From Deltaproteobacteria bacterium (lineage in GTDB: Bacteria; Myxococcota_C; UBA6777): a DNA stretch of 64,000 nucleotides. The notes under the pieces were generated by a model that worked only from the letters and a program-made list of their open reading frames with translations, made no database searches and was not told the DNA's origin. Where the stretch lies: assembly GCA_002731275.1 (NCBI GenBank), contig PCBK01000196.1, positions 1 to 64,000 on the forward strand. Reading direction: 5' to 3'. Shown one piece after another: positions 1 to 64,000 of this stretch. Numbering within the stretch: position 1 is the stretch's first letter; each line of letters starts with the position of its first letter. A program made the translations under genes and the position numbers.

Positions 1-262
1 AGAGAAGCCTCTGCAAGAAGAGCATTGTAGGTGGTAAAGCCCCAACCCCGAAGGGGTTCAACCGGGGTCCAGCGGCCGCCCGCTGGTGCAACGTCCGCCG
101 GAGCAGATTTATAGCTAAACCCCGTATATATCGGTTAGTTGGACCCTACTCTCGAAAGGCTTGAGAGGAGGGAAGAGCCGAAGGCTCAGGGTGGAGAGTT
201 TGTTGGGGTGGATGATTACAAGCACACGGAGAAAACGTCCTCATATAGGACGGCAGGTGAGA
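1..262. other. Non-coding edge region with two GC-rich hairpins
   Basis: I see no convincing gene here. It lies downstream of the minus-strand Cys-rich lipoprotein gene. It holds a 6-bp hairpin with a GAA loop at 44-58 (AACCCC/GGGGTT) and a 7-bp hairpin at 69-86 (CCAGCGG/CCGCTGG). A 17-bp sequence follows at 86-102 and recurs inverted near the other end of the window. Neither hairpin is followed by a good T-run on either strand, so I do not call a terminator. Confidence 0.5.
86..102 (+). repeat. 17-bp repeat, copy 1 (inverted partner at 63868-63884)
   Basis: The sequence GTGCAACGTCCGCCGGA occurs here on the plus strand and again, inverted, at 63868-63884. Both copies are in non-coding DNA, and similarity extends a few bases further (CAG, then TTT). 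Copy 1 directly abuts a 7-bp hairpin. It may be a dispersed genomic repeat or a protein-binding or recombination site; the function is unknown. Confidence 0.5.
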
Positions 263-1726
263 TTAGGGGCACTGTCCAGCAGGTTTACAGGAGTTGGGCA
301 GGAGGGGTGGAAGTCCACCACAGCATTTCTCACCGGAGGCACAATCAGCATCGGACTGACATCCACCGGTACCACCGCCACAAGAAGCCTGACAGGACTT
401 GGGAAGGAGAGGGATGGCAGCAGCACAACACTTGGACTTGGAAGGATCGGTGCAATCCGCATCAGACTGACATCCGCCAGTACCACCGCCACCACAAAGA
501 GCAGCCATTGACTGTGGTTGGCAGGATTGTCCCATACCCATCAAGTTACAACAAATCTGACCGGATTGGCAGGGAGGATTACAAGTCGAGGTGCTGCCAC
601 AAGCTGCCGCAGAACACTGACCATCAGTCCCACAACACTCCCCTTGTGGGCAGTTTGCGGGACAGTCACATTTACCAGTACCTGGGTTACACACAGAGGT
701 ACCCGTACAAGTGACGCCTTTGCACAAGTCATCTGCACAAGTGAATGTTACATTGTTGCAGATCTTTCCTCCTGTACACTGGGAATCATCACAACACTCG
801 TGGCAAGCACCATCCGCCACACAGCATGTTTGTGAACCCTGACAGGTTGTACCGAGACATGGACAAGAACCACTTGTGGGTACACAAGATTTGTACGCGC
901 CGTGGTTCAAACACTGGTACGCGACATCAGAGCATGCGCCAGTGTTGGTGCAGTCTTCTGCACAGAATTTTTGTCCTTGATAATCTGTACATTTACCACC
1001 AGGTCCACAATCTGCGTCTGCCGTACAAGCAGAACACCATTTTGTCTTGATACATGTACAGTTTTGGTTGGGATCGGGGATCTCACCTGCACCACAAGTT
1101 GTTCCGGAACAAGGCACGGGACATTTTCCACTGGCGTCAGGTTTGGAGCCGTCAGGACAGGTGACAGTGGTTTCACATACTTTGGAGGTCGCGTTACAGG
1201 TTTGTCCGAGTGGGCACTCACAAGCCTTCTCTTCACACTTGTTTTGATTACAAAATTTCCCAGAACCTGTGCAGTCTGTCGTGCATGCGTCAGTTCCACC
1301 GTTACAATCGGCATCTTTGAGACAATCCACGCACTCTTTTGTGGCAGAATTACACTTCTTGTCACCAGGACAGTTACAGCCACCGTCATCTTTTGTCACG
1401 ACAGGTTCACCAGAGCCGCCATCAGCAGTTTGTTCGTCGTTTGTGGTGCCTTCCGTAACTGTTTTGGTCACACATTGACCGTCGGAAGTACACATCTCAC
1501 CGTCAAGACAGTCACCGTCTTTTTCACATGCAATGACTTGCTTCTTCTCACATTTGTTGTTTTTACAGTGATAAGACTGGTCAAACTTCTTGGTACAATC
1601 AGCGGTCTTTTCGCAGTAATCTTTTCCTTGGGGCTCTCCACATGCGTCAAATACCACAAGCCCAGATACAAGTATAAACAATGAAAACAATTGAAGAATG
1701 ACCTTCCGGCCAGCATACATCTTCAT
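263..1726 (-). CDS. Cys-rich repeat lipoprotein
   Basis: Predicted secreted or outer-surface Cys-rich protein of 487 residues; the molecular function is unknown. I chose the ATG at 1726 because a GGAGG lies 7-8 bases upstream and the protein then begins with a Lys/Arg-containing signal sequence and hydrophobic core ending in a weak lipobox (FDAC, about residue 29). The rest is dominated by short Cys modules of the type CxSDxDC and CCxxxxxC, with an Asp/Gly/Thr-rich linker between an N-terminal pair and the main repeat block. The C-terminus carries two near-identical units starting CQSDADC. It is a paralogue of the next gene upstream (1840-3408). Such modules occur widely in large-genome myxobacteria-like organisms and probably form disulfide-stabilised extracellular units; that is inference. 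Confidence 0.8.
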   Translation of the reverse strand: MKMYAGRKVILQLFSLFILVSGLVVFDACGEPQGKDYCEKTADCTKKFDQSYHCKNNKCEKKQVIACEKDGDCLDGEMCTSDGQCVTKTVTEGTTNDEQTADGGSGEPVVTKDDGGCNCPGDKKCNSATKECVDCLKDADCNGGTDACTTDCTGSGKFCNQNKCEEKACECPLGQTCNATSKVCETTVTCPDGSKPDASGKCPVPCSGTTCGAGEIPDPNQNCTCIKTKWCSACTADADCGPGGKCTDYQGQKFCAEDCTNTGACSDVAYQCLNHGAYKSCVPTSGSCPCLGTTCQGSQTCCVADGACHECCDDSQCTGGKICNNVTFTCADDLCKGVTCTGTSVCNPGTGKCDCPANCPQGECCGTDGQCSAAACGSTSTCNPPCQSGQICCNLMGMGQSCQPQSMAALCGGGGTGGCQSDADCTDPSKSKCCAAAIPLLPKSCQASCGGGTGGCQSDADCASGEKCCGGLPPLLPNSCKPAGQCP

Positions 1727-1839
1727 GAGGATCCTCCAGGAATCAATGCCCACAGGCACATTGAGGTCCACCGAGCAATAGACTTGCTAAGTGGTGATGA
1801 AATAACAGAAAAAGGTAAAACCTTCTTTGGTTGTATATG

Positions 1840-3408
1840 TTAAGAGCAAGAGCTCTGACAGACTTTTTTGCTACCAGACAATGGGATCGAGACAGTACAA
1901 CATTTGAGGGACTGTCCCAAGGCAGTGGTTGGACAATCCGCGTCGGACTGACATTCACCACATGCTTTGATATCGAAGATCGGGACGATTGTGATGCATG
2001 TTTGTCCAGTGCAACACTCTTCATCTTTAGCACAGATATCAAGCGGGGCATCAAGTTTACATGCTCGGGGTGCGCTGCACTGCCCTTTTTGGCATGTGCG
2101 ACCACCTGCACAATCGGAGTTACTGCAACATTCCTGACACTTGAGTGTGGAAGGACAGCATTTTAGACCACCACAAGGCTGGCCACAAGGGTTTTTGGGT
2201 TGGCACTGACCTGACTTGCATTCGAAATCAGCAGCACAGTCAGAATCAGAACAACACGCTTCACATGTTTTTGTTGCTGTACAGCATTGCTTTCCGCCTG
2301 TGCAGGGTTGTCCACAAGGATTCTTTTGCTGGCAAACGCCCGTTTTGCACTCAAAACCAGACGCACAATCGGCATCTTCACAACACGTTGCACAAATCTT
2401 CGTCGCTGCGCAGCACTTCATACCACCAGAACAAGCTGGATTGCATGGAGATTTGGGCTGACAGGTCCCACTCTGGCAGGTCTCTGTCGAAGCGCAATCA
2501 GCATCTTCACAGCAATCGGCACAAGTCTTTGTCGCGGAGCAACACTTTTTCCCACCAGAACAGGATGGGTTACAAACAGGTGTTGGCTGACAGGTCCCAC
2601 TCTGACAAGTCTCACCTGCAACTGTACAGTCAGCATCTTCACAACACTGCGCACACTGTCCAGTCGCTTTGCAACACTTATCCGACCCTGTACAAGAAGG
2701 CTTGCAGTACTCTTTTGCCTTACACAGACCTGTAGCTTCATCACATTCTTCATCAGTACCACATGTTACCCCTTGGCAATTGGGGAGGCAGGCATTTGGA
2801 CCCACACACTTTTGTCCGGATGGACAGGTACATGTATCGAGACATTCAGAGTTTGTTCGGTTACAGCCAAAACCCGTCGGACAATCATTATCGAGAATAC
2901 ACTGCACACAGTTGCCTGTTGATTTCTGGCAACGTGGTGTTTTTCCAGAACAAGCCGCGTCATCAGTGCACACACAAACTTGCTTTTGGCTATCACAGGT
3001 TGAGCCCGTTTGGCACTCCGAAGAATTCGCACACGCTTCACCAGGTCCCTTGAGCGTCCCTTCAGTCGGTGTCTTCTCAGAGGGCGTACTCTCAGCTCCA
3101 GGCTCTCCGTTTGCATCTTTGATGGTCGGTTCGCCAGCATCTTTGCTTCCGCCATCTGTCGTGGTATTTCCATCAGAAGCATTCCGACGGCGACAGCAAT
3201 TGTCGATGAGCGTGTCACAAAACTCATCATTATCGCAATCCACATCAGATGTGCATTCAAGACATGTGCGTCTTGGAACACACTTCTTGGTGTTCACATC
3301 ACACACTTCGCTCTCTTTGCACTGTGGACACTTTGTCTCTCCTACAGGAGTCTCAGAGCAGCTCGCCCCAATCCACAGCAAAAACAACAGCGAACACAAA
3401 AAGCGCAT
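1840..3408 (-). CDS. Cys-rich repeat lipoprotein with five tandem modules
   Basis: Predicted lipoprotein of 522 residues, paralogous to the gene at 263-1726. The ATG at 3408 gives a short charged N-terminus, a Leu-rich core and the lipobox GAS-C at about residue 17. The Shine-Dalgarno is weak. An Asp/Gly/Thr/Pro-rich linker (about residues 75-120) separates an N-terminal Cys module from a block of Cys modules. Residues 235-448 are five tandem repeats of about 43 residues with the pattern C-P-C-GG-KCC-TK-C-CC-D-DC-C-G-C. A final CQSDADC unit closes the protein. The Cys spacing suggests periplasmic or surface-exposed disulfide knots. The function is not known. The next upstream gene, yhbY, is 340 bp away. 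Confidence 0.8.
   Translation of the reverse strand: MRFLCSLLFLLWIGASCSETPVGETKCPQCKESEVCDVNTKKCVPRRTCLECTSDVDCDNDEFCDTLIDNCCRRRNASDGNTTTDGGSKDAGEPTIKDANGEPGAESTPSEKTPTEGTLKGPGEACANSSECQTGSTCDSQKQVCVCTDDAACSGKTPRCQKSTGNCVQCILDNDCPTGFGCNRTNSECLDTCTCPSGQKCVGPNACLPNCQGVTCGTDEECDEATGLCKAKEYCKPSCTGSDKCCKATGQCAQCCEDADCTVAGETCQSGTCQPTPVCNPSCSGGKKCCSATKTCADCCEDADCASTETCQSGTCQPKSPCNPACSGGMKCCAATKICATCCEDADCASGFECKTGVCQQKNPCGQPCTGGKQCCTATKTCEACCSDSDCAADFECKSGQCQPKNPCGQPCGGLKCCPSTLKCQECCSNSDCAGGRTCQKGQCSAPRACKLDAPLDICAKDEECCTGQTCITIVPIFDIKACGECQSDADCPTTALGQSLKCCTVSIPLSGSKKVCQSSCS
2065..2706 (-). repeat. Five tandem ~43-aa Cys-rich repeats inside the lipoprotein
   Basis: Five consecutive copies encode a module that starts CxPxC or CGQPC, contains CC followed by TK, then CCEDADC or CCSDSDC, and ends CxxGxCQ. 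The copies are similar but not identical, consistent with an old expansion with ongoing divergence. Confidence 0.75.
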
Positions 3409-3748
3409 ATAACTCAACACATCTTCACCAAACAAACTTTCATAGGAAGTTCAAATAGATACAAAATAGACCATGGCACATACAGACAACACTTACAAAT
3501 GCAGTGTACAGACTGCACAAGAATGCTCAGGCCATTCTTTTACATCCTAGCGGAGGAATCATGAACCGTCAACCATTTCACCGCTCTGCGCAAGGAGGAC
3601 AAGAGCACAACGAAGGCGACAATGTACCCACTAAAAGGCAGAAAAAGGCGCTCTCGCAGCTATTTTCAAAGATAAGAAGGACATCTGTTGTGATGTATTT
3701 CCGCGTCGGAGGGGCTCAGTGTCATTGGATGGTTGGATGGAGTGAAGT
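3409..3748. other. Intergenic region upstream of the Cys-rich gene
   Basis: About 340 bp between yhbY and the Cys-rich lipoprotein gene. It should contain the promoter of the latter, but I cannot point to a clear -10/-35 pair. On the plus strand a short open frame with GGAGG four bases before its ATG starts at 3561 (see separate entry). Confidence 0.4.
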
Positions 3749-3803
3749 CTACGAAGAAGCTTTGGGTAATTTAATGGCAGGGTTGGTGGGGTGTGGCTTA
3801 TAA
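3561..3803 (+). CDS. Doubtful small ORF (80 aa)
   Basis: The ATG at 3561 follows GGAGGAATC, a strong Shine-Dalgarno with short spacing. The frame is open for 80 codons but its last 55 bases run antisense into yhbY. The predicted peptide is basic in the middle and hydrophobic at the end, and I recognise no family. It may be a real small protein or chance. Confidence 0.2.
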   Translation: MNRQPFHRSAQGGQEHNEGDNVPTKRQKKALSQLFSKIRRTSVVMYFRVGGAQCHWMVGWSEVYEEALGNLMAGLVGCGL

Positions 3804-4048
3804 AGCAAGACCATACCGCCAATGACCTGGACAAGTTCGGACTCTGTTGACTCAGCAAGGACCTCACCGAGTTCTTTTCGCTCGGGTCCATGCACTTTTT
3901 GGAGTTGGACTTTGACGAGCTCATGGGCTTTGAGATTGTCGAGGACCTGACGAATCACGCCAGGTGTGATGCCCAATTTTCCGATCTTCACGAGCGGACG
4001 AAGTTCATGGGCGAGAGAACGTAGATAACGTTTTTGGTTACCAGTCAT
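3749..4048 (-). CDS. yhbY: YhbY / CRS1-YhbY-domain RNA-binding protein
   Basis: Single-domain CRM (CRS1-YhbY) RNA-binding protein of 99 residues, the usual family length. The family binds pre-50S ribosomal particles and assists large-subunit assembly. Visible hallmarks are the N-terminal LRSLAHELRPLVKIGK stretch, the GITPGVI turn and the C-terminal VIGGMVLLYK strand. The ATG at 4048 has GGAAGGAATC about ten bases upstream. It sits alone between lipoprotein genes on the same strand, 40 bp after the end of the beta-propeller-like lipoprotein gene, so it may be co-transcribed with it. Confidence 0.93.
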   Translation of the reverse strand: MTGNQKRYLRSLAHELRPLVKIGKLGITPGVIRQVLDNLKAHELVKVQLQKVHGPERKELGEVLAESTESELVQVIGGMVLLYKPHPTNPAIKLPKASS

Positions 4049-4087
4049 GTTGATATGATTCCTTCCTACAGAGCGAGGAAATGGTGG

Positions 4088-6217
4088 TTATTGCAGTGGC
4101 GTTTCACGTGTGAGTTCGCCTTCGGATTTGACGACGAAGAGTTGGCTTCCGCTTGGATCAAGAACCCAAAGTCGTACAAGCGCGGTACATGCTCCAGAGT
4201 CTGTATCACAGACCTCGTCGTCCCCACAGATCTTGCCTTGCCCTTTCAGCTGCTCGTTGGTCGCATCATCTGAAGAGCGAGCGGTACACTGTGTCTTACG
4301 ACAAAGAGGATGATTGGTGCAATAGCTACGTTTACAATCTTCGGTGTCTCCGGTACAGGGGAGACGATCGCGAGCGATGATCATCTTGGAGGGCAGGCCA
4401 CCTAGTGCAAGTCTCATCATTGTAAAGCGCGCATCAATGGTAAATTCGAATTTGGTATCGGTGGGTGTGTCTTCTCTTCCTGCGCTGATTTGCAGCTCGA
4501 AGAAGTCGTTCTTGTAAAGCGCACCATCAGTCGCACGAAGTTCCTGTTTACCGCTGACAGAACCTTCAACAAGGTAGCTCTCATTGGTGCGGATCGAGAA
4601 CGTCCACTGGTCTTTCTCAGGAGGAGTCTCTTGACTCACATCGATCTTCAATCTCGCTCCAACGGCTTCCAGGATCGGAAACTCACAAGCAACAGAGACA
4701 GTCTCTCCGCCTTCTTTGGTCTCCTCTTTGCAATCCTGCAAGATCAGGATATCCCCTTTTTGCACAGTCTCAGACGCGAGGTCAAACCCTGTGCGCTCGA
4801 TAAATTCGCCGTTCTTCAGGTCAGAAAAGCGTCCGTTCCGATTGGAGATAAAGGTCTTGTTGTAGGTCAGCGTCCAAGCCTCGGAGACCACCCGATCGGC
4901 CACGAGTTTGACCCCAGTGTCATCGGAGTTTGCGCGTCTGATTTTGGGGAGTGTGTTACGTGTCGGTTCACGAGCGTCACCAAACGCCTCTTCACCAACA
5001 TACACACGAAATGTAGAAGCAGCAGGCCCCCGCAGATCGGCGTTAAACAACTTGTGCTTGGTGGTATCGATCAAATAGGCATATCCATCGGAGGCCGTCG
5101 CGAGCGCGAATGCACCCTTTAAGCTCGCTTGCTGCCCGTCAGCGTCCGTTACCGTAACAAACGTCTCAACCGGAAAAAACGCAATGTTCAATACGGAGAC
5201 GTTGGCGTCAGGTTGGATCGTGATGCGCTCGGGATAGCGAGAGTCACCTTGTTGAACGATTTTCTTGTTGTTGATATCGTAGACGAGGATACCGCCTGTC
5301 TCCATATCGATCAGGTATAACCACGCAAGATCGTGAGAGATCGATCCACCAAGAGTGGCACGCCCAACATCAAAGGATGACTTGGTCAGCGCCTTGGGAT
5401 CGATCACGTCGATCGCAGTCTTTGTGGAGTTTGTGATGTACAGATTCTTTTGTTGAGGATCGAAGAACATCTGGTTGGGGAGTCCATCGAGCGCGATTCG
5501 CTTGGTCTCTTTTCCGTACGTAGCACTCGATTCGTTTAAATCGACCACAACGACGACACGCTCAGAGGGGACGAGGACAAAGCCGATCAACCCATTGTCC
5601 GTTGAATAAAGCAGTAACCGGGAGGGGTTTTGCCAACAGCTATCGTTGTCCTGACATTTCTCGGGAAAACGAAGCGTGTTTCCGTCTTTGTCAACAGCCG
5701 GTTTCTGGGTTTGTGGATCGATCACCATCAAATCGCCATCGATACCGTGGAGAACAAAGACTCTCTTTTGATCGGGAGCGGTCACAACATCGACAGGATA
5801 ACGTCCCGTAGGGATGTACAACACACCAGGTGATGTTGGACTGGGATCGATGAGATGCTCACGGTTAAAGACGGAGTCTCCGGATGCGGAAGAGAGCGTC
5901 CACACAACGGAGAGTCTATCGAGATCGGCGTTGGCGATGTACATATAGTAGCGACGGCCTTCCGCGACACAGGTCTTTCCATCACCACAATCGCTGTCCT
6001 GACGACAAAAAGCCTCGCCAATCGTCGCGTTGGCTGCGCGACATTGACTCACGTCGACAAACGCAGGCGCGAGAGAGAGCGGACGCTTGAGATGCTTGAG
6101 ACCAGGAGTCACAGTGTTGTCGCAAGAAACCTGGAAGGTGAGAATCCAGGCCAACGCCAGCCACAACACACTGCGCCACATACTCATCCCAAGATTCAGT
6201 TTACGCAAAATCGACAT
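4088..6217 (-). CDS. Beta-propeller-like lipoprotein
   Basis: Predicted 709-residue lipoprotein. The ATG at 6217 is preceded by GAAGAGG with five-base spacing and lies ten bases after the stop of the gene at 6228, which makes a two-gene operon. The N-terminus has a hydrophobic core and lipobox QVSC. The body has many short strands typical of YVTN/NHL-like propellers (for example an LYITNS segment and an IDVIDP segment). The C-terminal 60 residues are Cys-rich with CxSDD and CDxDSGAC elements. It reads values and labels like a periplasmic scaffold; no catalytic motif is visible. Its upstream neighbour has the same architecture, so the two may act together. The function is unknown. Confidence 0.75.
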   Translation of the reverse strand: MSILRKLNLGMSMWRSVLWLALAWILTFQVSCDNTVTPGLKHLKRPLSLAPAFVDVSQCRAANATIGEAFCRQDSDCGDGKTCVAEGRRYYMYIANADLDRLSVVWTLSSASGDSVFNREHLIDPSPTSPGVLYIPTGRYPVDVVTAPDQKRVFVLHGIDGDLMVIDPQTQKPAVDKDGNTLRFPEKCQDNDSCWQNPSRLLLYSTDNGLIGFVLVPSERVVVVVDLNESSATYGKETKRIALDGLPNQMFFDPQQKNLYITNSTKTAIDVIDPKALTKSSFDVGRATLGGSISHDLAWLYLIDMETGGILVYDINNKKIVQQGDSRYPERITIQPDANVSVLNIAFFPVETFVTVTDADGQQASLKGAFALATASDGYAYLIDTTKHKLFNADLRGPAASTFRVYVGEEAFGDAREPTRNTLPKIRRANSDDTGVKLVADRVVSEAWTLTYNKTFISNRNGRFSDLKNGEFIERTGFDLASETVQKGDILILQDCKEETKEGGETVSVACEFPILEAVGARLKIDVSQETPPEKDQWTFSIRTNESYLVEGSVSGKQELRATDGALYKNDFFELQISAGREDTPTDTKFEFTIDARFTMMRLALGGLPSKMIIARDRLPCTGDTEDCKRSYCTNHPLCRKTQCTARSSDDATNEQLKGQGKICGDDEVCDTDSGACTALVRLWVLDPSGSQLFVVKSEGELTRETPLQ

Positions 6218-6227
6218 ACATACCTCT

Positions 6228-8126
6228 TCAAGGAGCCAATCGAATCGACGTGCGAATACCTTCAACACGTCCAATGACACGGTGTTTATCCAAATCGATG
6301 ATTGTGATCGATGTGTCCAAAAAGTTTGCGACATACGCGCGACGGTGTCGGACCTCATCTGTCGCGGAACGTGGCTCGTAATACGTCATAAAGTAAGGCT
6401 GTTGCCCCACCGCGATACGATGGACCACCTGAAATGTTTCTGTGTTGATCACATCAATGCGACGATCTTTTGAACAGACAACGTAGAGCAAATCAGTGCG
6501 CCCTAACAATCCAGGTCGATACACGATCTGCGCAGGATCTGCGCCAACTGGAATCGTCTTCAAGAGCGTCGCGGAGACCCCATCTCCAGCTGCATTCTTC
6601 TCAAGGTTGTACACAAGCACGATGTCTGGATTACGTACCGCGACATACAACCTCACCCACTTGTTCTTCTTGTCATGTCCGATCACAATCCCACGGACAT
6701 CGGGTAGAGATGAGCTTGAGTGCGAAAGGTGTGTAAAGGGGAACTTGACGAGAGATGAGCTATCCAAAATCGACGCTGAGGGTGGAAGCATGTAAATGTT
6801 CGCATCTTCTCGACTGGATAGGAAGATTTGTCCTCCCAATCCTTCGAGTCCCCCAGAAGGCAAAAGCGTCAAAGAGGTCGCACTTTTCGGTAAAGCTGTA
6901 TTACCTTTGACCAAGCGAAGCTTCTCTTTCTCCTCAACAGTCTTCGAAGACCAACCTTCTGCAGGGATCTCCAACTCGGAGATGCCGCCACTGACGAGGT
7001 GTGTCACGAGCACACGTTTTTGTTCGCAGCGTTGCCAACTCTCACAATCAGTCGCATGTCCACAGTAGGTTTCCGTCTCGGACTGACTCGTCTTGCAACG
7101 TCCATCGGTACAAGACTCACCACTTTTGCAGTCGCTGTCGTTTTGGCATCCAGGTGTGCATTTTCCTTTGTCACATCGCTCACCACCAGCACAGTCAGTG
7201 TCCACACTACAAGCGCTCCCTTTCGGATCGCTCGTCAAACAACGCCCCTTCTCACACACCTCACCTGTTTTGCAATCTGTATCTGCGACACAACCGGCGA
7301 CACAACGCGCAAAGTCACATCGCTGATCAGCGACACATAAACCCTTGCTCTTGTCATCAGCCGAACAAGCGCACTCATCGTCACTTGTGCATGTACGCAG
7401 CGCGACACATTGCTGAATGATCTTCACGCCATACGGCGCGGGACTGTCTTCGAGGTAGATTTTAGAGCTATCGCCACATAGGGGTGCTGGAGGGAATTCA
7501 TCTCCGCCCTCGATAGCGACACCACCAGTGTCATTGGTCGAGAGCGTTTTGTTATCACACTGGAGATGACCTTCTTCTTTGGTCGTATCGAGGGTCAATT
7601 GCACGACAGATGAAGCCTGGATGGTCTGCGCGAGACGACAATGTCCTCTCACACAAGATTCTCCCGCGTCCTTGTATGTTTTGGTGCAATCAGCGTCGGA
7701 GGTACATTCATCAAATGAACCAAGCACTTTGTCTTGACGAACAGCCAGGAAGAGCTCTGTCCCAGTTGCGTTGATCGCGAGCTGCCCTGCAAAAGTTCCG
7801 ACCTGAACAGTCGATTTCTCCAGGAGCTTCAAGGTCATCAACTCTGTTTGCACCCCGTTGATATCGACGACGCTAGTATTGGTCGGGTCTTCCGTCGTGT
7901 CCAATACCATCAACGTCCCACCAGTGAAGGCCAGATCGAAGTTGGAGTTTGCGACGTAGAGGAATTTACCAGAAGGATGAACAGCCAGCCCCACTGGGTA
8001 GTGGAGCTTTGATGGATCGGGAGAGATCCCCAAAGAGGTGCCCGTACAACCCACAACAGCGAGCGAAGATACAAACAACAAAAAGACTGAAAGAAGAAGC
8101 CTTTTCAAATACATGGATACTTTCAT
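6228..8126 (-). CDS. Beta-propeller lipoprotein with Cys-rich insert
   Basis: Predicted 632-residue lipoprotein, first gene of a pair with 4088-6217. I chose the ATG at 8126 (MKVSM), although no strong Shine-Dalgarno is present; an in-frame ATG at 8114 is an alternative. The signal sequence ends with lipobox VVGC. N-terminal strands (PVGLAVHPSGKFLYVANSN) and C-terminal strands (RRAYVANFLDTSITIIDLD) match the YVTN-type beta-propeller pattern. Between them, about residues 235-365, is an insert of Cys modules (CxxDxDCKTGEVC type) like those of the Cys-rich lipoproteins nearby. No enzyme motif is seen. A cell-surface binding or structural role is inferred. Confidence 0.78.
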   Translation of the reverse strand: MKVSMYLKRLLLSVFLLFVSSLAVVGCTGTSLGISPDPSKLHYPVGLAVHPSGKFLYVANSNFDLAFTGGTLMVLDTTEDPTNTSVVDINGVQTELMTLKLLEKSTVQVGTFAGQLAINATGTELFLAVRQDKVLGSFDECTSDADCTKTYKDAGESCVRGHCRLAQTIQASSVVQLTLDTTKEEGHLQCDNKTLSTNDTGGVAIEGGDEFPPAPLCGDSSKIYLEDSPAPYGVKIIQQCVALRTCTSDDECACSADDKSKGLCVADQRCDFARCVAGCVADTDCKTGEVCEKGRCLTSDPKGSACSVDTDCAGGERCDKGKCTPGCQNDSDCKSGESCTDGRCKTSQSETETYCGHATDCESWQRCEQKRVLVTHLVSGGISELEIPAEGWSSKTVEEKEKLRLVKGNTALPKSATSLTLLPSGGLEGLGGQIFLSSREDANIYMLPPSASILDSSSLVKFPFTHLSHSSSSLPDVRGIVIGHDKKNKWVRLYVAVRNPDIVLVYNLEKNAAGDGVSATLLKTIPVGADPAQIVYRPGLLGRTDLLYVVCSKDRRIDVINTETFQVVHRIAVGQQPYFMTYYEPRSATDEVRHRRAYVANFLDTSITIIDLDKHRVIGRVEGIRTSIRLAP

Positions 8127-8449
8127 ACGTTTTTGCAAAAGCGACCTTGCCTCCAAAATCGTCCATCACGAATCAACCATACCCTACAAAGATGTTGGGT
8201 GTGCTTTCTTCATCGTGCAAGGCTTGAGAAGTGTGAAAAAAAACGACACTGTCTTCAATCATCCCCACGTCATGTCTGTACACAACGCTACGACAGCGAC
8301 ACGAGAAAGTCCGTTAAGACAGCGTGACGGTCATCAGCGCTTACGTGAGAGGAGGGATTGATTGCACAAATTGGACCAGAGACATCCAGGTCCGCAAAGG
8401 GCAGGCGCATCATATGATCAAGTCCTTGAAACATCAAGACTCTGAGGTC
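8127..8449. other. Intergenic region between glyS and the propeller lipoprotein gene
   Basis: About 320 bp lie between two minus-strand transcription units. It should contain the promoter of the propeller lipoprotein operon. A 5-bp hairpin (AAGAC/GTCTT, 8436-8451) overlaps the glyS stop codon but has no T-run. I see no gene here. Confidence 0.4.
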
Positions 8450-10594
8450 TTAGGATTCAACAGACTCCGTGTTGATGCTCTTGAAATCGACAAACGCGAG
8501 CTGCGCGATCATCTTCATGAGGGCCAAACGAGCGTCACGGAGCGCTTCATCTTCGGCCATCACCATTACATGATCAAACATCGCATCAATGGGTTGTTGG
8601 AGCGTGAGGAGTTTCTTGAGCGCACCAGCAAAGTCACTCTTCGCGAGTTGGTCGTGTAAACCGTCTTGGACTTGCTTGGTCGTCTCTAGCAAAGTCTTCT
8701 CGATCTCCTCCTGGAGAACAGAAGCCTCTACAGCGGCAGGAGCGTCAGAGAAGAACGCTGCGCCAAGTCCCTCGTAATCAGAGACGATCTTCTTCTTCGC
8801 TGCAGCCGTAAGGATGTTGTTGACTCGCTTGAAGCTATACGCGAGCCCTGCGAGAACACCAGACTGGACAGCCTCTTGAAGAGACGACAGCAACGTGAGT
8901 AACTGAGGCATGGACCACCGACGAATCAACGCAGGAACACAAACAGCATCGACAAGATCGCGCTCCCAACCATCGGAGAGCAACATCTGCTTGAGACGCC
9001 CTTGCATGTATTCGATGACATCGCGAACGACGACATCTTTCTCCGTCACGATCTCACCGAGCGCGTCGACAGCATGTTCAACCATCGCTCCAAGACGTCC
9101 AGGGAGCTCGTGTTCTTTAAGGATACGCAGGATCCCGATCGTCTGTCGGCGCAGACCGTAAGGGTCTGTGCTACCACTCGGACGCAAGCCTACAGCGAAG
9201 CCACCCACAAGAGTGTCGAGGCGATCGCACAAAGCGACAACCTGCCCAGTCTTTGAAGGTGGAACGGGATCGTCTTGTTGTTGGGGGAGATAGTGTTCCT
9301 CGATCGCCCATGCGACCGCTTCGGGCTCGCCATCAGCCAGGGCATAGTAACGACCCATTACACCCTGTAGATCGGTAAATTCAATCACCATGTCCGTCAC
9401 GAGATCCGCCTTACAGAGCGTCGCAGCGCGTTTGGCGTGTTCCGCGACATCAGCCAGACCAACTTCCTCAGCGACCGTCGAGGCGAGCAGCTCAAGGCGA
9501 CGAGCTTTGTCACCGTAACTTCCAAGTTTACTCTGGAAGGTCATACGATCGAGTGTCTCCACACGATCTTCGAGGCGCTGTTTTTGGTCTTTCTCGAAGA
9601 AGTGTTGTGCGTCGGCGAGGCGCGCACGTAAAACGCGCTGAAAACCGTTGATGACAACCTCTTCATTTGTCGAGTTCAAGCCCGCGACAGGAACAAAGTG
9701 GGGCTTAAGAGCACCTGTATCGTCTGCAACAGCGAAACACTTGAGGTGTTTCTTCATGCTCATCTTCAGCAGTTCGTCAGGCAACACGAGATATTTCTCT
9801 TCAAAATGTGCGAGTAATGGCTTGGGATATTCCGAGAGATACGCGTTGAGGTCGATCAATTCAGGATCTTCGACGAGTGAGACACCTTTTGCAGAACAAA
9901 CATCGCGTCCACCTTCGAGGATCATCCTCGTGCGCTCTTGTGGATCGATGATCACGTGGCGTTTGCGGATCTCCTCTTGGAATTGGGCGTATCCTTTGAC
10001 CTCAAACTCTTCAGGGGCAAGAAAACGATGTCCCCGGCTCTTGTTTCCGCTCGTTGCGCCAGCAAAAGAGAAGGACAATGGAGTCTCACCAAACAACGCA
10101 CAGAGCCAATGAACGGGACGCGTGAAGCGCGTCTTCTCCGTGCCCCAACGCATCGTTTTGGGGAACGACAATCCAGCCAAAATAGAGGGGAGTTGTGTTT
10201 CGAGGTGTGTGGTGGTTTGCACACCTTTGTTGAGCACCCGGGCGCAGAGTTTTTCGCCTTTGGGAGTGTCGATGCGTTCGAGCTGGTCGACGGAGAGTCC
10301 AAAGCGTTCGGCGAATTTTTGTGCGGGGACTTTGGGGTTACCTTCGTCGTCAAAGGCGATCCGTACAGGTGGACCTTCGATCTCTTGCGTCTCATCTTCT
10401 CCGATCTCAGCGACGTCGGAGAGTACAACACCAAAGCGACGAGGTGTACCAAAGGTGTTCACTTCACCAAACGCAATACGCGCATCTTGGAGGCTCTGTT
10501 TGATATCATTCGCGAGCTGCTCAACCGCAGGCCCGATATAGCTTGCGGGGACCTCTTCTGCTCCAACTTCCAGAAACAATTCGTGCCGTTGCAT
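8450..10594 (-). CDS. glyS: Glycine--tRNA ligase beta subunit
   Basis: Beta chain of the heterotetrameric bacterial glycyl-tRNA synthetase, which charges tRNA-Gly with glycine. The 714 residues fit the family (E. coli about 690). The diagnostic N-terminus FLEVGAEEVPASYI, the FPKTMRWG segment with a downstream FTRP, and the DPYGLRRQ motif near residue 515 are all present. A C-terminal helical, anticodon-binding-like region follows. The ATG at 10594 has GAGGAAGC upstream; a TTG one codon earlier is possible. It lies 18 bp after glyQ in the standard glyQ-glyS operon. Confidence 0.97.
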   Translation of the reverse strand: MQRHELFLEVGAEEVPASYIGPAVEQLANDIKQSLQDARIAFGEVNTFGTPRRFGVVLSDVAEIGEDETQEIEGPPVRIAFDDEGNPKVPAQKFAERFGLSVDQLERIDTPKGEKLCARVLNKGVQTTTHLETQLPSILAGLSFPKTMRWGTEKTRFTRPVHWLCALFGETPLSFSFAGATSGNKSRGHRFLAPEEFEVKGYAQFQEEIRKRHVIIDPQERTRMILEGGRDVCSAKGVSLVEDPELIDLNAYLSEYPKPLLAHFEEKYLVLPDELLKMSMKKHLKCFAVADDTGALKPHFVPVAGLNSTNEEVVINGFQRVLRARLADAQHFFEKDQKQRLEDRVETLDRMTFQSKLGSYGDKARRLELLASTVAEEVGLADVAEHAKRAATLCKADLVTDMVIEFTDLQGVMGRYYALADGEPEAVAWAIEEHYLPQQQDDPVPPSKTGQVVALCDRLDTLVGGFAVGLRPSGSTDPYGLRRQTIGILRILKEHELPGRLGAMVEHAVDALGEIVTEKDVVVRDVIEYMQGRLKQMLLSDGWERDLVDAVCVPALIRRWSMPQLLTLLSSLQEAVQSGVLAGLAYSFKRVNNILTAAAKKKIVSDYEGLGAAFFSDAPAAVEASVLQEEIEKTLLETTKQVQDGLHDQLAKSDFAGALKKLLTLQQPIDAMFDHVMVMAEDEALRDARLALMKMIAQLAFVDFKSINTESVES

Positions 10595-10612
10595 CAATGC
10601 TTCCTCTTCTCT

Positions 10613-11512
10613 TTATGCTGACTCTGCAGGCGCCTTGGCACCTTTGAGCAGTGGGAATCCCAGGGACTCACGTTGTGCGAGATAGGCTTGCGCACAACGT
10701 CGTGCAAGTTTTCGCACCCGCCCGATATACCGCTGACGCTCCGTCACGGAGATCGCACCACGCGCGTCCAACAAGTTAAAATAATGACTGGACTTGATAC
10801 ATTGATCGTAGGCAGGCATCACCAAGGGTGTCTCCAACGAGACGAGGCGCAAACACTCCGCTTCGCTCATCTCAAACAAACGCCTGGTCTCTTCGATATT
10901 GACTGCCTCAAACGCATACACTGAGTGCTCGACTTCTTCTTGGTGACGAATATCGCCATACGTCAGCGTGTCGTTCCACGCCAACTCGTACACGTTGTCG
11001 ATATTTTGTAGGTACATCGCGATCCGCTCAACACCGTACGTCAACTCACCTGAAATCACGTCCAGTTCGATCCCGCCGCACTGCTGAAAATACGTAAACT
11101 GAGAAATTTCCATCCCATCAGCCCACACTTCCCATCCAAGACCCCAGGCACCAAGTGTCGGAGACTCCCAATCATCTTCAACGAAACGAATGTCGTGCTC
11201 GAGAAGATCCAAGCCCAACGCCCGCAAAGAGTTCAGGTACAACTCCTGAATGTTAAGTGGGGAGGGCTTGAGCAACACCTGAAACTGGAAGTATTTCCCC
11301 AGACGGTTGGGATTCTCACCGTAACGACCGTCAGCCGGACGTCGAGAAGGCTCTACATAGGCTGCCTTCCACGGCTCAGGGCCTAACGCTCGCAAAAAAG
11401 AATCAGGGTGAAAGGTACCTGCACCCTTCTCCATGTCATATGGCTGCTGAAGAACACAGCCCTGTTCCACCCAAAAATTTTGCAAAGTCAAGATCAACTG
11501 TTGGAGATTCAT
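10613..11512 (-). CDS. glyQ: Glycine--tRNA ligase alpha subunit
   Basis: Catalytic alpha chain of glycyl-tRNA synthetase, 299 residues as expected for the family. It shows the characteristic [19 protein letters not shown] start, the [22 protein letters not shown] motif region and the [18 protein letters not shown] segment that forms part of the class II active site. The ATG is at 11512. It is the first gene of the glyQ-glyS operon and is divergent from the kinase-WD40 gene, with about 290 bp between the two start codons that should hold both promoters. Confidence 0.97.
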
Positions 11513-11802
11513 CTACATCGCCTTTTGTTATGGCAAAGCCTTTCAGACCGCGATATTCAGGGACACTAAACAATCGAAACGAGGGCGGAACATACCACCA
11601 CGAGGGTCGATTGTCAAGCGACCTTATCTCATGACAATTACAAAACGTTTTCACTTCAAAAGAAGTTCTCTCTCCCCTCGTACAAAAGCACGCACCCGCT
11701 TGACGATGTTGCCAAAAAAACATATAAAAAAGTACGACAAATCGCCGTTATCTCCATATGTATAAGGACACCCACCTGCCTCAAAAAGGAGTCCAGCTCA
11801 CG

Positions 11803-14112
11803 ATGAGTTCGAGAGAGACATGGAAGGCACTCTCACGCCTGGAGAAGCTCGCAAACAAAGGCGCGATCTCCGAAGAGCAATACGCAGAAGAGAAACAAGC
11901 GCTCTACCTGAGGCTCGAATCCAGCCCCTCTCCCCCTCCACTCCCCATCCAACCTGCGTCATCGCAATCATCCTCCACTTCGCTCCTTCAAAAAAATTAC
12001 GTGGGCAATCTCTCCGACAATATAGGCACACACTCCATCAGCATGGACGATCTGCAAGCCGCCTCTTCACACAAACGAGCGACTCCACATCACCACCCCG
12101 AACCACCACGCGTGTTCCAACACCCAGAACGAGACAGTGGCGCATATGTCTCTCTCGCTCCCAAACAAGCGATAAGCACAAAGCAAACCCACAACCACAT
12201 CCAGGTGGGACAAATTTTGCGAGAGCGATATCAACTCAAACGCATGCTTGGCTCAGGTGGGATGGGTCGTGTGTTCCTCGTCGAGGACATTAAATATGGT
12301 GGCCAGTACGCCCTCAAAGCACTTCACCCCTGGGTGGTACAAAATGACAACATCACGCGTCGCTTTATCCAAGAGTTTAAACTCACAGAAACACTTAGTC
12401 ACCCCGGAATTGTACGCACATTTACACTCGATGAGGATATGCCCACAGGGTGTCTCTTTTACACCATGGAGTACGTCCAAGGCGTCACCCTACAAGCCAT
12501 CATCGAAAACGCTGCAAATCGCAAAAAAGGACCACCACTCCGATTAAAAGAGACTTATCGCTGCGTCAAACAGCTCGCTGAAATTCTCGACTACGCCCAC
12601 CAAAAACGTATCATCCATCGCGACCTCAAACCCGCCAATATCATCCTCGTTGATGGACGTGAGCGCCTCAAACTCGTCGACTTCGGCATCGCAAAAGCCA
12701 TGCACACACACCCCACACTCCACACAGGACACGGAGGCACCTACTATTATATCGCACCTGAGCAACTCTCAGGTGGTCACGAAGTTCGCCCCGCTGCCGA
12801 TATATTCTCTCTTGGTGTTTTGCTCTATCAACTCCTCACAGGAGAGATACCCGTCGCAATGGCCGTCCCTCCGAGTGAACTCAACGCACAGCTCAACAAG
12901 CAGATCGATAACTTCATCCGAAAAGCCATCCACCCACGCGCCGCACAACGATACCAATCCGTGACAGAATGGATGGAGACCTTCGAGCAGATCTTCCCTC
13001 CCCTGCTCGCGCCCACGACACACAAAACGCTTCCAAATACTTCCTCCTCCTCCTCCACACCACAAGAACCGCTTCACAAGCGCTACAGAGCACAGCGTAT
13101 CGTGTTGCCACATGAACGACGGACCACAGAGACACCTCCCCCTCCACCAAGCCCCCAATTCAACAAGCCACCGTCCAAAACAGCCACGAAGGAAACCCTT
13201 CGTGTAGAGCGTCAGTTCAAGACCTCCTCGATGACCTCACTGCACGCTCACGAGGGCGCCGTAACAGCACTCGCGATCAGCCCAGATGGAAGACTCCTCG
13301 CCTCCGGCAGTGAGGACTGCACCATCAAGATATGGGAGTCCTCATCGTGGTTCTTGTTGCACACCTTCAGTGATCACGCCGACACCATCCAGTCTCTCCA
13401 GTGGAGCCCTGATGGACGCTACGTTATATCCGGGAGTTCTGACTGCACGATCAAAATATGGGATGTGTTCTCCGCCCGTCTCTTTCACCTGTTCCAACAT
13501 GAAGATGCCGTCTACAGCGTACTCTTTGGAAACCAAGGGAAACAAGTCATCTCCGCAGGACAGGGACAGCATATCAAGCTGTGGGACAGTGAGTCAGGAC
13601 GCCCACTCGGGACGCTCGAAGGCCACCAAAACCCCATCCGTTCACTCGACATTGATCTACAACGTGGTGTCCTCGCCTCAGGCAGTGAAGACACCACCGT
13701 GAAGTTGTGGAGCCTCCACACAGGCGCCCTTCTTCACACCTTCGAAGAGTACTGGACAGTCGTCAACGCCATCAAACTCTGTCCACAACACCAACAGCTC
13801 GCCTCCGCGACAGATGATGGTAATATCAAGTTATGGGGACTCGACGAATTTCAGATCACCCACACCCTCAAGGGGCACCAAAAGAGCGTCGTCTCCCTCG
13901 CAACCTCGCCACAAGGCGACTTCTTGCTTTCGAGTAGTCTCGATCACACCATTCGTCTGTGGTCCCTACCCGACGGTGTCTCAGCACAAGTCTTCGATCA
14001 CGGTGCTCCGGTGCACTCTGTTTGTGTCAGTCCTGACGGACGATGGATGGTCACAGGCGCAGAAGACGCCTCCATGAAGATATGGGACACATCCCCCTAT
14101 TTCTCTTCGTAA
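11803..14112 (+). CDS. Ser/Thr protein kinase with WD40 propeller and SHOCT-like N-terminus
   Basis: Cytoplasmic Hanks-type kinase of 769 residues. I chose the ATG at 11803 because AAGGAG lies 11 bases upstream; the in-frame ATG at 11758 has no ribosome site. Residues about 8-38 (RLEKLANKGAISEEQY) resemble a SHOCT oligomerisation motif. The kinase domain spans about 143-395, with the glycine loop GSGGMGRV, catalytic Lys near 172, HRDLKP near 272 and DFG near 293, so it looks active. A Pro/Ser-rich linker leads to about seven WD40 repeats (480-769) with recurrent SPDGRLLASGSED and IKIW signatures. There is no membrane segment. The propeller is likely a docking or target-recognition platform. 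The gene is convergent with the HEAT-like gene, only five bases apart. Confidence 0.93.
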   Translation: MSSRETWKALSRLEKLANKGAISEEQYAEEKQALYLRLESSPSPPPLPIQPASSQSSSTSLLQKNYVGNLSDNIGTHSISMDDLQAASSHKRATPHHHPEPPRVFQHPERDSGAYVSLAPKQAISTKQTHNHIQVGQILRERYQLKRMLGSGGMGRVFLVEDIKYGGQYALKALHPWVVQNDNITRRFIQEFKLTETLSHPGIVRTFTLDEDMPTGCLFYTMEYVQGVTLQAIIENAANRKKGPPLRLKETYRCVKQLAEILDYAHQKRIIHRDLKPANIILVDGRERLKLVDFGIAKAMHTHPTLHTGHGGTYYYIAPEQLSGGHEVRPAADIFSLGVLLYQLLTGEIPVAMAVPPSELNAQLNKQIDNFIRKAIHPRAAQRYQSVTEWMETFEQIFPPLLAPTTHKTLPNTSSSSSTPQEPLHKRYRAQRIVLPHERRTTETPPPPPSPQFNKPPSKTATKETLRVERQFKTSSMTSLHAHEGAVTALAISPDGRLLASGSEDCTIKIWESSSWFLLHTFSDHADTIQSLQWSPDGRYVISGSSDCTIKIWDVFSARLFHLFQHEDAVYSVLFGNQGKQVISAGQGQHIKLWDSESGRPLGTLEGHQNPIRSLDIDLQRGVLASGSEDTTVKLWSLHTGALLHTFEEYWTVVNAIKLCPQHQQLASATDDGNIKLWGLDEFQITHTLKGHQKSVVSLATSPQGDFLLSSSLDHTIRLWSLPDGVSAQVFDHGAPVHSVCVSPDGRWMVTGAEDASMKIWDTSPYFSS

Positions 14113-14117
14113 CACCC

Positions 14118-14969
14118 TCAAGAATCCCACAACACAGACTCAAGTTCCGCAATCCACGGCTCAATTTTCTCCTGTTGATGCTTCGCCATCACCTCTTGAT
14201 GTCGCTCAATCGCGAGGTCAATACGCCCAACCCAGGTCTCGTCCTCAACACCCTCAAATGTCTCACGACAAGCCTGTAGCAACGGTAACCACTCGACATG
14301 GGCAAATTGCGCGACCTGCTCAGCCGTCTCTACGCGCAGCTGCTCTTTTTCGTGAAACAGCAGCTCCCTCACACCCGCGATCGCGTCAGGAGTTCCGATA
14401 TTCGCCAACGCAAACACGAGCGGCTTACGTAAAGATGTATGCAATTGACTTCGAAGTCTTTTGCACAACGTAGGGACCACTTTTTTCACACGCCATCGTC
14501 CAAGTGTAATCGTCGCGAGTTCCTGCCTCGTCCGACTCGACGCGTGGAGCTCTCGCAAAAATATCGAGACCGCCTGTTCATCATGATGTTTGGAGAGAGC
14601 CTGCAAGGCCAACAACTGCACACGCGGCACGCCAAATGGATCGTTGATCAGTTGACACAACGCGTCCACATCCGCGAGCTCCCCCAAGGCTTGCACCAAC
14701 GCCTCTATTTCCTCGTCATTTCCGCCCCGAGCGTGAATCGTTTTTAATAAGAGTGGACCAGTACGACGATCTCTGAGCACGAGCAACCCCGCGATCGAAG
14801 CTCGTGTACGTCGCGCGCGCAGTCCCTTCTTTAAAAGCTCCCACGCCTTGGAAGGATCAAGCGTGACCATTTGCCTCGCCATCTCCTCTTGTATCGCAAG
14901 CTCGTCAGATGACCAAAAGCGCTCTTCCAGCGCCTCCCACACAGGATTGGAGGTCGATGGGTTGGTCAA
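14118..14969 (-). CDS. HEAT-repeat-like protein, last gene of the MoxR operon
   Basis: A 283-residue helical protein with repeated pairs of amphipathic helices (for example TRASIAGLLVLRDRRTG and PLVFALANIGTPDAIAG) resembling HEAT or PBS-lyase-type repeats, which usually mediate protein binding. I chose the TTG at 14969: it starts five bases after the stop of the preceding gene and an A/G-rich AAAAAGG precedes it. The longer open frame upstream to 15272 is antisense-like noise overlapping the AgmX-like gene. No signal peptide is seen, so it is probably cytoplasmic. It closes a six-gene minus-strand operon with MoxR and VWA proteins, and may scaffold that complex. Confidence 0.7.
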   Translation of the reverse strand: MTNPSTSNPVWEALEERFWSSDELAIQEEMARQMVTLDPSKAWELLKKGLRARRTRASIAGLLVLRDRRTGPLLLKTIHARGGNDEEIEALVQALGELADVDALCQLINDPFGVPRVQLLALQALSKHHDEQAVSIFLRELHASSRTRQELATITLGRWRVKKVVPTLCKRLRSQLHTSLRKPLVFALANIGTPDAIAGVRELLFHEKEQLRVETAEQVAQFAHVEWLPLLQACRETFEGVEDETWVGRIDLAIERHQEVMAKHQQEKIEPWIAELESVLWDS

Positions 14970-14974
14970 CGTGC

Positions 14975-15496
14975 TTACCTTTTTCTTTTCTTTTTCTTGG
15001 ACGTCGAGAGATACACAGGTTGGACAGAGAAAGTCGTATGGAGGGTGCAGGATTTTTGGCCTTGTGGAGGAAACAGCTTCTTCCCGCGTAAATTCCACAA
15101 AAAGCAATCGCGGACGGATTGTGGAGCGGCCTTGTGACCAGAGAGCCACTTCACTCCATTGACCCGGCCGTGGCCATTGAGTTTGGACGCGAGCACCAGT
15201 TGACCAGACCACTGGAGCAAGGCTCCTTTGCGTTTCTTTTTCGCGTGCAAATGCAACAACGTGCGGTAACACTTCAACACCTTACCGATCCGGTATGTCA
15301 GCGCATTTGTGAGTTTCTTTTTGTCAATGTTTCCCTTGATCCGCAGCTTCTTCATCTTGATCATCCCAACACGAGGGATGCGCACGCGCTTCTTCTTCTT
15401 CTTGCGTTTGTAAAGCACCGCCAGCCGACCAAGAGACGCACTCACGTCCAAAGGAAACAGCAGACAGAGACACACCAACCACAACGAGATACGCAT
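14975..15496 (-). CDS. Secreted AgmX/PglI-C-terminal-like protein
   Basis: A 173-residue exported protein. The ATG at 15496 has GGAGG six bases upstream and starts a clear signal peptide (hydrophobic LWLVCLCLLF, cleavage near SAS). The mature part is very basic. It matches the C-terminal domain pattern of AgmX/PglI-type gliding-motility proteins: a CYRTLL motif, then GQLVLASKLNGHGRV, then VRDCFL and FPP. In other proteins this fold follows TonB-like energy-coupling regions. It starts ten bases after the VWA gene ends, so the two are surely co-transcribed. A role in an envelope complex with the VWA proteins is inferred. Confidence 0.72.
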   Translation of the reverse strand: MRISLWLVCLCLLFPLDVSASLGRLAVLYKRKKKKKRVRIPRVGMIKMKKLRIKGNIDKKKLTNALTYRIGKVLKCYRTLLHLHAKKKRKGALLQWSGQLVLASKLNGHGRVNGVKWLSGHKAAPQSVRDCFLWNLRGKKLFPPQGQKSCTLHTTFSVQPVYLSTSKKKKRKR

Positions 15497-15506
15497 CTTG
15501 TGCCTC

Positions 15507-18101
15507 CTACGAAGAGATATAGGCTGCTCGGCCAAACAAACGAACTCGTCGCAAGAACAAGTCAAACACAAACAAAATCAACGCCAGCAACACGAGGTAA
15601 GGCCACAAGGGTTGGTGGGTCAGCAGACGCTCTTTCGGCGTACGATGCCAGAGCAACTTCATAGAAGGATCGAGCTTTCCACCCCCGGCTTCTGCGATAG
15701 AGCGCAGTCGCTCAAGATTGGGACTGGCGCTCAACCACTCCGCTGGATATGCATAAGAAGCCGACGCTTGACCGATTCCCACAGGTTTCCCACTGCGCGA
15801 AAAGCTCGCCTTGACCAAGTAGGAGCCGTGTCTGACAGCAGGGAATGTCCCTTCGTAAAAGCCGGGTCCTGTCTGGCGAAGTGTCGTCTTGATCCGCTTG
15901 AGTCGTGGATCGAGGATGGTCGCCTTCCCGTCCATGTAGTTCATAAACTGTCCGGTCGGTCCTACAGCATCCACAACGATCTTGCCTTGGCCTTCCACGA
16001 TCTTGGCTTTTACACGAAACAAACGACTCGGTCCTTGCCTCATCGCGTCACGCATGACCTGGGACCAAAACTGACCAAATCCCGACCACGAGAGCCACTG
16101 CACAGACCATCTGTTCTTGACGTCCGATGTAAAGGCGGTGACCTTCCCGAGTCCATACCGCCATGAGACGAGCAATGGTTCGCCATACTCAGTAGAGAGG
16201 ACGACCTGACTGCGGGGTTTGGCTTTCGTGGAGACGTACCCAAGCAGGTAGGGCGCGGAGGAAAAGTTGATCCCTTTGATGGCCTGTGTATAGCGAGATA
16301 CCCGGGGACGGAAAGGCTCTTCTACGAACGAAGAGCGGCTGACCTTGGAGGTCTCTTTGGTGAAGATTTTGGGGATGTTGTAGGGATCTTCTGTGTAATA
16401 AGAGCGCCCTCCCCCCATCTCCGCGATCGATTTCAGCAAAGAGCGGTCACTTCCCGAGCCAACAGCGATAGAAGAAACAGTGATCCCTTCGCCGTTCATG
16501 GCCTGAACAATCTCGTAGATCCCACGCCGTGAATCTTGCCCATCACTGAGCAAAATGACGTGCTTGATCTTCGCTCTCGCACCACTCAACATGCGATACG
16601 CCATCTCCAACGCCGGCGCGATGCTTGTACCACCCGAAGCCGGAATCCTCGAAACGTCAGAGATAATTTGGCTCTTGTTGCTCGAAGACTGCAGCGGAAC
16701 GACCTTTCTTGGACGAGAGTCAAACGCGACCACACCGACCTTATCATTGGCACCAAGCATTCGGACGGTGACCTTCGCAGCTTCACGGGCCAGAGAGATC
16801 CTGTTCCCCGACATCGAGCCCGACTTGTCGATAATCATCACGAGCGCAAGAGAAGGGGTCTCCTTCTTCTTCTCGGTCTCAAAGCGGACAGGTAAGATCT
16901 TCTCCATCCTCGTCTGGAAGTACCCACCAGGACCAAAGCTGTTTTCTCCCCCGACCATGATCAAACCACCGCCAAGATCGCGTACATACGTCTCAAACAA
17001 GCGCATCTGTGACCGGGACATCCTGTAAGCCGGGACATCGGAGATCACAACCATGTCGTATCGTTCAAGATCTCGAATACTCGTCGGGATACCATAACTA
17101 CTACGGACATCTACGCGAAACTTCTGTTTTTGAAGGGCACGAGTCAGGTAGTGGGATTGTGAAGGATTGCCTTCGAGATAGAGGATTCTTGGTTCACCGA
17201 GGATTGGGATGGCCTTGATGTAGACATTGTTCCCTTTAAAGCGGTCTTTTTTGGGCTTGATGTACACCTGAAAAGTCGTCAGACCCGCTTCGTCGATTTG
17301 GACACGGAAACGAAACTTTTGCAGCCCCTTTTTGAGGTCAACGCGCTTAAACGCGAAGACAAAGCCGTCTTTGTACACAGTGAGAGGGATCTTTTTGGCT
17401 GCGTATGTCGAGAAGACCTCGACCACCATCATAAAAGGCGCCCGCAAACGAATCGTCTCGGGTAAGATCAGGTTCTGGATCAACACCTCAGCGGGATAAG
17501 GTCCCTTAATCGCCCGACTGTAGACGCGAACACCACGACTCTTTGCGCGACTGGCCTCTTCGAGGACGCTGCCCTTTGTCTCGCGGCCATCGGAGACCAC
17601 AACCATCCTTTTGAGGACGCCGGAGGAGAACAATCCATATGCGTGACGGATCGCGCCTTGCAGATTGGAGGCTTGCTCTTTCGGATGTCGTTTCAGAACA
17701 GGTGGCTTGCCTTCTTTGGTTTTGAGCAGACGCGAGCTTGAGGCAAAGGAGATCACACGTAACTCGTCTTTGCCTTTGCGAGACTTCCACAGCTTGTCGA
17801 TGTACTCTTGTGAGCGCTTGAGCGATGCATCAGGGACAGAGGGAGATACGTCGACAGCGACGACGACCCCCATTCGCTGACTGTAGCTTCGGCTGGAGAG
17901 ACCTGACATGGCCAACGCAAGGCATGCGATGATCAAACCACGGATCAGGAATGAGAAAAACTGCTGCACACGGCTCAGGTCAACAAGAGAAAAGCGTTGC
18001 ACGAGCATAAGCAGGGGCAACAAGGCGAGAATCCATAGCCACAGAGGCTGTGTGAGACTCAATTCCTCCCATCGGAGCTGTGTTAATGAGGTCCAATCCA
18101 T
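15507..18101 (-). CDS. Membrane protein with two VWA domains and a GATase1-like middle
   Basis: An 864-residue protein anchored by two N-terminal transmembrane segments (about 18-33 and 50-68) and one near the C-terminus. The first VWA-like domain (about 77-225) has DVSPS in the metal site. A central segment around residues 315-395 resembles the glutamine-amidotransferase-like fold often fused in these proteins (YLEGNPSQSHYL, then GGGLIMVGGENSFGPGGY). The second VWA domain (about 415-600) has an intact MIDAS, DKSGSMSG. The ATG at 18101 has GAAAGG upstream. It belongs with MoxR, DUF58 and the BatA-like protein in one operon, the arrangement known for Bat (aerotolerance) loci and other MoxR-VWA chaperone-like systems. 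Confidence 0.88.
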   Translation of the reverse strand: MDWTSLTQLRWEELSLTQPLWLWILALLPLLMLVQRFSLVDLSRVQQFFSFLIRGLIIACLALAMSGLSSRSYSQRMGVVVAVDVSPSVPDASLKRSQEYIDKLWKSRKGKDELRVISFASSSRLLKTKEGKPPVLKRHPKEQASNLQGAIRHAYGLFSSGVLKRMVVVSDGRETKGSVLEEASRAKSRGVRVYSRAIKGPYPAEVLIQNLILPETIRLRAPFMMVVEVFSTYAAKKIPLTVYKDGFVFAFKRVDLKKGLQKFRFRVQIDEAGLTTFQVYIKPKKDRFKGNNVYIKAIPILGEPRILYLEGNPSQSHYLTRALQKQKFRVDVRSSYGIPTSIRDLERYDMVVISDVPAYRMSRSQMRLFETYVRDLGGGLIMVGGENSFGPGGYFQTRMEKILPVRFETEKKKETPSLALVMIIDKSGSMSGNRISLAREAAKVTVRMLGANDKVGVVAFDSRPRKVVPLQSSSNKSQIISDVSRIPASGGTSIAPALEMAYRMLSGARAKIKHVILLSDGQDSRRGIYEIVQAMNGEGITVSSIAVGSGSDRSLLKSIAEMGGGRSYYTEDPYNIPKIFTKETSKVSRSSFVEEPFRPRVSRYTQAIKGINFSSAPYLLGYVSTKAKPRSQVVLSTEYGEPLLVSWRYGLGKVTAFTSDVKNRWSVQWLSWSGFGQFWSQVMRDAMRQGPSRLFRVKAKIVEGQGKIVVDAVGPTGQFMNYMDGKATILDPRLKRIKTTLRQTGPGFYEGTFPAVRHGSYLVKASFSRSGKPVGIGQASASYAYPAEWLSASPNLERLRSIAEAGGGKLDPSMKLLWHRTPKERLLTHQPLWPYLVLLALILFVFDLFLRRVRLFGRAAYISS

Positions 18102-18160
18102 CAGAAAGTACCTTTCATCGGGTTTGACTCCCGTATTCAAAAGCCACGAATATCACGCGA

Positions 18161-20371
18161 CTATACCGTAATTCTTCGATTGTACGTATACCACTCAAAC
18201 ATCAACCACGCGACCGCAAAGCCGAGCAAGACCAACCAAATGTGCTTGGGGATGGGTAGCTTCCAACCCAAGACAGTCCACTCACGCACGATCTTCTTTT
18301 TGCCGTCTTTGTCGACAGCCACCAGATACTGCTTTTGGACTTGACCAGGGAGCACACGAGACTCATTGGGGTTGGCCAAATTCGCCCCAAGCCACAGGCT
18401 TTTATCTCCGTAACTGAGCTGGTAAAACCCTATATGTTTTCCAGAAAAGATAGCCAGACCATCATTCACAGGAAGCGACGGAAACGATGTGTTAGGGCCT
18501 TTGATGGAGATACTTTTGACGTGATCGGGCAAGTATACCTTCCACAACGTCCCTGTGCTCCGAGTTGTTGGAGGAGCAGGTCGTTCGCCCCTGATCAACC
18601 ATTGCATACAATTGCGCAAAAACAAGGGAAAAGCGACGCGTAGAGGAAAGTCAGAGCGACGCAGCGAGAAGCCAACTGCAAGACTGCGCATCTTTTTATC
18701 ACCTCTCGCGATAATCACAGGATTTCCAAACGAGCCAGCGACAGTGATATCGCCAGGCGCCCGGCGGAACCGAACAGAGGTGCTAATATTGATATCGCGC
18801 AAGACCAAAAACTGCATGGAGGGGTGCGACTTCTTCACCTCAGTGATGAGTGGATTTTTGAGCATCTTTTTGCCTCTCTGGACACGAAATGGCGTGCCTT
18901 CTTCAGGAGGATCAAAGAAGATATAGCGTCCCTTTGTTGGCGGTGTTTTGGGTGCACATGCGTTGAAGATATAGATGTCTGTTGGTTTGTTGTACGAATC
19001 AAAACCATCACACGTGACATGGCTATAAATGACCTGCGGGTCGGAGAGTAAGACCGCGTGTAGGTAGAGGTTTTCGTTGCTGACGAGCAACACACGGGGC
19101 GGTTTGGCTTTAGGCAAGACAGCAAAAGCCCGGTTGTCCGCTTCTAACAAGTCGCGACCAGTCTCGATACGCAAGCGCGCCTCAAGACGTTCACCGGATG
19201 CCGAGAGTTTTGGAGAGCTCCACCGCCAGCGTTTTCCAGGTTGGATATCGACCTTGATGGTCTCGATGATCAAACCATCCATGTACAACTCAAGATACCC
19301 AACAGAACGAAACTGACTGAAGTTGTGCAGCTCGATATATACGGCGAAGTGTAGAGGAGGATCGGGCAAACGCCGCGCACTCAGCGCGACAATACCGACA
19401 TTATCGGCACGTTCACCGACGCGAATCAGTTGAAACTTCGGCAAAGGCCGATGTGCTTCACTGACCGTCGCAAACTTCTTCCAATCGAAGACCTTTTTGA
19501 GACCGGGAGGGAGCTTAATCTCTTTGCGTTTCTTCTTTTTCTTCTTCTTTTTTCGGCGCCCACGTCGCGTTCGTTTACGCTTGCGCTTTCTCCGCACACG
19601 TCTTCGTTTTTTTGGTTTTGTACGTGCTTTGGGCGTTTTGCCCCTTTTTGTATCGGGATCACTGGCTTTTGCGCGGGGATCGGGCTTGTTTTCAATGGGC
19701 TTGACGCGCTCAGGAGGCTTCTTTCCCTTCTTTTTTTCGGGCACAAGGAGACTTTGGGAGCGTCCTCCGAAAGACGCATCGGAGATGACGATAATCTCTC
19801 CGCGTTTTCGATCTTGTAGGGCGTCTTTGGCGAGCAGCAATGCTTGTCGAAGTTTTGCTGCAGTGTCCGAGGTTTTCAACCCATCCAGCTTCTTTTCGAG
19901 GAGCTTTTGGTCGCCCGTAAAAGGCGTCATGGGGAGCACTTCCCCATCCATCGAGATGAGCATCATTTTGTCAAAGCCGATCAGTTCTTTGATCAGGGCT
20001 TTGGCTTTCTTTTTGGCGTGGTGAAGCCGCGTGCGTTTGTGATTATCCCGCGTGGACATGCTCGCCGATGTGTCGATGACGAGGACGACATTGCGACCAC
20101 TCATCAGCTCGGCGCGCAGCTTGGGGTCCCCCAAGGCGAGCAGCAGAATCAACCAAAACAAGATCTGCAACAACCACGAGATCAAGCGCTTAAAGCGCTG
20201 AAACAAGCTCTGGTACTGTTTGCGTTTGACGACGCGCTGCCACAGCGGCAAAAAAGGTACAACGACACGGCGCTTGCGCAATCGCAACAGGTAAAGCACG
20301 CTGATGATAGCGCTCCCAGCGATGCCGATGTACAACAACGTACTTGCAGAAAGACCCGCGAGTGAAATCAT
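18161..20371 (-). CDS. BatA-like VWA membrane protein with polybasic insertion
   Basis: A 736-residue protein with the BatA/aerotolerance-regulator N-terminus: two membrane helices (about 10-30 and 63-82) flanking a basic loop, ending at GDPKLR. A VWA domain follows with MIDAS DTSASMS near residue 100. Unusually, residues about 212-290 form an insertion of Lys/Arg/Pro, including a run in which almost every residue is Lys or Arg. After it comes a beta-rich periplasmic-type region and a last membrane helix near 710-730. Its start codon overlaps the DUF58 stop by four bases (ATGA), implying translational coupling. The substrate of such systems is unknown; metal-dependent VWA-MoxR assembly is the family-level inference. 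Confidence 0.87.
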   Translation of the reverse strand: MISLAGLSASTLLYIGIAGSAIISVLYLLRLRKRRVVVPFLPLWQRVVKRKQYQSLFQRFKRLISWLLQILFWLILLLALGDPKLRAELMSGRNVVLVIDTSASMSTRDNHKRTRLHHAKKKAKALIKELIGFDKMMLISMDGEVLPMTPFTGDQKLLEKKLDGLKTSDTAAKLRQALLLAKDALQDRKRGEIIVISDASFGGRSQSLLVPEKKKGKKPPERVKPIENKPDPRAKASDPDTKRGKTPKARTKPKKRRRVRRKRKRKRTRRGRRKKKKKKKKRKEIKLPPGLKKVFDWKKFATVSEAHRPLPKFQLIRVGERADNVGIVALSARRLPDPPLHFAVYIELHNFSQFRSVGYLELYMDGLIIETIKVDIQPGKRWRWSSPKLSASGERLEARLRIETGRDLLEADNRAFAVLPKAKPPRVLLVSNENLYLHAVLLSDPQVIYSHVTCDGFDSYNKPTDIYIFNACAPKTPPTKGRYIFFDPPEEGTPFRVQRGKKMLKNPLITEVKKSHPSMQFLVLRDINISTSVRFRRAPGDITVAGSFGNPVIIARGDKKMRSLAVGFSLRRSDFPLRVAFPLFLRNCMQWLIRGERPAPPTTRSTGTLWKVYLPDHVKSISIKGPNTSFPSLPVNDGLAIFSGKHIGFYQLSYGDKSLWLGANLANPNESRVLPGQVQKQYLVAVDKDGKKKIVREWTVLGWKLPIPKHIWLVLLGFAVAWLMFEWYTYNRRITV

Positions 20372-21252
20372 CCCAAAAAACCACCTTGTCGAAAGATATT
20401 CAAAATGAGGTCCTCAAATGGCACCTGAATATCAGTCCGGAATAACGTTATCTCCGAGCGTTTACAATATTGCTCAATCTCTTCGCAAAACTCCTCAAAA
20501 GCCTCGCGATACGCACGCACCAACGCAGGAGACAGTGTCGTCGTCAGGACCTCTCCAGTCTCATGATCCACAAGCTCCACATCACCACGAATATCCGGCT
20601 GTAACTCTTTTTGATCGAACAACTGCAAGGCGTAGATATCGAACTTGTGATAGCGCAAAAAGTTAAGCGCTGACTCATAGCCTTTTTCGTCATAAAAGTC
20701 TGAAATCACGACAGCCACACCGCGACGCTTTGTCTGGTGAACAAAGGTCCGCAAGCTCTCTTCGAGATGGGTCCCCTTCATCGGCTCCAAGGCGTCCAAA
20801 AACTGGAGCACCTTGAAGATATTGTTCTTCCCTCGACAAGGAGGGAGCCGACCTTCAAGCTTGTCGCCAAAAGTGATCATGCTGATGCGGTCGAGGTTGT
20901 TGAGCGTGATATACGCCAACGCCGCCGCAACACGACGACCATAATCCAAGCGGCTCGGACTTCCTAGCGTCATCGATGGGCTGATGTCGAGGAGGATGTA
21001 CACGTACAGATCCTCTTCTTCTTCAAACAAGCGCAAAAACAGCTTGCCCAAACGTGCATACAGGTTCCAGTCGATATGGCGAAGGTCATCACCAGGGACA
21101 TATTCGCGGTAATCGGCAAACTCGATCCCCGAGCCGATCTTACGACTACGGCGCTCGGCCTTGTTCTGTCCCGAGAGTAGCTTCTTGGAGATCAGATACA
21201 AGTAATCGAGTTTGGCCAAAAATTCTTGGTTGAAGAGACTGTCATTGGCCAC
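20368..21252 (-). CDS. DUF58 domain protein
   Basis: A 294-residue DUF58 protein, the standard partner of MoxR ATPases. It shows the diagnostic GIEFADYREYVPGDDLRHIDWNLYARLGKLFLRLFEEE core (residues about 42-79), followed by a VWA-like fold with DISPSM. No membrane segment is present, so it is cytoplasmic. Translation starts at a GTG (21252), with GGAGA nine bases upstream, five bases after the MoxR stop. It overlaps the BatA-like gene by four bases. Its biochemical role is unknown. Confidence 0.92.
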   Translation of the reverse strand: MANDSLFNQEFLAKLDYLYLISKKLLSGQNKAERRSRKIGSGIEFADYREYVPGDDLRHIDWNLYARLGKLFLRLFEEEEDLYVYILLDISPSMTLGSPSRLDYGRRVAAALAYITLNNLDRISMITFGDKLEGRLPPCRGKNNIFKVLQFLDALEPMKGTHLEESLRTFVHQTKRRGVAVVISDFYDEKGYESALNFLRYHKFDIYALQLFDQKELQPDIRGDVELVDHETGEVLTTTLSPALVRAYREAFEEFCEEIEQYCKRSEITLFRTDIQVPFEDLILNIFRQGGFLG

Positions 21253-21257
21253 AGGTC

Positions 21258-22259
21258 TTATTTCTCCACTTCAGGGATCGCTTGAAACAGACCATCGAGG
21301 ATCTGGTCGGACGTAATGCCTTCTGCTTCGCCTTCAAAGCTCAGGATCATACGGTGACGAAGAGCTGGTTTCGCGACATATCGGATATCCTCGGAGGATA
21401 CGGAGAAGCGCCCCTCTGCCAAACATCTCACCTTCGAGCTGAGCAGAATCGCTTGGGCACCACGAGGACTTGAACCGAAGCGTACATATCGTTTCACGAT
21501 GTCAGGTGCGGAGGTGGATTCAGGGTGCGTCGCTTCGACGAGACGGACAACATAATCACGACGTAGGTGATCAATCTCGACCTCACGTACGAGAGATTGC
21601 ATCTCGAGAATACGCTCTGTTGTGATCACGGATTCAGCCTTGGGCGCTTTGACTCCCGTTGTCAGCTCAAGGATACGGTGCATCGCCTGACGATCGGGAC
21701 GTTGCACGTTGAGCTTAAACAAAAAGCGGTCGAGCTGTGCTTCGGGGAGTGGGTAGGTACCTTCCATCTCGATGGGGTTTTGGGTCGCAAGGACAAGGAA
21801 GGGACGAGAGAGCTTGTGGCTCTTTCGGAAGATGGTCACGCTGCGCTCTTGCATCGCTTCGAGCAGCGCAGCCTGCGTCTTGGGGATCGCACGGTTGATC
21901 TCGTCAGCCATCAAGATGTTGGCAAAGATCGGGCCTTCAAGAAGTTCGTACTCTTTACGTCCATCTTCCTGCTCGACAATAACGTTGGTACCGAGGATAT
22001 CGGCAGGCATCAGGTCTGGCGTAAATTGGATCCGACCGAACTTCAAGTTCATCGTATCGGAGATGGTCTTAACGAGCTGTGTCTTTCCCAACCCGGGTGT
22101 CCCTTCTAGGAGGACGTTCCCCTCACAGAACATACCGATCAAAACACCACGAACGAGTAGATCCTGGCCCACGATCACCTTATTGATTTCTGCTTCCAGG
22201 CGCAGCAGATCCTGACGAAATTGAGCAGTCAGCGCTTCGACTTCTTGTTGGCTTCTCAT
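21258..22259 (-). CDS. MoxR family AAA+ ATPase
   Basis: A 333-residue MoxR ATPase, chaperone-like, usually acting on VWA-domain partners. Walker A is GTPGLGKT near residue 55, Walker B with ADEINRA near 115, sensor 1 ATQNP near 155, and the sensor 2 region follows. I chose the ATG at 22259, which has AAAGG about ten bases upstream; a TTG extension to 22313 lacks support. It is the first gene of the six-gene operon that runs down to 14118. Confidence 0.95.
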   Translation of the reverse strand: MRSQQEVEALTAQFRQDLLRLEAEINKVIVGQDLLVRGVLIGMFCEGNVLLEGTPGLGKTQLVKTISDTMNLKFGRIQFTPDLMPADILGTNVIVEQEDGRKEYELLEGPIFANILMADEINRAIPKTQAALLEAMQERSVTIFRKSHKLSRPFLVLATQNPIEMEGTYPLPEAQLDRFLFKLNVQRPDRQAMHRILELTTGVKAPKAESVITTERILEMQSLVREVEIDHLRRDYVVRLVEATHPESTSAPDIVKRYVRFGSSPRGAQAILLSSKVRCLAEGRFSVSSEDIRYVAKPALRHRMILSFEGEAEGITSDQILDGLFQAIPEVEK

Positions 22260-22849
22260 CAGCAAGTGCCTTTCGGTCTTGTTGGACGCTCTTCTTTTGC
22301 CATTGTGTGACAAAGTAGAGGTCGGTCCTTTGATTATTTCATTCTCGACATCATCATCCCTGCGATGATGACGTTATCTCTTGGTTTCACGTCTCACAAC
22401 ACAAATCGATCTGAGGCGACCTCAGAAATGCAAACAGGTTTGTCTCCTCAACGAGAAAACGTTTCCACACCTCTCAGGTCCACGCCTTGGTCGACGGCTC
22501 TTTAAATCCAAACACCCCACTGCGAACATTTATTCACGACTAGCCAGGTTCACAACGACATCATGAACATCGTCATTGGCAGCGCCGGCAAAAAAGTGAG
22601 GGTAAGGTGATGGAAAGTTGAGGAGCACGAAAGCGCGCTGTCAACCTCCGCAGAGTAGAGGCTTTGTGATACCCAGGCAAGGTAGCATCGACGCCCCCTT
22701 CGGTCAAGAGCAACCACAAGACTCAGTGTATAGTCACCATGTTGTGAGGGAGGTTTCAACAAGAACGCGCTGCGCGCAAAGGAAAGTGGCTAAAAAGGCA
22801 CACAAAGCGGAAGGGATGGAGAGGAGTGGGACTTTTGACTCAGGTAGGC
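22260..22849. other. Long intergenic region upstream of the MoxR operon
   Basis: About 590 bp between the MoxR start and the end of the HAMP-sensor gene, both on the minus strand. It should hold the MoxR operon promoter. Two perfect short hairpins are visible: 22351-22371 (TCATCATC/GATGATGA, loop CCTGC) and 22411-22425 (CTGAGG/CCTCAG, loop CGA). I see no credible gene; the small open frames lack ribosome sites and family features. Confidence 0.45.
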
Positions 22850-23656
22850 TTAATCGTCGTCGTCTTCGGCGATCATCTCCATCGCGACCTTGAGACTCTC
22901 TCTCATGCGTTCGAGGGATTGTGCCAGCTGACCGACCTCATCGTCTGTGGAGACTTCGATCTTTTGGTCCATCTGCCCCAGAGAAATTTTCTCGGTGACA
23001 TCGCGCAAGTAGAGAAGCTGACCAATAAGCCCTCTCGACAACAAGAAGCTCAAGATCAGACCAATCAACAAGATCACGACTGAATCCACGAGCAACGGAC
23101 GCACTTTCATGCTCAGCTTCTCTTGGAAGGTCTTCAGTTTGGCGTCGACTTCGACAAGCCCGACAATTTTCCCTTTGGAGTTACGGATGGGAGCGTACCC
23201 AGAGATCCACTCACCGTGTTGATCCTTGAAGATCTTGGTGAAACCGGGCTTCCCTTCGCTGAGGGTCGGCTTCATCTCTTGTTTAATTTGGTACGTGTGA
23301 CCAATGAAGGGCTTCTCGTTCGTCATCAGCACAAATTTGAGCGTCCGACCATCGACAGGTCGGTAGGTCAAGATATCGGTATCCAAACCGTTGGCTTTTT
23401 TGACTTCACGGAGTTTTTTGCGCATGGCCAAAAACGCGGCGCTTTTGGCAGCTTTTTCACCACGGATTTGCTCATGTTGATCGCCATCGAGCATCAACGC
23501 CGAGGTCGAAGCGATCGCCTGTAAGCGCATCCCAATTTGCTTTTCGAGATCTTTGTAAGCGGTACGATATGACAGATAGATCAGCGAGCCTGCAGAGATA
23601 ACAATCAGCAAAAAGGCCAACAACATGATCTTGATTCCGAGTCCCAGTTTTTTCAT
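22850..23656 (-). CDS. Membrane sensor with Cache-like domain and HAMP, no output domain
   Basis: A 268-residue inner-membrane protein. The ATG at 23656 has GGGAG seven bases upstream. One transmembrane helix at about 8-29, a periplasmic domain of about 150 residues resembling single Cache or 4HB sensors (with GYAPIRNSKGKIVGLVEVD near 157-175), a second helix near 190-212, then a HAMP domain (about 213-265) ending in an acidic tail EDDDD. It stops there: there is no methyl-accepting, kinase or cyclase part. It lies 120 bp downstream of the receiver-kinase gene on the same strand, so it may be a sensing partner for that kinase. Confidence 0.82.
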   Translation of the reverse strand: MKKLGLGIKIMLLAFLLIVISAGSLIYLSYRTAYKDLEKQIGMRLQAIASTSALMLDGDQHEQIRGEKAAKSAAFLAMRKKLREVKKANGLDTDILTYRPVDGRTLKFVLMTNEKPFIGHTYQIKQEMKPTLSEGKPGFTKIFKDQHGEWISGYAPIRNSKGKIVGLVEVDAKLKTFQEKLSMKVRPLLVDSVVILLIGLILSFLLSRGLIGQLLYLRDVTEKISLGQMDQKIEVSTDDEVGQLAQSLERMRESLKVAMEMIAEDDDD

Positions 23657-23688
23657 CGACTTCTCCCAGATATGCACGCACAACACAA

Positions 23689-23711
23689 CCACACATCACG
23701 ATGATGTGTGG
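23689..23711. repeat. 10-bp perfect inverted repeat between kinase and HAMP-sensor genes
   Basis: CCACACATCA and TGATGTGTGG flank a CGA triplet. No T-run follows on either strand, so it is not a standard terminator. It lies 33-55 bases upstream of the HAMP-sensor start codon and could be an operator or an mRNA hairpin. Confidence 0.5.
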
Positions 23712-23775
23712 CGTTTCAATGACACAATCAATCACAAAAAAAATAGAGTATAGGAAAATGAATGGGAGACAAGCC

Positions 23776-26184
23776 TTATTTTTTGGTTGCGAGCTTGTCA
23801 AGCAGTCCCTCTGCGTTTTTGATGAAGACTCCACGCTTCGATTCTTCGAGACGTTCAGCGAGTGCGTTGAGCAACGTTTTTTGAAGCTGAATGGGGAGCG
23901 TATGTTTGGTATATCCCATTTTCTTGATCTGCTTGTTCAGCGCAGCTTTGGCGATAGGACCAATAAACTTGGCATACTCTTTCCCCAGGACACTGATGTC
24001 ATCGGATGAAAAGCACGCACCGTCAGTCGCGACAACAGGTGACGAGAGTCGATTGGTTGAGGGCGTTTGTCGCGCGCTGGAGACATGCAACGATGCACTG
24101 TGTGTGGGTGTCACATTCCTCATCGGTTGGGCTGGGACATTGGCAGTCCCTCCTGACAAGAGCCCAAGCTGGCGTCCGATGATAATGGAGATCATCGATT
24201 TGTTGACGCGTGCACCTGAAGTGACAAACAACGTGCGGTTACCGACAGGCCAGATCATTGTACGCCCGTGTTCAAACCAACAATCGATCCCTGCACACGA
24301 AATCGGAAGGCTTTGGAGGATATGGACGATAGGGAGCAAACGGATCTCGTAATGAGATGCATCAAGAGGCTGTTGTGAGGCGTGGTCGATCAGCTGTCCA
24401 ACTTCATCAAAAAGCAGCGCATGTTCGACACCTGCGATAGAGAGCACTTGTTCGAGTGGTGAGATACCGCTCTGTGTTCCTTGGCTGCTTCCCATGGAGT
24501 ACGCAGAGAGATTCATCGAATTTTGTGCCATCGTCTGTCCAAACAACATCGCACAGGTGTGTTCGTCTTTTGGGAAGATCGTCATCACCTGTTTGTCGGA
24601 CTCGAACAATGTATGTTGCCACTCACCAAGCCCGGTCGCGGCTTCGATTTGTTGTGCGTGACCGATGAGCATCACGAGCGCGTTGGACCACTCCGGTGTA
24701 AAGCTGCCCTTCTCTTCGAGGATCGAACCTGAGCCACTCAGCCAGACCGTCCCAAGTAAGTTGTCTTGATTAAATTGTGTCAGAGAGACATTTTTGAGTG
24801 ACGAGAGGCGTTGTGCCATCGATGAATTGAGCGAAATATTGCCATTTTGAGGTCTCGATGTAACCGCGTCCATCATCGATGTGTTGGCAGAGGCGTGGTG
24901 TCCAGTGATGTGTCCATGATAGCTCAGCACCCGCTCTTGTCCCGTCTGGAATCTCGCCTGGTAGCCGAGTGCATCGAGTGCGAGGAACAACTCACGACAA
25001 TCTTGAACGCGCTCGTTGGGATCCTTCTCGGACATACTCATCAAGATCTTAACGACCGCCTCGGGGATGTCTGGGACGACCTTACGTGGATCTGGGAGAG
25101 GTTGTTGGACGTGAGCGAGGAGGACTTGTGTCAGGTTGTTGGAGTCAAAGGGAAGCTCTCCAGTCAACAGTTCGTAAAAGACGATCCCCAAAGAATAAAT
25201 GTCAGAGCGGTGATCGATCTGCCGACCATATGCCTGCTCAGGGGAGAGGTAGTGAGGCGTCCCCACGACGATCCCTGTCTGTGTAAAGCGCATATCTTCG
25301 CCATGACGGACGAGACCAAAGTCCGTAATCGTCACATGACCAGAAGGTGCAAGGATCAAGTTGGAGGGCTTGATATCTCTGTGAATCAGTCCTGCTTCGT
25401 GTGCTGAGAACAGTCCCTGCGCGACTTGTCCGATGATGTTCACGGACTCACTTACGGTGAGCTTTTTCTTGCGTTCGAGGTGGTCATCGAGTGTTCCTCC
25501 ATCGAGAAACTCCATCACGATGTAGAACACCCCATCATCAGTCAGGCCCGCATCGAAGACTTGCACAATGTGAGGGCTCTTCAACCGCGCGATCGCGAGC
25601 GCTTCTCGACGAAAACGTCCGGCCGCTGCGGGATCTTTGATTAGATCGGGCAACATGACTTTGATGGCGACCTTTCTGTCCAAAGACTCCTGGTACCCTT
25701 CAAAGACAGCGCCCATGCCGCCACGTCCAATCTCACGCTTCATGATCGCTGAGCCAATCTGCTGGCCGACAAATGAGCGAAGCATCCGATCGGACTCGCT
25801 TATCTCCTCTTCTTCTTCCTCACTCTCTCCAACAAGAGTACCCAAGACTTGAAAAAACTCAGGCAATTGGATGGGCTTTTGGAGGAAAAGATCGTGACTG
25901 CGCATCTTCAACTCGCGGATCACAGGCGTCTCATTTCCTTCCATAAAAATCCGAGGGATGGAGCGCAATTGTGGCTGCTCGACAAGCCATTGATAAAAGT
26001 CTAGCAGCTCGGGAGTGGCCATACCAAGATCAACGACGAGTGCGTCTGGAGACGAGTACGCGATACTTTTCTTCGCCTCGTCCAATGTCGTAGCGAGCAG
26101 CATATCGTAATCGTGCTTCTCAAGATGCATACGAAGCGCTTCGGCGACCTGAAGGTCGTTTTCCAATAGTAGAATTTTCTTCAT
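23776..26184 (-). CDS. Receiver-Ser/Thr kinase-Roadblock fusion protein
   Basis: An 802-residue cytoplasmic signalling protein. I chose the ATG at 26184 because the receiver domain begins there (MKKILLLEND). The receiver spans about 1-118, with probable phospho-acceptor Asp52 and Lys103. An acidic linker leads to a kinase domain (about 148-405): GRGGMGAV loop, Lys175, HRDIKPSN near 268 and DFG at 288-290, all intact. Downstream are two regions that look like Roadblock/LC7 domains (about 470-550 and 575-680) and a helical tail with FIGPIAK near 735. Roadblock domains often bind small GTPases such as MglA in myxobacteria. This design would link two-component input to Ser/Thr phosphorylation; that is inference. 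Confidence 0.88.
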   Translation of the reverse strand: MKKILLLENDLQVAEALRMHLEKHDYDMLLATTLDEAKKSIAYSSPDALVVDLGMATPELLDFYQWLVEQPQLRSIPRIFMEGNETPVIRELKMRSHDLFLQKPIQLPEFFQVLGTLVGESEEEEEEISESDRMLRSFVGQQIGSAIMKREIGRGGMGAVFEGYQESLDRKVAIKVMLPDLIKDPAAAGRFRREALAIARLKSPHIVQVFDAGLTDDGVFYIVMEFLDGGTLDDHLERKKKLTVSESVNIIGQVAQGLFSAHEAGLIHRDIKPSNLILAPSGHVTITDFGLVRHGEDMRFTQTGIVVGTPHYLSPEQAYGRQIDHRSDIYSLGIVFYELLTGELPFDSNNLTQVLLAHVQQPLPDPRKVVPDIPEAVVKILMSMSEKDPNERVQDCRELFLALDALGYQARFQTGQERVLSYHGHITGHHASANTSMMDAVTSRPQNGNISLNSSMAQRLSSLKNVSLTQFNQDNLLGTVWLSGSGSILEEKGSFTPEWSNALVMLIGHAQQIEAATGLGEWQHTLFESDKQVMTIFPKDEHTCAMLFGQTMAQNSMNLSAYSMGSSQGTQSGISPLEQVLSIAGVEHALLFDEVGQLIDHASQQPLDASHYEIRLLPIVHILQSLPISCAGIDCWFEHGRTMIWPVGNRTLFVTSGARVNKSMISIIIGRQLGLLSGGTANVPAQPMRNVTPTHSASLHVSSARQTPSTNRLSSPVVATDGACFSSDDISVLGKEYAKFIGPIAKAALNKQIKKMGYTKHTLPIQLQKTLLNALAERLEESKRGVFIKNAEGLLDKLATKK

Positions 26185-26336
26185 CAAACACTCACGTCGT
26201 ACAGTACAAAACACCAAAAAGTCTGTCGGAAATGACAACAATGGAAGGGAATTCGCGAGGGTTTGCATGATACCATGAGGCCACCCGTGCGTCAACTAAC
26301 CTCGAACAGCCGACTTCCCGTTTGAATCCACGACCG

Positions 26337-27053
26337 TCACAACATCTGAAACACCAAGTGGGCAAAACCTCCAAAAGTCCACCCTCGACCAAAAAGATCC
26401 AAGGTCACGACCGAGACCACACGCACTCCCATCGAGATCGTCCTCAAAGGGATACGAATGGTTCCCCCCAAATGGATGGGGAACACAACGGAATTTGTCT
26501 CCACGCCACGCCGAACAAGACGAAAAAGCAACGCACCCACTCCCGCCTCGACCAACAAGTATTTTTGCAGAAAGTAAGACATCGTCGCACCTATCTGCGT
26601 CATCGACCCTCCCACACTCTCGACTATCTGGCCGGGCTCTTCTTCTCCATTTGCAAATGAAAGATCTGCGGTCACGAGAAAACTCTTCCACGCCCACCCC
26701 GCACGAAAACCATAGCTAAAACCCAAAAACTCATAAGAGATCTCAGAAGGAGGATTCGCCACTGTTGGATGGTACACAAACCACACACGCCCCGACTCCA
26801 AACTCCACCAAAGCCGCCCTCGCCTCCACGCGTCCTCTTTTTTCATCATGCGACGACGAAACCACTCAAGCATACGCTCCTGTCGCTCGTCATCTTCCTT
26901 GACGCGTTCTCTCCTCGAGATACTCTTGTACTCTTTGTAAGACGGCGCTTTTCGGACACTTTCACCACGCGAGACGGGCGCAGGCAGCGCCCACGCAAAA
27001 CCCCCCAACCCCAACCAAAGGTACAAAAGACATATCCATCGACACCACTTCAT
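26337..27053 (-). CDS. Predicted outer-membrane or periplasmic protein
   Basis: A 238-residue protein with a signal peptide (charged KWCR, hydrophobic core, cleavage near AWA) and a charged helical stretch at about 40-80. From about residue 80 on, alternating amphipathic strands with many aromatic and Gly residues suggest a small beta-barrel. The ATG at 27053 has GGAGG about seven bases upstream. I do not recognise the family. It is divergent from the 3D-domain lipoprotein gene across a 249-bp gap that should contain both promoters. Confidence 0.65.
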   Translation of the reverse strand: MKWCRWICLLYLWLGLGGFAWALPAPVSRGESVRKAPSYKEYKSISRRERVKEDDERQERMLEWFRRRMMKKEDAWRRGRLWWSLESGRVWFVYHPTVANPPSEISYEFLGFSYGFRAGWAWKSFLVTADLSFANGEEEPGQIVESVGGSMTQIGATMSYFLQKYLLVEAGVGALLFRLVRRGVETNSVVFPIHLGGTIRIPLRTISMGVRVVSVVTLDLFGRGWTFGGFAHLVFQML

Positions 27054-27302
27054 GCCAACCCTCCGCCTGTGGTTTCAGACCATGCGCTTCTTTGCAACGG
27101 CCTCACATTGTTTACCAACCAATATATATCACGGAGTCACAAACCAATTCTACAACACCACATACCATTTCACTGTGCATACACCAACGTAAAACCCTCC
27201 GTGCCATTTGACAAGCTCGTCTCTCCAAACAAAAGTCGTGCATTCTTACCACTCTTGCATTACAGTCCTATCAAAATCGTAAGAAAAGACGAGGAAGTTG
27301 TA

Positions 27303-28472
27303 ATGTCACGTTTCAAAACCTTTTTCGCGTTCCTCTTGGTAGCTTTGTTGCTCCAACTCTCTTCAGGCTGTTCAACACGAAAAGTCTCCCCCAACGACAA
27401 GGAGATCACGATCGTGCTCCTCGACGGAGGGACGACTGACTCCCTCCGCTTTTTGGATGGTACATCCACACCTGATCGACAAACACAACCCGAAAAAACC
27501 CAAACTCTCCCAGAATCTTCTGGCCCCGAACCCTCTCCCCTTGAACCTTCACGTCCAGAGCCTTCCGGTCCTGAGCCGTCTGGCCCAGAACCTCCTGTCG
27601 AACAGGGCCCTGCTCCCCTCGTGACCATCCACAGTCCCAGCGACGGAGCAACTGTGAACAACCCCGTGCAGTTTACATTTTCGGCCCAAGGCGTCCACAG
27701 CCTCACATTGTTCGTCAACGGCAACGCAGTGAGCACAAACATCCCCACAACACAAACCTCGCTCACGCAAACCCTCAGTCCAGTTGATCAGTCATTGACG
27801 ATCAAACTTGTCGGCCTCGACGCCAATCAACGCGAATTGGCCTCCCATAGCATCACAGTGACAGCGACACAACGTTCACAAGATAAGGGCACCCTTATCG
27901 ATAAAATGTATATCACTTACTACTACCTCAGTCAGGAGAAAGACTACTCCGGGACAGCCGATACCAAACTCTACGACAAACAGTGCAAAGTCATCGCGAC
28001 AGTGCCGAGTAAATTCTCCGACTCGATCTGTATCGAAGGTAGTGGACGATTGAGCGATGGGCGCGTCCTCAACTATGCATCGACATGTAGCTGCGGGAGA
28101 CGATGCCCAACAGGCGGGATCATCTGCTACTTTGAAGTCAACAAGAGTAAGTATCCTTGGGGTGTAGGCTCCAAGAGCAACCCTCTTCAACCTCTACGTT
28201 CACTTGCAGTCGACAACAGCCTGATCCCCTACGGGACCTCTGTCTACATCGCAGAGTGGGATGGTGTGAAGATACCATCGGTCGATGGCATTGGTGGCTT
28301 TACACACGATGGATGTTTTCGTGCGGATGACGTTGGTGGCGCGATCAAAGGCAAACACTTTGATTTCTTTTCGGGGACCAAAGCGATGTGGAAGGCCCTC
28401 GGCGCGATCCACCCCACGAGGAAATACCTGACTGTGTACAAAAATGCCGGACGTTGTAAAAATTCACCATAA
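27303..28472 (+). CDS. 3D-domain lipoprotein (putative peptidoglycan-acting)
   Basis: A 389-residue lipoprotein. The ATG at 27303 is preceded by GAGGAAG; a longer open frame upstream is not supported. The signal sequence ends at lipobox SSGC. A Pro/Glu/Ser repeat linker (units of SGPEP, about 75-105) is followed by an Ig-like or Big-type domain (about 105-195). The C-terminal 190 residues end in a 3D domain with the conserved GCFRADDVGGAIKG and HFDFF motifs, the double-psi barrel shared with MltA and RlpA-type proteins. The three Asp of the 3D motif are present. A cell-wall cleaving or remodelling role is a family-based inference; the exact activity is unknown. Confidence 0.83.
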   Translation: MSRFKTFFAFLLVALLLQLSSGCSTRKVSPNDKEITIVLLDGGTTDSLRFLDGTSTPDRQTQPEKTQTLPESSGPEPSPLEPSRPEPSGPEPSGPEPPVEQGPAPLVTIHSPSDGATVNNPVQFTFSAQGVHSLTLFVNGNAVSTNIPTTQTSLTQTLSPVDQSLTIKLVGLDANQRELASHSITVTATQRSQDKGTLIDKMYITYYYLSQEKDYSGTADTKLYDKQCKVIATVPSKFSDSICIEGSGRLSDGRVLNYASTCSCGRRCPTGGIICYFEVNKSKYPWGVGSKSNPLQPLRSLAVDNSLIPYGTSVYIAEWDGVKIPSVDGIGGFTHDGCFRADDVGGAIKGKHFDFFSGTKAMWKALGAIHPTRKYLTVYKNAGRCKNSP

Positions 28473-28680
28473 GTCAACACAGTACCATTGCCCTCTCTCT
28501 ACACACCTCTGCTCCCCCTCCAATCTTGCGCAATACATGACAACATACCAACAAACATGTTATTGTTTTCTCGCTTATGGGCATGGATGTACTCAAGGAG
28601 CCCATCATGACGAAATCACAATCGCTGTTACAATGACAGCTTCGAATCAACTCGCGCAAGGATGAGAGAGCGAGGGAGTC

Positions 28681-31137
28681 ATGTCTTCTAGATGGATACC
28701 TGAAAAGATCTACAATGTTCTCAAGTTTCGGTTGATACGCAAAAAAGCCAACGATATCCTTCTACAGTTTCTACGACAGGAGGAGGTCAAGACCGATCTT
28801 TGTACGCTCATCGAAGAGAGCGCACAATTTCCCTCGGCGCTCGTCGCAAAAGCACGTATACGACAGTGGCTCAGAGAGCACCCATTCTGGCAAGAGGTCT
28901 ACGCACCAACCGAAGCTGCTCCCGGCGAAGAAGTCTGGCGCGTACTGCGTCCGCTCCTCGAAGAGACAGCTCCTTTCAAAGACTCTGCGACCCCTCCAGT
29001 CAAAGACTCACCCCTTCCAAGTCATCCATTGACAAGTATGCCCTCCAAAAAGCTCTCTCCTCCGACCCCCACGCCCAAAAAACGCATCACAGAATCTCCA
29101 TACACACACACACCTTCACACTCATTTGGGCAACTCTCACCGGACGTACCACCAACATCGGAGATGAGTGAGCAGTGGCTAGAGTCCACAAGATTGGTCA
29201 TGCTGGGTTTGCTCTCCACATCTCTCCTGTCTCATAGCGTCGACACAGACCATTTTGATGGATTTCTGCGAAAGAAATTACCTCTATACATTAGACACGG
29301 AGAGCTGACACTCACGCCCATACGTGAAGTGTTACTTCAAACCCCCCAAATCGAAGCCAACATCGCCGACGCGTTCCTCCTCAAGCTGTCCCAACAGTAT
29401 CTCCCCTGGTCACTCAACCTCCCACCATCTCTCGACCACCACCCCACACCTTCACATACCAAGTTGTACTTTGGCCACCACTGGGGTCGCTGGAATGAAG
29501 TCCCCTTTCCTGAGAAGATCGAGTTCACCATGTTGATCATGCTCGGTCTCCTCTCGACCTCCGTCCTCTCGCGTTGGACTGACATCAAAAAATACGCGAT
29601 CTTCTTGAGGAAACGATTACCTTCAAGCATTCGAGACCAGACCATCCACCTCGAAGAGTTGAGTCAGCCACTGCTCGAAGCCACCAATGCACCGCTTGAC
29701 GTGTACATGGACTACATGCTCGCTGTCCACGCGCAGCCGCTGCCGTGGTCCTCGACACTTCCCCAACACTTTTTCCCTTCATCCAATCCACCACAAGAAG
29801 TCGATGAAGCACAAAGTCAAAGTGGCGAAGTCTTCTTGTCTTCGAAATCAGAAGCACGACACAACGACTACTTCTCAGCCATGGAGCAGTGGTTAGACGA
29901 GGTCTCTTCCGACGACATCAGCCCTTCGAGCCGTGCGACGACACGCCCCCCTTTCGAAGCGCTCTCGCCCACACATATCTCAGTCTCCACCTCTCCAGAC
30001 GCCCTCGCCCAACCAGCACGCGCGCTCAAGACCAAGTCCGGCCACACACCGACACATTCACCAGCTCCGGTCTCCGTCCAGGATCTCCTCGAACCACCTC
30101 CCACCAAAACAGTCGAAATGGACGCCTACCCCGAAGACAACACGAAACTTCCTCCGACAGCGTCGGAGGAGCTCGACATCGCGTTCGCCTCCATCGTCGA
30201 AAGCGACTCTGAAGATGAGCTGCTCTTTGAAGCACCTTCTTACACGAACACATCGGAGACAAAGCGCCTTGCTGAGCAAGAAGACATCAGAACACCCGCC
30301 AACCAACAACAGCTCGGACTGATCGCTCCACTGTCGGCAACCGGTCCACTCTTCGAAGGAGAATGGGAGCTCGAAGAGAGTGCATCAGTACATGATATGC
30401 CGGGACGCTCCAGGCTCGCCACAACGTTGACAGATCTGCAAGTCGAGATGCTTGGCGAACTTGAAAAAGAGAGCGTCTCTAGCTCCTCCGAGCTGTTGAT
30501 GGCATACATGCACGAGAATATCCCCCTTGGACTCGACATCTTAGAAGACATCGAAGAAGCCCCACCTTCCCACCACACTCCAAAACACATCCATATCCAA
30601 GAAGAGACCGCTTTTTCCTTTGAAGAAGAGAGTGAAACACAACGAGGACAAGAACCCCACCAAGAGATCCTGCACGACATGCACAAACGCGATGTCGAGG
30701 GGCTTCCTGAAACAGGTTTTGTGTACAGCGCTTCCCCAGTCCAAGGACCGAGAAACGTCTGGTCCGAGTCGATGAGCTCCGCCAAGAAGCCGAAACCCGC
30801 ACTCTCCTCGCGACCTCGCCTCCGCATCGCTGGCCTGCTGCTTGTCCTCCTCCTCGCGCTTGTGTTGTGGTTGAGGGCATCCACTCCTTCATTGGGGACA
30901 AAGTTATCGCCCAACCCATACGACAAGCTCATCCCCTACGCGCAGGTCTATCGCAAAGCCCAGACCCTCTCTTTTGTCGTCGAAGATGAATGGCGTGGCC
31001 CCAACCTTTTGGCACTTCAAGGTAAGATCATCAAACGCACCAAGCAGCTCAAAAGGATGAAGGAATTACACTACATACAAATACTCAACCGTCGCGGAAA
31101 GATCCTCTTGTACATCGATTTGCGCGCAGGTTCTTGA
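28681..31137 (+). CDS. Large hypothetical protein with duplicated module and C-terminal membrane helix
   Basis: An 818-residue protein of unknown family. The ATG at 28681 is preceded by GAGCGAGGGAG. An N-terminal helical part (about 1-85) is followed by a low-complexity Pro/Ser/Thr linker. Then come two copies of an approximately 95-residue module, each beginning MLGLLSTS and ending PWS-L-P (start positions 29158 and 29500 approximately). A long acidic Ser/Thr/Pro-rich region follows (about 380-700), with one membrane helix near 718-737 and a short basic C-terminal domain of about 75 residues. The topology suggests a large cytoplasmic part and a small periplasmic tail. The neighbours give no functional clue. 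Confidence 0.75.
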   Translation: MSSRWIPEKIYNVLKFRLIRKKANDILLQFLRQEEVKTDLCTLIEESAQFPSALVAKARIRQWLREHPFWQEVYAPTEAAPGEEVWRVLRPLLEETAPFKDSATPPVKDSPLPSHPLTSMPSKKLSPPTPTPKKRITESPYTHTPSHSFGQLSPDVPPTSEMSEQWLESTRLVMLGLLSTSLLSHSVDTDHFDGFLRKKLPLYIRHGELTLTPIREVLLQTPQIEANIADAFLLKLSQQYLPWSLNLPPSLDHHPTPSHTKLYFGHHWGRWNEVPFPEKIEFTMLIMLGLLSTSVLSRWTDIKKYAIFLRKRLPSSIRDQTIHLEELSQPLLEATNAPLDVYMDYMLAVHAQPLPWSSTLPQHFFPSSNPPQEVDEAQSQSGEVFLSSKSEARHNDYFSAMEQWLDEVSSDDISPSSRATTRPPFEALSPTHISVSTSPDALAQPARALKTKSGHTPTHSPAPVSVQDLLEPPPTKTVEMDAYPEDNTKLPPTASEELDIAFASIVESDSEDELLFEAPSYTNTSETKRLAEQEDIRTPANQQQLGLIAPLSATGPLFEGEWELEESASVHDMPGRSRLATTLTDLQVEMLGELEKESVSSSSELLMAYMHENIPLGLDILEDIEEAPPSHHTPKHIHIQEETAFSFEEESETQRGQEPHQEILHDMHKRDVEGLPETGFVYSASPVQGPRNVWSESMSSAKKPKPALSSRPRLRIAGLLLVLLLALVLWLRASTPSLGTKLSPNPYDKLIPYAQVYRKAQTLSFVVEDEWRGPNLLALQGKIIKRTKQLKRMKELHYIQILNRRGKILLYIDLRAGS
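29158..29775 (+). repeat. Internal duplication in the 818-aa hypothetical protein
   Basis: Two modules whose shared start MLGLLSTS lies 342 bp (114 codons) apart. Common elements are an FLRK(K/R)LP motif about 22 residues in, an acidic helix, and QPLPWS or QYLPWS near the end. The copies are diverged, about one third identical by eye, so the duplication is old. Confidence 0.6.
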
Positions 31138-31240
31138 CGAACTCCCCACAGGATGACCAGACTCCCAATCAAATCATCGCTCTGTTTTCCTCGTCACAAA
31201 GAGCGTCATCCACACCCGCACCAACAAAAAGGGCATTCTT

Positions 31241-32476
31241 TTGGCATCACCAACGCCTCTCTCTACAGACACGACGCCAGCGCTGTCACGATGGCGACTG
31301 GGGTTTATGGGATTTCTCGCGCTGCTGACACTCATTCCGGTCACGATGCCGGTCCCAGTATTGCGTGGATTGATCCAAACGCGATTTGACGTTTCGGAGC
31401 TTCAAACGTCGCTCTTTATGTCGATCAATATGATCGGAGCGATCCTCGGTGCACCTCTCGCGGGCATGCTCTCGGATTACTTTGGCAAGCGCAAGTGGCC
31501 CATCGTGTTTGCGTTATTTGCTGACGCCTTTTGTTTTTACTTGCTCACCCTCGATGTCTCTTTTCCACTCTTTATGACCTTTCGTTTCTTCGAAGGTGTC
31601 GCTCATATTGTCGCTTTGTCCTTGCTCCTCGCGCTCGCAGTCGAGAGCCAGTCTTCGGAAAAACACGGGCGAATCATGGGAATGATGGGGGCGGGGATCA
31701 CCTTTGGGGTCGCCTTGGGCGCACCGTTAGGTGGTGTGATGGGCAAACACAACCCACTGCTTCCCATCTATCTCGGCGTCTTCATCAACCTCACGACGGC
31801 CCTTTTGTCCGCTTTGTTCCTCAAAGAGATCCAAAAGCGCAAAAAAGAAAAGGTCCACCTGCGCGAGATCTTCCGGACACTGCGCGGAAATAAGTGGATC
31901 TTGATCCCGCTCTCCTTCACCTTTATCGACCGATTCACTGTCGGCTTCTTTACGGCGACCTTTTCTTTGTACATGAAGCGCATTTTTCAATTGCCGCCAC
32001 CACAGATCGGTTTTCTCCTCGCGCTCTTTTTGTTCCCATTTGCGCTACTATCCTACCCATTTGGTCGCATCTCCGAGAAAACATCCCGCTCGCTGATGCT
32101 GCTAGGAGGGAGCTTTGTGTACGGTTTGTTGCTGCTCACACTCGGCTGGTGGACCCCAAAAGGATTGCCTTATTTGATGCTGATGCTCGGATTGACCTCT
32201 GCGGTGATGTTTGTCCCTTCTTTGGTGATGACGACCGATCTCGCCTCTGCAGAGACAAAAGCGACAGCGCTAGGGGGATTCAACGCAGCCGGCTCCTTGG
32301 GGTTCATGCTCGGACCGATCACAGGAGGCTGGGTCAGCCAGACTGTCGCCGCTTCACATGGATGGCATACGGGCTACACCGCTTCTTTTATAGTGGCTGG
32401 GTGTGCCGAACTTTTGTGTGTCATGCTAGCACTCCCACTACTCCTATCCCTACGAAGCTCTAAGCGGACAACTTGA
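31241..32476 (+). CDS. Major facilitator superfamily transporter
   Basis: A 411-residue MFS permease with about 12 transmembrane helices. The family signature between helices 2 and 3 is visible as GMLSDYFGKRKWP (about residues 77-90), and a related loop YPFGRISEKTSRS occurs after helix 8. I chose the TTG at 31241 because AAAAAGGG lies eight bases upstream; the next in-frame ATG would remove part of helix 1. It begins 103 bp after the 818-aa gene. The substrate is unknown; the closest general shape is of drug or metabolite exporters. Confidence 0.88.
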   Translation: MASPTPLSTDTTPALSRWRLGFMGFLALLTLIPVTMPVPVLRGLIQTRFDVSELQTSLFMSINMIGAILGAPLAGMLSDYFGKRKWPIVFALFADAFCFYLLTLDVSFPLFMTFRFFEGVAHIVALSLLLALAVESQSSEKHGRIMGMMGAGITFGVALGAPLGGVMGKHNPLLPIYLGVFINLTTALLSALFLKEIQKRKKEKVHLREIFRTLRGNKWILIPLSFTFIDRFTVGFFTATFSLYMKRIFQLPPPQIGFLLALFLFPFALLSYPFGRISEKTSRSLMLLGGSFVYGLLLLTLGWWTPKGLPYLMLMLGLTSAVMFVPSLVMTTDLASAETKATALGGFNAAGSLGFMLGPITGGWVSQTVAASHGWHTGYTASFIVAGCAELLCVMLALPLLLSLRSSKRTT

Positions 32477-32547
32477 CTTTCAAGCCTTGATCCATCATGC
32501 TCACTGCACGGGGAAGAATCATCTTCACACACAATAATGGAAATTGC

Positions 32548-33990
32548 ATGAGAAGGGATACCAAACAACACCCAAACCTCTCTGTATGGAATGAAGAGGA
32601 ATTTGAAACGCTGGCCATGAAAGAGGAGCAGCTACCTGAAACGTACCGCTCCCCCAGCATCCCCATCGAAGAATGCTCTCTGCGCGTTGTAGATGGCCCA
32701 CACAAAGGTGAAGAGCTCAAACTAGAGAGCGACATTTACCACATCGGCCGCGCTGACTGGTGCGACCTCTGCCTCGTACAAGACAAATGGGTCAGTGGAC
32801 ACCACTGCATCATCTACGTCGGAACAGACGGCGTACAGGTCCGAGACAAAGGGAGTCGCAACGGCATATTTCTCGGTGGTCACCGCGTATTTGACGCCCT
32901 CCTCACACCGGGAAGTCTACTCCGCGTCGGTGAATCAGTCCTCGAAGTCTACTCTACACACACACAAAAAGAACTCTCCATCAAGTACTACGACGCGTCC
33001 AAAAAACTCGTCGGTCGCAGCGAACGCATGCGCCAACTCTTCTCCATGCTCCCCCGCCTCGCACGGCGCAACGTACCGATCCTCTTCACCGGAGAGACAG
33101 GGACTGGAAAGACCACCTTCGCAAAGATCCTCCACGAACAAAGTCCACGCAAACACAAACCTTTTGTCTCCGTAAACTGTGGCGCGCTGCCTGCGAGCCT
33201 GATCGAATCTGAACTCTTTGGTCACGAAAAAGGCGCCTTTACAGGTGCAACCAAACAAACCAAGGGTTACTTTGAGCAGGCTGATGGAGGCACGCTCTTC
33301 CTCGACGAGATTGGTGAACTTCCCCTCTCACTGCAACCCAAACTGCTCGATGTCCTGGAAAGACAACGCATTCGTCGGCTTGGTGGAACAAAAGAGATTG
33401 AGGTAAACTTTCGTCTGCTCACAGCGACCCACCGCAATCTGACAGACGACGTACAAGATGGGCGCTTTCGACAAGATCTCTACTATCGTCTCTCTGTCGT
33501 GACTCTGGAGATCCCCTCCCTCCGAGAGCGTCGGGAAGACATCCCTCTGCTCACACCAAGAATCCTCCACCAACTCGACCCTGACGAAGAGTTCCAGCTG
33601 ACACATGACGCACAAAAAGCTCTCCAGGAGTATCTCTGGCCTGGAAATGTGCGCGAACTTCGCAATATTTTGCAACGGACCATCGCCCTCCTCGATGGTA
33701 ACGTCATCGACGCGAAAGCCCTCAACCTTTCTCCCATGAAAGAGCAATCACTCTCGCAAGATGCCCCTCCACCTCCCACCATCCCAGAAAATATCACGCT
33801 CCCATCTGTTGGAGACGCACCAGTCTCCTTGAAGGATTTGATCGCACAGACAGAGCGCGAAATTTTACGCCAAATGCTCGAAAAAACAGAAAACGTCGAG
33901 CAGGCAGCGAAGCTCCTTGAGATCTCCAAAGGGTGGTTTTACAACCGCATCAAAAAATACGATCTCGAATTGCCCAACAAAAAAGAATAG
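32548..33990 (+). CDS. FHA-domain sigma-54-dependent transcription activator
   Basis: A 480-residue enhancer-binding protein. The FHA domain (about 40-135) has GRADWCDL, the SGHH core and GSRNG, so it should bind phosphothreonine. The AAA+ domain (about 150-385) has Walker A GETGTGKT near 181, the sigma-54 contact loop GAFTGA near 229, and Walker B GGTLFLDE near 248. A Fis-type helix-turn-helix (about 440-478) ends in GWFYNRIKKY. FHA replaces the usual receiver, so control probably comes from Ser/Thr kinases, of which this window has four. The start is uncertain: ATG 32548 is chosen, with ATG 32497 an alternative; neither has a strong ribosome site. Confidence 0.93.
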   Translation: MRRDTKQHPNLSVWNEEEFETLAMKEEQLPETYRSPSIPIEECSLRVVDGPHKGEELKLESDIYHIGRADWCDLCLVQDKWVSGHHCIIYVGTDGVQVRDKGSRNGIFLGGHRVFDALLTPGSLLRVGESVLEVYSTHTQKELSIKYYDASKKLVGRSERMRQLFSMLPRLARRNVPILFTGETGTGKTTFAKILHEQSPRKHKPFVSVNCGALPASLIESELFGHEKGAFTGATKQTKGYFEQADGGTLFLDEIGELPLSLQPKLLDVLERQRIRRLGGTKEIEVNFRLLTATHRNLTDDVQDGRFRQDLYYRLSVVTLEIPSLRERREDIPLLTPRILHQLDPDEEFQLTHDAQKALQEYLWPGNVRELRNILQRTIALLDGNVIDAKALNLSPMKEQSLSQDAPPPPTIPENITLPSVGDAPVSLKDLIAQTEREILRQMLEKTENVEQAAKLLEISKGWFYNRIKKYDLELPNKKE

Positions 33991-34028
33991 CCCACCCTCA
34001 AAAAACAGTGTGTAAGGAGAGTCATCCA

Positions 34029-34484
34029 TTGAAATTGCTGGATAGAGATCTGCTCCGTGCGTCTGCTGTTGCGCTCGCAAAACGAGAACTTGCACACCGC
34101 GAAGACGTCGAGCGTGCGAGGAGTCAACTCGTCGAATTACGCGCTGATGTGTTCGAATGCTTCGATGTTTTCCACCAAACGCTGGACACAAAAGGCCTCG
34201 ACGTTCTCCACCTGGAAGTCGGCGAGGTGCGTCAGGATCGCAAGGATTTTCGGTCGTGGGAGTGTGTCCTACGTCGTGGTCGCTGGAAGGCAATCCTCGT
34301 CGCAAAGTCCTCTGGGAAATTGCGATGTGTAGGTCCATTTCGCGAGGGAGAGGAGGAAGGGCCATGTGCCCATGCGCGCTTTGAAGAAAAAGAACGAATG
34401 AAAGAGGTTGTAGAGGGGTTTCTTTTGCGCTTTGTCAACGCAGCTTTCGATCCGGAGCGCCTCTACCGAAAGAAGAAGCGCTAA
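34029..34484 (+). CDS. Hypothetical protein, 151 aa
   Basis: A cytoplasmic protein of unknown family. I chose the TTG at 34029 because AAGGAG precedes it by nine bases and it starts 38 bases after the activator gene. It begins with an Arg/Glu-rich helix (about 5-40), then short strands, and ends with a helix and a Lys-rich tail. The reading frame fits exactly between the activator gene and convergent murJ (three bases apart). No motif is recognised. Confidence 0.6.
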   Translation: MKLLDRDLLRASAVALAKRELAHREDVERARSQLVELRADVFECFDVFHQTLDTKGLDVLHLEVGEVRQDRKDFRSWECVLRRGRWKAILVAKSSGKLRCVGPFREGEEEGPCAHARFEEKERMKEVVEGFLLRFVNAAFDPERLYRKKKR

Positions 34485-34487
34485 ATC

Positions 34488-36134
34488 CTACAATTTGCGT
34501 CGAATCTTTTGTACCGCCTGATGCAGCTCTGGTACACGCAACAGGTATGCGATCACGACAAACACACTCCCCCCGATCGCGATCAACCCAGCCAACCAAG
34601 TCGCCCTCAATACAAAAGAACCTTTTGTCCAAGGCCCCAGCGGGACGAGGAACCACAACACCACCGACATCGCAAGAGAAGCCAACAACACGCGACCTGC
34701 GCTCTTCCACACGCCTGAGATCTCAAATGGACCGATTTTTCGATGCAACAACCACAGAGATAATCCGACAGATAACAACGCTGAACACGTATTGGCCAAC
34801 GTCAAACCTGTCGCCCCAAGTCCCCAACCAAGCGCAAAGGGCACACTCTTCACCTGGAACGCGAAGGCAAAGGCCACCGAGCATAACGCGTTAAATATAA
34901 ACCCAACGAATGCGATCTTGACGGGCGTTTTTGTGTCTTTCATCGCATAAAACGCAGGTGTCAGGTTGCGCAACGCACCCACAAAGATCAAACCAAACGC
35001 CGCCGGCGCAAAGATCGCCGCACACTTCAGCGTGTCGACATAGGTAAACAAACCACGTTGGAACAAAACACCAATGATCGGCTCTCTCACCATATACAAA
35101 CCAAACGCCGCCGGGATACACGCAAACAACACGCCGCGCACACCGAACAACAACGTCTCGTGAAAACCTTCCCAATCTTTACTATCCGCTTTTGCCGAGA
35201 GTGTCGGTAAGTTGACTGTCGCAAATGCGACGGCGATCACCCCAAGCGGCAGCTCCATCAAACGATTGGAGCAGTAGATATAGGTGATCGAACCCTTCGC
35301 GAGTAACGAGGCGATCATACTACTCACCAACATATTGAGTTGGTAAACACCAAGACCGAGTAATGTCGGCCCCATCAACCACAGGATCTCTTTGAGCGCA
35401 GGATGTTTGAAGTCGATGAGAAAACGAACCTTCACACCAAGACGAGCGAGCGCCATCACCTGTAAGATCAGCTGCAAGACACCACCAACCAAGACACCAA
35501 TCGCCATCGCTGTGATCGCGAAATTCGCAGGGAAGAGATTGCGCATCGTCAACGCACAGCTGATGATCCCAATGTTGAGCAACAACGGACCAAACGCAGG
35601 TGCCGTAAAATGACGATAGGTATGCAAAATACCGGTCCAAAAAGACGCAAGCCCGACCAGCAAAATGAAGGGGAACATCCAGCGCGTTAAATACACAGCC
35701 AACGCGAACCGTTCAGCCGAAAAACCCGGCGCAAAGACTTTGACAAGCCAAGGCGCAAACCACACCCCCACGATCGTCGTCAACACCAACAAAATAAAGA
35801 ACGCACCGAAGACCGATCCGTAGACGCGCTCTTTGACACTATCTTCCTCATCGAGATAGGACGTAAAGACGGGAATGAACGCTGTCGAGAGGATCCCCTC
35901 GGCCAACAAGCGACGCAACAAGTTGGGCAACATAAACGCGACCGCGTACGCATCCGTCGCCGCCCGACGAAACAACGCCGCAAACACCATGTCCCGCACC
36001 AAACCCAAGATCCGGGACAACATCGTCGCGAGACTCACAACGCCAACAGCTCGCAAACGTGAGCTGCTGGCTTTTGGTGCGGATTCCGACGTGGTTGATG
36101 CCTCTTCGCGTTCTGCCGATAACTTCTCTGACAT
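34488..36134 (-). CDS. murJ: Lipid II flippase MurJ
   Basis: Integral membrane protein of 548 residues with about 14 helices, which moves the peptidoglycan precursor lipid II across the inner membrane. Diagnostic N-terminal motifs are present: SLATMLSRILGLVRDMVFAALF, ATDAYAVAFMLPNLLRRLLAEG and FIPVF. The ATG at 36134 follows GGGAGAGGAT. A charged Ser/Thr/Glu-rich extension of about 35 residues precedes helix 1. The gene stands between unrelated genes, not in a dcw cluster. Confidence 0.95.
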   Translation of the reverse strand: MSEKLSAEREEASTTSESAPKASSSRLRAVGVVSLATMLSRILGLVRDMVFAALFRRAATDAYAVAFMLPNLLRRLLAEGILSTAFIPVFTSYLDEEDSVKERVYGSVFGAFFILLVLTTIVGVWFAPWLVKVFAPGFSAERFALAVYLTRWMFPFILLVGLASFWTGILHTYRHFTAPAFGPLLLNIGIISCALTMRNLFPANFAITAMAIGVLVGGVLQLILQVMALARLGVKVRFLIDFKHPALKEILWLMGPTLLGLGVYQLNMLVSSMIASLLAKGSITYIYCSNRLMELPLGVIAVAFATVNLPTLSAKADSKDWEGFHETLLFGVRGVLFACIPAAFGLYMVREPIIGVLFQRGLFTYVDTLKCAAIFAPAAFGLIFVGALRNLTPAFYAMKDTKTPVKIAFVGFIFNALCSVAFAFAFQVKSVPFALGWGLGATGLTLANTCSALLSVGLSLWLLHRKIGPFEISGVWKSAGRVLLASLAMSVVLWFLVPLGPWTKGSFVLRATWLAGLIAIGGSVFVVIAYLLRVPELHQAVQKIRRKL

Positions 36135-36404
36135 ATCCTCTCCCTTTGACAGCAAACACCTCACGCTCAAACAGGTATTTGTGGTTTGCTCAATTTCTCA
36201 ACGGCATGGCCTTCATCGTCAGCCACGCGTTCAACCACAATTGCCATCTCTTTGTGAAAAAAGCAGGAAATCTACGCAAAAAGCACAACAAGGCACATGA
36301 AGTTTTCGTGAACGAAAGGCTATGAATGATATGAGAGGAAATGGTGTGGAGTTGGAGAGAAAGAGGGGATCATTTTCACCAAGAGAGGAGGCAAAAGGCC
36401 CAGC

Positions 36405-37364
36405 TTACATTCCAGGGATCTTGAACTTGGTGAGCGCTTGAAGCAACGTCGAGAGATTCCCTGTCGCAGGCAGATTGAGCTTTTTGGTGCTGTTTGCGTC
36501 GAACTTAAGAGGCAACTTGAACGCACCCAAATCGAGCGCTCCGTTGAGCGCCAGATCGAACTTTTTGTTGACGATGGAGCGAATCAAGGTGATCGCCTGT
36601 CTTTGGCCAAGCCGGATGGGGATCTTCACAAGCTGCGCGCCACCAACCTTCAAATTGCCGGGCCTTGTGGAAGCTTTCATCAAACTCGTGCCACCCATCG
36701 TGACGTTGTAGTTGAGTCCTCGTAAATTCACAGGAAACTTCCCCTTTTGGCGCATATTCAAGGCGATATCGATCTGCGCGCCAGTGGGGATTTGAAACTT
36801 TGTCCCAATAATAGGGATCGTCTTGGTCTCCTTCACAACACGCACATCAACACGGCTCAATGCAATCTCAGGAAGCTTGGGGACAGGGACATTGGCTTTG
36901 TGGGAGAGGGGGATGGTGATATTTCCGATGGGCGTCTCAATGCCAAACTCAACAGCGATCGCATACGGGACATAATCGCGTTTTTGGAAAAACGCCATCA
37001 TCGACTTCACAAACTTGCGAAACTCAACACCCAAAGGCAAACGCACAGGGCTTGAACCGTTTGCTTCGACACGAATCGATCGAGAGGATGTTCCTTGCAA
37101 CAAGGTGCTGCCATCGATATCGAGTTTATACCGAAGACTTGAGAGGGTCACTCCCACAGCGTTTGGGTTGTTGAGCAAGAACTCAAAGTCCATGTTCATG
37201 CCTTTGAAGCTCACATTCTTCAAGTGCATTGTTTTGTATGTCATTGTCGGTTTTTTGAAGGCCGCGTTGAGGAGCGCCATAATGTGCTTACACCCCGCAA
37301 ACGGGATCATCGACATCACACAAAAATAAAAGACAAAGAGTTTTGTATGTACCTTCTTCTTCAT
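36405..37364 (-). CDS. LEA14/WHy-domain lipoprotein
   Basis: A 319-residue lipoprotein. The ATG at 37364 has AAGGTG six bases upstream. The signal sequence ends in a lipobox-like AGC near residue 25. Two LEA14-like (LEA type 2) domains follow, about 35-165 and 170-300. Each has the pattern of a long strand, FLLNNPNAVGVTLSSLRYKL in the first and ALNMRQKGKFPVNLRGLNY in the second, with PLG or PIRL segments. Known bacterial relatives are stress-associated or envelope lipoproteins of unclear function. It is divergent from the hypothetical gene at 37739. Confidence 0.82.
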   Translation of the reverse strand: MKKKVHTKLFVFYFCVMSMIPFAGCKHIMALLNAAFKKPTMTYKTMHLKNVSFKGMNMDFEFLLNNPNAVGVTLSSLRYKLDIDGSTLLQGTSSRSIRVEANGSSPVRLPLGVEFRKFVKSMMAFFQKRDYVPYAIAVEFGIETPIGNITIPLSHKANVPVPKLPEIALSRVDVRVVKETKTIPIIGTKFQIPTGAQIDIALNMRQKGKFPVNLRGLNYNVTMGGTSLMKASTRPGNLKVGGAQLVKIPIRLGQRQAITLIRSIVNKKFDLALNGALDLGAFKLPLKFDANSTKKLNLPATGNLSTLLQALTKFKIPGM

Positions 37365-37738
37365 GGAATTCACCTTCATATGTTTAGGGAAACATCACCA
37401 GGACAGACAAAGAGTTTGTTACGAGTTGATGCGCAAAGAGCAAAAAGTGTACCGTCATTGTCTGGAAGAGTGACATCAGGTTCCAACCGTCTATAGATGC
37501 TCTTGGGGATACGGTTTTTCAGTCGAAAAGTCAACGGTCTCTTGCTCTGTTGGCGTGATCTTACCCCACCTTTGCCACACTCTCCCTCCATCACTTATCA
37601 CACCAAATGAGTGTATACTTTGCGAAACATGTACGCGGCAAGACTTACCACTTGCGGAAGCAAGAACACCACATCATCGAGAAGAGACAAGCCTTACCTC
37701 TTGAACACACATAACAACCCAAAGGAGAGGAGAGTTGT
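37365..37738. other. Divergent promoter region
   Basis: About 374 bp between two divergently transcribed genes. On the plus strand, TATACT at 37614-37619 is a good -10 candidate about 120 bp before the start at 37739, without a clear -35. On the minus strand, TTGACT followed after 17 bases by TATCCC (around 37506-37534) may serve the LEA14-like gene. Both are weak. Confidence 0.35.
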
Positions 37739-38482
37739 ATGAGTCAATCCGAGAAAGTCCCCCCCAAGTTTTCATTTGAAATTGAAGACATCCATGAGCA
37801 CTACACACAAGAGATCAGCGTGTACATAGGTGACGAATTGCTGTGGCAGGGAGAGGACTATCAATTTGATATCGAAAAAGAAGGTGAGTCTGTCTATTTT
37901 GACACACCGACAGGGACATATGAGCTGTTCCAAAACCGCAGCAAGGTCATCATTGTGTGCGCAGGAGAGTGTTATGTTACCAATCGCCGCGTGTTTTGGG
38001 ACTTTTTGGGGGAGTTGGGATACATAGAATGGATCAAAAACCTCCGAAAACTGGACACAGAGGCGTTTTTGCATATCTGGTTGTTGGGGAGCGCCTACGA
38101 AGGTCATCTTCCATCAGGTCCGTGGGGGGAGCGTTTCCAAAACTGGTCTCCACTACATGTCATAGGTTACCACCTGCTCGCAGCAGATCCCGAGTTCGAC
38201 ATCTCGATCAAACATCTGCTCATCTCCCTGGCGGAAAAACTCTGGCGAGTTGACCTCCAATGTATCGAGCCTATCAACAAACAGGAGGCGATCGTGCTGT
38301 ACATGGACGCCGGACACAAGACCTTCGATTGGAGTGCCTTCCGATACGAAGACGGCACGTATTGGTGCACACTCAACACACACTGGATGATCCCATTGAT
38401 AGCACCCCCTGAACCTGAACCACTTCCCGAAGAATTGGTACAAAAGTGGCAGACACAGTGGGAAGATGTCTTATACGATTGA
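37739..38482 (+). CDS. Hypothetical acidic protein, 247 aa
   Basis: A cytoplasmic, acidic, Trp-rich protein. The ATG at 37739 follows AGGAGAGGAGAG. No signal peptide or membrane segment is seen. The pattern is short strands in the first 80 residues, then amphipathic helices. The C-terminal segment WCTLNTHWMIPL and a Pro/Glu tail are notable. I recognise no family. A hairpin just after the stop may be its terminator. Confidence 0.65.
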   Translation: MSQSEKVPPKFSFEIEDIHEHYTQEISVYIGDELLWQGEDYQFDIEKEGESVYFDTPTGTYELFQNRSKVIIVCAGECYVTNRRVFWDFLGELGYIEWIKNLRKLDTEAFLHIWLLGSAYEGHLPSGPWGERFQNWSPLHVIGYHLLAADPEFDISIKHLLISLAEKLWRVDLQCIEPINKQEAIVLYMDAGHKTFDWSAFRYEDGTYWCTLNTHWMIPLIAPPEPEPLPEELVQKWQTQWEDVLYD

Positions 38483-38493
38483 AGTCAGGCTAC

Positions 38494-38509
38494 GTGAAAC
38501 TTGTTTCAC
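38494..38509 (+). terminator. Weak hairpin after the 247-aa hypothetical gene
   Basis: GTGAAAC and GTTTCAC are perfectly complementary with almost no loop; six pairs with a CTTG loop are realistic. Only TTT follows. A weak terminator or simple palindrome. Confidence 0.3.
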
Positions 38510-38773
38510 TTTCGCAGACTTTTATCCTTCCATCGGCCTAAGTCATGGGATTCACCCGTAATCTTGACGAGTCTGGGAAACTCTGCTAACGTCCCTATGT
38601 ATGGGAATTGGAAGATGTGTACCACGTGAAGGCGAAACGCCCTCCGAAACACCCCATCCGAAGGTTCCTAGCAAAAACCTGTTGTGTGTCAACCAAGAGG
38701 CTGGAATAGGCCGATGTCTTTACATGCTTTGATGTGAAAGACAGCACTACCAAAATGGAAAGTTGGCTCGTAG

Positions 38774-40918
38774 ATGAAAAAAGCCCCAGTTATTTGGCTT
38801 GTTTTACAGATAGGAATACCCATTTTATTGGCCGCGCTCGGTGGATTCACTGGGTACAGCAAAAGTCCAATGGCCGCTGTGTTTTTGGCGATCGTCTTTG
38901 GCGGAACCAGCTGGGGAATCATCACACTTATCCGTATATGGGCGGAAAAAAGTGGGACAATGGGATTTTCTGAACAGAAAAAGTTCATGAATATCTCGCA
39001 ACCTATGAGCGTTCGACAGAGCCAAGCACCAACCGCCCCACACACGTCAGGACACGCCACCGCAACAGCGCGTCCCTCGACCCCGAACGAGAAGCGAAAG
39101 ACCCCTCTCGTTCGAAGTAAAACAGGTGTATTTGCGCCCATCGTCATCGACAAGGAGGTGCAAGAGCCACAATCGCTCTCTTCTCCTCCAAGAGAGCCTG
39201 CTCCCTCCAGAGCCGCCACGCCTTCCAGAGCTGCGACTCCAGCGCCAACAAACGACGCCCCCGCGCAAGAAGAAGGTGGCATCTCCAAAGTCAAAAACAC
39301 CGACGATCTTCTCAAACTGCTCAAGTACGGTGGTGACAACGCCCAAGAAGAGACATCTCCTGCACAAGAAGAAGAACCTCCCGAAATCACAAAAAACTCG
39401 GACTTTCAGCCCATTCAGGGGATGCAGTGGGGCGGCTCCATGTCGACCGCCACACCCTCTCCAAGCTCAAAGCCCCCTCCTCCCTCACCAAAAAGTAGCT
39501 CCTTCGCTGTCCACTCCGCACAGGATGATCGGGGTTTCTCTGCAGATGATATGCTCTCCGATGAGCTCTCCGATCCAGACGCGACGATGATGGTTCCAGA
39601 CGCGATAAAACCGCAGTCTCCTTATTCTTCTACACCTGATTACAGCTTGGAGCTGCCCCTCTCCGAGACAGGCGAGCTAGACCCCTCAGAGCTTACGACC
39701 ATTGGAAATTCCGAAACTCTTCCACCCCACCTCATGGAGATGGAAGATGATCCGGATGCTTTAGACGCATTTATCGAAGATGAACTGGATTGGGAACCGA
39801 CACAGATTTTTGGGCCAGACAGCGACTTTGTCTCACCAAACTATGCACCGGCGTCCTCGGAAGTACAGGTCAACACACCCCCACAAAAAAAGACCAAACA
39901 CCCGACACAAGCATACGCACCACCACGAGCTAGCTTCCCCAAGACCTCTTCAGAAGCCAGCTCATTCCATCAAAGTGAACACTCCGACTCTGGCGTCTCT
40001 GTCTCTTCACCATCAGCAGCGCCTCGCTCAGACGCAGGCTACGAAGATCCACTGCTTCACTCTGTGATCAACGAATACAGATTGGTTGAACGGCTCGGTG
40101 TTGGTTCCTTTGCGTCCGTCTACAGGGTTGAACATACACGCATTGACAAATCCTTTGCGATGAAAATCCTCCACCCACACGTCGCGAGTCAGGAAAAACT
40201 GGTCAAACGTTTCTATAGAGAGGTACGCTCTCTGTCGACACTGCACCACCCCAACATCGTGCAGATCAATGACTTCGATCATGTCCCTCAGTACGGATTT
40301 TACCTGATCATGGAGTGGATCCGAGGCGTCTCGCTCACGCGCTATGTCCGACAACGAACACGACTCAGCCCCAAAGAGACACTTCATCTATATGGACAGC
40401 TCCTCTCGGCGCTCTCCTACGCACATGACCTCGGGATCAGCCACAGGGACCTCAAACCTGGCAACATCATGATCATCGAAGAGACAAACGCCTTCACAGG
40501 CGAGGTCAACGCGAAGCTCAAGATCCTCGACTTTAGCCTCGCAAACTTCGAAGATGAAGAAGAGTCTCTCACCATGACAGGCGCCATCATCGGGAGTCCC
40601 AAGTACATGTCCCCCGAACAAGCGAAGGGGATCACGACGGAGGTCGATTACCGATCCGATCTCTACTCTTGTGGCATCATCCTCGGCAAGTGCTTAACAG
40701 GCCGTGACATCTTCTCGGGTGAGTCTCCCACACAAATCCTGATGCAACACATCACCAGCCCTCCCCCAGCGCTAAACTCCCTCTTCCCTGACGGACAATT
40801 CCCGCAAGAGCTCGAACAAGTCTACCAACACTCTCTATCAAAGGATAAAGAGGAACGGTACCAATCAGCCTCCGAATTCTTCCAGGATTTGAAATCCGCT
40901 CTCGCCCTCTGCCTCTAA
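38774..40918 (+). CDS. Membrane-anchored Ser/Thr protein kinase with DFS variant
   Basis: A 714-residue kinase with the catalytic domain at the C-terminus. Two N-terminal membrane helices (about 7-28 and 33-55) are followed by a long Pro/Ser/Glu-rich linker (60-430). The kinase (435-712) has glycine loop GVGSFASV, Lys in FAMKIL, and HRDLKPGN. The usual DFG is DFS (Asp586-Phe587-Ser588); the metal-binding Asp remains. The activation segment ends at SPKYMSPEQAKG. The ribosome site at the ATG (38774) is weak (GGAAAG 13 bases upstream). Its next gene is ftsK, 140 bp downstream on the same strand. The linker length suggests a tethered cytoplasmic kinase. Confidence 0.9.
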   Translation: MKKAPVIWLVLQIGIPILLAALGGFTGYSKSPMAAVFLAIVFGGTSWGIITLIRIWAEKSGTMGFSEQKKFMNISQPMSVRQSQAPTAPHTSGHATATARPSTPNEKRKTPLVRSKTGVFAPIVIDKEVQEPQSLSSPPREPAPSRAATPSRAATPAPTNDAPAQEEGGISKVKNTDDLLKLLKYGGDNAQEETSPAQEEEPPEITKNSDFQPIQGMQWGGSMSTATPSPSSKPPPPSPKSSSFAVHSAQDDRGFSADDMLSDELSDPDATMMVPDAIKPQSPYSSTPDYSLELPLSETGELDPSELTTIGNSETLPPHLMEMEDDPDALDAFIEDELDWEPTQIFGPDSDFVSPNYAPASSEVQVNTPPQKKTKHPTQAYAPPRASFPKTSSEASSFHQSEHSDSGVSVSSPSAAPRSDAGYEDPLLHSVINEYRLVERLGVGSFASVYRVEHTRIDKSFAMKILHPHVASQEKLVKRFYREVRSLSTLHHPNIVQINDFDHVPQYGFYLIMEWIRGVSLTRYVRQRTRLSPKETLHLYGQLLSALSYAHDLGISHRDLKPGNIMIIEETNAFTGEVNAKLKILDFSLANFEDEEESLTMTGAIIGSPKYMSPEQAKGITTEVDYRSDLYSCGIILGKCLTGRDIFSGESPTQILMQHITSPPPALNSLFPDGQFPQELEQVYQHSLSKDKEERYQSASEFFQDLKSALALCL

Positions 40919-41059
40919 GTTCTTTTTGACCCTCCGCCAAAAAATTGCTCTCAGCTAAAAGCTCGTTTTATGATACGAAGGATGGACGACTTGTACCCCC
41001 ATTCGTCCAGCATGTGCAACCTTCGAATACAAGCATACATGACGAGCCCAGGAGGCGAG

Positions 41060-44000
41060 ATGAGCGACACGCGCGAAGAATCACAAAAACCGCGTACAGA
41101 GGTGTATCGCCACCGAGAGATCTTCGGACTTCTCTCGATGGCGTTTGGTGCCCTATTGTTTTTGAGTTTACTGACTTACCACCCAAGCGACCCATCTTGG
41201 AATGTCACAGGTAGTGGGAAAACACACAACGCCGCAGGACCACTCGGCGCCTACCTCTCCGATCTGTTCTTACAGCTCTTTGGAGTAGGTGCCTATGTCA
41301 TCGTATTTATCGCCCTGTTGTTTGCGTTTGTCATGTTGCTCCAACGAAGCGTCGCGCTCAGATGGATCTCCGTGCTCGGCTACCTCTGCATGGGTCTCTT
41401 TGCGTCAGGATTGCTCCATTTGTGGTTCGGAGTGTGGCAACCTCATGGCTACTCCACAGGCGGCGTGTGGGGACAATGGCTCGGCACAACGATCGCCAGC
41501 AAAGCAGGCAACATCGGGGCACAGATTCTGCTGCTCATGTGTTTGCTGATCTCCATTATTTGGACCACACGCTTCTCATTCCTCAACGTCTTTGAAGTCT
41601 GGTGGAACCGCCTCTCCCCTTCTTTCCACCAATACTTTTTACGTTGGCACGAGACCTTTTTGGACTGGCGTGACAGTGTCTCTCGCTGGAAACGCAAACG
41701 CGAAGAGAAAAGACAACGACAACGACTCAGCCGCATGTCAGACCACCAACTCGCAGCTGCAGGGGGGCCAGATCTGCCAGCGCTCAACCTCGACTCATCT
41801 TGGCTCGATCAGGAATCGCAATGGGCCATAGGTCATGCTGAGCAAGACACACACGATCCAGAGGGTCACTTCCCTGACCTCACGCCTCCCGAACAAAAAG
41901 GCGTCTCCTACAGCGATATCATCGACTCCTGGGAGTTTGACGCAGAAGGCAATGAAGTACAAAACGCAAAAGATGCGCCCCAACACATCGACGCGATGCT
42001 CAATATCCAGAGCGACACTCCGACCCCGATCATCTCGCAGCGCGCGATGAATGGTTCACTGAGTATGCCACCAATGGAGATCGGCGATGTCCCTCTCCAT
42101 CCCGAAGCGACAGTCGATCTAACGCTCCAAACACAACCGGAAACACAGGACGAAGAAGGACTCGAGCTTCCAAGTCCTCCTCCTCCTGGCGGTATGGGTT
42201 CAAAAGTGAACCCTATTCTTCAACGCCTCCCTGCCGAAGCAAAAAACGTCAAACGACTCGACACCAACCAGGCCGACGCTGAGTACGTCACACAACTCAG
42301 CATGGAGATCGAAAACATCTCTGTGCCCGAAGAACTCACACCACACACACTCGATCAACCCAACAGCGGCATACCACGAGACGAAGCGCCAGAGAGCTTT
42401 CAGGCTCTCGCAGCAGCATTTGCCTCCGACGTCCCCACCAACGTCCCTGTACAACACACAGACCATGCCCCCGAAGAGATCGAGTCATGGAACGTCAACA
42501 AAGAGCACACACAACACGAAGAAGAGACGTACGAACAACCCACCTCCGAATGGGAAGGGTTCCGCCCAGAAGACTACGTCACCAAAGAGACCCCATTTAT
42601 TAGGACATCCTCCGCTCCAAAGAGCCACCGCGAGCTCTCCACGGACGAAAACCAAACATACGCAGAAGAACTCCCACAAGAAACGCCTGCCCCCACCTAC
42701 AGCGACCAACCTCTCCCTCCCATCCAGGGCACGTCGGAATACTCCACATATAGTGATGTACAAGTGCAAGCACCATCACCTCAGATCGTTCAGCAACAAC
42801 TCACAGCCTCACCTGTGACACAAACATTCACAGAAACACCCCAACTCCACGAAGAGTACATCACAACCAACGCGGACATCCCAACAGACTTCTTTTCCCC
42901 CGCAGCACAACCCGGTATTTCCGAGTATGTACAACCAAAACAAGCCTCATACAACGTCCCCAAGGCTGCCCCACAACCCAACGTAAACCAACACCACTAC
43001 AATGAACCAGCAGCCCAAGTGTACGCACAACCTGAAGCTTCCTCTTTTGGATTCCAGGCACAAACGCCAACATCCACAGAAGAATTTTCAGCCCAAACGT
43101 ACACAGAGGACAGACAACCTGCAGCGTACGAACAACCCCATCAACAAGCATACGCACAACAAATCCCCCAACAGGCAGCGTATGCCGTACAACAAACACC
43201 TCAGTACACTGCACAAGCAACATACACCGAGGACACCAACCAAACGAACCCAGCAGAAGAGGCCGCATACTATTCAGAGCCTGTCCAACAACAACCTGTC
43301 GTCCAACATGTCGAGCCTCTCCAACAACAACCCGTCGTCCAATACGTCGAACCTGTCCAACAACAGCCCGTCGCACAACAAGTCCAACCTGCTGCACAGC
43401 CTGTTGTTCAACAAGAACCTGTCGCTCAACACGTTCAACAGCAACCTATCGCTCCTGTCGTACAACACGTTGAACAACAACCTGTCGCCCAACAAGTCGC
43501 ACAGCACGTTGAACAACCTGTCGCTCCCATTGCACAACAAGCTCAACAACAACCTGTTGCTCAACACGTTCAACAACCTGTTGCGCAATCTGTCGAACCT
43601 GTCGTTCAGCAAGAACCTGTCGTTCAGCAAGAACCTGTCGCTCAGCAAGTTCAACAACAGCCCATCGCTCAGCAAGAACCTGTCGCGCAACAAGTCGCAC
43701 AGCCCGTCGCTCAACAAGCTCAACAACCTGTTGTTCAACAAGTTCAACAACCTGTCGCCCAACAAGCTCAACAGCCTGTCGCCCAACAAGTCGCACAGCC
43801 TGTCATTCAGCAAGAACCTGTCGCTCAACAAGTTCAGCAACAGCCCGTCGCTCAGCAAGTTGAACCCATTGCACAACAAGTTGAACAAGAACCAGTTGCA
43901 CAACAAGTTCAGCAACCTGTCGCTCAGCAAGTTCAACAACCTGTCGCTCAGCAAGTTCAACAGGTCGCGCCAGAGTCCGTTCGTGTTGAAGCTGTTGAGG

Positions 44001-46117
44001 ATGTAGCACCTGTCGTCAAACGTGCGGACGCTCCAGCACCACAATCAGCCGAAGAGGTCGTTGAAGAGGTCGTGCCCTCACAACCAACGCCTCAACAGGC
44101 TGAAGAGATCGCATCTGTTCCCGAAGCGCTCGCTGAGTCGAACTCCCTGAAGAAACTCTTGTCTCGTGCTGCCCAACAACAGGAAGACGAAGGAGCTGCC
44201 CCCCAAGAAGAGAGCGCATTGTCTTCTGTGAACATGGGAGCCGATGAGGATGAGTACCCCTCTCTCGAAGAGTTCGCTCAACCAGCAGAAGAAGCAGCAC
44301 AAGTTGCCCTCAAGAGCCAGGTCGATGATGCTCCAAAGCAGCCGAAAATTCATCCCATTCGCAAGGCTGAGGCTGTTCCTTCTGTGATGGAAGAGCAAGC
44401 CAAAAAGTACGCCGTCGAAGAAGATGACGAAGACAGTGAAGAGTCTTTTGTCCCTGTGAAAGCACAAAAGAACTTCCAAGGCGTAAGCAAAGCTTCGGGT
44501 CCAGTGATCCAAGAGAAAGTTCGCGCGAAGGCCCCTGAGGTCAAAAACAAAGCACAATCGCCACACTGGAAACTCCACGGTTATGAAGCTCCCCCACTCG
44601 AATTCCTCAACTACGAAGAACAGGGTGAAGACGACGATATCAACGCTGACCAGTTGCTTGAAAACTCCAACATTTTGGAAAAAACGCTGGAGAACTTCGG
44701 GATCAGAGGTCAGGTGATGGAGATCCTTCCAGGTCCAGTCATTACGCTGTACGAATACCTGCCAGAGCCCGGTATCAAGGTGAGCAAGATCGCCTCCCTC
44801 GGTGACGATCTTGCGATGGCTTTGCGCGCGACACGTGTCCGCGTCATCGCACCCATCCCAGGAAAAGGGGTCGTCGGGATCGAAGTCCCCAACAAAAACC
44901 GTGAGACCGTGTATCTCAAAGAGATCCTCGCAGATGACAGCTTCCAAGACACGGACAAGGCACTCCCCCTCGCGATGGGGAAAGACATCACAGGTCGCCC
45001 CTATGTCGCAAACCTCGCCAAAATGCCCCACCTGTTGATCGCAGGAACAACCGGTAGTGGTAAGAGTGTTGGTGTCAACAGTATGATCGTCAGCTTGCTC
45101 TACAACTCATCACCTGATGAAGTCCGCTTGTTGATGGTCGACCCCAAAATGCTCGAATTGTCCATCTACGACGGGATCCCCCACTTGCTGTTGCCTGTCA
45201 TTACAGAGCCTTCAAAAGCCTCGGCAGCGCTCGCGTGGGCCGTCAACGAGATGGAACGACGTTACAAATTGATGGCGCAAGCCGGCGTTCGTAACATCGG
45301 CAACTACAACAACCTGATCGAAAAGCGCACCAAAGCCAAAGAGTTGCAAAGACAGCGCGAAGACGCACTCGACGCGGCCCAACGCAGCACACTCGAAGAT
45401 GAGTTCTCCGATGTCAGCGATGTTGACATGGCTGATCTGCTCGCAGATGACGGAACAGACGCTTACTACGAGAAGTTTCCTTTCATCGTCATCGTCATCG
45501 ACGAGTTGGCAGACTTGATGATGGTCGCCGCGAAAGAGGTCGAGTTCTCCATCGCCCGCCTCGCACAGATGGCTCGTGCCGCAGGCCTCCACCTCTTGCT
45601 CGCGACACAACGTCCCTCTGTCGACGTCTTGACCGGTGTCATCAAAGCGAACTTCCCAACACGACTCGCGTTCCAGGTCAAGAGCAAGATCGACTCCCGT
45701 ACGATCATCGACGCACCCGGTGCGGAGAGACTTCTCGGTATGGGTGATATGCTCCTCGTCCCGCCGGGATGCGGTTCACCTGTTCGTCTGCACGGTAACT
45801 TCGTCTCCGAAGAAGAGATCCACAAGATCGTACGCCACCTGAAGAAACAAGGCGCTCCCCAATACAAAGAAGACATCCTCAAGAACGCCAACGGTGCAGG
45901 TGGTGAAGATGACGAACCCGTTGATGAAATGTACGACAAAGCCTATGACATCGTCGTGAAGGCACAAAATGCGTCGATCAGCTCGTTACAACGAAAGCTT
46001 CGCATTGGCTACAACAGAGCCGCACGCATCATCGAATACATGGAAAAAGAAGGTGTCGTCGGACCACAAGTCGGTAGCAAAGGCCGCGAAGTCCTCATCC
46101 CCAAAGAGCAAGCCTAG
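41060..46117 (+). CDS. ftsK: DNA translocase FtsK with giant repeat linker
   Basis: Membrane-anchored DNA pump of division and chromosome segregation, 1685 residues against about 1330 in E. coli. The ATG at 41060 has AGGAGG four bases upstream. Four membrane helices lie in residues about 20-185. A long acidic, Gln/Pro-rich linker (about 200-1200) contains a dense Gln-Pro-Val-Ala repeat at 739-970. The motor follows: Walker A GTTGSGKS near 1331, Walker B VIVIDELADL near 1476, and the MARAAGLHLLLATQRPSVD segment. The C-terminal winged-helix gamma domain (about 1634-1685, KLRIGYNRAARIIEYMEKEGVVG) would read oriented KOPS-like sequences. It looks intact. Confidence 0.96.
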   Translation: MSDTREESQKPRTEVYRHREIFGLLSMAFGALLFLSLLTYHPSDPSWNVTGSGKTHNAAGPLGAYLSDLFLQLFGVGAYVIVFIALLFAFVMLLQRSVALRWISVLGYLCMGLFASGLLHLWFGVWQPHGYSTGGVWGQWLGTTIASKAGNIGAQILLLMCLLISIIWTTRFSFLNVFEVWWNRLSPSFHQYFLRWHETFLDWRDSVSRWKRKREEKRQRQRLSRMSDHQLAAAGGPDLPALNLDSSWLDQESQWAIGHAEQDTHDPEGHFPDLTPPEQKGVSYSDIIDSWEFDAEGNEVQNAKDAPQHIDAMLNIQSDTPTPIISQRAMNGSLSMPPMEIGDVPLHPEATVDLTLQTQPETQDEEGLELPSPPPPGGMGSKVNPILQRLPAEAKNVKRLDTNQADAEYVTQLSMEIENISVPEELTPHTLDQPNSGIPRDEAPESFQALAAAFASDVPTNVPVQHTDHAPEEIESWNVNKEHTQHEEETYEQPTSEWEGFRPEDYVTKETPFIRTSSAPKSHRELSTDENQTYAEELPQETPAPTYSDQPLPPIQGTSEYSTYSDVQVQAPSPQIVQQQLTASPVTQTFTETPQLHEEYITTNADIPTDFFSPAAQPGISEYVQPKQASYNVPKAAPQPNVNQHHYNEPAAQVYAQPEASSFGFQAQTPTSTEEFSAQTYTEDRQPAAYEQPHQQAYAQQIPQQAAYAVQQTPQYTAQATYTEDTNQTNPAEEAAYYSEPVQQQPVVQHVEPLQQQPVVQYVEPVQQQPVAQQVQPAAQPVVQQEPVAQHVQQQPIAPVVQHVEQQPVAQQVAQHVEQPVAPIAQQAQQQPVAQHVQQPVAQSVEPVVQQEPVVQQEPVAQQVQQQPIAQQEPVAQQVAQPVAQQAQQPVVQQVQQPVAQQAQQPVAQQVAQPVIQQEPVAQQVQQQPVAQQVEPIAQQVEQEPVAQQVQQPVAQQVQQPVAQQVQQVAPESVRVEAVEDVAPVVKRADAPAPQSAEEVVEEVVPSQPTPQQAEEIASVPEALAESNSLKKLLSRAAQQQEDEGAAPQEESALSSVNMGADEDEYPSLEEFAQPAEEAAQVALKSQVDDAPKQPKIHPIRKAEAVPSVMEEQAKKYAVEEDDEDSEESFVPVKAQKNFQGVSKASGPVIQEKVRAKAPEVKNKAQSPHWKLHGYEAPPLEFLNYEEQGEDDDINADQLLENSNILEKTLENFGIRGQVMEILPGPVITLYEYLPEPGIKVSKIASLGDDLAMALRATRVRVIAPIPGKGVVGIEVPNKNRETVYLKEILADDSFQDTDKALPLAMGKDITGRPYVANLAKMPHLLIAGTTGSGKSVGVNSMIVSLLYNSSPDEVRLLMVDPKMLELSIYDGIPHLLLPVITEPSKASAALAWAVNEMERRYKLMAQAGVRNIGNYNNLIEKRTKAKELQRQREDALDAAQRSTLEDEFSDVSDVDMADLLADDGTDAYYEKFPFIVIVIDELADLMMVAAKEVEFSIARLAQMARAAGLHLLLATQRPSVDVLTGVIKANFPTRLAFQVKSKIDSRTIIDAPGAERLLGMGDMLLVPPGCGSPVRLHGNFVSEEEIHKIVRHLKKQGAPQYKEDILKNANGAGGEDDEPVDEMYDKAYDIVVKAQNASISSLQRKLRIGYNRAARIIEYMEKEGVVGPQVGSKGREVLIPKEQA
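43276..43971 (+). repeat. Gln/Pro/Val/Ala repeat tract in ftsK
   Basis: About 232 codons of variants of QQPVAQ, QQEPVAQQV and HVEQPVAP. The DNA repeats units such as CAACCTGTCGCTCAACAA. The repeat leaves long open frames in other phases on both strands, which are artefacts of the repeat. Confidence 0.9.
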
Positions 46118-46257
46118 TCCCTCCTCCCCCCTCTTGCAGAATCCCCCCACGCGCTGATATTGTCTCCACAAAAACCCACTTACTTTTCAGGTCCATCCAC
46201 CACAAGTGCCCTTCTTATCTTGTTGCGGATGGTACATGGCCCTCGTGGAGATATTCG

Positions 46258-46971
46258 ATGAAAAAAGCACTTTTCCTTCTCTTGTGTCTGTCCATCTTCC
46301 CCTCCATCAGCATCGCAAAACACCACAAAGCACACAACGTGATGCAAAGGCTCCAGCTCGCACTCCAATCACACCAACTCAAACTGCATACACTCTTGCT
46401 CAACCAACACAAACGCCAACTAAAGCTCGGAGAACTTCGTCTCCAACAACACAAGCTCATGCTCAAACAACAACGTCTACTCAATGAGCAATTCAAAGAA
46501 CTTCAACGTATCAGACGACTTCAGATCAAAACCACTCAGCTCCACATTCAACTCATCAAGGCACGTATGGCCAGACATCACGCGCCCCATCACCCCGTAA
46601 AGCATCCCAAAACGCCCCCCAAACAACCAAAGTCCACAAAAAAGCCGCTCTCCAAGTGGTTTGGATACATGACCTCCTTCAAGGCACCCAAAGGTCCCAA
46701 AATGATCATGCAACACCCGCTCGTCGTAAAACGCCAAAGCTACGTGAATATCGTAGACAACAAAGGAAGGTATATGTACCAGGCGATCGTCGTGTTCCCT
46801 TTGGGTACCCCACAACCATCCCACTCCCCCAGACTCATCGAACTCACAGGAACCAGCAAGAACATTCGTATGCGCAGCCGAAATCCCCGAACGAAGGGAT
46901 ATGGCTACGGCGGAACAGTCATCTACGTCAAACACTGGCGATACGCAAAAGGGACATCGCTTACTCCTTGA
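46258..46971 (+). CDS. Secreted coiled-coil protein of unknown function
   Basis: A 237-residue exported protein. The signal peptide (KKALFLLLCLSIFP, cleavage near SIA) is clear. Residues about 25-105 are a Gln/Leu/His/Lys-rich helix with heptad-like spacing, probably a coiled coil. A Pro/Lys/His linker (105-130) leads to a beta-rich C-terminal domain. The ATG has GGAG ahead. No family is recognised. It lies 140 bp after ftsK. Confidence 0.65.
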   Translation: MKKALFLLLCLSIFPSISIAKHHKAHNVMQRLQLALQSHQLKLHTLLLNQHKRQLKLGELRLQQHKLMLKQQRLLNEQFKELQRIRRLQIKTTQLHIQLIKARMARHHAPHHPVKHPKTPPKQPKSTKKPLSKWFGYMTSFKAPKGPKMIMQHPLVVKRQSYVNIVDNKGRYMYQAIVVFPLGTPQPSHSPRLIELTGTSKNIRMRSRNPRTKGYGYGGTVIYVKHWRYAKGTSLTP

Positions 46972-47037
46972 CATCCCTTTACAAGACAGGTACTTGTATA
47001 TCTTCGCCCTGACTCATCTGCGAATGTGAGGATACAC

Positions 47038-48780
47038 ATGCCAGTCTCAAGAATACCCGGACGCCCCGCGCCAACGACAGCAACAAATCAAACCGATAAG
47101 ATCACAGTCGACAATACAAACGCCCCAGCAACAGCGAATACAAGCCAACAGCTCGATCGCTTCGAGCATGGGACGCGCCAACCCACATCATCCCCCTCGA
47201 CGTCCTCTGCTTCCACGGGGCAAAGCAAAAGTGTCCTCCGCACGATGTTCGCCCCCTACGACTCGACCACAGCCGCCGAGCTCGAACAAATCAACGAAGT
47301 CATATCCGCTAAACAAGCGGACAGCAGGACCTTCCCTGATGGCGAAAATCCTTACAGTATCAAGTACGCAGTGTACAACCTGCGCAACCCCGAGATCATC
47401 GAAGCCTTGATCCACGCGGAAGAACAAGGTGTCGACGTACAGGTGCTGATCGAAGACCACCAACTCGATCCCAAAAAGACCTGGAACACAGCAGATGAAC
47501 AGATGCAAGAGGCTGGTTTTTCCTTCTCAGGGACACACAAGGGACTCTCCAACGAGCAAAAAAAAGAACTCGACATGATCGGTATCGAGGGCTCTGGATT
47601 GATGCACTTGAAAACACGTCTCTTCTCTTACCCCGATCCCGAGACAGGCAAACCCATCGAAAAAGTCATGACAGGCTCGATGAACCCAGGTGACTCAGCC
47701 GCCAACAATGACGAAACACTCCACCTCATCAACGATCCACAACTGGTCTCTCGCTACAAAGCCAAGTACGACGCCGTCCTTGATGGAAAATCCCTCCCCA
47801 ATGAGTGGTCTCCAGACGCCGCCGTCAACGTGCTCTTCACTCCTGCGACCAAAGGACCACAAGCTGCCGACAAGATCCTCGAAATGATCGACAAAGAAGA
47901 TGAAGCGATCTTTCTCGGCGTCTTCTCGCTTCGCAACGTCGAGAGTCCCAAACAACGCGAACGCATGGTCGACAAGCTCAAAAAAGCCAAAGAGCGCGGT
48001 GTCCCTGTCGTCGTGGTCACAGACCGAAAACAATCGGATGGCGTCGACGCACAGGGCAACAAAGTCGGATGGGATGACAACACAGAAGACCTTCTCAAAC
48101 AGGCAGGTATCCCCGTGTACGAATGCACCAACGAAGCGGGTCAGTTTAACGCGATGCATGCCAAGTACGGGATCTTTGGACTTAGCGATATGAAGGTTAT
48201 CTCGGATTGTGGGAACTGGACCAAAGCCGCGCTCGGTGGACGCCGCAAAAAAGCCCGCAATGATGAAAGCTACCTGTTCATCGACTCCAAAAAACTCGAC
48301 GACAACGCAACAGGTATGCGTTACCTCTCCAACTTCCTCCAACTGATCCGCAAATACGACGACCAACAGACAGGCGTCCCCAACGCCGACACGCTCTTTG
48401 ACACACTCAGCCAACACCCCAACTGGCCCAAAGTCAAAGTGGACTTTGACGTCCTCGCGCAGACTTACTACGGTGAGGAGATCTACATCACAGGCGATCA
48501 CCCTGCGTTCGGCAATTGGACCCAAGAAGGTCCCGGTCTCAAGCTCAACACAGACGGTGAAAGCTACCCCAACTGGTCGACAGACACGGCGATCGAACTT
48601 CCATTCGGGACAGAGCTGGAGTACAAAATTGTTCGCAGAGACAGCCACTCAGGTGAGCTACGTTGGGAACCAGGTCAAAACCAACTGTTGCTCGTCGATC
48701 CTGTCCACCAATCAGGTGACCAAGAAGGTGCCCTTAGCCGCAACCTCGATGTCAAAGATCGCTTCGGCCATAACGGCTGA
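47038..48780 (+). CDS. Phospholipase D-like protein fused to a CBM20 starch-binding domain
   Basis: A 580-residue protein. The ATG at 47038 has GAGG eight bases upstream. No signal peptide is evident; the first 60 residues are Thr/Ser/Pro-rich. Two PLD-type half-domains follow (about 75-260 and 260-455). Each carries a degenerate HKD site: HLKTRLF followed by GSMNPGD, and HAKYGIFGLSD followed by GNWTK. Residues about 465-575 match a CBM20 carbohydrate-binding fold (ITGDHPAFGNW, then ELPFGTELEYKIV). In this family the His and Lys form a covalent phospho-enzyme, and both pairs are present. The combination with CBM20 is unusual. The substrate is unknown. Confidence 0.85.
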   Translation: MPVSRIPGRPAPTTATNQTDKITVDNTNAPATANTSQQLDRFEHGTRQPTSSPSTSSASTGQSKSVLRTMFAPYDSTTAAELEQINEVISAKQADSRTFPDGENPYSIKYAVYNLRNPEIIEALIHAEEQGVDVQVLIEDHQLDPKKTWNTADEQMQEAGFSFSGTHKGLSNEQKKELDMIGIEGSGLMHLKTRLFSYPDPETGKPIEKVMTGSMNPGDSAANNDETLHLINDPQLVSRYKAKYDAVLDGKSLPNEWSPDAAVNVLFTPATKGPQAADKILEMIDKEDEAIFLGVFSLRNVESPKQRERMVDKLKKAKERGVPVVVVTDRKQSDGVDAQGNKVGWDDNTEDLLKQAGIPVYECTNEAGQFNAMHAKYGIFGLSDMKVISDCGNWTKAALGGRRKKARNDESYLFIDSKKLDDNATGMRYLSNFLQLIRKYDDQQTGVPNADTLFDTLSQHPNWPKVKVDFDVLAQTYYGEEIYITGDHPAFGNWTQEGPGLKLNTDGESYPNWSTDTAIELPFGTELEYKIVRRDSHSGELRWEPGQNQLLLVDPVHQSGDQEGALSRNLDVKDRFGHNG

Positions 48781-48805
48781 TCTCTTCGTCGTAGCTTCTC
48801 CAGCC

Positions 48806-49555
48806 CTACGATTCTTTGGGAACACAGCATCGCTGCAAAACGGGCAAGACATCTTCGGGAGAGCAAGCACATAACCCCGAAGCAGACGCTCCATTCGCTT
48901 CTACGACCGCCCACTCACCCGTCGCTAACAACCCCACATCCACGACCACCGCAGGAGGCAATTGCACAGCCTCATCTGCGAGGACTTGTTCGAGAAACGC
49001 ACGGGCTTGTGTGTACTCCTCTTCAGTTGCCTGCCAGCGCCCTTCCTCATCTTGTGCCAAGGCACCACCACGAATGTAAGGCGACAAAGCCGCGATCTGA
49101 CCAGACAACACAAAGCCACGAAATTCGACACACCACTCTACAGGTTCGGAGATCAGCACTGTCGATGTCTCTGGAATGCCTGCATTGTGTGGGATATCAG
49201 CGCCGGACTCGTACACCTTTGCAGGGAAACTCTTCTCCTCTGCGGGCTTGATAAACGCACGCTCCTGATGAAAGCGGGCCTTCTCCAGGGTTGTGTAGAT
49301 GATCTTCCGTTTGGTGTGCGACAGAGGCAGCGTCACCAACCAATCAAACGCCGGTTCAAGAACAACCCGCTCGGTTGCCTGTGCGACAAACTCCACAAAC
49401 AGCGGCTCACCGTACACCACCACATCTTGATCGCGCAGGTGTGTCGGTGGTTGCCAGCGAGTGAGGCGCTCAACGGACCACCCCATCGACAACGCGGTTC
49501 GTCTCAGGTTAATCGAATCATCAGTGTAACGGGGGGACAACACCAAAACAGGCAT
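48806..49555 (-). CDS. ATP-grasp domain protein (DUF4343-like)
   Basis: A 249-residue ATP-grasp-type protein, probably an ATP-dependent carboxylate-amine or -thiol ligase of unknown substrate. Visible features are the KARFHQERAFIKPAEEKSFPAKVY segment (nucleotide-binding Lys), EWCVEFRGFVL, and near the C-terminus VVVDVGLL and WAVVEANGASASG. The last has the Glu-x-Asn metal-binding pair. The ATG at 49555 has GAGGAG about eight bases upstream. It is convergent with the PLD-CBM20 gene. Confidence 0.8.
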   Translation of the reverse strand: MPVLVLSPRYTDDSINLRRTALSMGWSVERLTRWQPPTHLRDQDVVVYGEPLFVEFVAQATERVVLEPAFDWLVTLPLSHTKRKIIYTTLEKARFHQERAFIKPAEEKSFPAKVYESGADIPHNAGIPETSTVLISEPVEWCVEFRGFVLSGQIAALSPYIRGGALAQDEEGRWQATEEEYTQARAFLEQVLADEAVQLPPAVVVDVGLLATGEWAVVEANGASASGLCACSPEDVLPVLQRCCVPKES

Positions 49556-50010
49556 CTCTCTAACTCCTCGTAAATGATCCCCTCCCACCGGCTTTTCCTT
49601 CTTTTCCTTTGGAAGGGGCTTTTTGATTTGTGCAGTGTTCGCTGTCGATTCTAGGGGTCTCCTCTCGCATCAATCAGAAAAAACAGCGAGTACCTCATAG
49701 ACGAGGTATTCTCCACATAGTTCATAGCACCTGTGGGAAATCTCAGTGTGACGCAGCGATTCACGATAGGCTGGCTTCGTTTTTGCTTGCTATTTTGCAC
49801 TTCATCCCTTACAACGCAACGTGCCACGCCCACTTGCAGGCGTGATGACGTGATGCATGGAAGACCCAATCAAGTCGTATGAGAGAGGATAGAGACGATG
49901 TGATGCTGCACACAGCTCCCCACAACGCCACATCAGAGAACATATCACCACATAGAGCACAAACAAAAGCGCTTGTATGTGGTTGCAAACATAGAGAATA
50001 AGGTCAACTC
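49556..50010. other. Intergenic region between the ATP-grasp and prfC genes
   Basis: About 455 bp between divergent genes. It should carry promoters for both. A minus-strand hairpin with U-run (49678-49711) is described separately. No gene is seen. Confidence 0.4.
49678..49711 (-). terminator. Terminator-like hairpin in the leader of the ATP-grasp gene
   Basis: On the minus strand GAATACCTC and GAGGTACTC form a nine-pair stem (one G-U) with a six-base loop, followed by GCTG and six T. It lies about 125 bp upstream of the ATP-grasp start, so it could act as a leader attenuator. Confidence 0.35.
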
Positions 50011-51600
50011 ATGAACGTATCAAAAGAATCTTCCAGACGGCGGACATTCGCCATCATCTCTCACCCTGACGCAGGGAAGACGACCATCACAGAGAAACTC
50101 TTGCTCTACGCAAACGCCATCCACCTCGCAGGGACCGTCAAGTCGCGCAAGAGCTCGCGCACAACGGTCTCCGACTGGATGAAGATGGAACAAGAGCGTG
50201 GGATCTCCATCTCCTCCTCCGTCCTTCAATTTGACTACCTCGGTAGTCGTCTTAACCTGCTCGACACCCCCGGTCACGCAGACTTCTCGGAAGACACATA
50301 CAGGACTCTCGCAGCCGTCGACTCCGCAGTCATGCTCGTCGACCACTCCAAAGGTATCGAGAGTCGTACCCTCAAACTCTTCGAAGTCTGTCGGATGCGC
50401 AACCTGCCGATCATCACATTTATGAACAAACTCGACCGCGAAGGTCTTGACCCTCTCGAGTTGATCGACGAAATCAGCAGCACCCTGAACCTCAAGGTCT
50501 GCCCGATCAACTGGCCGATCGGCATGGGTCGTGAGTTCAAAGGGGTCGTCAACATTAAGACCAAAGAGGCGATCCTCTTCGAAGGTGATGAAGGCGCTGA
50601 CAAAGGCTCCAAGATCCTCAACGCGAAGAAAATGCCACTCGATGAAGCGGCTGAAGAGATCGGCGCAGAGCTCTACGAAAGGACATGTGAAGAGCTCGAA
50701 TTGATCGAAGAGGCAGGCGATGAATACTCCCATGAGAAGTTCCTCAGTGGTGAGTTAAGCCCGATTTTTTGGGGTTCAGCGATGACAAACTTCGGTGTTG
50801 AGCCGCTGCTCAACTTCCTCGCCGAAAACACCGCATCTCCCTCACCTCGCGAGACCCTCGAAGGCAGTATGGTCCAGCCGAACGACGAGACCTTTACCGG
50901 TTTTATCTTTAAGATCCAGGCCAACATGAACCCTCGTCACCGTGACAGGATCGCCTTTGTTCGCGTTGTCAGTGGCAAGTTTGAGCGTGGGATGGATACG
51001 CTCATTGGCCGCAACAAAGAGAAGCTTCGGCTGTCCAAGCCCCACTCTTTTATGGCGCAAGAGCGCGCCATCGTCGAAGAAGCCTGGCCCGGTGATATCA
51101 TCGGTCTCTACGACCCAGGCAAGCTACGTATTGGTGACACCATCGGTGAAAAGAAGCCCATCCAATACAAAGGTATCCCTCGCTTTGCCCCCGAACACTT
51201 TGTCAAAGTGCTGCTCGAAGATCCACTCAAACGAAAAGCTCTCGACAAGGGACTTCAGCAGCTCTCTCACGAAGGTGTTATCCAGCTCTTCAACAAACCT
51301 GACGTGGGCACACAAGACCCCTACCTTGGCGCTGTTGGTATCTTGCAGTTCGAAGTCCTCAAGCAACGTATGCAGCACGAGTACAACGTCAACATCAGCT
51401 ACCAGACAGCACCTTTTACCACCGCACGATGGGTCGAAGGTCCGGACGCTGTGATTGAGTGGTTTAAAGCAAGACGTGAATACACCCTCGTCGTCGACAG
51501 AAACAAAAACTACGTGCTCCTCACAGAGTCTCCCTGGCCCCTTCAGTACGCCCTCGACAACAACCCTGGCCTCGTCCTCCACGACATCGAGCCTCTCTAA
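50011..51600 (+). CDS. prfC: Peptide chain release factor 3
   Basis: GTPase RF3, 529 residues as usual, which recycles RF1/RF2 from the ribosome after termination. G1 is SHPDAGKTT near residue 17, the switch region is RGISISSSV, G3 is DTPGHADFS near 88, and G4 is NKLDREG near 142. The domain II and III motifs FTGFIFKIQANM and FAPEHFVKVLLEDP are typical of RF3 and separate it from EF-G. The ATG at 50011 has AAGGTC upstream. It ends 25 bp from the convergent lipase gene. Confidence 0.96.
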   Translation: MNVSKESSRRRTFAIISHPDAGKTTITEKLLLYANAIHLAGTVKSRKSSRTTVSDWMKMEQERGISISSSVLQFDYLGSRLNLLDTPGHADFSEDTYRTLAAVDSAVMLVDHSKGIESRTLKLFEVCRMRNLPIITFMNKLDREGLDPLELIDEISSTLNLKVCPINWPIGMGREFKGVVNIKTKEAILFEGDEGADKGSKILNAKKMPLDEAAEEIGAELYERTCEELELIEEAGDEYSHEKFLSGELSPIFWGSAMTNFGVEPLLNFLAENTASPSPRETLEGSMVQPNDETFTGFIFKIQANMNPRHRDRIAFVRVVSGKFERGMDTLIGRNKEKLRLSKPHSFMAQERAIVEEAWPGDIIGLYDPGKLRIGDTIGEKKPIQYKGIPRFAPEHFVKVLLEDPLKRKALDKGLQQLSHEGVIQLFNKPDVGTQDPYLGAVGILQFEVLKQRMQHEYNVNISYQTAPFTTARWVEGPDAVIEWFKARREYTLVVDRNKNYVLLTESPWPLQYALDNNPGLVLHDIEPL

Positions 51601-51625
51601 CCCCCTCTCTCAGCTCCAGCCCTAC

Positions 51626-53071
51626 TCAGAACCCCGCCTTGGTCAGTCTCCTCATCTCGCTCAAATAAAAATCCTTGTGTTTGAACGGCTTGTTATTTTT
51701 GTCCGCGATCTGACCGACTTCATCCATGTGATCTGCGTGGAGTAATCCAAGAAATGTCCCCCACTTTGCGCTATCGACCGTGATCACCCCATCATTTGCG
51801 CCACGTAACCCCTGTATCGTCCTGTACAAGGTGATAAAGATCGGATCGACGACTTCATCATCGTACTTCTTGCGACAACTGAATTCCAGCGGCGCACATG
51901 AGACACCTGCCCATGAATAGTACTTGACACGTGGATCGTTGGGATAATCCTTGTTGTACTGTTTCATGTTCTTCTCACCGAGCTCTTTGGAGGGCTCGAT
52001 CAACAAATTAGGGACGGGGACACCAAGGTGAGGCGAGCTGACCGTTGTCAACGTAGAGACCCTGTCGCCATATTTAGCCTTCGCGATAAGCAATCGTCCA
52101 TCAATCCCTCCTTGGCTATGACCGATCAAGTTGATCTTTCTCGCGCCTGTCTTCTTCATAATGTCGTCTATCTGAGGAGCAAGTTTGACGATACGTTGCG
52201 CGGACTGTGCGATGGGTTGAACTTTCGTAAAAAAGACGGAGTATCCGTACTTTTCCAAATGAGGCCCCAACTCAAAGAAGTAATCGACGATGTTGAGATA
52301 TGTATCTGTTCCCAAAAAGCCATGAAGGAAAACGGTCGGAAAACGCGTGGATTCGAGCTTGCAGTTGCCGTCACAGATCAAGCGCAACTGGTACGTCACA
52401 GCCTTCTTGTTGCCATCGAGAATCAACCCAATCTCTCCAGACTGGTCGATTGTCGCGGTCAACGAGATCCAATCCTCGAAGGCTTTGTTTTGTCCACTCA
52501 CGAGCAAGGGATCCTGTGCCACCTTGTACATGCGTCGTGCGTTGTAGACACCGAGCTTTAGGGTCTCACCAGGTGTGATCGCCTGGACCTCTACTTTGAT
52601 CTGTTGTGACTTCGCGGCCACGATCCGAAGAGCAGTCAGGCCACAACCATCATGTGAAAGTGATAGCCACTGACCATCCACTTGTACGTCCTTCCACGAC
52701 TTTACACGTGTCTCTGGCGCTGTCGTTGGAAGCGTACACGGTTTAGAAGGTTCTGGAGTAGACTCGGGTCGATTTGTGTCTGGTAGAGGAGGCTCTTGAA
52801 GGTCTTCTTTTGTGGCTTCTTTGGCAGGTTCGATCACAAGATCAGGTGCCGAGTGTTCTGCGGCGTCGGTCGTATTGTTCAGCTCACGACCGCCACCCTC
52901 TATGTACCTCTCCAGGACCACGCCGTCGCGTGACGCGCCTCCCTCTGTCCCTTGTTCGTGTTGCTCTGTGCGTCCTTGCTGTCCAGGTGCACACGATGTA
53001 CTCCATGTCATCGAAAACATAGAGACCATACAGCACCACACACCTATTGAAATCCACGTTGTTTTCTTCAA
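51626..53071 (-). CDS. Lipoprotein lipase-like alpha/beta hydrolase
   Basis: A 481-residue lipoprotein. I chose the TTG at 53071 because GAGGTG lies six bases upstream and the protein then starts MKKTTW with a lipobox STSC near residue 27; the longer open frame is unlikely. An acidic Pro/Thr/Glu-rich linker (to about 115) and a beta-sandwich-like domain (about 120-235) precede the hydrolase. There, FLHGFLG is the oxyanion region near 240, GHSQGG carries the nucleophile Ser near 303, NDGVITVDSAKWG the probable Asp and DHMDEVGQ the His. This pattern is like family I true lipases (LipA group). It likely acts on lipid esters at the cell surface. Confidence 0.87.
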   Translation of the reverse strand: MKKTTWISIGVWCCMVSMFSMTWSTSCAPGQQGRTEQHEQGTEGGASRDGVVLERYIEGGGRELNNTTDAAEHSAPDLVIEPAKEATKEDLQEPPLPDTNRPESTPEPSKPCTLPTTAPETRVKSWKDVQVDGQWLSLSHDGCGLTALRIVAAKSQQIKVEVQAITPGETLKLGVYNARRMYKVAQDPLLVSGQNKAFEDWISLTATIDQSGEIGLILDGNKKAVTYQLRLICDGNCKLESTRFPTVFLHGFLGTDTYLNIVDYFFELGPHLEKYGYSVFFTKVQPIAQSAQRIVKLAPQIDDIMKKTGARKINLIGHSQGGIDGRLLIAKAKYGDRVSTLTTVSSPHLGVPVPNLLIEPSKELGEKNMKQYNKDYPNDPRVKYYSWAGVSCAPLEFSCRKKYDDEVVDPIFITLYRTIQGLRGANDGVITVDSAKWGTFLGLLHADHMDEVGQIADKNNKPFKHKDFYLSEMRRLTKAGF

Positions 53072-53198
53072 TGTATTCACCTCGATACCTGATGTGACTT
53101 TCCAACAGAGTAATCGAAGTGAACCCACGAATCAATAACGAATCACCTTTGCCACCTTACTGTTGTGCGATGTGTCGACCAACATGTCGTTCTCTAGG

Positions 53199-54644
53199 CT
53201 AAAAAGCCTGCCGACTTATATCTCTGATCAGTTCTTTGCAAAAGCTTTTGATTTTTTTTCCTTTCAAAAGAAACATCATCCTTCGGAGTTTAGGCTCCGT
53301 CAATCGTCCCCACCCTAAAATTTTGTTGAGTTCCCAGATGAAGCTCTCGACATCAGGTCGTAAGTTCTTCATTCTACGAAGAACATGTTTCTTCTCAATG
53401 GGGTTTTTGAGAAAACGCAAACTTTTCCGAAGACGCTCTCTTCTCTTCACAACATCTTCAAGTAGTTTGTTGTAATTCTTGCGATTTGAAGCATAGAAGT
53501 TTTTGAAATGATAGAGTAGACTGCTCTCATCATCAGGGGTCAAAAACTCGATCCGGCCGACCAATGTTCGGACAAGTTTATTTGGCTTGGGCGTAATCTT
53601 GATTGGGAGCAGCCTATCCGTCCATACACGGGGGACGATGTACAACACGCGTTTTCCTGGCAACTTGAAGTAACTCGAATGCCATGTATGTACCATCGCC
53701 CAGGATTCATCTTTCGTCAGCCCAGATCGCATGAGTTGTTTGACCAGCGCACGCTTCACTTGGTGTAAAAACATCCCACGATGCATCGCGGTCCCTGGCG
53801 CTTTCACTGTCAGTTGGCTCTTGCCCTTGATCGGGCCAAATGCTCGCCAACTCCCCCCCAGACTTGTAACGTTCAGAACGATACCACTGGGGATCGTATC
53901 TTCAGAGCGATTGTGAAGTGTCCACAACTTGCCTTTCTCTGTCGAGACACGTACCCATGAACGAAAACGCCCAATTCCTCGATAAAAAATAAACCGCTCA
54001 GCCTGTTTTCGTCGTCTTCTATAAGCCATGCGACCAGTTGTGTGAAAAGGTGCAGCGTCTGGGACGTGCCGAGAAGGCGTCCAAATGTTTGTTGGATGAA
54101 CATATGGGAAAGATGCAGGTCCATTTTTGACCTCTCCTTTCCAAGTCATTGACCCCTTTGCAGGTATCCAGCCAGGCTTACTCAAATTGCTTCGGTAATG
54201 CGCCGCATCGGGGTACCATTCTGAGATCACACCCTTTGGAAAATCCACCTTCACTTCGACTTTACGAGGTCTGTCTGTGTAAAAGTAAATCACAGGTGTT
54301 TCGAGTCGCTGTGTGACTTTTGCAGGTGGAGTTGTTTTGGGGATTCCCTTTGTGATACGTCCTCTTCCAGCTCCGGCGAGATTGTGTACAAAGCGGGGGA
54401 GTCGCTCTTCTTCGTGGTGCATGCCCTCCAAGAGCTTGCCGTCAGAGCCTTGTGTCGAGGTAAATGTTCCCCACTCGTGGACCTCCCAGCGTCCCTTCTT
54501 TTGTGCTTTCTTCGCTGTCTGTGTGGCAGGTTTTGTCGTAGCTTTGGCGAAGACATCAAAGGACATCCCCCACAAAGCTGTGAGCATGCAGGCACATAAT
54601 GCCCATTTTATCGCGATATTTGTGTTGTATCGTCTCGTCTTCAT
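53199..54644 (-). CDS. Secreted protein of the VHEWGTFTS family, function unknown
   Basis: A 481-residue exported protein. The ATG at 54644 has AAGGAGA seven bases upstream. The signal peptide ends near FAKA. The N-terminal mature motif VHEWGTFTSTQGSDG, then HHEEERLPRFVH, and METPVIYFYTD-like LETPVIYFYTD, followed by FPKGVISEWYP, are conserved features that I associate with large secreted proteins of planctomycetes and myxobacteria with no assigned activity. The C-terminal 100 residues are Lys/Arg-rich helices. The gene stands alone between the lipase and sigma factor genes on the same strand. Confidence 0.75.
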   Translation of the reverse strand: MKTRRYNTNIAIKWALCACMLTALWGMSFDVFAKATTKPATQTAKKAQKKGRWEVHEWGTFTSTQGSDGKLLEGMHHEEERLPRFVHNLAGAGRGRITKGIPKTTPPAKVTQRLETPVIYFYTDRPRKVEVKVDFPKGVISEWYPDAAHYRSNLSKPGWIPAKGSMTWKGEVKNGPASFPYVHPTNIWTPSRHVPDAAPFHTTGRMAYRRRRKQAERFIFYRGIGRFRSWVRVSTEKGKLWTLHNRSEDTIPSGIVLNVTSLGGSWRAFGPIKGKSQLTVKAPGTAMHRGMFLHQVKRALVKQLMRSGLTKDESWAMVHTWHSSYFKLPGKRVLYIVPRVWTDRLLPIKITPKPNKLVRTLVGRIEFLTPDDESSLLYHFKNFYASNRKNYNKLLEDVVKRRERLRKSLRFLKNPIEKKHVLRRMKNLRPDVESFIWELNKILGWGRLTEPKLRRMMFLLKGKKIKSFCKELIRDISRQAF

Positions 54645-54761
54645 CGACTGTCTCCTTTCAAATTTGCGGGTGTCTTTGTTCACTCGCAGACTTGATGGAG
54701 CCCCTCACACTTTGTCGCAAAGAAACCTCAAAAAAGTTCACATCAACCTAAAAAGAAAAGA

Positions 54762-55646
54762 CTATTTTTTTAGCATCCTGAACAAAGACACGTCGATCTG
54801 GCTTTGGATCATGCGAAATACACTCTTTGCAGCCTCTTCACTCACACCGAGCGCTTTGTTCATATGTGTAAACGTCGACTGCATAAGGTCTTCGCGGATT
54901 TTAACGAGCCATCTCGCGATCGTCGCACGGTGAACTCTGTAAAGCAGGCCGATCTTGTCGATGTTGAGACCATCGAGGTAATGATATTTGAGGATGTTTC
55001 GTTCTTTTGCAGAGAGGTCTTGCAATGCCTGCTGGAAGGCATCTTTGAAGGCGTCTTTGTAGAGTTCTTTGAGATAAAGTTGCTCCTGATCATCTTGTGG
55101 ACTCGCCAAGCGCCAGAAAAGCTCATCCCCTGCGGGCCTCTCCTTCTTCGCTTTACGTAATACACCAAGGGCTTCTCGTGTCAGGATAGTTTGCAACCAC
55201 GCCTTCAGCGGGCCACGACCTGCGTACAGAAGGATTTTGGGTGCCTTATCAACAGCGTGGCAAACCCTCTCCCACACCTGTTGTCTCAGCTCCGTCTCCA
55301 ACTCTTCGTGGTTTGCCAATCCCTTGAGTTGAAGTTGGAGTGTCTGAAAGTAATCCCTCTGTAGGATCGTCAGCGCCTCTTTGTCTTTCGCGATACAAGC
55401 ACAAGCAAGGTAGAGATCTTCCAAGTGAAGCTGCTGAAGGCTCTCAAACAACGGTTCAGAAGGTGACAGTTTTTCGGCCAAGTAAGAGAGGTAGTGTTCA
55501 TCCTCAATCACAAAAGAAGGCCAACGGTCTCTTGCTCGTAAGAGCGTCTCACTGAGGAGGTTTTGTATTGCCGAAGAGGTCTCTTCGCTGATCTCTTCAT
55601 CGGGTTCGAGGCAGGTGAGTAGGATATTTGTGTATGGGTGTGACAT
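54762..55646 (-). CDS. ECF-like RNA polymerase sigma factor
   Basis: A 294-residue sigma-70 family protein. The N-terminal 110 residues are extra; region 2 is recognisable around RGPLKAWLQTILTREAL and region 4 around LSAKERNILKYHYLDGLNIDKIGLLY followed by RATIARWLVKIREDL. The size and sequence resemble the group described for Myxococcales sigma-70-like factors. I chose the ATG at 55646, 12 bases after the stop of the kinase gene, in the same operon. Some ECF groups are switched on by a linked Ser/Thr kinase (EcfP-PknT in Vibrio), so direct phosphorylation by the neighbour is a fair hypothesis. Confidence 0.85.
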   Translation of the reverse strand: MSHPYTNILLTCLEPDEEISEETSSAIQNLLSETLLRARDRWPSFVIEDEHYLSYLAEKLSPSEPLFESLQQLHLEDLYLACACIAKDKEALTILQRDYFQTLQLQLKGLANHEELETELRQQVWERVCHAVDKAPKILLYAGRGPLKAWLQTILTREALGVLRKAKKERPAGDELFWRLASPQDDQEQLYLKELYKDAFKDAFQQALQDLSAKERNILKYHYLDGLNIDKIGLLYRVHRATIARWLVKIREDLMQSTFTHMNKALGVSEEAAKSVFRMIQSQIDVSLFRMLKK

Positions 55647-55657
55647 GGGCACTATCT

Positions 55658-58045
55658 CTATCGCAAAACGAGGGGTTGGTACAGCCAAAGAGTACGGATT
55701 TGTTGACGCAATCTTCGAAGAAGCTCAGGATCGAGTGCCTTGGCACCCTTCAACAATCCCATCGCTCGTTGGCTCTGTCTTGTCGGCAATAATTTCGGCA
55801 ATGACCAGGCTTTTCCGGTCAAGATCCGCGTCATCCCCATCGACTGATGCAGGATCGCAGTCGCCTCGCGGAGTGTCCCTTGTACACGAAGGTCCTGTTT
55901 TTGTAAAAGCATAAAATGACTCACATTGTACATCGCAATCCCCAACAAAAAGTGATGCTTTGGCAGCCGCTTTTTGAGAATAGAGAGCGAACGTGTCAGG
56001 CAACTCTCCGCCTTTTTCAACTGCTTAAGGTGAGTCCACACAAGCCCGACATTATGGAGCGCAAGCCCCGCCAAAAGGTGCGTCTTGTCTTTGGAGACCT
56101 TGAGCTGTTGGTAGACCGCCTGTTGCACACGAAGCGCGTCTTGATACATCCCCTTTTGGAAGGACACAAACGCCACGACATCGCGTCCTTGGGCGACCAG
56201 AGAATGCCTCGCTCCAAGCACTTGTGTCGCAGAGGACATCGCGTCTTTCGCGCCCTTTTCCGCATCTTTGTACTGTCGCCCCAACGCATCGATGTAGCTC
56301 GCGAGCAGCTTCGATGTGGAGAGCGCAAAGTGTTCTTTTCCAAAGATCTTTTGCTGCCTTGTCAGACTTCGCCGAATGTAACGATACGCTTGCCAACGAT
56401 TGCCCTCGTAGAGCGAGACCAAGGCGCGCAGATGAAGAGCTTTGGCGTACATCAAATGTGCCGGGCTGTCCTGCCTCATCGTCTTCACCGTGCGAAAATA
56501 CTCCTGAGAGAACAATTCAAAATGTCTCTTCACATCGATCAATTGCCCCCTCTGGAAGGCCCCCCACATCTTCACCTCATCCCCAAAGACAAGACGCTGC
56601 TTCTTTGGCTGCGTGTGAACACGTCTTGGGACAGCTCGGCGAATAACCGGGACATTTGGACGCACCTTGGCGGAGCGCCGTCTGGCAAGCCCACGCCGCT
56701 CGACACGATGCTCTGGAAGAAGACGGATGCGACGTTTACTCGGCAAACGCCGTGCGTGCTCTTCGGTGCGAGGTGACGGCCTCGTGGAAGCGCGTGTTTT
56801 GAGACGCTCAGGTCCCCTTTTTAGAGAGCTACGTTGTCCTATAAGTGGCCGATGTTTTGGTGGTGAACGAAGCCACTCCTTTTGCACACCATACCCGATC
56901 AGCCCACCAACGAGCAGAACAACTGCAGCGATCCACAACCAACGAACCGCAGGCGTTTGTGCTTGAGGATGTTGTGCTTCGGACAAAGCTGTGAGTAACG
57001 CGTCCATCGAAGGATAGCGGTCGAGTGGATGGGGGGAGAGACCACGTACAAGTACATCTCGTAATGCCGGTTTTATCGAAGAGTGTGTGGGTAATCGATG
57101 AGCTTGTATTTCCTGAAGTCGTTCATCAAGTGATGTACGCGAGAAAGGTGCTTGCTTGGTGAGAGCTTCCCACAACGCGACACAAAAAGAGAACTGGTCT
57201 GCACGTGCATCACTCACCTGACCGAGGATCTGTTCGGGTGCCATATAAGCAGGAGTCCCTAAACGAGCGCCTGTTTGGGTCTTATATGCGGGTCCGTCGA
57301 GTGATGGTGAGACTGTGTGAGAGTGCTGTTCTTGCTCGTACAAGACTCTGGAGAGACCAAAATCCGTCACTTCAGCCTGTTGGTGTGCGTTGATCAAGAT
57401 GTTATCGGGCTTGAGGTCTCTGTGAATCACGCCCTTTTCATGTGCGAAAGACAAGCCTCTCCCGACTTCGAGAAAGCGAGCGATGATCTCCTCTGTTGTG
57501 CGGGTATCTTCCTGGAGCCACTCTGAAAGTGTCTTGCCTTCGATAAACTCCATCGCGAGGAAGACTTGGCCTGCACACTCTCCAAGCTCGTACACTGTCA
57601 CGATATGTGGGTGGGAGAGTTTCGCCATGGCTTGGGCTTCTCGCTGAAGACGAGCTGTGTACAGCGCAACATCTCCCCCTTGTGGGCGTACAAGTTTGAG
57701 CGCGACATTCCGGTCGAGTTCGGGGTCGTGGGCGAGATAGACAACCCCCATCCCCCCCATCCCCAGCAACTCCTGTATTCGGTAGCGCCCAAATGTAAAG
57801 CCTGAGGGCAAGATCGGCGCGAGAAATGGAGCGGGCTCGTAGGCTTCGTGAGCATCAGATAAATCGCCGGAGAGGTCAGGTGTTTGCTCGATCCAAGAGT
57901 GCCGCACAAGGGACGCCATCAGGACTCTGCAATCATCGCAAAGATCGATGTGTTCTTCGATAGATTCGGCTTCTTCGGCTGAGTGATGTCCCTGCAAAAA
58001 CTGTAACAACTTGTTTTCGTCCGGACAGTCGAGGAGATCAGACAT
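55658..58045 (-). CDS. Ser/Thr protein kinase with zinc-finger N-terminus and TPR-like tail
   Basis: A 795-residue membrane kinase. The first 45 residues form a zf-HC2-like zinc finger (Cys7, His32, Cys36, Cys39), a module typical of anti-sigma factors. The kinase domain (about 85-350) has GMGGMGVV, Lys in VALKLV, HRDLKPDN and DFG, all intact. A membrane helix lies near 372-395, and an Arg/Pro-rich stretch leads to a periplasmic helical region (about 490-795) with TPR-like pairs. The ATG at 58045 has GAGGACTCT ahead. It is followed after 11 bases by the sigma factor gene, so kinase and sigma factor are co-transcribed. The zinc finger probably contacts the sigma factor. Confidence 0.92.
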   Translation of the reverse strand: MSDLLDCPDENKLLQFLQGHHSAEEAESIEEHIDLCDDCRVLMASLVRHSWIEQTPDLSGDLSDAHEAYEPAPFLAPILPSGFTFGRYRIQELLGMGGMGVVYLAHDPELDRNVALKLVRPQGGDVALYTARLQREAQAMAKLSHPHIVTVYELGECAGQVFLAMEFIEGKTLSEWLQEDTRTTEEIIARFLEVGRGLSFAHEKGVIHRDLKPDNILINAHQQAEVTDFGLSRVLYEQEQHSHTVSPSLDGPAYKTQTGARLGTPAYMAPEQILGQVSDARADQFSFCVALWEALTKQAPFSRTSLDERLQEIQAHRLPTHSSIKPALRDVLVRGLSPHPLDRYPSMDALLTALSEAQHPQAQTPAVRWLWIAAVVLLVGGLIGYGVQKEWLRSPPKHRPLIGQRSSLKRGPERLKTRASTRPSPRTEEHARRLPSKRRIRLLPEHRVERRGLARRRSAKVRPNVPVIRRAVPRRVHTQPKKQRLVFGDEVKMWGAFQRGQLIDVKRHFELFSQEYFRTVKTMRQDSPAHLMYAKALHLRALVSLYEGNRWQAYRYIRRSLTRQQKIFGKEHFALSTSKLLASYIDALGRQYKDAEKGAKDAMSSATQVLGARHSLVAQGRDVVAFVSFQKGMYQDALRVQQAVYQQLKVSKDKTHLLAGLALHNVGLVWTHLKQLKKAESCLTRSLSILKKRLPKHHFLLGIAMYNVSHFMLLQKQDLRVQGTLREATAILHQSMGMTRILTGKAWSLPKLLPTRQSQRAMGLLKGAKALDPELLRRLRQQIRTLWLYQPLVLR

Positions 58046-58416
58046 AGAGTCCTCACAAGAGAAAGTAACGGTTTTCTTGGGAGTATAGAGAAGGTGGCGT
58101 TGTCATGACAAGGGCGGATTGGAAAATGTGGATGGGTGTGCCTAAAAAAAGAACACCTCTGAAGCGCGTCTTCTTCAGAGGTGTCCGGACACAGGCAGGG
58201 GAGGGAGGACCCGTCACGCAGGGAGCGTGGTGACGAGTCACCTGTGTACATTGTGATGAACTCCGCTAGGAGGTCTGTTGTATCCTCATGTTTCCATAAG
58301 GATGAAGCATGGTTGATGCCAAGAGGCGACGCCTTCCTGACGTCAAGGATGTGGCTGAAGGAAGATAGCTGGAGGTATCAACTTCGGCCTCATGGGGTGC
58401 GACGTGTATTCACGTC
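58046..58416. other. Intergenic region with strong minus-strand terminator
   Basis: About 370 bp upstream of the kinase gene and downstream of the pilP-like gene. It contains the intrinsic terminator at 58143-58184 and the promoter region of the kinase/sigma operon. A further imperfect hairpin lies near 58215-58240. An 80-codon plus-strand frame is considered noise. Confidence 0.45.
58143..58184 (-). terminator. Intrinsic terminator of the pilP-like transcript
   Basis: On the minus strand, a perfect 12-bp stem (ACACCTCTGAAG/CTTCAGAGGTGT, loop of eight) is followed by TTCTTTTTTT. It ends minus-strand transcription coming from the pilP-like gene before the kinase/sigma operon. Confidence 0.85.
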
Positions 58417-59079
58417 TCAGTAGATCATTCTTGTATCTACTAGATTGGTCGAACGAATCTCGCCGTGTTGGTTGATATGCACTTTCTGTTTACCAATCAG
58501 GACGGTGCCATTTGCGAGCTGTCCTGCTTCTGTTTGTAGCGGCATAAAGATGTTTTCAAAGTGACGGCGAGCGTTTCGTCGGTATGTCATCTGGATCGTC
58601 AGCCCGTGTGGGTGAATTTTGCTGACGCGACCAGAGAGCTTGCCCATTGCGGTCCCAACTCGCACGACGTATCCGTGTCCGTTGGTGTCTTCGACAATGG
58701 CCATCGGGTTGGCGATGCTGGTCACAACAGCGACCAACTTTAGCTGCTCAAGCTCAAACGATTCGAGGCGACTTTTTGGTGCGTTGGCGGTCTTTGTGTG
58801 TGTCACTCGACACATCCCTTGCCGCTTTTTGCAAGTCTTCGTGGGCTTGACCCATCGATGGTATGGGTGTCGAAAAGGATCCCGTCCTTGTCGGTGATAG
58901 GCAAACTTGATGAGCGGTCGCTGCACACGAAACTCTTTCTTTGCATCATCACCAGACCATCTGATCTTGGGGGGCTGAAAATCCTTTGCGAACATAGGAT
59001 CCTCGGATTGACATCCAGCGCCCAAAAAGAGCACAGTCGCCAATCCCAGGCAGGTATTTTGAAAGGTCGTGCTTGTCAT
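58417..59079 (-). CDS. PilP-like lipoprotein
   Basis: A 220-residue lipoprotein. The ATG at 59079 has CAGGAG upstream and the signal sequence ends at lipobox GAGC. The core (about 100-160: FELEQLKLVAVVTSIANPMAIVED, then GYVVRVGTAMGK and GRVSKI) matches the PilP C-domain, which in type IV pili links the PilMNO inner-membrane platform to the PilQ secretin. The N-terminal RDPFR motif also fits. No other pilus gene is nearby, so it is an orphan copy or part of a dispersed system. It has its own terminator and an upstream operator array. Confidence 0.82.
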   Translation of the reverse strand: MTSTTFQNTCLGLATVLFLGAGCQSEDPMFAKDFQPPKIRWSGDDAKKEFRVQRPLIKFAYHRQGRDPFRHPYHRWVKPTKTCKKRQGMCRVTHTKTANAPKSRLESFELEQLKLVAVVTSIANPMAIVEDTNGHGYVVRVGTAMGKLSGRVSKIHPHGLTIQMTYRRNARRHFENIFMPLQTEAGQLANGTVLIGKQKVHINQHGEIRSTNLVDTRMIY

Positions 59080-59409
59080 ACCTGTTTGCTCCTGTTGCTT
59101 CGTTCCCCTAACTCACACATCCTGTGTGGCAGGGGTCTCCTTTGTCCCACCTGACGATTGTTGTCTTGTGGGTCTCTCGTGGGGTGTGCCTTCCCCTTGA
59201 GCAGAAACCATACCAGCTTCCCCCTCCCCTCTCTAATCATCTATTTTTCATCGCATTTTCTAAAAACACAGCGTGGAACAGGTATGACATTTCTTTCCGA
59301 TTGTTTGCGATCGTGAACAGGATTGTTTGCGATCGTGAACAATCATTCTCGATCGAGAACAGAGTGGGAGACGTGGTAGAAGATGCGGATGAGAGGGATA
59401 GACAGGTGT
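59080..59409. other. Upstream region of the pilP-like gene
   Basis: About 330 bp upstream of the pilP-like gene and downstream of the nucleotidase gene. It contains the triple CGATCG operator array (59302-59361). I see no clear core promoter. Confidence 0.45.
59302..59361. promoter_or_regulatory. Triple CGATCG-centred palindromic operator array
   Basis: Three 18-bp palindrome-like sites are centred on CGATCG at 59308-59313, 59330-59335 and 59350-59355. Sites 1 and 2 share 21 identical bases (TGTTTGCGATCGTGAACA core); site 3 is a more perfect palindrome with TTCTCGATCGAGAA. Centre spacings are 22 and 20 bases, about two helical turns, so bound dimers would line up on one face. The array lies about 220 bp upstream of the pilP-like start. 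Confidence 0.65.
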
Positions 59410-60873
59410 TCAGGAGTTCTCGTACAAGAAGAGCAGCGGATCGTGGGGGAGACTGCCGCGAGGCGAACGGAAGTACACAAATGGTGTGTAGTGGAGAAAA
59501 TTGGAGACACGAGACATATAGATGTCAGCGTAACGTTCGACTTGGATACTGAGGTGGCTCTTATCGTTGCCGGTCCGCATGAGGTAGCCCCAATGTGGAT
59601 TGAAACCTCGCCCATCACTGCTTGCGAGCGGCGCGATCTGGGCATCAAGCGCCAGGAGTTGTTCACGTAGCGCCTTGATCTTTTCATCGATCGCTTCGGG
59701 AGACTCTTCGCATTGGGGTCCATACCCCTCGCGCTTACGATGACTCGCAATACGCAGCGCGGAGAATTCGGCTTCGAGTTCTTCCTTTTGTTGCATCAGC
59801 TCAAAGACAGAACGTTGTTGGATGCACGTCCTATTGATCTCACACATCTCCTGTTCAAGTTCGCGGACGATGAGCGCCGTTCGCCACCGCAGCAAGCTCT
59901 TGGAGATATTGACATCTGCGAAGATGTGGTCCCCAACGTACAGGATCTCATCACCTGACATACCGAGATACTCTTCGATCGCGGAGGCGTTTCCACCTAC
60001 GTATATTTTGCTCTCATCGGAAGGTCCGAGACTACGCTGGAGATGACCTTGTTCGTTGAGCACCTCAAAAAAGGGTGAGCTTGTCGAGAAGAAGTCCGGC
60101 TTGCGGGCAGAGACGATGATCAAATCGAAGACATCCTGCCACTTCATTCCCTCGGGCAGATAGCGCTCAACAGCGTACTTCATCATGGGCTGTGTGTATT
60201 CCCACTCCGAGTTGGTGATCAGCATCAAGGTTTTGCCTGCGGCTTTTTGATCGAGCAAGGTCAACGCAAGCTCAGGATCGAGTTCGACAAAGCGCTCGGG
60301 ATGTGTGACGATCTCCCTCTTCAATTCGCCTTCGACGTGGGCGTGGTCAAGGGTCTCTCGGATGATATCAAAGAGGTCTTGATAGCCGATGCGTTCGGGA
60401 ATCTTTCCAGCATCGAGCAGCTCGATGAGTTGCATGTAGATGCAGGCTTCAGACAATGAGAAGAGTGTGTTCATAAAGTAGTAGCGAGGATCGCTCAGAT
60501 CGACGAGGATACGCGAATAGGTCTCACGCATCGCTTTGTATTCGAGGGGTTGGGTCCCGTGGTAAACGCGCTTGATGTAGCCAAAGCGGTTCGCCTTCAA
60601 CACGTTCCCAAGCTCTTTGTCGATGATGAGTCCTCGCGTCACAATGTCTTCGACAAACTCAAGGTCTTCGATGGGCCAACCTCTTTTGATCAGGCCTTGT
60701 TTGATGAATGAATAGGCTCTTCCTTCCCAGGCTTCGACATTATAATGGATGAGGGTGTAGTCCATGTCGTAGCCAATCGCTTTGATCGAGCGGAGATTCA
60801 GCGTGCGGTTGCAAAAGACACCGCGCTCAGCGGGGACAGATTTTGGAAGATGGAAAGGATTCGATCGTTGCAT
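59410..60873 (-). CDS. HAD-IG family 5'-nucleotidase
   Basis: A 487-residue member of the HAD superfamily IG 5'-nucleotidase group (cN-II-like), which dephosphorylates nucleoside monophosphates. Motif I is DMDYTLIHY near residue 36 with both Asp; motif II is the Thr/Ser in LITNSEW near 220; motif III is the Lys in ARKPDFF near 257; motif IV is YVGDHIFADV near 317. The ATG at 60873 has AAGGAG six bases upstream. It lies 31 bp downstream of the DCC-family selenoprotein gene and is probably co-transcribed with it. Confidence 0.92.
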   Translation of the reverse strand: MQRSNPFHLPKSVPAERGVFCNRTLNLRSIKAIGYDMDYTLIHYNVEAWEGRAYSFIKQGLIKRGWPIEDLEFVEDIVTRGLIIDKELGNVLKANRFGYIKRVYHGTQPLEYKAMRETYSRILVDLSDPRYYFMNTLFSLSEACIYMQLIELLDAGKIPERIGYQDLFDIIRETLDHAHVEGELKREIVTHPERFVELDPELALTLLDQKAAGKTLMLITNSEWEYTQPMMKYAVERYLPEGMKWQDVFDLIIVSARKPDFFSTSSPFFEVLNEQGHLQRSLGPSDESKIYVGGNASAIEEYLGMSGDEILYVGDHIFADVNISKSLLRWRTALIVRELEQEMCEINRTCIQQRSVFELMQQKEELEAEFSALRIASHRKREGYGPQCEESPEAIDEKIKALREQLLALDAQIAPLASSDGRGFNPHWGYLMRTGNDKSHLSIQVERYADIYMSRVSNFLHYTPFVYFRSPRGSLPHDPLLFLYENS

Positions 60874-60904
60874 GTTTCTCCTTCAAGCATGGAAAGAAAA
60901 CACC

Positions 60905-61333
60905 TCAATGCTTCATGGGCATGTCGCGTTTTGTGTCGAAACGGCGAAAGATGTATTTGTACAATTTTCCGCGATAGCGGGCAATCAACCAATACAATCC
61001 CTCAACCAACCATACAAATGGAATCCACCCCGCCACAACAGGCAAGATCGGCACACCAATTGTACGCAAAATATAGAGGAGCGCACGTCCTGCGCGAAGC
61101 TGCTTTCCATCCGGAAAGAGCACATGTACAGCGCGTTGACAAGCAGCTCTCAGCTCATCATCCATCGGAGGACTTGGGACCTCCTGGTATGGAATGTGTT
61201 CAAAGTGTCCTTTGTCGTGTCGACTGACCCAGTCGACTGAAAAACGTCAGAACTTTCATCCGCCGTCCCACACCAACCAGGGTTTCTCCCGATCGAAGTG
61301 GGCACCAGGCTCCTCTCGTTCATTGACAGCCAC
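60905..61333 (-). CDS. DCC-family thiol-disulfide oxidoreductase-like selenoprotein with UxxU site
   Basis: A 142-residue DCC (DUF393) protein if two in-frame TGA codons (61256-61258 and 61247-61249) are read as selenocysteine. The family has the N-terminal motif DxxCxxC; here the frame reads WDGG-U26-KF-U29, so both TGAs sit exactly on the two Cys positions. Downstream SVDWVSRHDKGHFEHIPYQ, ACQRAVHVLFPDG, LRAGRA and WLVEGLYWLIARYRG are all family-typical. The start is GTG 61333, with GGAGG five bases upstream. The ATG at 61165 gives only an 86-residue piece without the active site. A SECIS-like hairpin follows the TGAs. TGA is a normal stop elsewhere here (for example at 6228) and ends this gene too, so global recoding is excluded. 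A pseudogene is the main alternative. Confidence 0.88.
61219..61237 (-). promoter_or_regulatory. Candidate bacterial SECIS hairpin
   Basis: On the minus strand GTCGACTG-GGT-CAGTCGAC forms a perfect 8-bp stem with a GGU loop. The loop begins 17 nt after the second TGA and 26 nt after the first. Both distances lie in the roughly 16-37 nt window given for bacterial SECIS elements, and a G stands in the first two loop positions. The lower stem is imperfect. One element may serve both TGAs. Confidence 0.75.
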
Positions 61334-61401
61334 GACAGCCTCCAAGCCAGAACACTAAAAAGGGTATAGACGCACAACCTGCGCATACGCGCAATACATC
61401 G

Positions 61402-61429
61402 ATCATAGAGTCGCTTTTACAAAAGTCAA
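61402..61429 (-). promoter_or_regulatory. Sigma-70-type promoter of the DCC selenoprotein gene
   Basis: On the minus strand TTGACT (61429-61424) is followed after 16 bases by TATGAT (61407-61402). Both hexamers are near consensus. The expected transcription start is about 60 bases upstream of the GTG at 61333. This is the clearest promoter in the window. Confidence 0.75.
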
Positions 61430-61480
61430 TCCTTACGGAGAGTATGTTTCCCCCAAGACACGACACGACAAAAAAACAAA

Positions 61481-62386
61481 CTAGTGGTCCTCGACTTGGC
61501 CGAGTGCAGCAGGCGCTTGTGACCGACCAACCACACCAGCGAGGGCGAGGATCGTGAGCAGGTACGGCAACATATCGAGAAATTCAGAAGGAATGTGGAT
61601 CTGTGGCAACGATTGGACCTGAAAATTCAAGGCATATGCGAAACCAAACAACAGACAAGCGAACAACACAGGCCAGGGCTTCCAACCACCAAAAATCAAC
61701 GCCGCCAGCGCGATATAACCACGACCTGCGGTCATGTCTTTTGAAAAGTTACCAGCCTCATTCACCAGGATGGCGCCGGCAAAACCTGCGAGCAGACCGC
61801 TTAACAAGACCCCAATCGTCCGCATCTTCGAGACAGAGATACCGGCACTCGCGGCGGCTTGCGGATGTTCACCACAAGCCCGCAGACGCAAACCAAAAGG
61901 AGTACGGAACATTGCCCAAGAAGAAGCCACCAGGATCGCGATGGAGACGAGAAAAAAGGGCGAGATCTGGAAGGTACCGACAGAGAGCTTACCTGCCGTT
62001 TGCTTCAAAAGCCCTGACCCACCCTTTCCACCGAAGATAAGAAGGGACAAAAAGATCGTGCTCTGAGATGCCAGGATATTCAGCGCGACGCCAGAGATGA
62101 TCTGGTCTGCCTTCATACGAATACAGATCCATGCATGCAACCACGCGAGCAGCGCTCCAGCCAACCCCGCCCACAAAAATCCAACCCAAGGCACCCATCC
62201 GCCAGATTGGAAAAAATAACCCCACAACCCTGCCGCAAAGGCACCCGAGAGCATCATCCCTTCGAGGCCAATGTTGATGATCCCACTGCGTTCGGAGAAC
62301 ATACCACCCAAGGCAGCCAGCAACAGAGGAGCCGCCGCACCAAGCGCGACAACTGTTAATGTGACCAAAGAGAACCCTTCAAACAT
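61481..62386 (-). CDS. ABC transporter permease, YufQ/NupQ-like
   Basis: A 301-residue inner-membrane permease with eight to nine helices, of the BPD_transp_2 family. The N-terminal motif GGMFSERSGIINIGLEGMML is typical of the second permease of nucleoside or BMP-dependent ABC importers (YufQ/NupQ type). A cytoplasmic EAA-like loop with GLRLRACGEHPQAAASAGI is seen near 175-195. The ATG at 62386 has AGGAGA eight bases upstream and overlaps the end of the first permease gene by eight bases. A T7 run follows its stop codon. The ATPase and binding protein genes are not in this window. Confidence 0.88.
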   Translation of the reverse strand: MFEGFSLVTLTVVALGAAAPLLLAALGGMFSERSGIINIGLEGMMLSGAFAAGLWGYFFQSGGWVPWVGFLWAGLAGALLAWLHAWICIRMKADQIISGVALNILASQSTIFLSLLIFGGKGGSGLLKQTAGKLSVGTFQISPFFLVSIAILVASSWAMFRTPFGLRLRACGEHPQAAASAGISVSKMRTIGVLLSGLLAGFAGAILVNEAGNFSKDMTAGRGYIALAALIFGGWKPWPVLFACLLFGFAYALNFQVQSLPQIHIPSEFLDMLPYLLTILALAGVVGRSQAPAALGQVEDH

Positions 62387-63416
62387 GGCCAAATCTCCTC
62401 TCAGGGTCCAATAACCTCACAAATAACCGCGAAGACACCATCAAAATGATCAACGCTTCGAGGATCTGGATCAGCTCACGTGGAATCCCTAAACTCGTGT
62501 CCAACACACCTCCTCCAGTCTCAAGGATGCCAAATAAACAGGCCGAAAAAACAATCCCCACAGGATGGTTCCTCGCCAAGAGCGCCAACGCAATGCCCCA
62601 AAAGCCCCATCCCGGCGACAACCCCATCTCAAAGTGTGGATGTTGTGGTGAAATCACATGAAACCCACCAGCAAGACCAGCGATCGCACCTGACAACATA
62701 AACGTCCAGATCGTGATCTTGTGGGGATCAATCCCTGCGGTCTTCGCAGCATCAGGCTGAATGCCTGTCACTCTAATCTCAAACCCTATCCCTGTCCGGC
62801 GCAAGACATGCAAAAGCACAAAAGCCAGCACAATCCCCACGAGCAAACCAACATCCCACTGTAAACCAAAGATGTGAAGGCCACCCATTTGCGCATGATT
62901 CGAGACGTCTACGGTCCGCGGGACAGAGCGATTCACACGGATCGCAGGTTGACGCACAAGGAACGCACACAAAGAAAACATGATGTAGTTGAGCATGATG
63001 GTGTTGATGACTTCGTGTACACCAAATCTCACCTTCAAAAAGGCAGGTATCCATGCCCAAAGAGCCCCAGCTCCGACAGACACAAGTAAGACAATCCACG
63101 GCGCGAGGAATGGAATCTCCAACCAACGACCGAGCAACGCCCCAACCATCGCTCCTGCAAAGAGTTGCCCCTCCGCACCGATGTTAAACAAACCAGCCTG
63201 AAAGGCAATGGCGAGTGACAACCCACAAAGCAGGTACGGCGCTGTTGTCGCCAATGTCATATTGATCTGTTCAGCCGATCCTAACGCACCTTTCAGCAAC
63301 AATCCATACACAACAGCAGGTGACTCTCCCATATACAACAAGATCAAGCCACCCATCGTTAATGCCGAAAGAAACGCTAGCATCGCACAAAGGGACTCAA
63401 ACCACATGCGCTTCAT
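62379..63416 (-). CDS. ABC transporter permease, YufP/NupP-like
   Basis: A 345-residue inner-membrane permease, the first of the pair. Typical motifs are LAIAFQAGLFNIGAEGQLFAGA near 92-113, GVHEVINTIMLNYI near 150, and GFEIRVTGIQPDAAKTAGI near 220-240. The ATG at 63416 has TTGGAG 11 bases upstream; an ATG at 63407 is possible. Together with the next gene it forms the membrane pore of a nucleoside or related substrate importer. It is divergent from the ABM-domain gene across a 102-bp gap. Confidence 0.88.
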   Translation of the reverse strand: MKRMWFESLCAMLAFLSALTMGGLILLYMGESPAVVYGLLLKGALGSAEQINMTLATTAPYLLCGLSLAIAFQAGLFNIGAEGQLFAGAMVGALLGRWLEIPFLAPWIVLLVSVGAGALWAWIPAFLKVRFGVHEVINTIMLNYIMFSLCAFLVRQPAIRVNRSVPRTVDVSNHAQMGGLHIFGLQWDVGLLVGIVLAFVLLHVLRRTGIGFEIRVTGIQPDAAKTAGIDPHKITIWTFMLSGAIAGLAGGFHVISPQHPHFEMGLSPGWGFWGIALALLARNHPVGIVFSACLFGILETGGGVLDTSLGIPRELIQILEALIILMVSSRLFVRLLDPERRFGHV

Positions 63417-63518
63417 GCTGCTACACTCCAAAACAAAAAGAGCCCAAAAACGATTTCTTGACGATACACTGTAGCACAATTCATCCTCCTTATGAGGAAA
63501 CCAACAAAAGGAGTCCCT

Positions 63519-63809
63519 ATGAGCACAACTGTGATCATTCATATCTTCGCCAAAACCGGACAAAGAGACGCAGTCCTCGAACAACACCATCTGCTCATAC
63601 AGCGACACGGTGATGACCCCAAGCTACTTCGTATGGACTGCTATTTTCCAGAAGATGAACCCGAACAAATCGTAGAGATTGCAACGTGGGAGAGCAAAGA
63701 AGCGCACCAACAATGGCGGCAACGTGTCATCGACAGTGGTGACGCAGACGCCTACATCAGCCTCCTCGCCAAACCCAGCTCTCTGCTCTACCTATCACCC
63801 GCGAAGTGA
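63519..63809 (+). CDS. ABM-domain (antibiotic biosynthesis monooxygenase-like) protein
   Basis: A 96-residue single-domain protein with the dimeric alpha/beta barrel fold typical of ABM proteins: a first strand VIIHIFAKTGQRDAVLEQH, the CYFPEDEPEQIVEIATWESKEAHQQW core and a C-terminal helix. The ATG at 63519 has AAGGAG six bases upstream. Family members act as cofactor-free monooxygenases or quinone-handling enzymes, but many have no known activity. No partner is nearby. Confidence 0.82.
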   Translation: MSTTVIIHIFAKTGQRDAVLEQHHLLIQRHGDDPKLLRMDCYFPEDEPEQIVEIATWESKEAHQQWRQRVIDSGDADAYISLLAKPSSLLYLSPAK

Positions 63810-63867
63810 TCCAGTGGACCCAAATGCAACATACACAAACGATATGCACGATATATTCGGAAACTGA

Positions 63868-63884
63868 TCCGGCGGACGTTGCAC
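63868..63884 (-). repeat. 17-bp repeat, copy 2 (inverted partner at 86-102)
   Basis: Reverse complement of the 17-mer at 86-102. About 50 bases earlier (around 63808-63824) a related GATCC-GGACC element occurs, so the region may hold a small cluster of binding sites. It lies in the non-coding tail after the ABM-domain gene. I see no other gene between here and the window end. Confidence 0.5.
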
Positions 63885-64000
63885 TTGTGTCTCCGCAAAC
63901 TCCCCTGATTCCACGAGTTCATCCCCTCCTTTCTGGCGGATATAGCAAGGCCATATCCTTGGATTCCTTTCTACTCGCTTACTTTCAGTGGGTTTTTTGC

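Follow-up and report, generated by a model that had tools for sequence, protein, structure and literature searches.

The minus strand of the window, by which we mean the whole 64,000-nucleotide stretch of DNA analysed, carries a gene that very probably encodes a DCC-family thiol-disulfide oxidoreductase with selenocysteine (Sec) in place of both active-site cysteines, the two UGA codons being decoded as Sec by means of one hairpin. Translated with TGA as a residue, the frame from 61333 to 60905 reads VAVNEREEPGAHFDREKPWLVWDGG-U-KF-U-RFSVDWV...DMPMKH, a protein of 142 amino acids that ends at a TGA. The only interruptions in this frame are two TGAs (61258-61256 and 61249-61247). A preliminary description of the DNA had proposed an unannotated DCC-family frame, running from a GTG with GGAGG through two TGAs and missed by standard gene calling. 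Such a frame is indeed present, and standard ORF calling recovers just its C-terminal 86-residue piece (60905-61165). On the plus strand, the frame of 60905-61333 bears no relation to the DCC protein. The features of the gene and its surroundings are as follows:

61333 to 60905, minus strand: predicted coding sequence of a UxxU DCC-family selenoprotein, with 142 residues between a GTG start at 61333 and a TGA stop at 60907-60905
61256 to 61258, minus strand: first in-frame UGA, residue 26, predicted Sec, pairing with the first Cys of DxxCxxC
61247 to 61249, minus strand: second in-frame UGA, residue 29, predicted Sec, pairing with the second Cys of DxxCxxC
61219 to 61237, minus strand: SECIS-like hairpin GUCGACUG-GGU-CAGUCGAC, with an 8 bp stem and a GGU triloop
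61139 to 61141, minus strand: TGT codon of the third cysteine (residue 65), a position conserved without exception in the subfamily's Sec and Cys members and at which TGA never occurs
61339 to 61343, minus strand: Shine-Dalgarno-like GGAGG, separated from the GTG start by 5 nt
61402 to 61429, minus strand: tentative promoter-like site TTGACT-16-TATGAT upstream of the gene, a match to the consensus only
59410 to 60873, minus strand: 5'-nucleotidase family gene (PF05761), the next gene downstream, starting 31 nt past the stop of the selenoprotein gene

The 5'-nucleotidase gene is possibly co-transcribed with the selenoprotein gene, which does not imply a functional link. Two ABC-transporter permease genes (61481-63608 of the window, minus strand; PF02653 for one of them) lie upstream on the same strand.

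The protein belongs to the DCC1-like family (PF04134, formerly DUF393; YuxK in B. subtilis). With C placed at both TGAs, it matches PF04134 with E = 3.9e-10 and 41.4 bits, against a curated cut-off of 27.8. All seven members of set A4 match PF04134 as well. The position and spacing of the DxxCxxC motif are exact, and the sole departure from the family is that both motif cysteines are UGA codons (DGGUKFU). In the alignment of DCC family members, Cys is invariant at both TGA positions, which bears out the earlier placement of the two TGAs on the two cysteines that name the family. Downstream of the motif, an invariant P, Y, and R are common to the window protein and the family. Members of the DCC family are predicted thioredoxin-like oxidoreductases. 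The AlphaFold2 model, derived from two sequences, is of low confidence (pLDDT 53). A Foldseek search with this poor model gave weak matches, mostly to thioredoxin or glutaredoxin folds and none at E <= 0.001. A sequence search of the PDB found no DCC structure.

Two further genes carry the same pair of TGAs at matching positions. One is in G003 (SBHC01000081.1), a genome from another genus of the same family as the source genome (G000). Its product is 47% identical to the window protein, and its motif region reads DGDUAFURCS as compared with DGGUKFURFS in the window. The other is in G401, which belongs to another phylum (that of G032), and reads DGDUGFURRS. The G401 gene lies on a 3.4-kb contig whose tetranucleotide composition correlates with that of G401 with r = 0.95, versus 0.31 for G000 and 0.48 for G003. 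Pairwise identity among the three Sec forms is about 44-51%. Neither of the two additional frames contains an internal stop beyond the two TGAs. The argument in the preliminary description that two such TGAs would be a strange coincidence is thus strengthened, as both are kept in both relatives. We looked for degenerate frames with other stops in the relatives and saw none. No gene neighborhood is conserved across the three genomes: the neighbors are ABC permeases and the 5'-nucleotidase family gene in G000, a gene resembling homoserine dehydrogenase in G003, and genes resembling MarR-type regulators in G401 (the last two judged from translations alone).

To gauge the background rate of such frames, we searched for DCC proteins in 386 genomes drawn from across the bacteria and in 195 from the G032 phylum. 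Among the roughly 280 other DCC matches listed, none has a double internal TGA; a lone TGA occurs in one and a lone TAA in another. No Sec form was found in 18 genomes of a phylum rich in close Cys homologues. A search of viral contigs, plasmids, and phages found no relatives.

The machinery for Sec insertion is present in G000, whose assembly comprises 200 contigs totaling 10.75 Mb, with 94.7% completeness and 5.5% contamination. SelA (550.5 bits), SelB (above its cut-off at 379.7 bits), and a tRNA-Sec with a UCA anticodon (71.5 bits) were all detected, together with SelD, whose frame reads through one internal TGA. The check for this machinery suggested along with the original proposal therefore gives a positive answer for all four components. 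Within the small phylum around G000, SelB is present in five of five genomes, and tRNA-Sec, SelA, and a full SelD in four of five each. The occurrence of the Sec trait across the whole lineage argues against contamination. In G003, SelB and tRNA-Sec were detected, and searches for SelA and a full SelD found neither. Because this genome is 86% complete, we regard the missing genes as probably an assembly gap. For G401, the Sec machinery was examined only within about 250 kb. The selD genes of G002, G004, G000, and G001 (L076-L079) each contain one internal TGA, and SelD in these four genomes is apparently itself a selenoprotein.

Just downstream of the two UGAs, all three Sec genes can form a hairpin with a GGU triloop. 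In addition to that of the window gene, the hairpins are CGUCUG-GGU-CAGACG and GUAGCCUG-GGU-CAGGCUGC. The place of the hairpin and the triloop are identical in all three genes, 26 nt past the first UGA and 17 nt past the second. The stems have 8, 6, and 8 bp, and the minimum free energies over 40 nt are -11.9, -8.5, and -16.6. Across the three genes, the eight stem pair positions are 91.7% paired, with compensatory changes at pair 5 (A-U, U-A, or C-G) and pair 3 (C-G or A-U). When the 3' partners are slid by 1-3 columns, pairing falls to 8-38%. The covariation score was reached in 25 of 500 shuffles; with three sequences, the power of this analysis is limited and the shuffle controls are suggestive only. 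For the three genes, synonymous recoding yields such a GGU stem there with frequencies of about 1%, 2%, and 0.2%. The bacterial SECIS model places constraints on loop, stem, and spacing, with a UGA-to-loop range of 16-37 nt (PMC13188914), and the hairpin agrees with these constraints for both UGAs. This model is not very specific, so the weight is carried by the place of the hairpin, the identity of its loop, and the covariation.

The hairpin was compared with several controls. The SelD genes of the same phylum served as an internal positive control and have a hairpin with a G-rich loop 16 nt after the UGA in three genomes and 27 nt after it in G001. A same-place stem with a GGU triloop has 6-8 bp in the Sec genes and at most 5 bp (in L048) in the Cys genes listed, which are 14 of the 55 Cys sequences tested. 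An Rfam scan for a SECIS family returned nothing meaningful. Folding energy was also considered as evidence for a SECIS and was dropped. The z-scores of the three Sec genes are -1.4, 0.0, and -1.7; energy does not single out the hairpin, since GC-rich Cys homologues fold equally well. Two of the Cys homologues, L062 (in G295) and L048 (in G366), have hairpins near the SECIS place, GCCTG-TGTGCG-CAGGC and TATGGCGTG-GGTCG-CGCGCCATG, respectively, and one of the two is the sister of the Sec clade. They may be fossil SECIS elements left behind by reversion from Sec to Cys, or may have arisen by chance in GC-rich coding sequence.

The interpretation as a double-Sec enzyme is supported by the Sec machinery, the pairing of both codons with Cys, the conserved TGAs, and the conserved SECIS-like hairpin. 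Other readings of the two codons must be weighed against it. The gene could be a decaying pseudogene of a Cys-type DCC protein, in which chance nonsense changes struck two Cys codons and either the 86-residue fragment or nothing is made. The frame is broken by two TGAs, standard ORF calling stops at the fragment, and TGA is one base away from both TGC and TGT. However, the same two TGAs, unaccompanied by any other internal stop, recur in three genes that are about 44-51% identical and come from two phyla. Conservation of the frame extends to either side of the TGAs, the other Cys codons of the three genes stay TGC or TGT, and the hairpin has been preserved through compensatory changes. Decay of this kind is highly improbable, and we rejected both it and sequencing error because three separate assemblies share both TGAs with nothing else wrong.

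It would be more unusual still for UGA to be decoded as Cys or another residue, either by an unusual tRNA such as a tRNA-Cys with a UCA anticodon or through a local change of the code. Both sites do pair with Cys, and Cys tRNAs with UCA anticodons have been reported in some bacteria. Yet TGA is the ordinary stop of genes in the window (PilP, the 5'-nucleotidase gene, and the Sec-DCC gene itself), for which reason we reject a local code change. The genome also has canonical SelA, SelB, SelD, and tRNA-Sec, and a SECIS-like hairpin would be superfluous; we consider such decoding extremely improbable. A partial form of Sec decoding is also very unlikely, in which one UGA (probably the second) is efficiently read as Sec and the other acts as a stop or encodes another residue, so that the protein would contain a single Sec or be mostly truncated. 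The second UGA has the more usual spacing to the loop, 17 nt versus 26 nt for the first, and the 16 nt found for SelD in three genomes of the lineage point the same way. Against this, 26 nt is inside the published range (PMC13188914), SelD of G001 uses 27 nt, and a stop at the first UGA would leave the second unreached, yet both codons are kept in all three genes.

For the double-Sec protein, a working model can be outlined. SelB and Sec-tRNA(Sec) would read both UGAs as Sec, with both insertions directed by the one GGU-loop hairpin, which lies in SECIS range of both codons. We infer actual Sec insertion at both positions, and a single SECIS would serve two UGAs that are 9 nt apart. The most likely chemistry is a redox cycle in which the UxxU motif alternates between a diselenide and a reduced selenol/selenolate pair; the motif would sit where the first helix of a thioredoxin-like fold begins. 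The predicted redox role is that the protein would reduce or exchange disulfides or oxidized substrates. The invariant third cysteine (residue 65) may take part in the cycle.

The closest relatives of the Sec forms constitute a Cys subfamily (L047, L062, L048, L068, L100-L110) with 32-55% identity to them. The signature LWDGxCxFC...PYQxxPSPPM and the same extra Cys are common to the nearest Cys forms. These differ from the Sec forms in having a Cys-Cys active site, and no same-place GGU-triloop stem reaches 6 bp in those listed. A maximum-likelihood tree of 57 DCC proteins, whose bootstrap support is not fully settled, groups the three Sec forms as a single clade (92/72) within this Cys subfamily; as far as sampled, the replacement of the Cys pair by Sec therefore happened once. 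The Sec pair was then either retained across large evolutionary distances or transferred from one phylum to another, and the data fit either course. G000 also encodes an ordinary Cys-type DCC protein (DGECPLC; L017, G000:C5:43178-43507, minus strand), which is distant from the Sec form in the tree.

Our search of the open-access literature found no DCC/PF04134 selenoprotein, although one could have been reported elsewhere. Eukaryotic selenoprotein L, the subject of a 2007 PNAS paper cited in PMC2398784, is a thioredoxin-like protein with a UxxU diselenide redox motif. In principle it works in a comparable way, and it differs in belonging to another family and in using a eukaryotic SECIS. Several UxxU families and no DCC member appear among the 119 prokaryotic selenoprotein families of a 2026 inventory (PMC13188914), and the text of a 2025 deep-learning screen mentions no DCC member either (PMC12013277). 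The Prx-like thiol:disulfide oxidoreductases with UxxC/UxxU (PF00578) resemble the present protein as prokaryotic thiol-oxidoreductase selenoproteins with UxxU, and the bacterial FmdB-like and mercuric-reductase-like selenoproteins share the UxxU motif (PMC13188914). All of these are separate protein families, none of them PF04134. We therefore think it likely that the Sec-DCC proteins are a new diselenide-forming UxxU selenoprotein family, present in at least two phyla, with one short SECIS for both Sec residues. In this family, Sec would be either a single derived state within the Cys subfamily or an older state lost in some lines that retain fossil hairpins.

The Sec-DCC proteins would add a rare double-Sec family to the prokaryotic selenoproteome. 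There is a practical side to this, as gene callers cut such genes short and NCBIfam has no model that recognizes the protein. The genes also make it possible to test whether one bacterial SECIS serves two UGAs 9 nt apart. In the widespread and poorly understood DCC/DUF393 oxidoreductases, the entire active-site pair appears to have shifted from Cys to Sec, and because Cys and Sec forms both exist as close relatives, the comparison of diselenide with disulfide is directly testable in the same scaffold.
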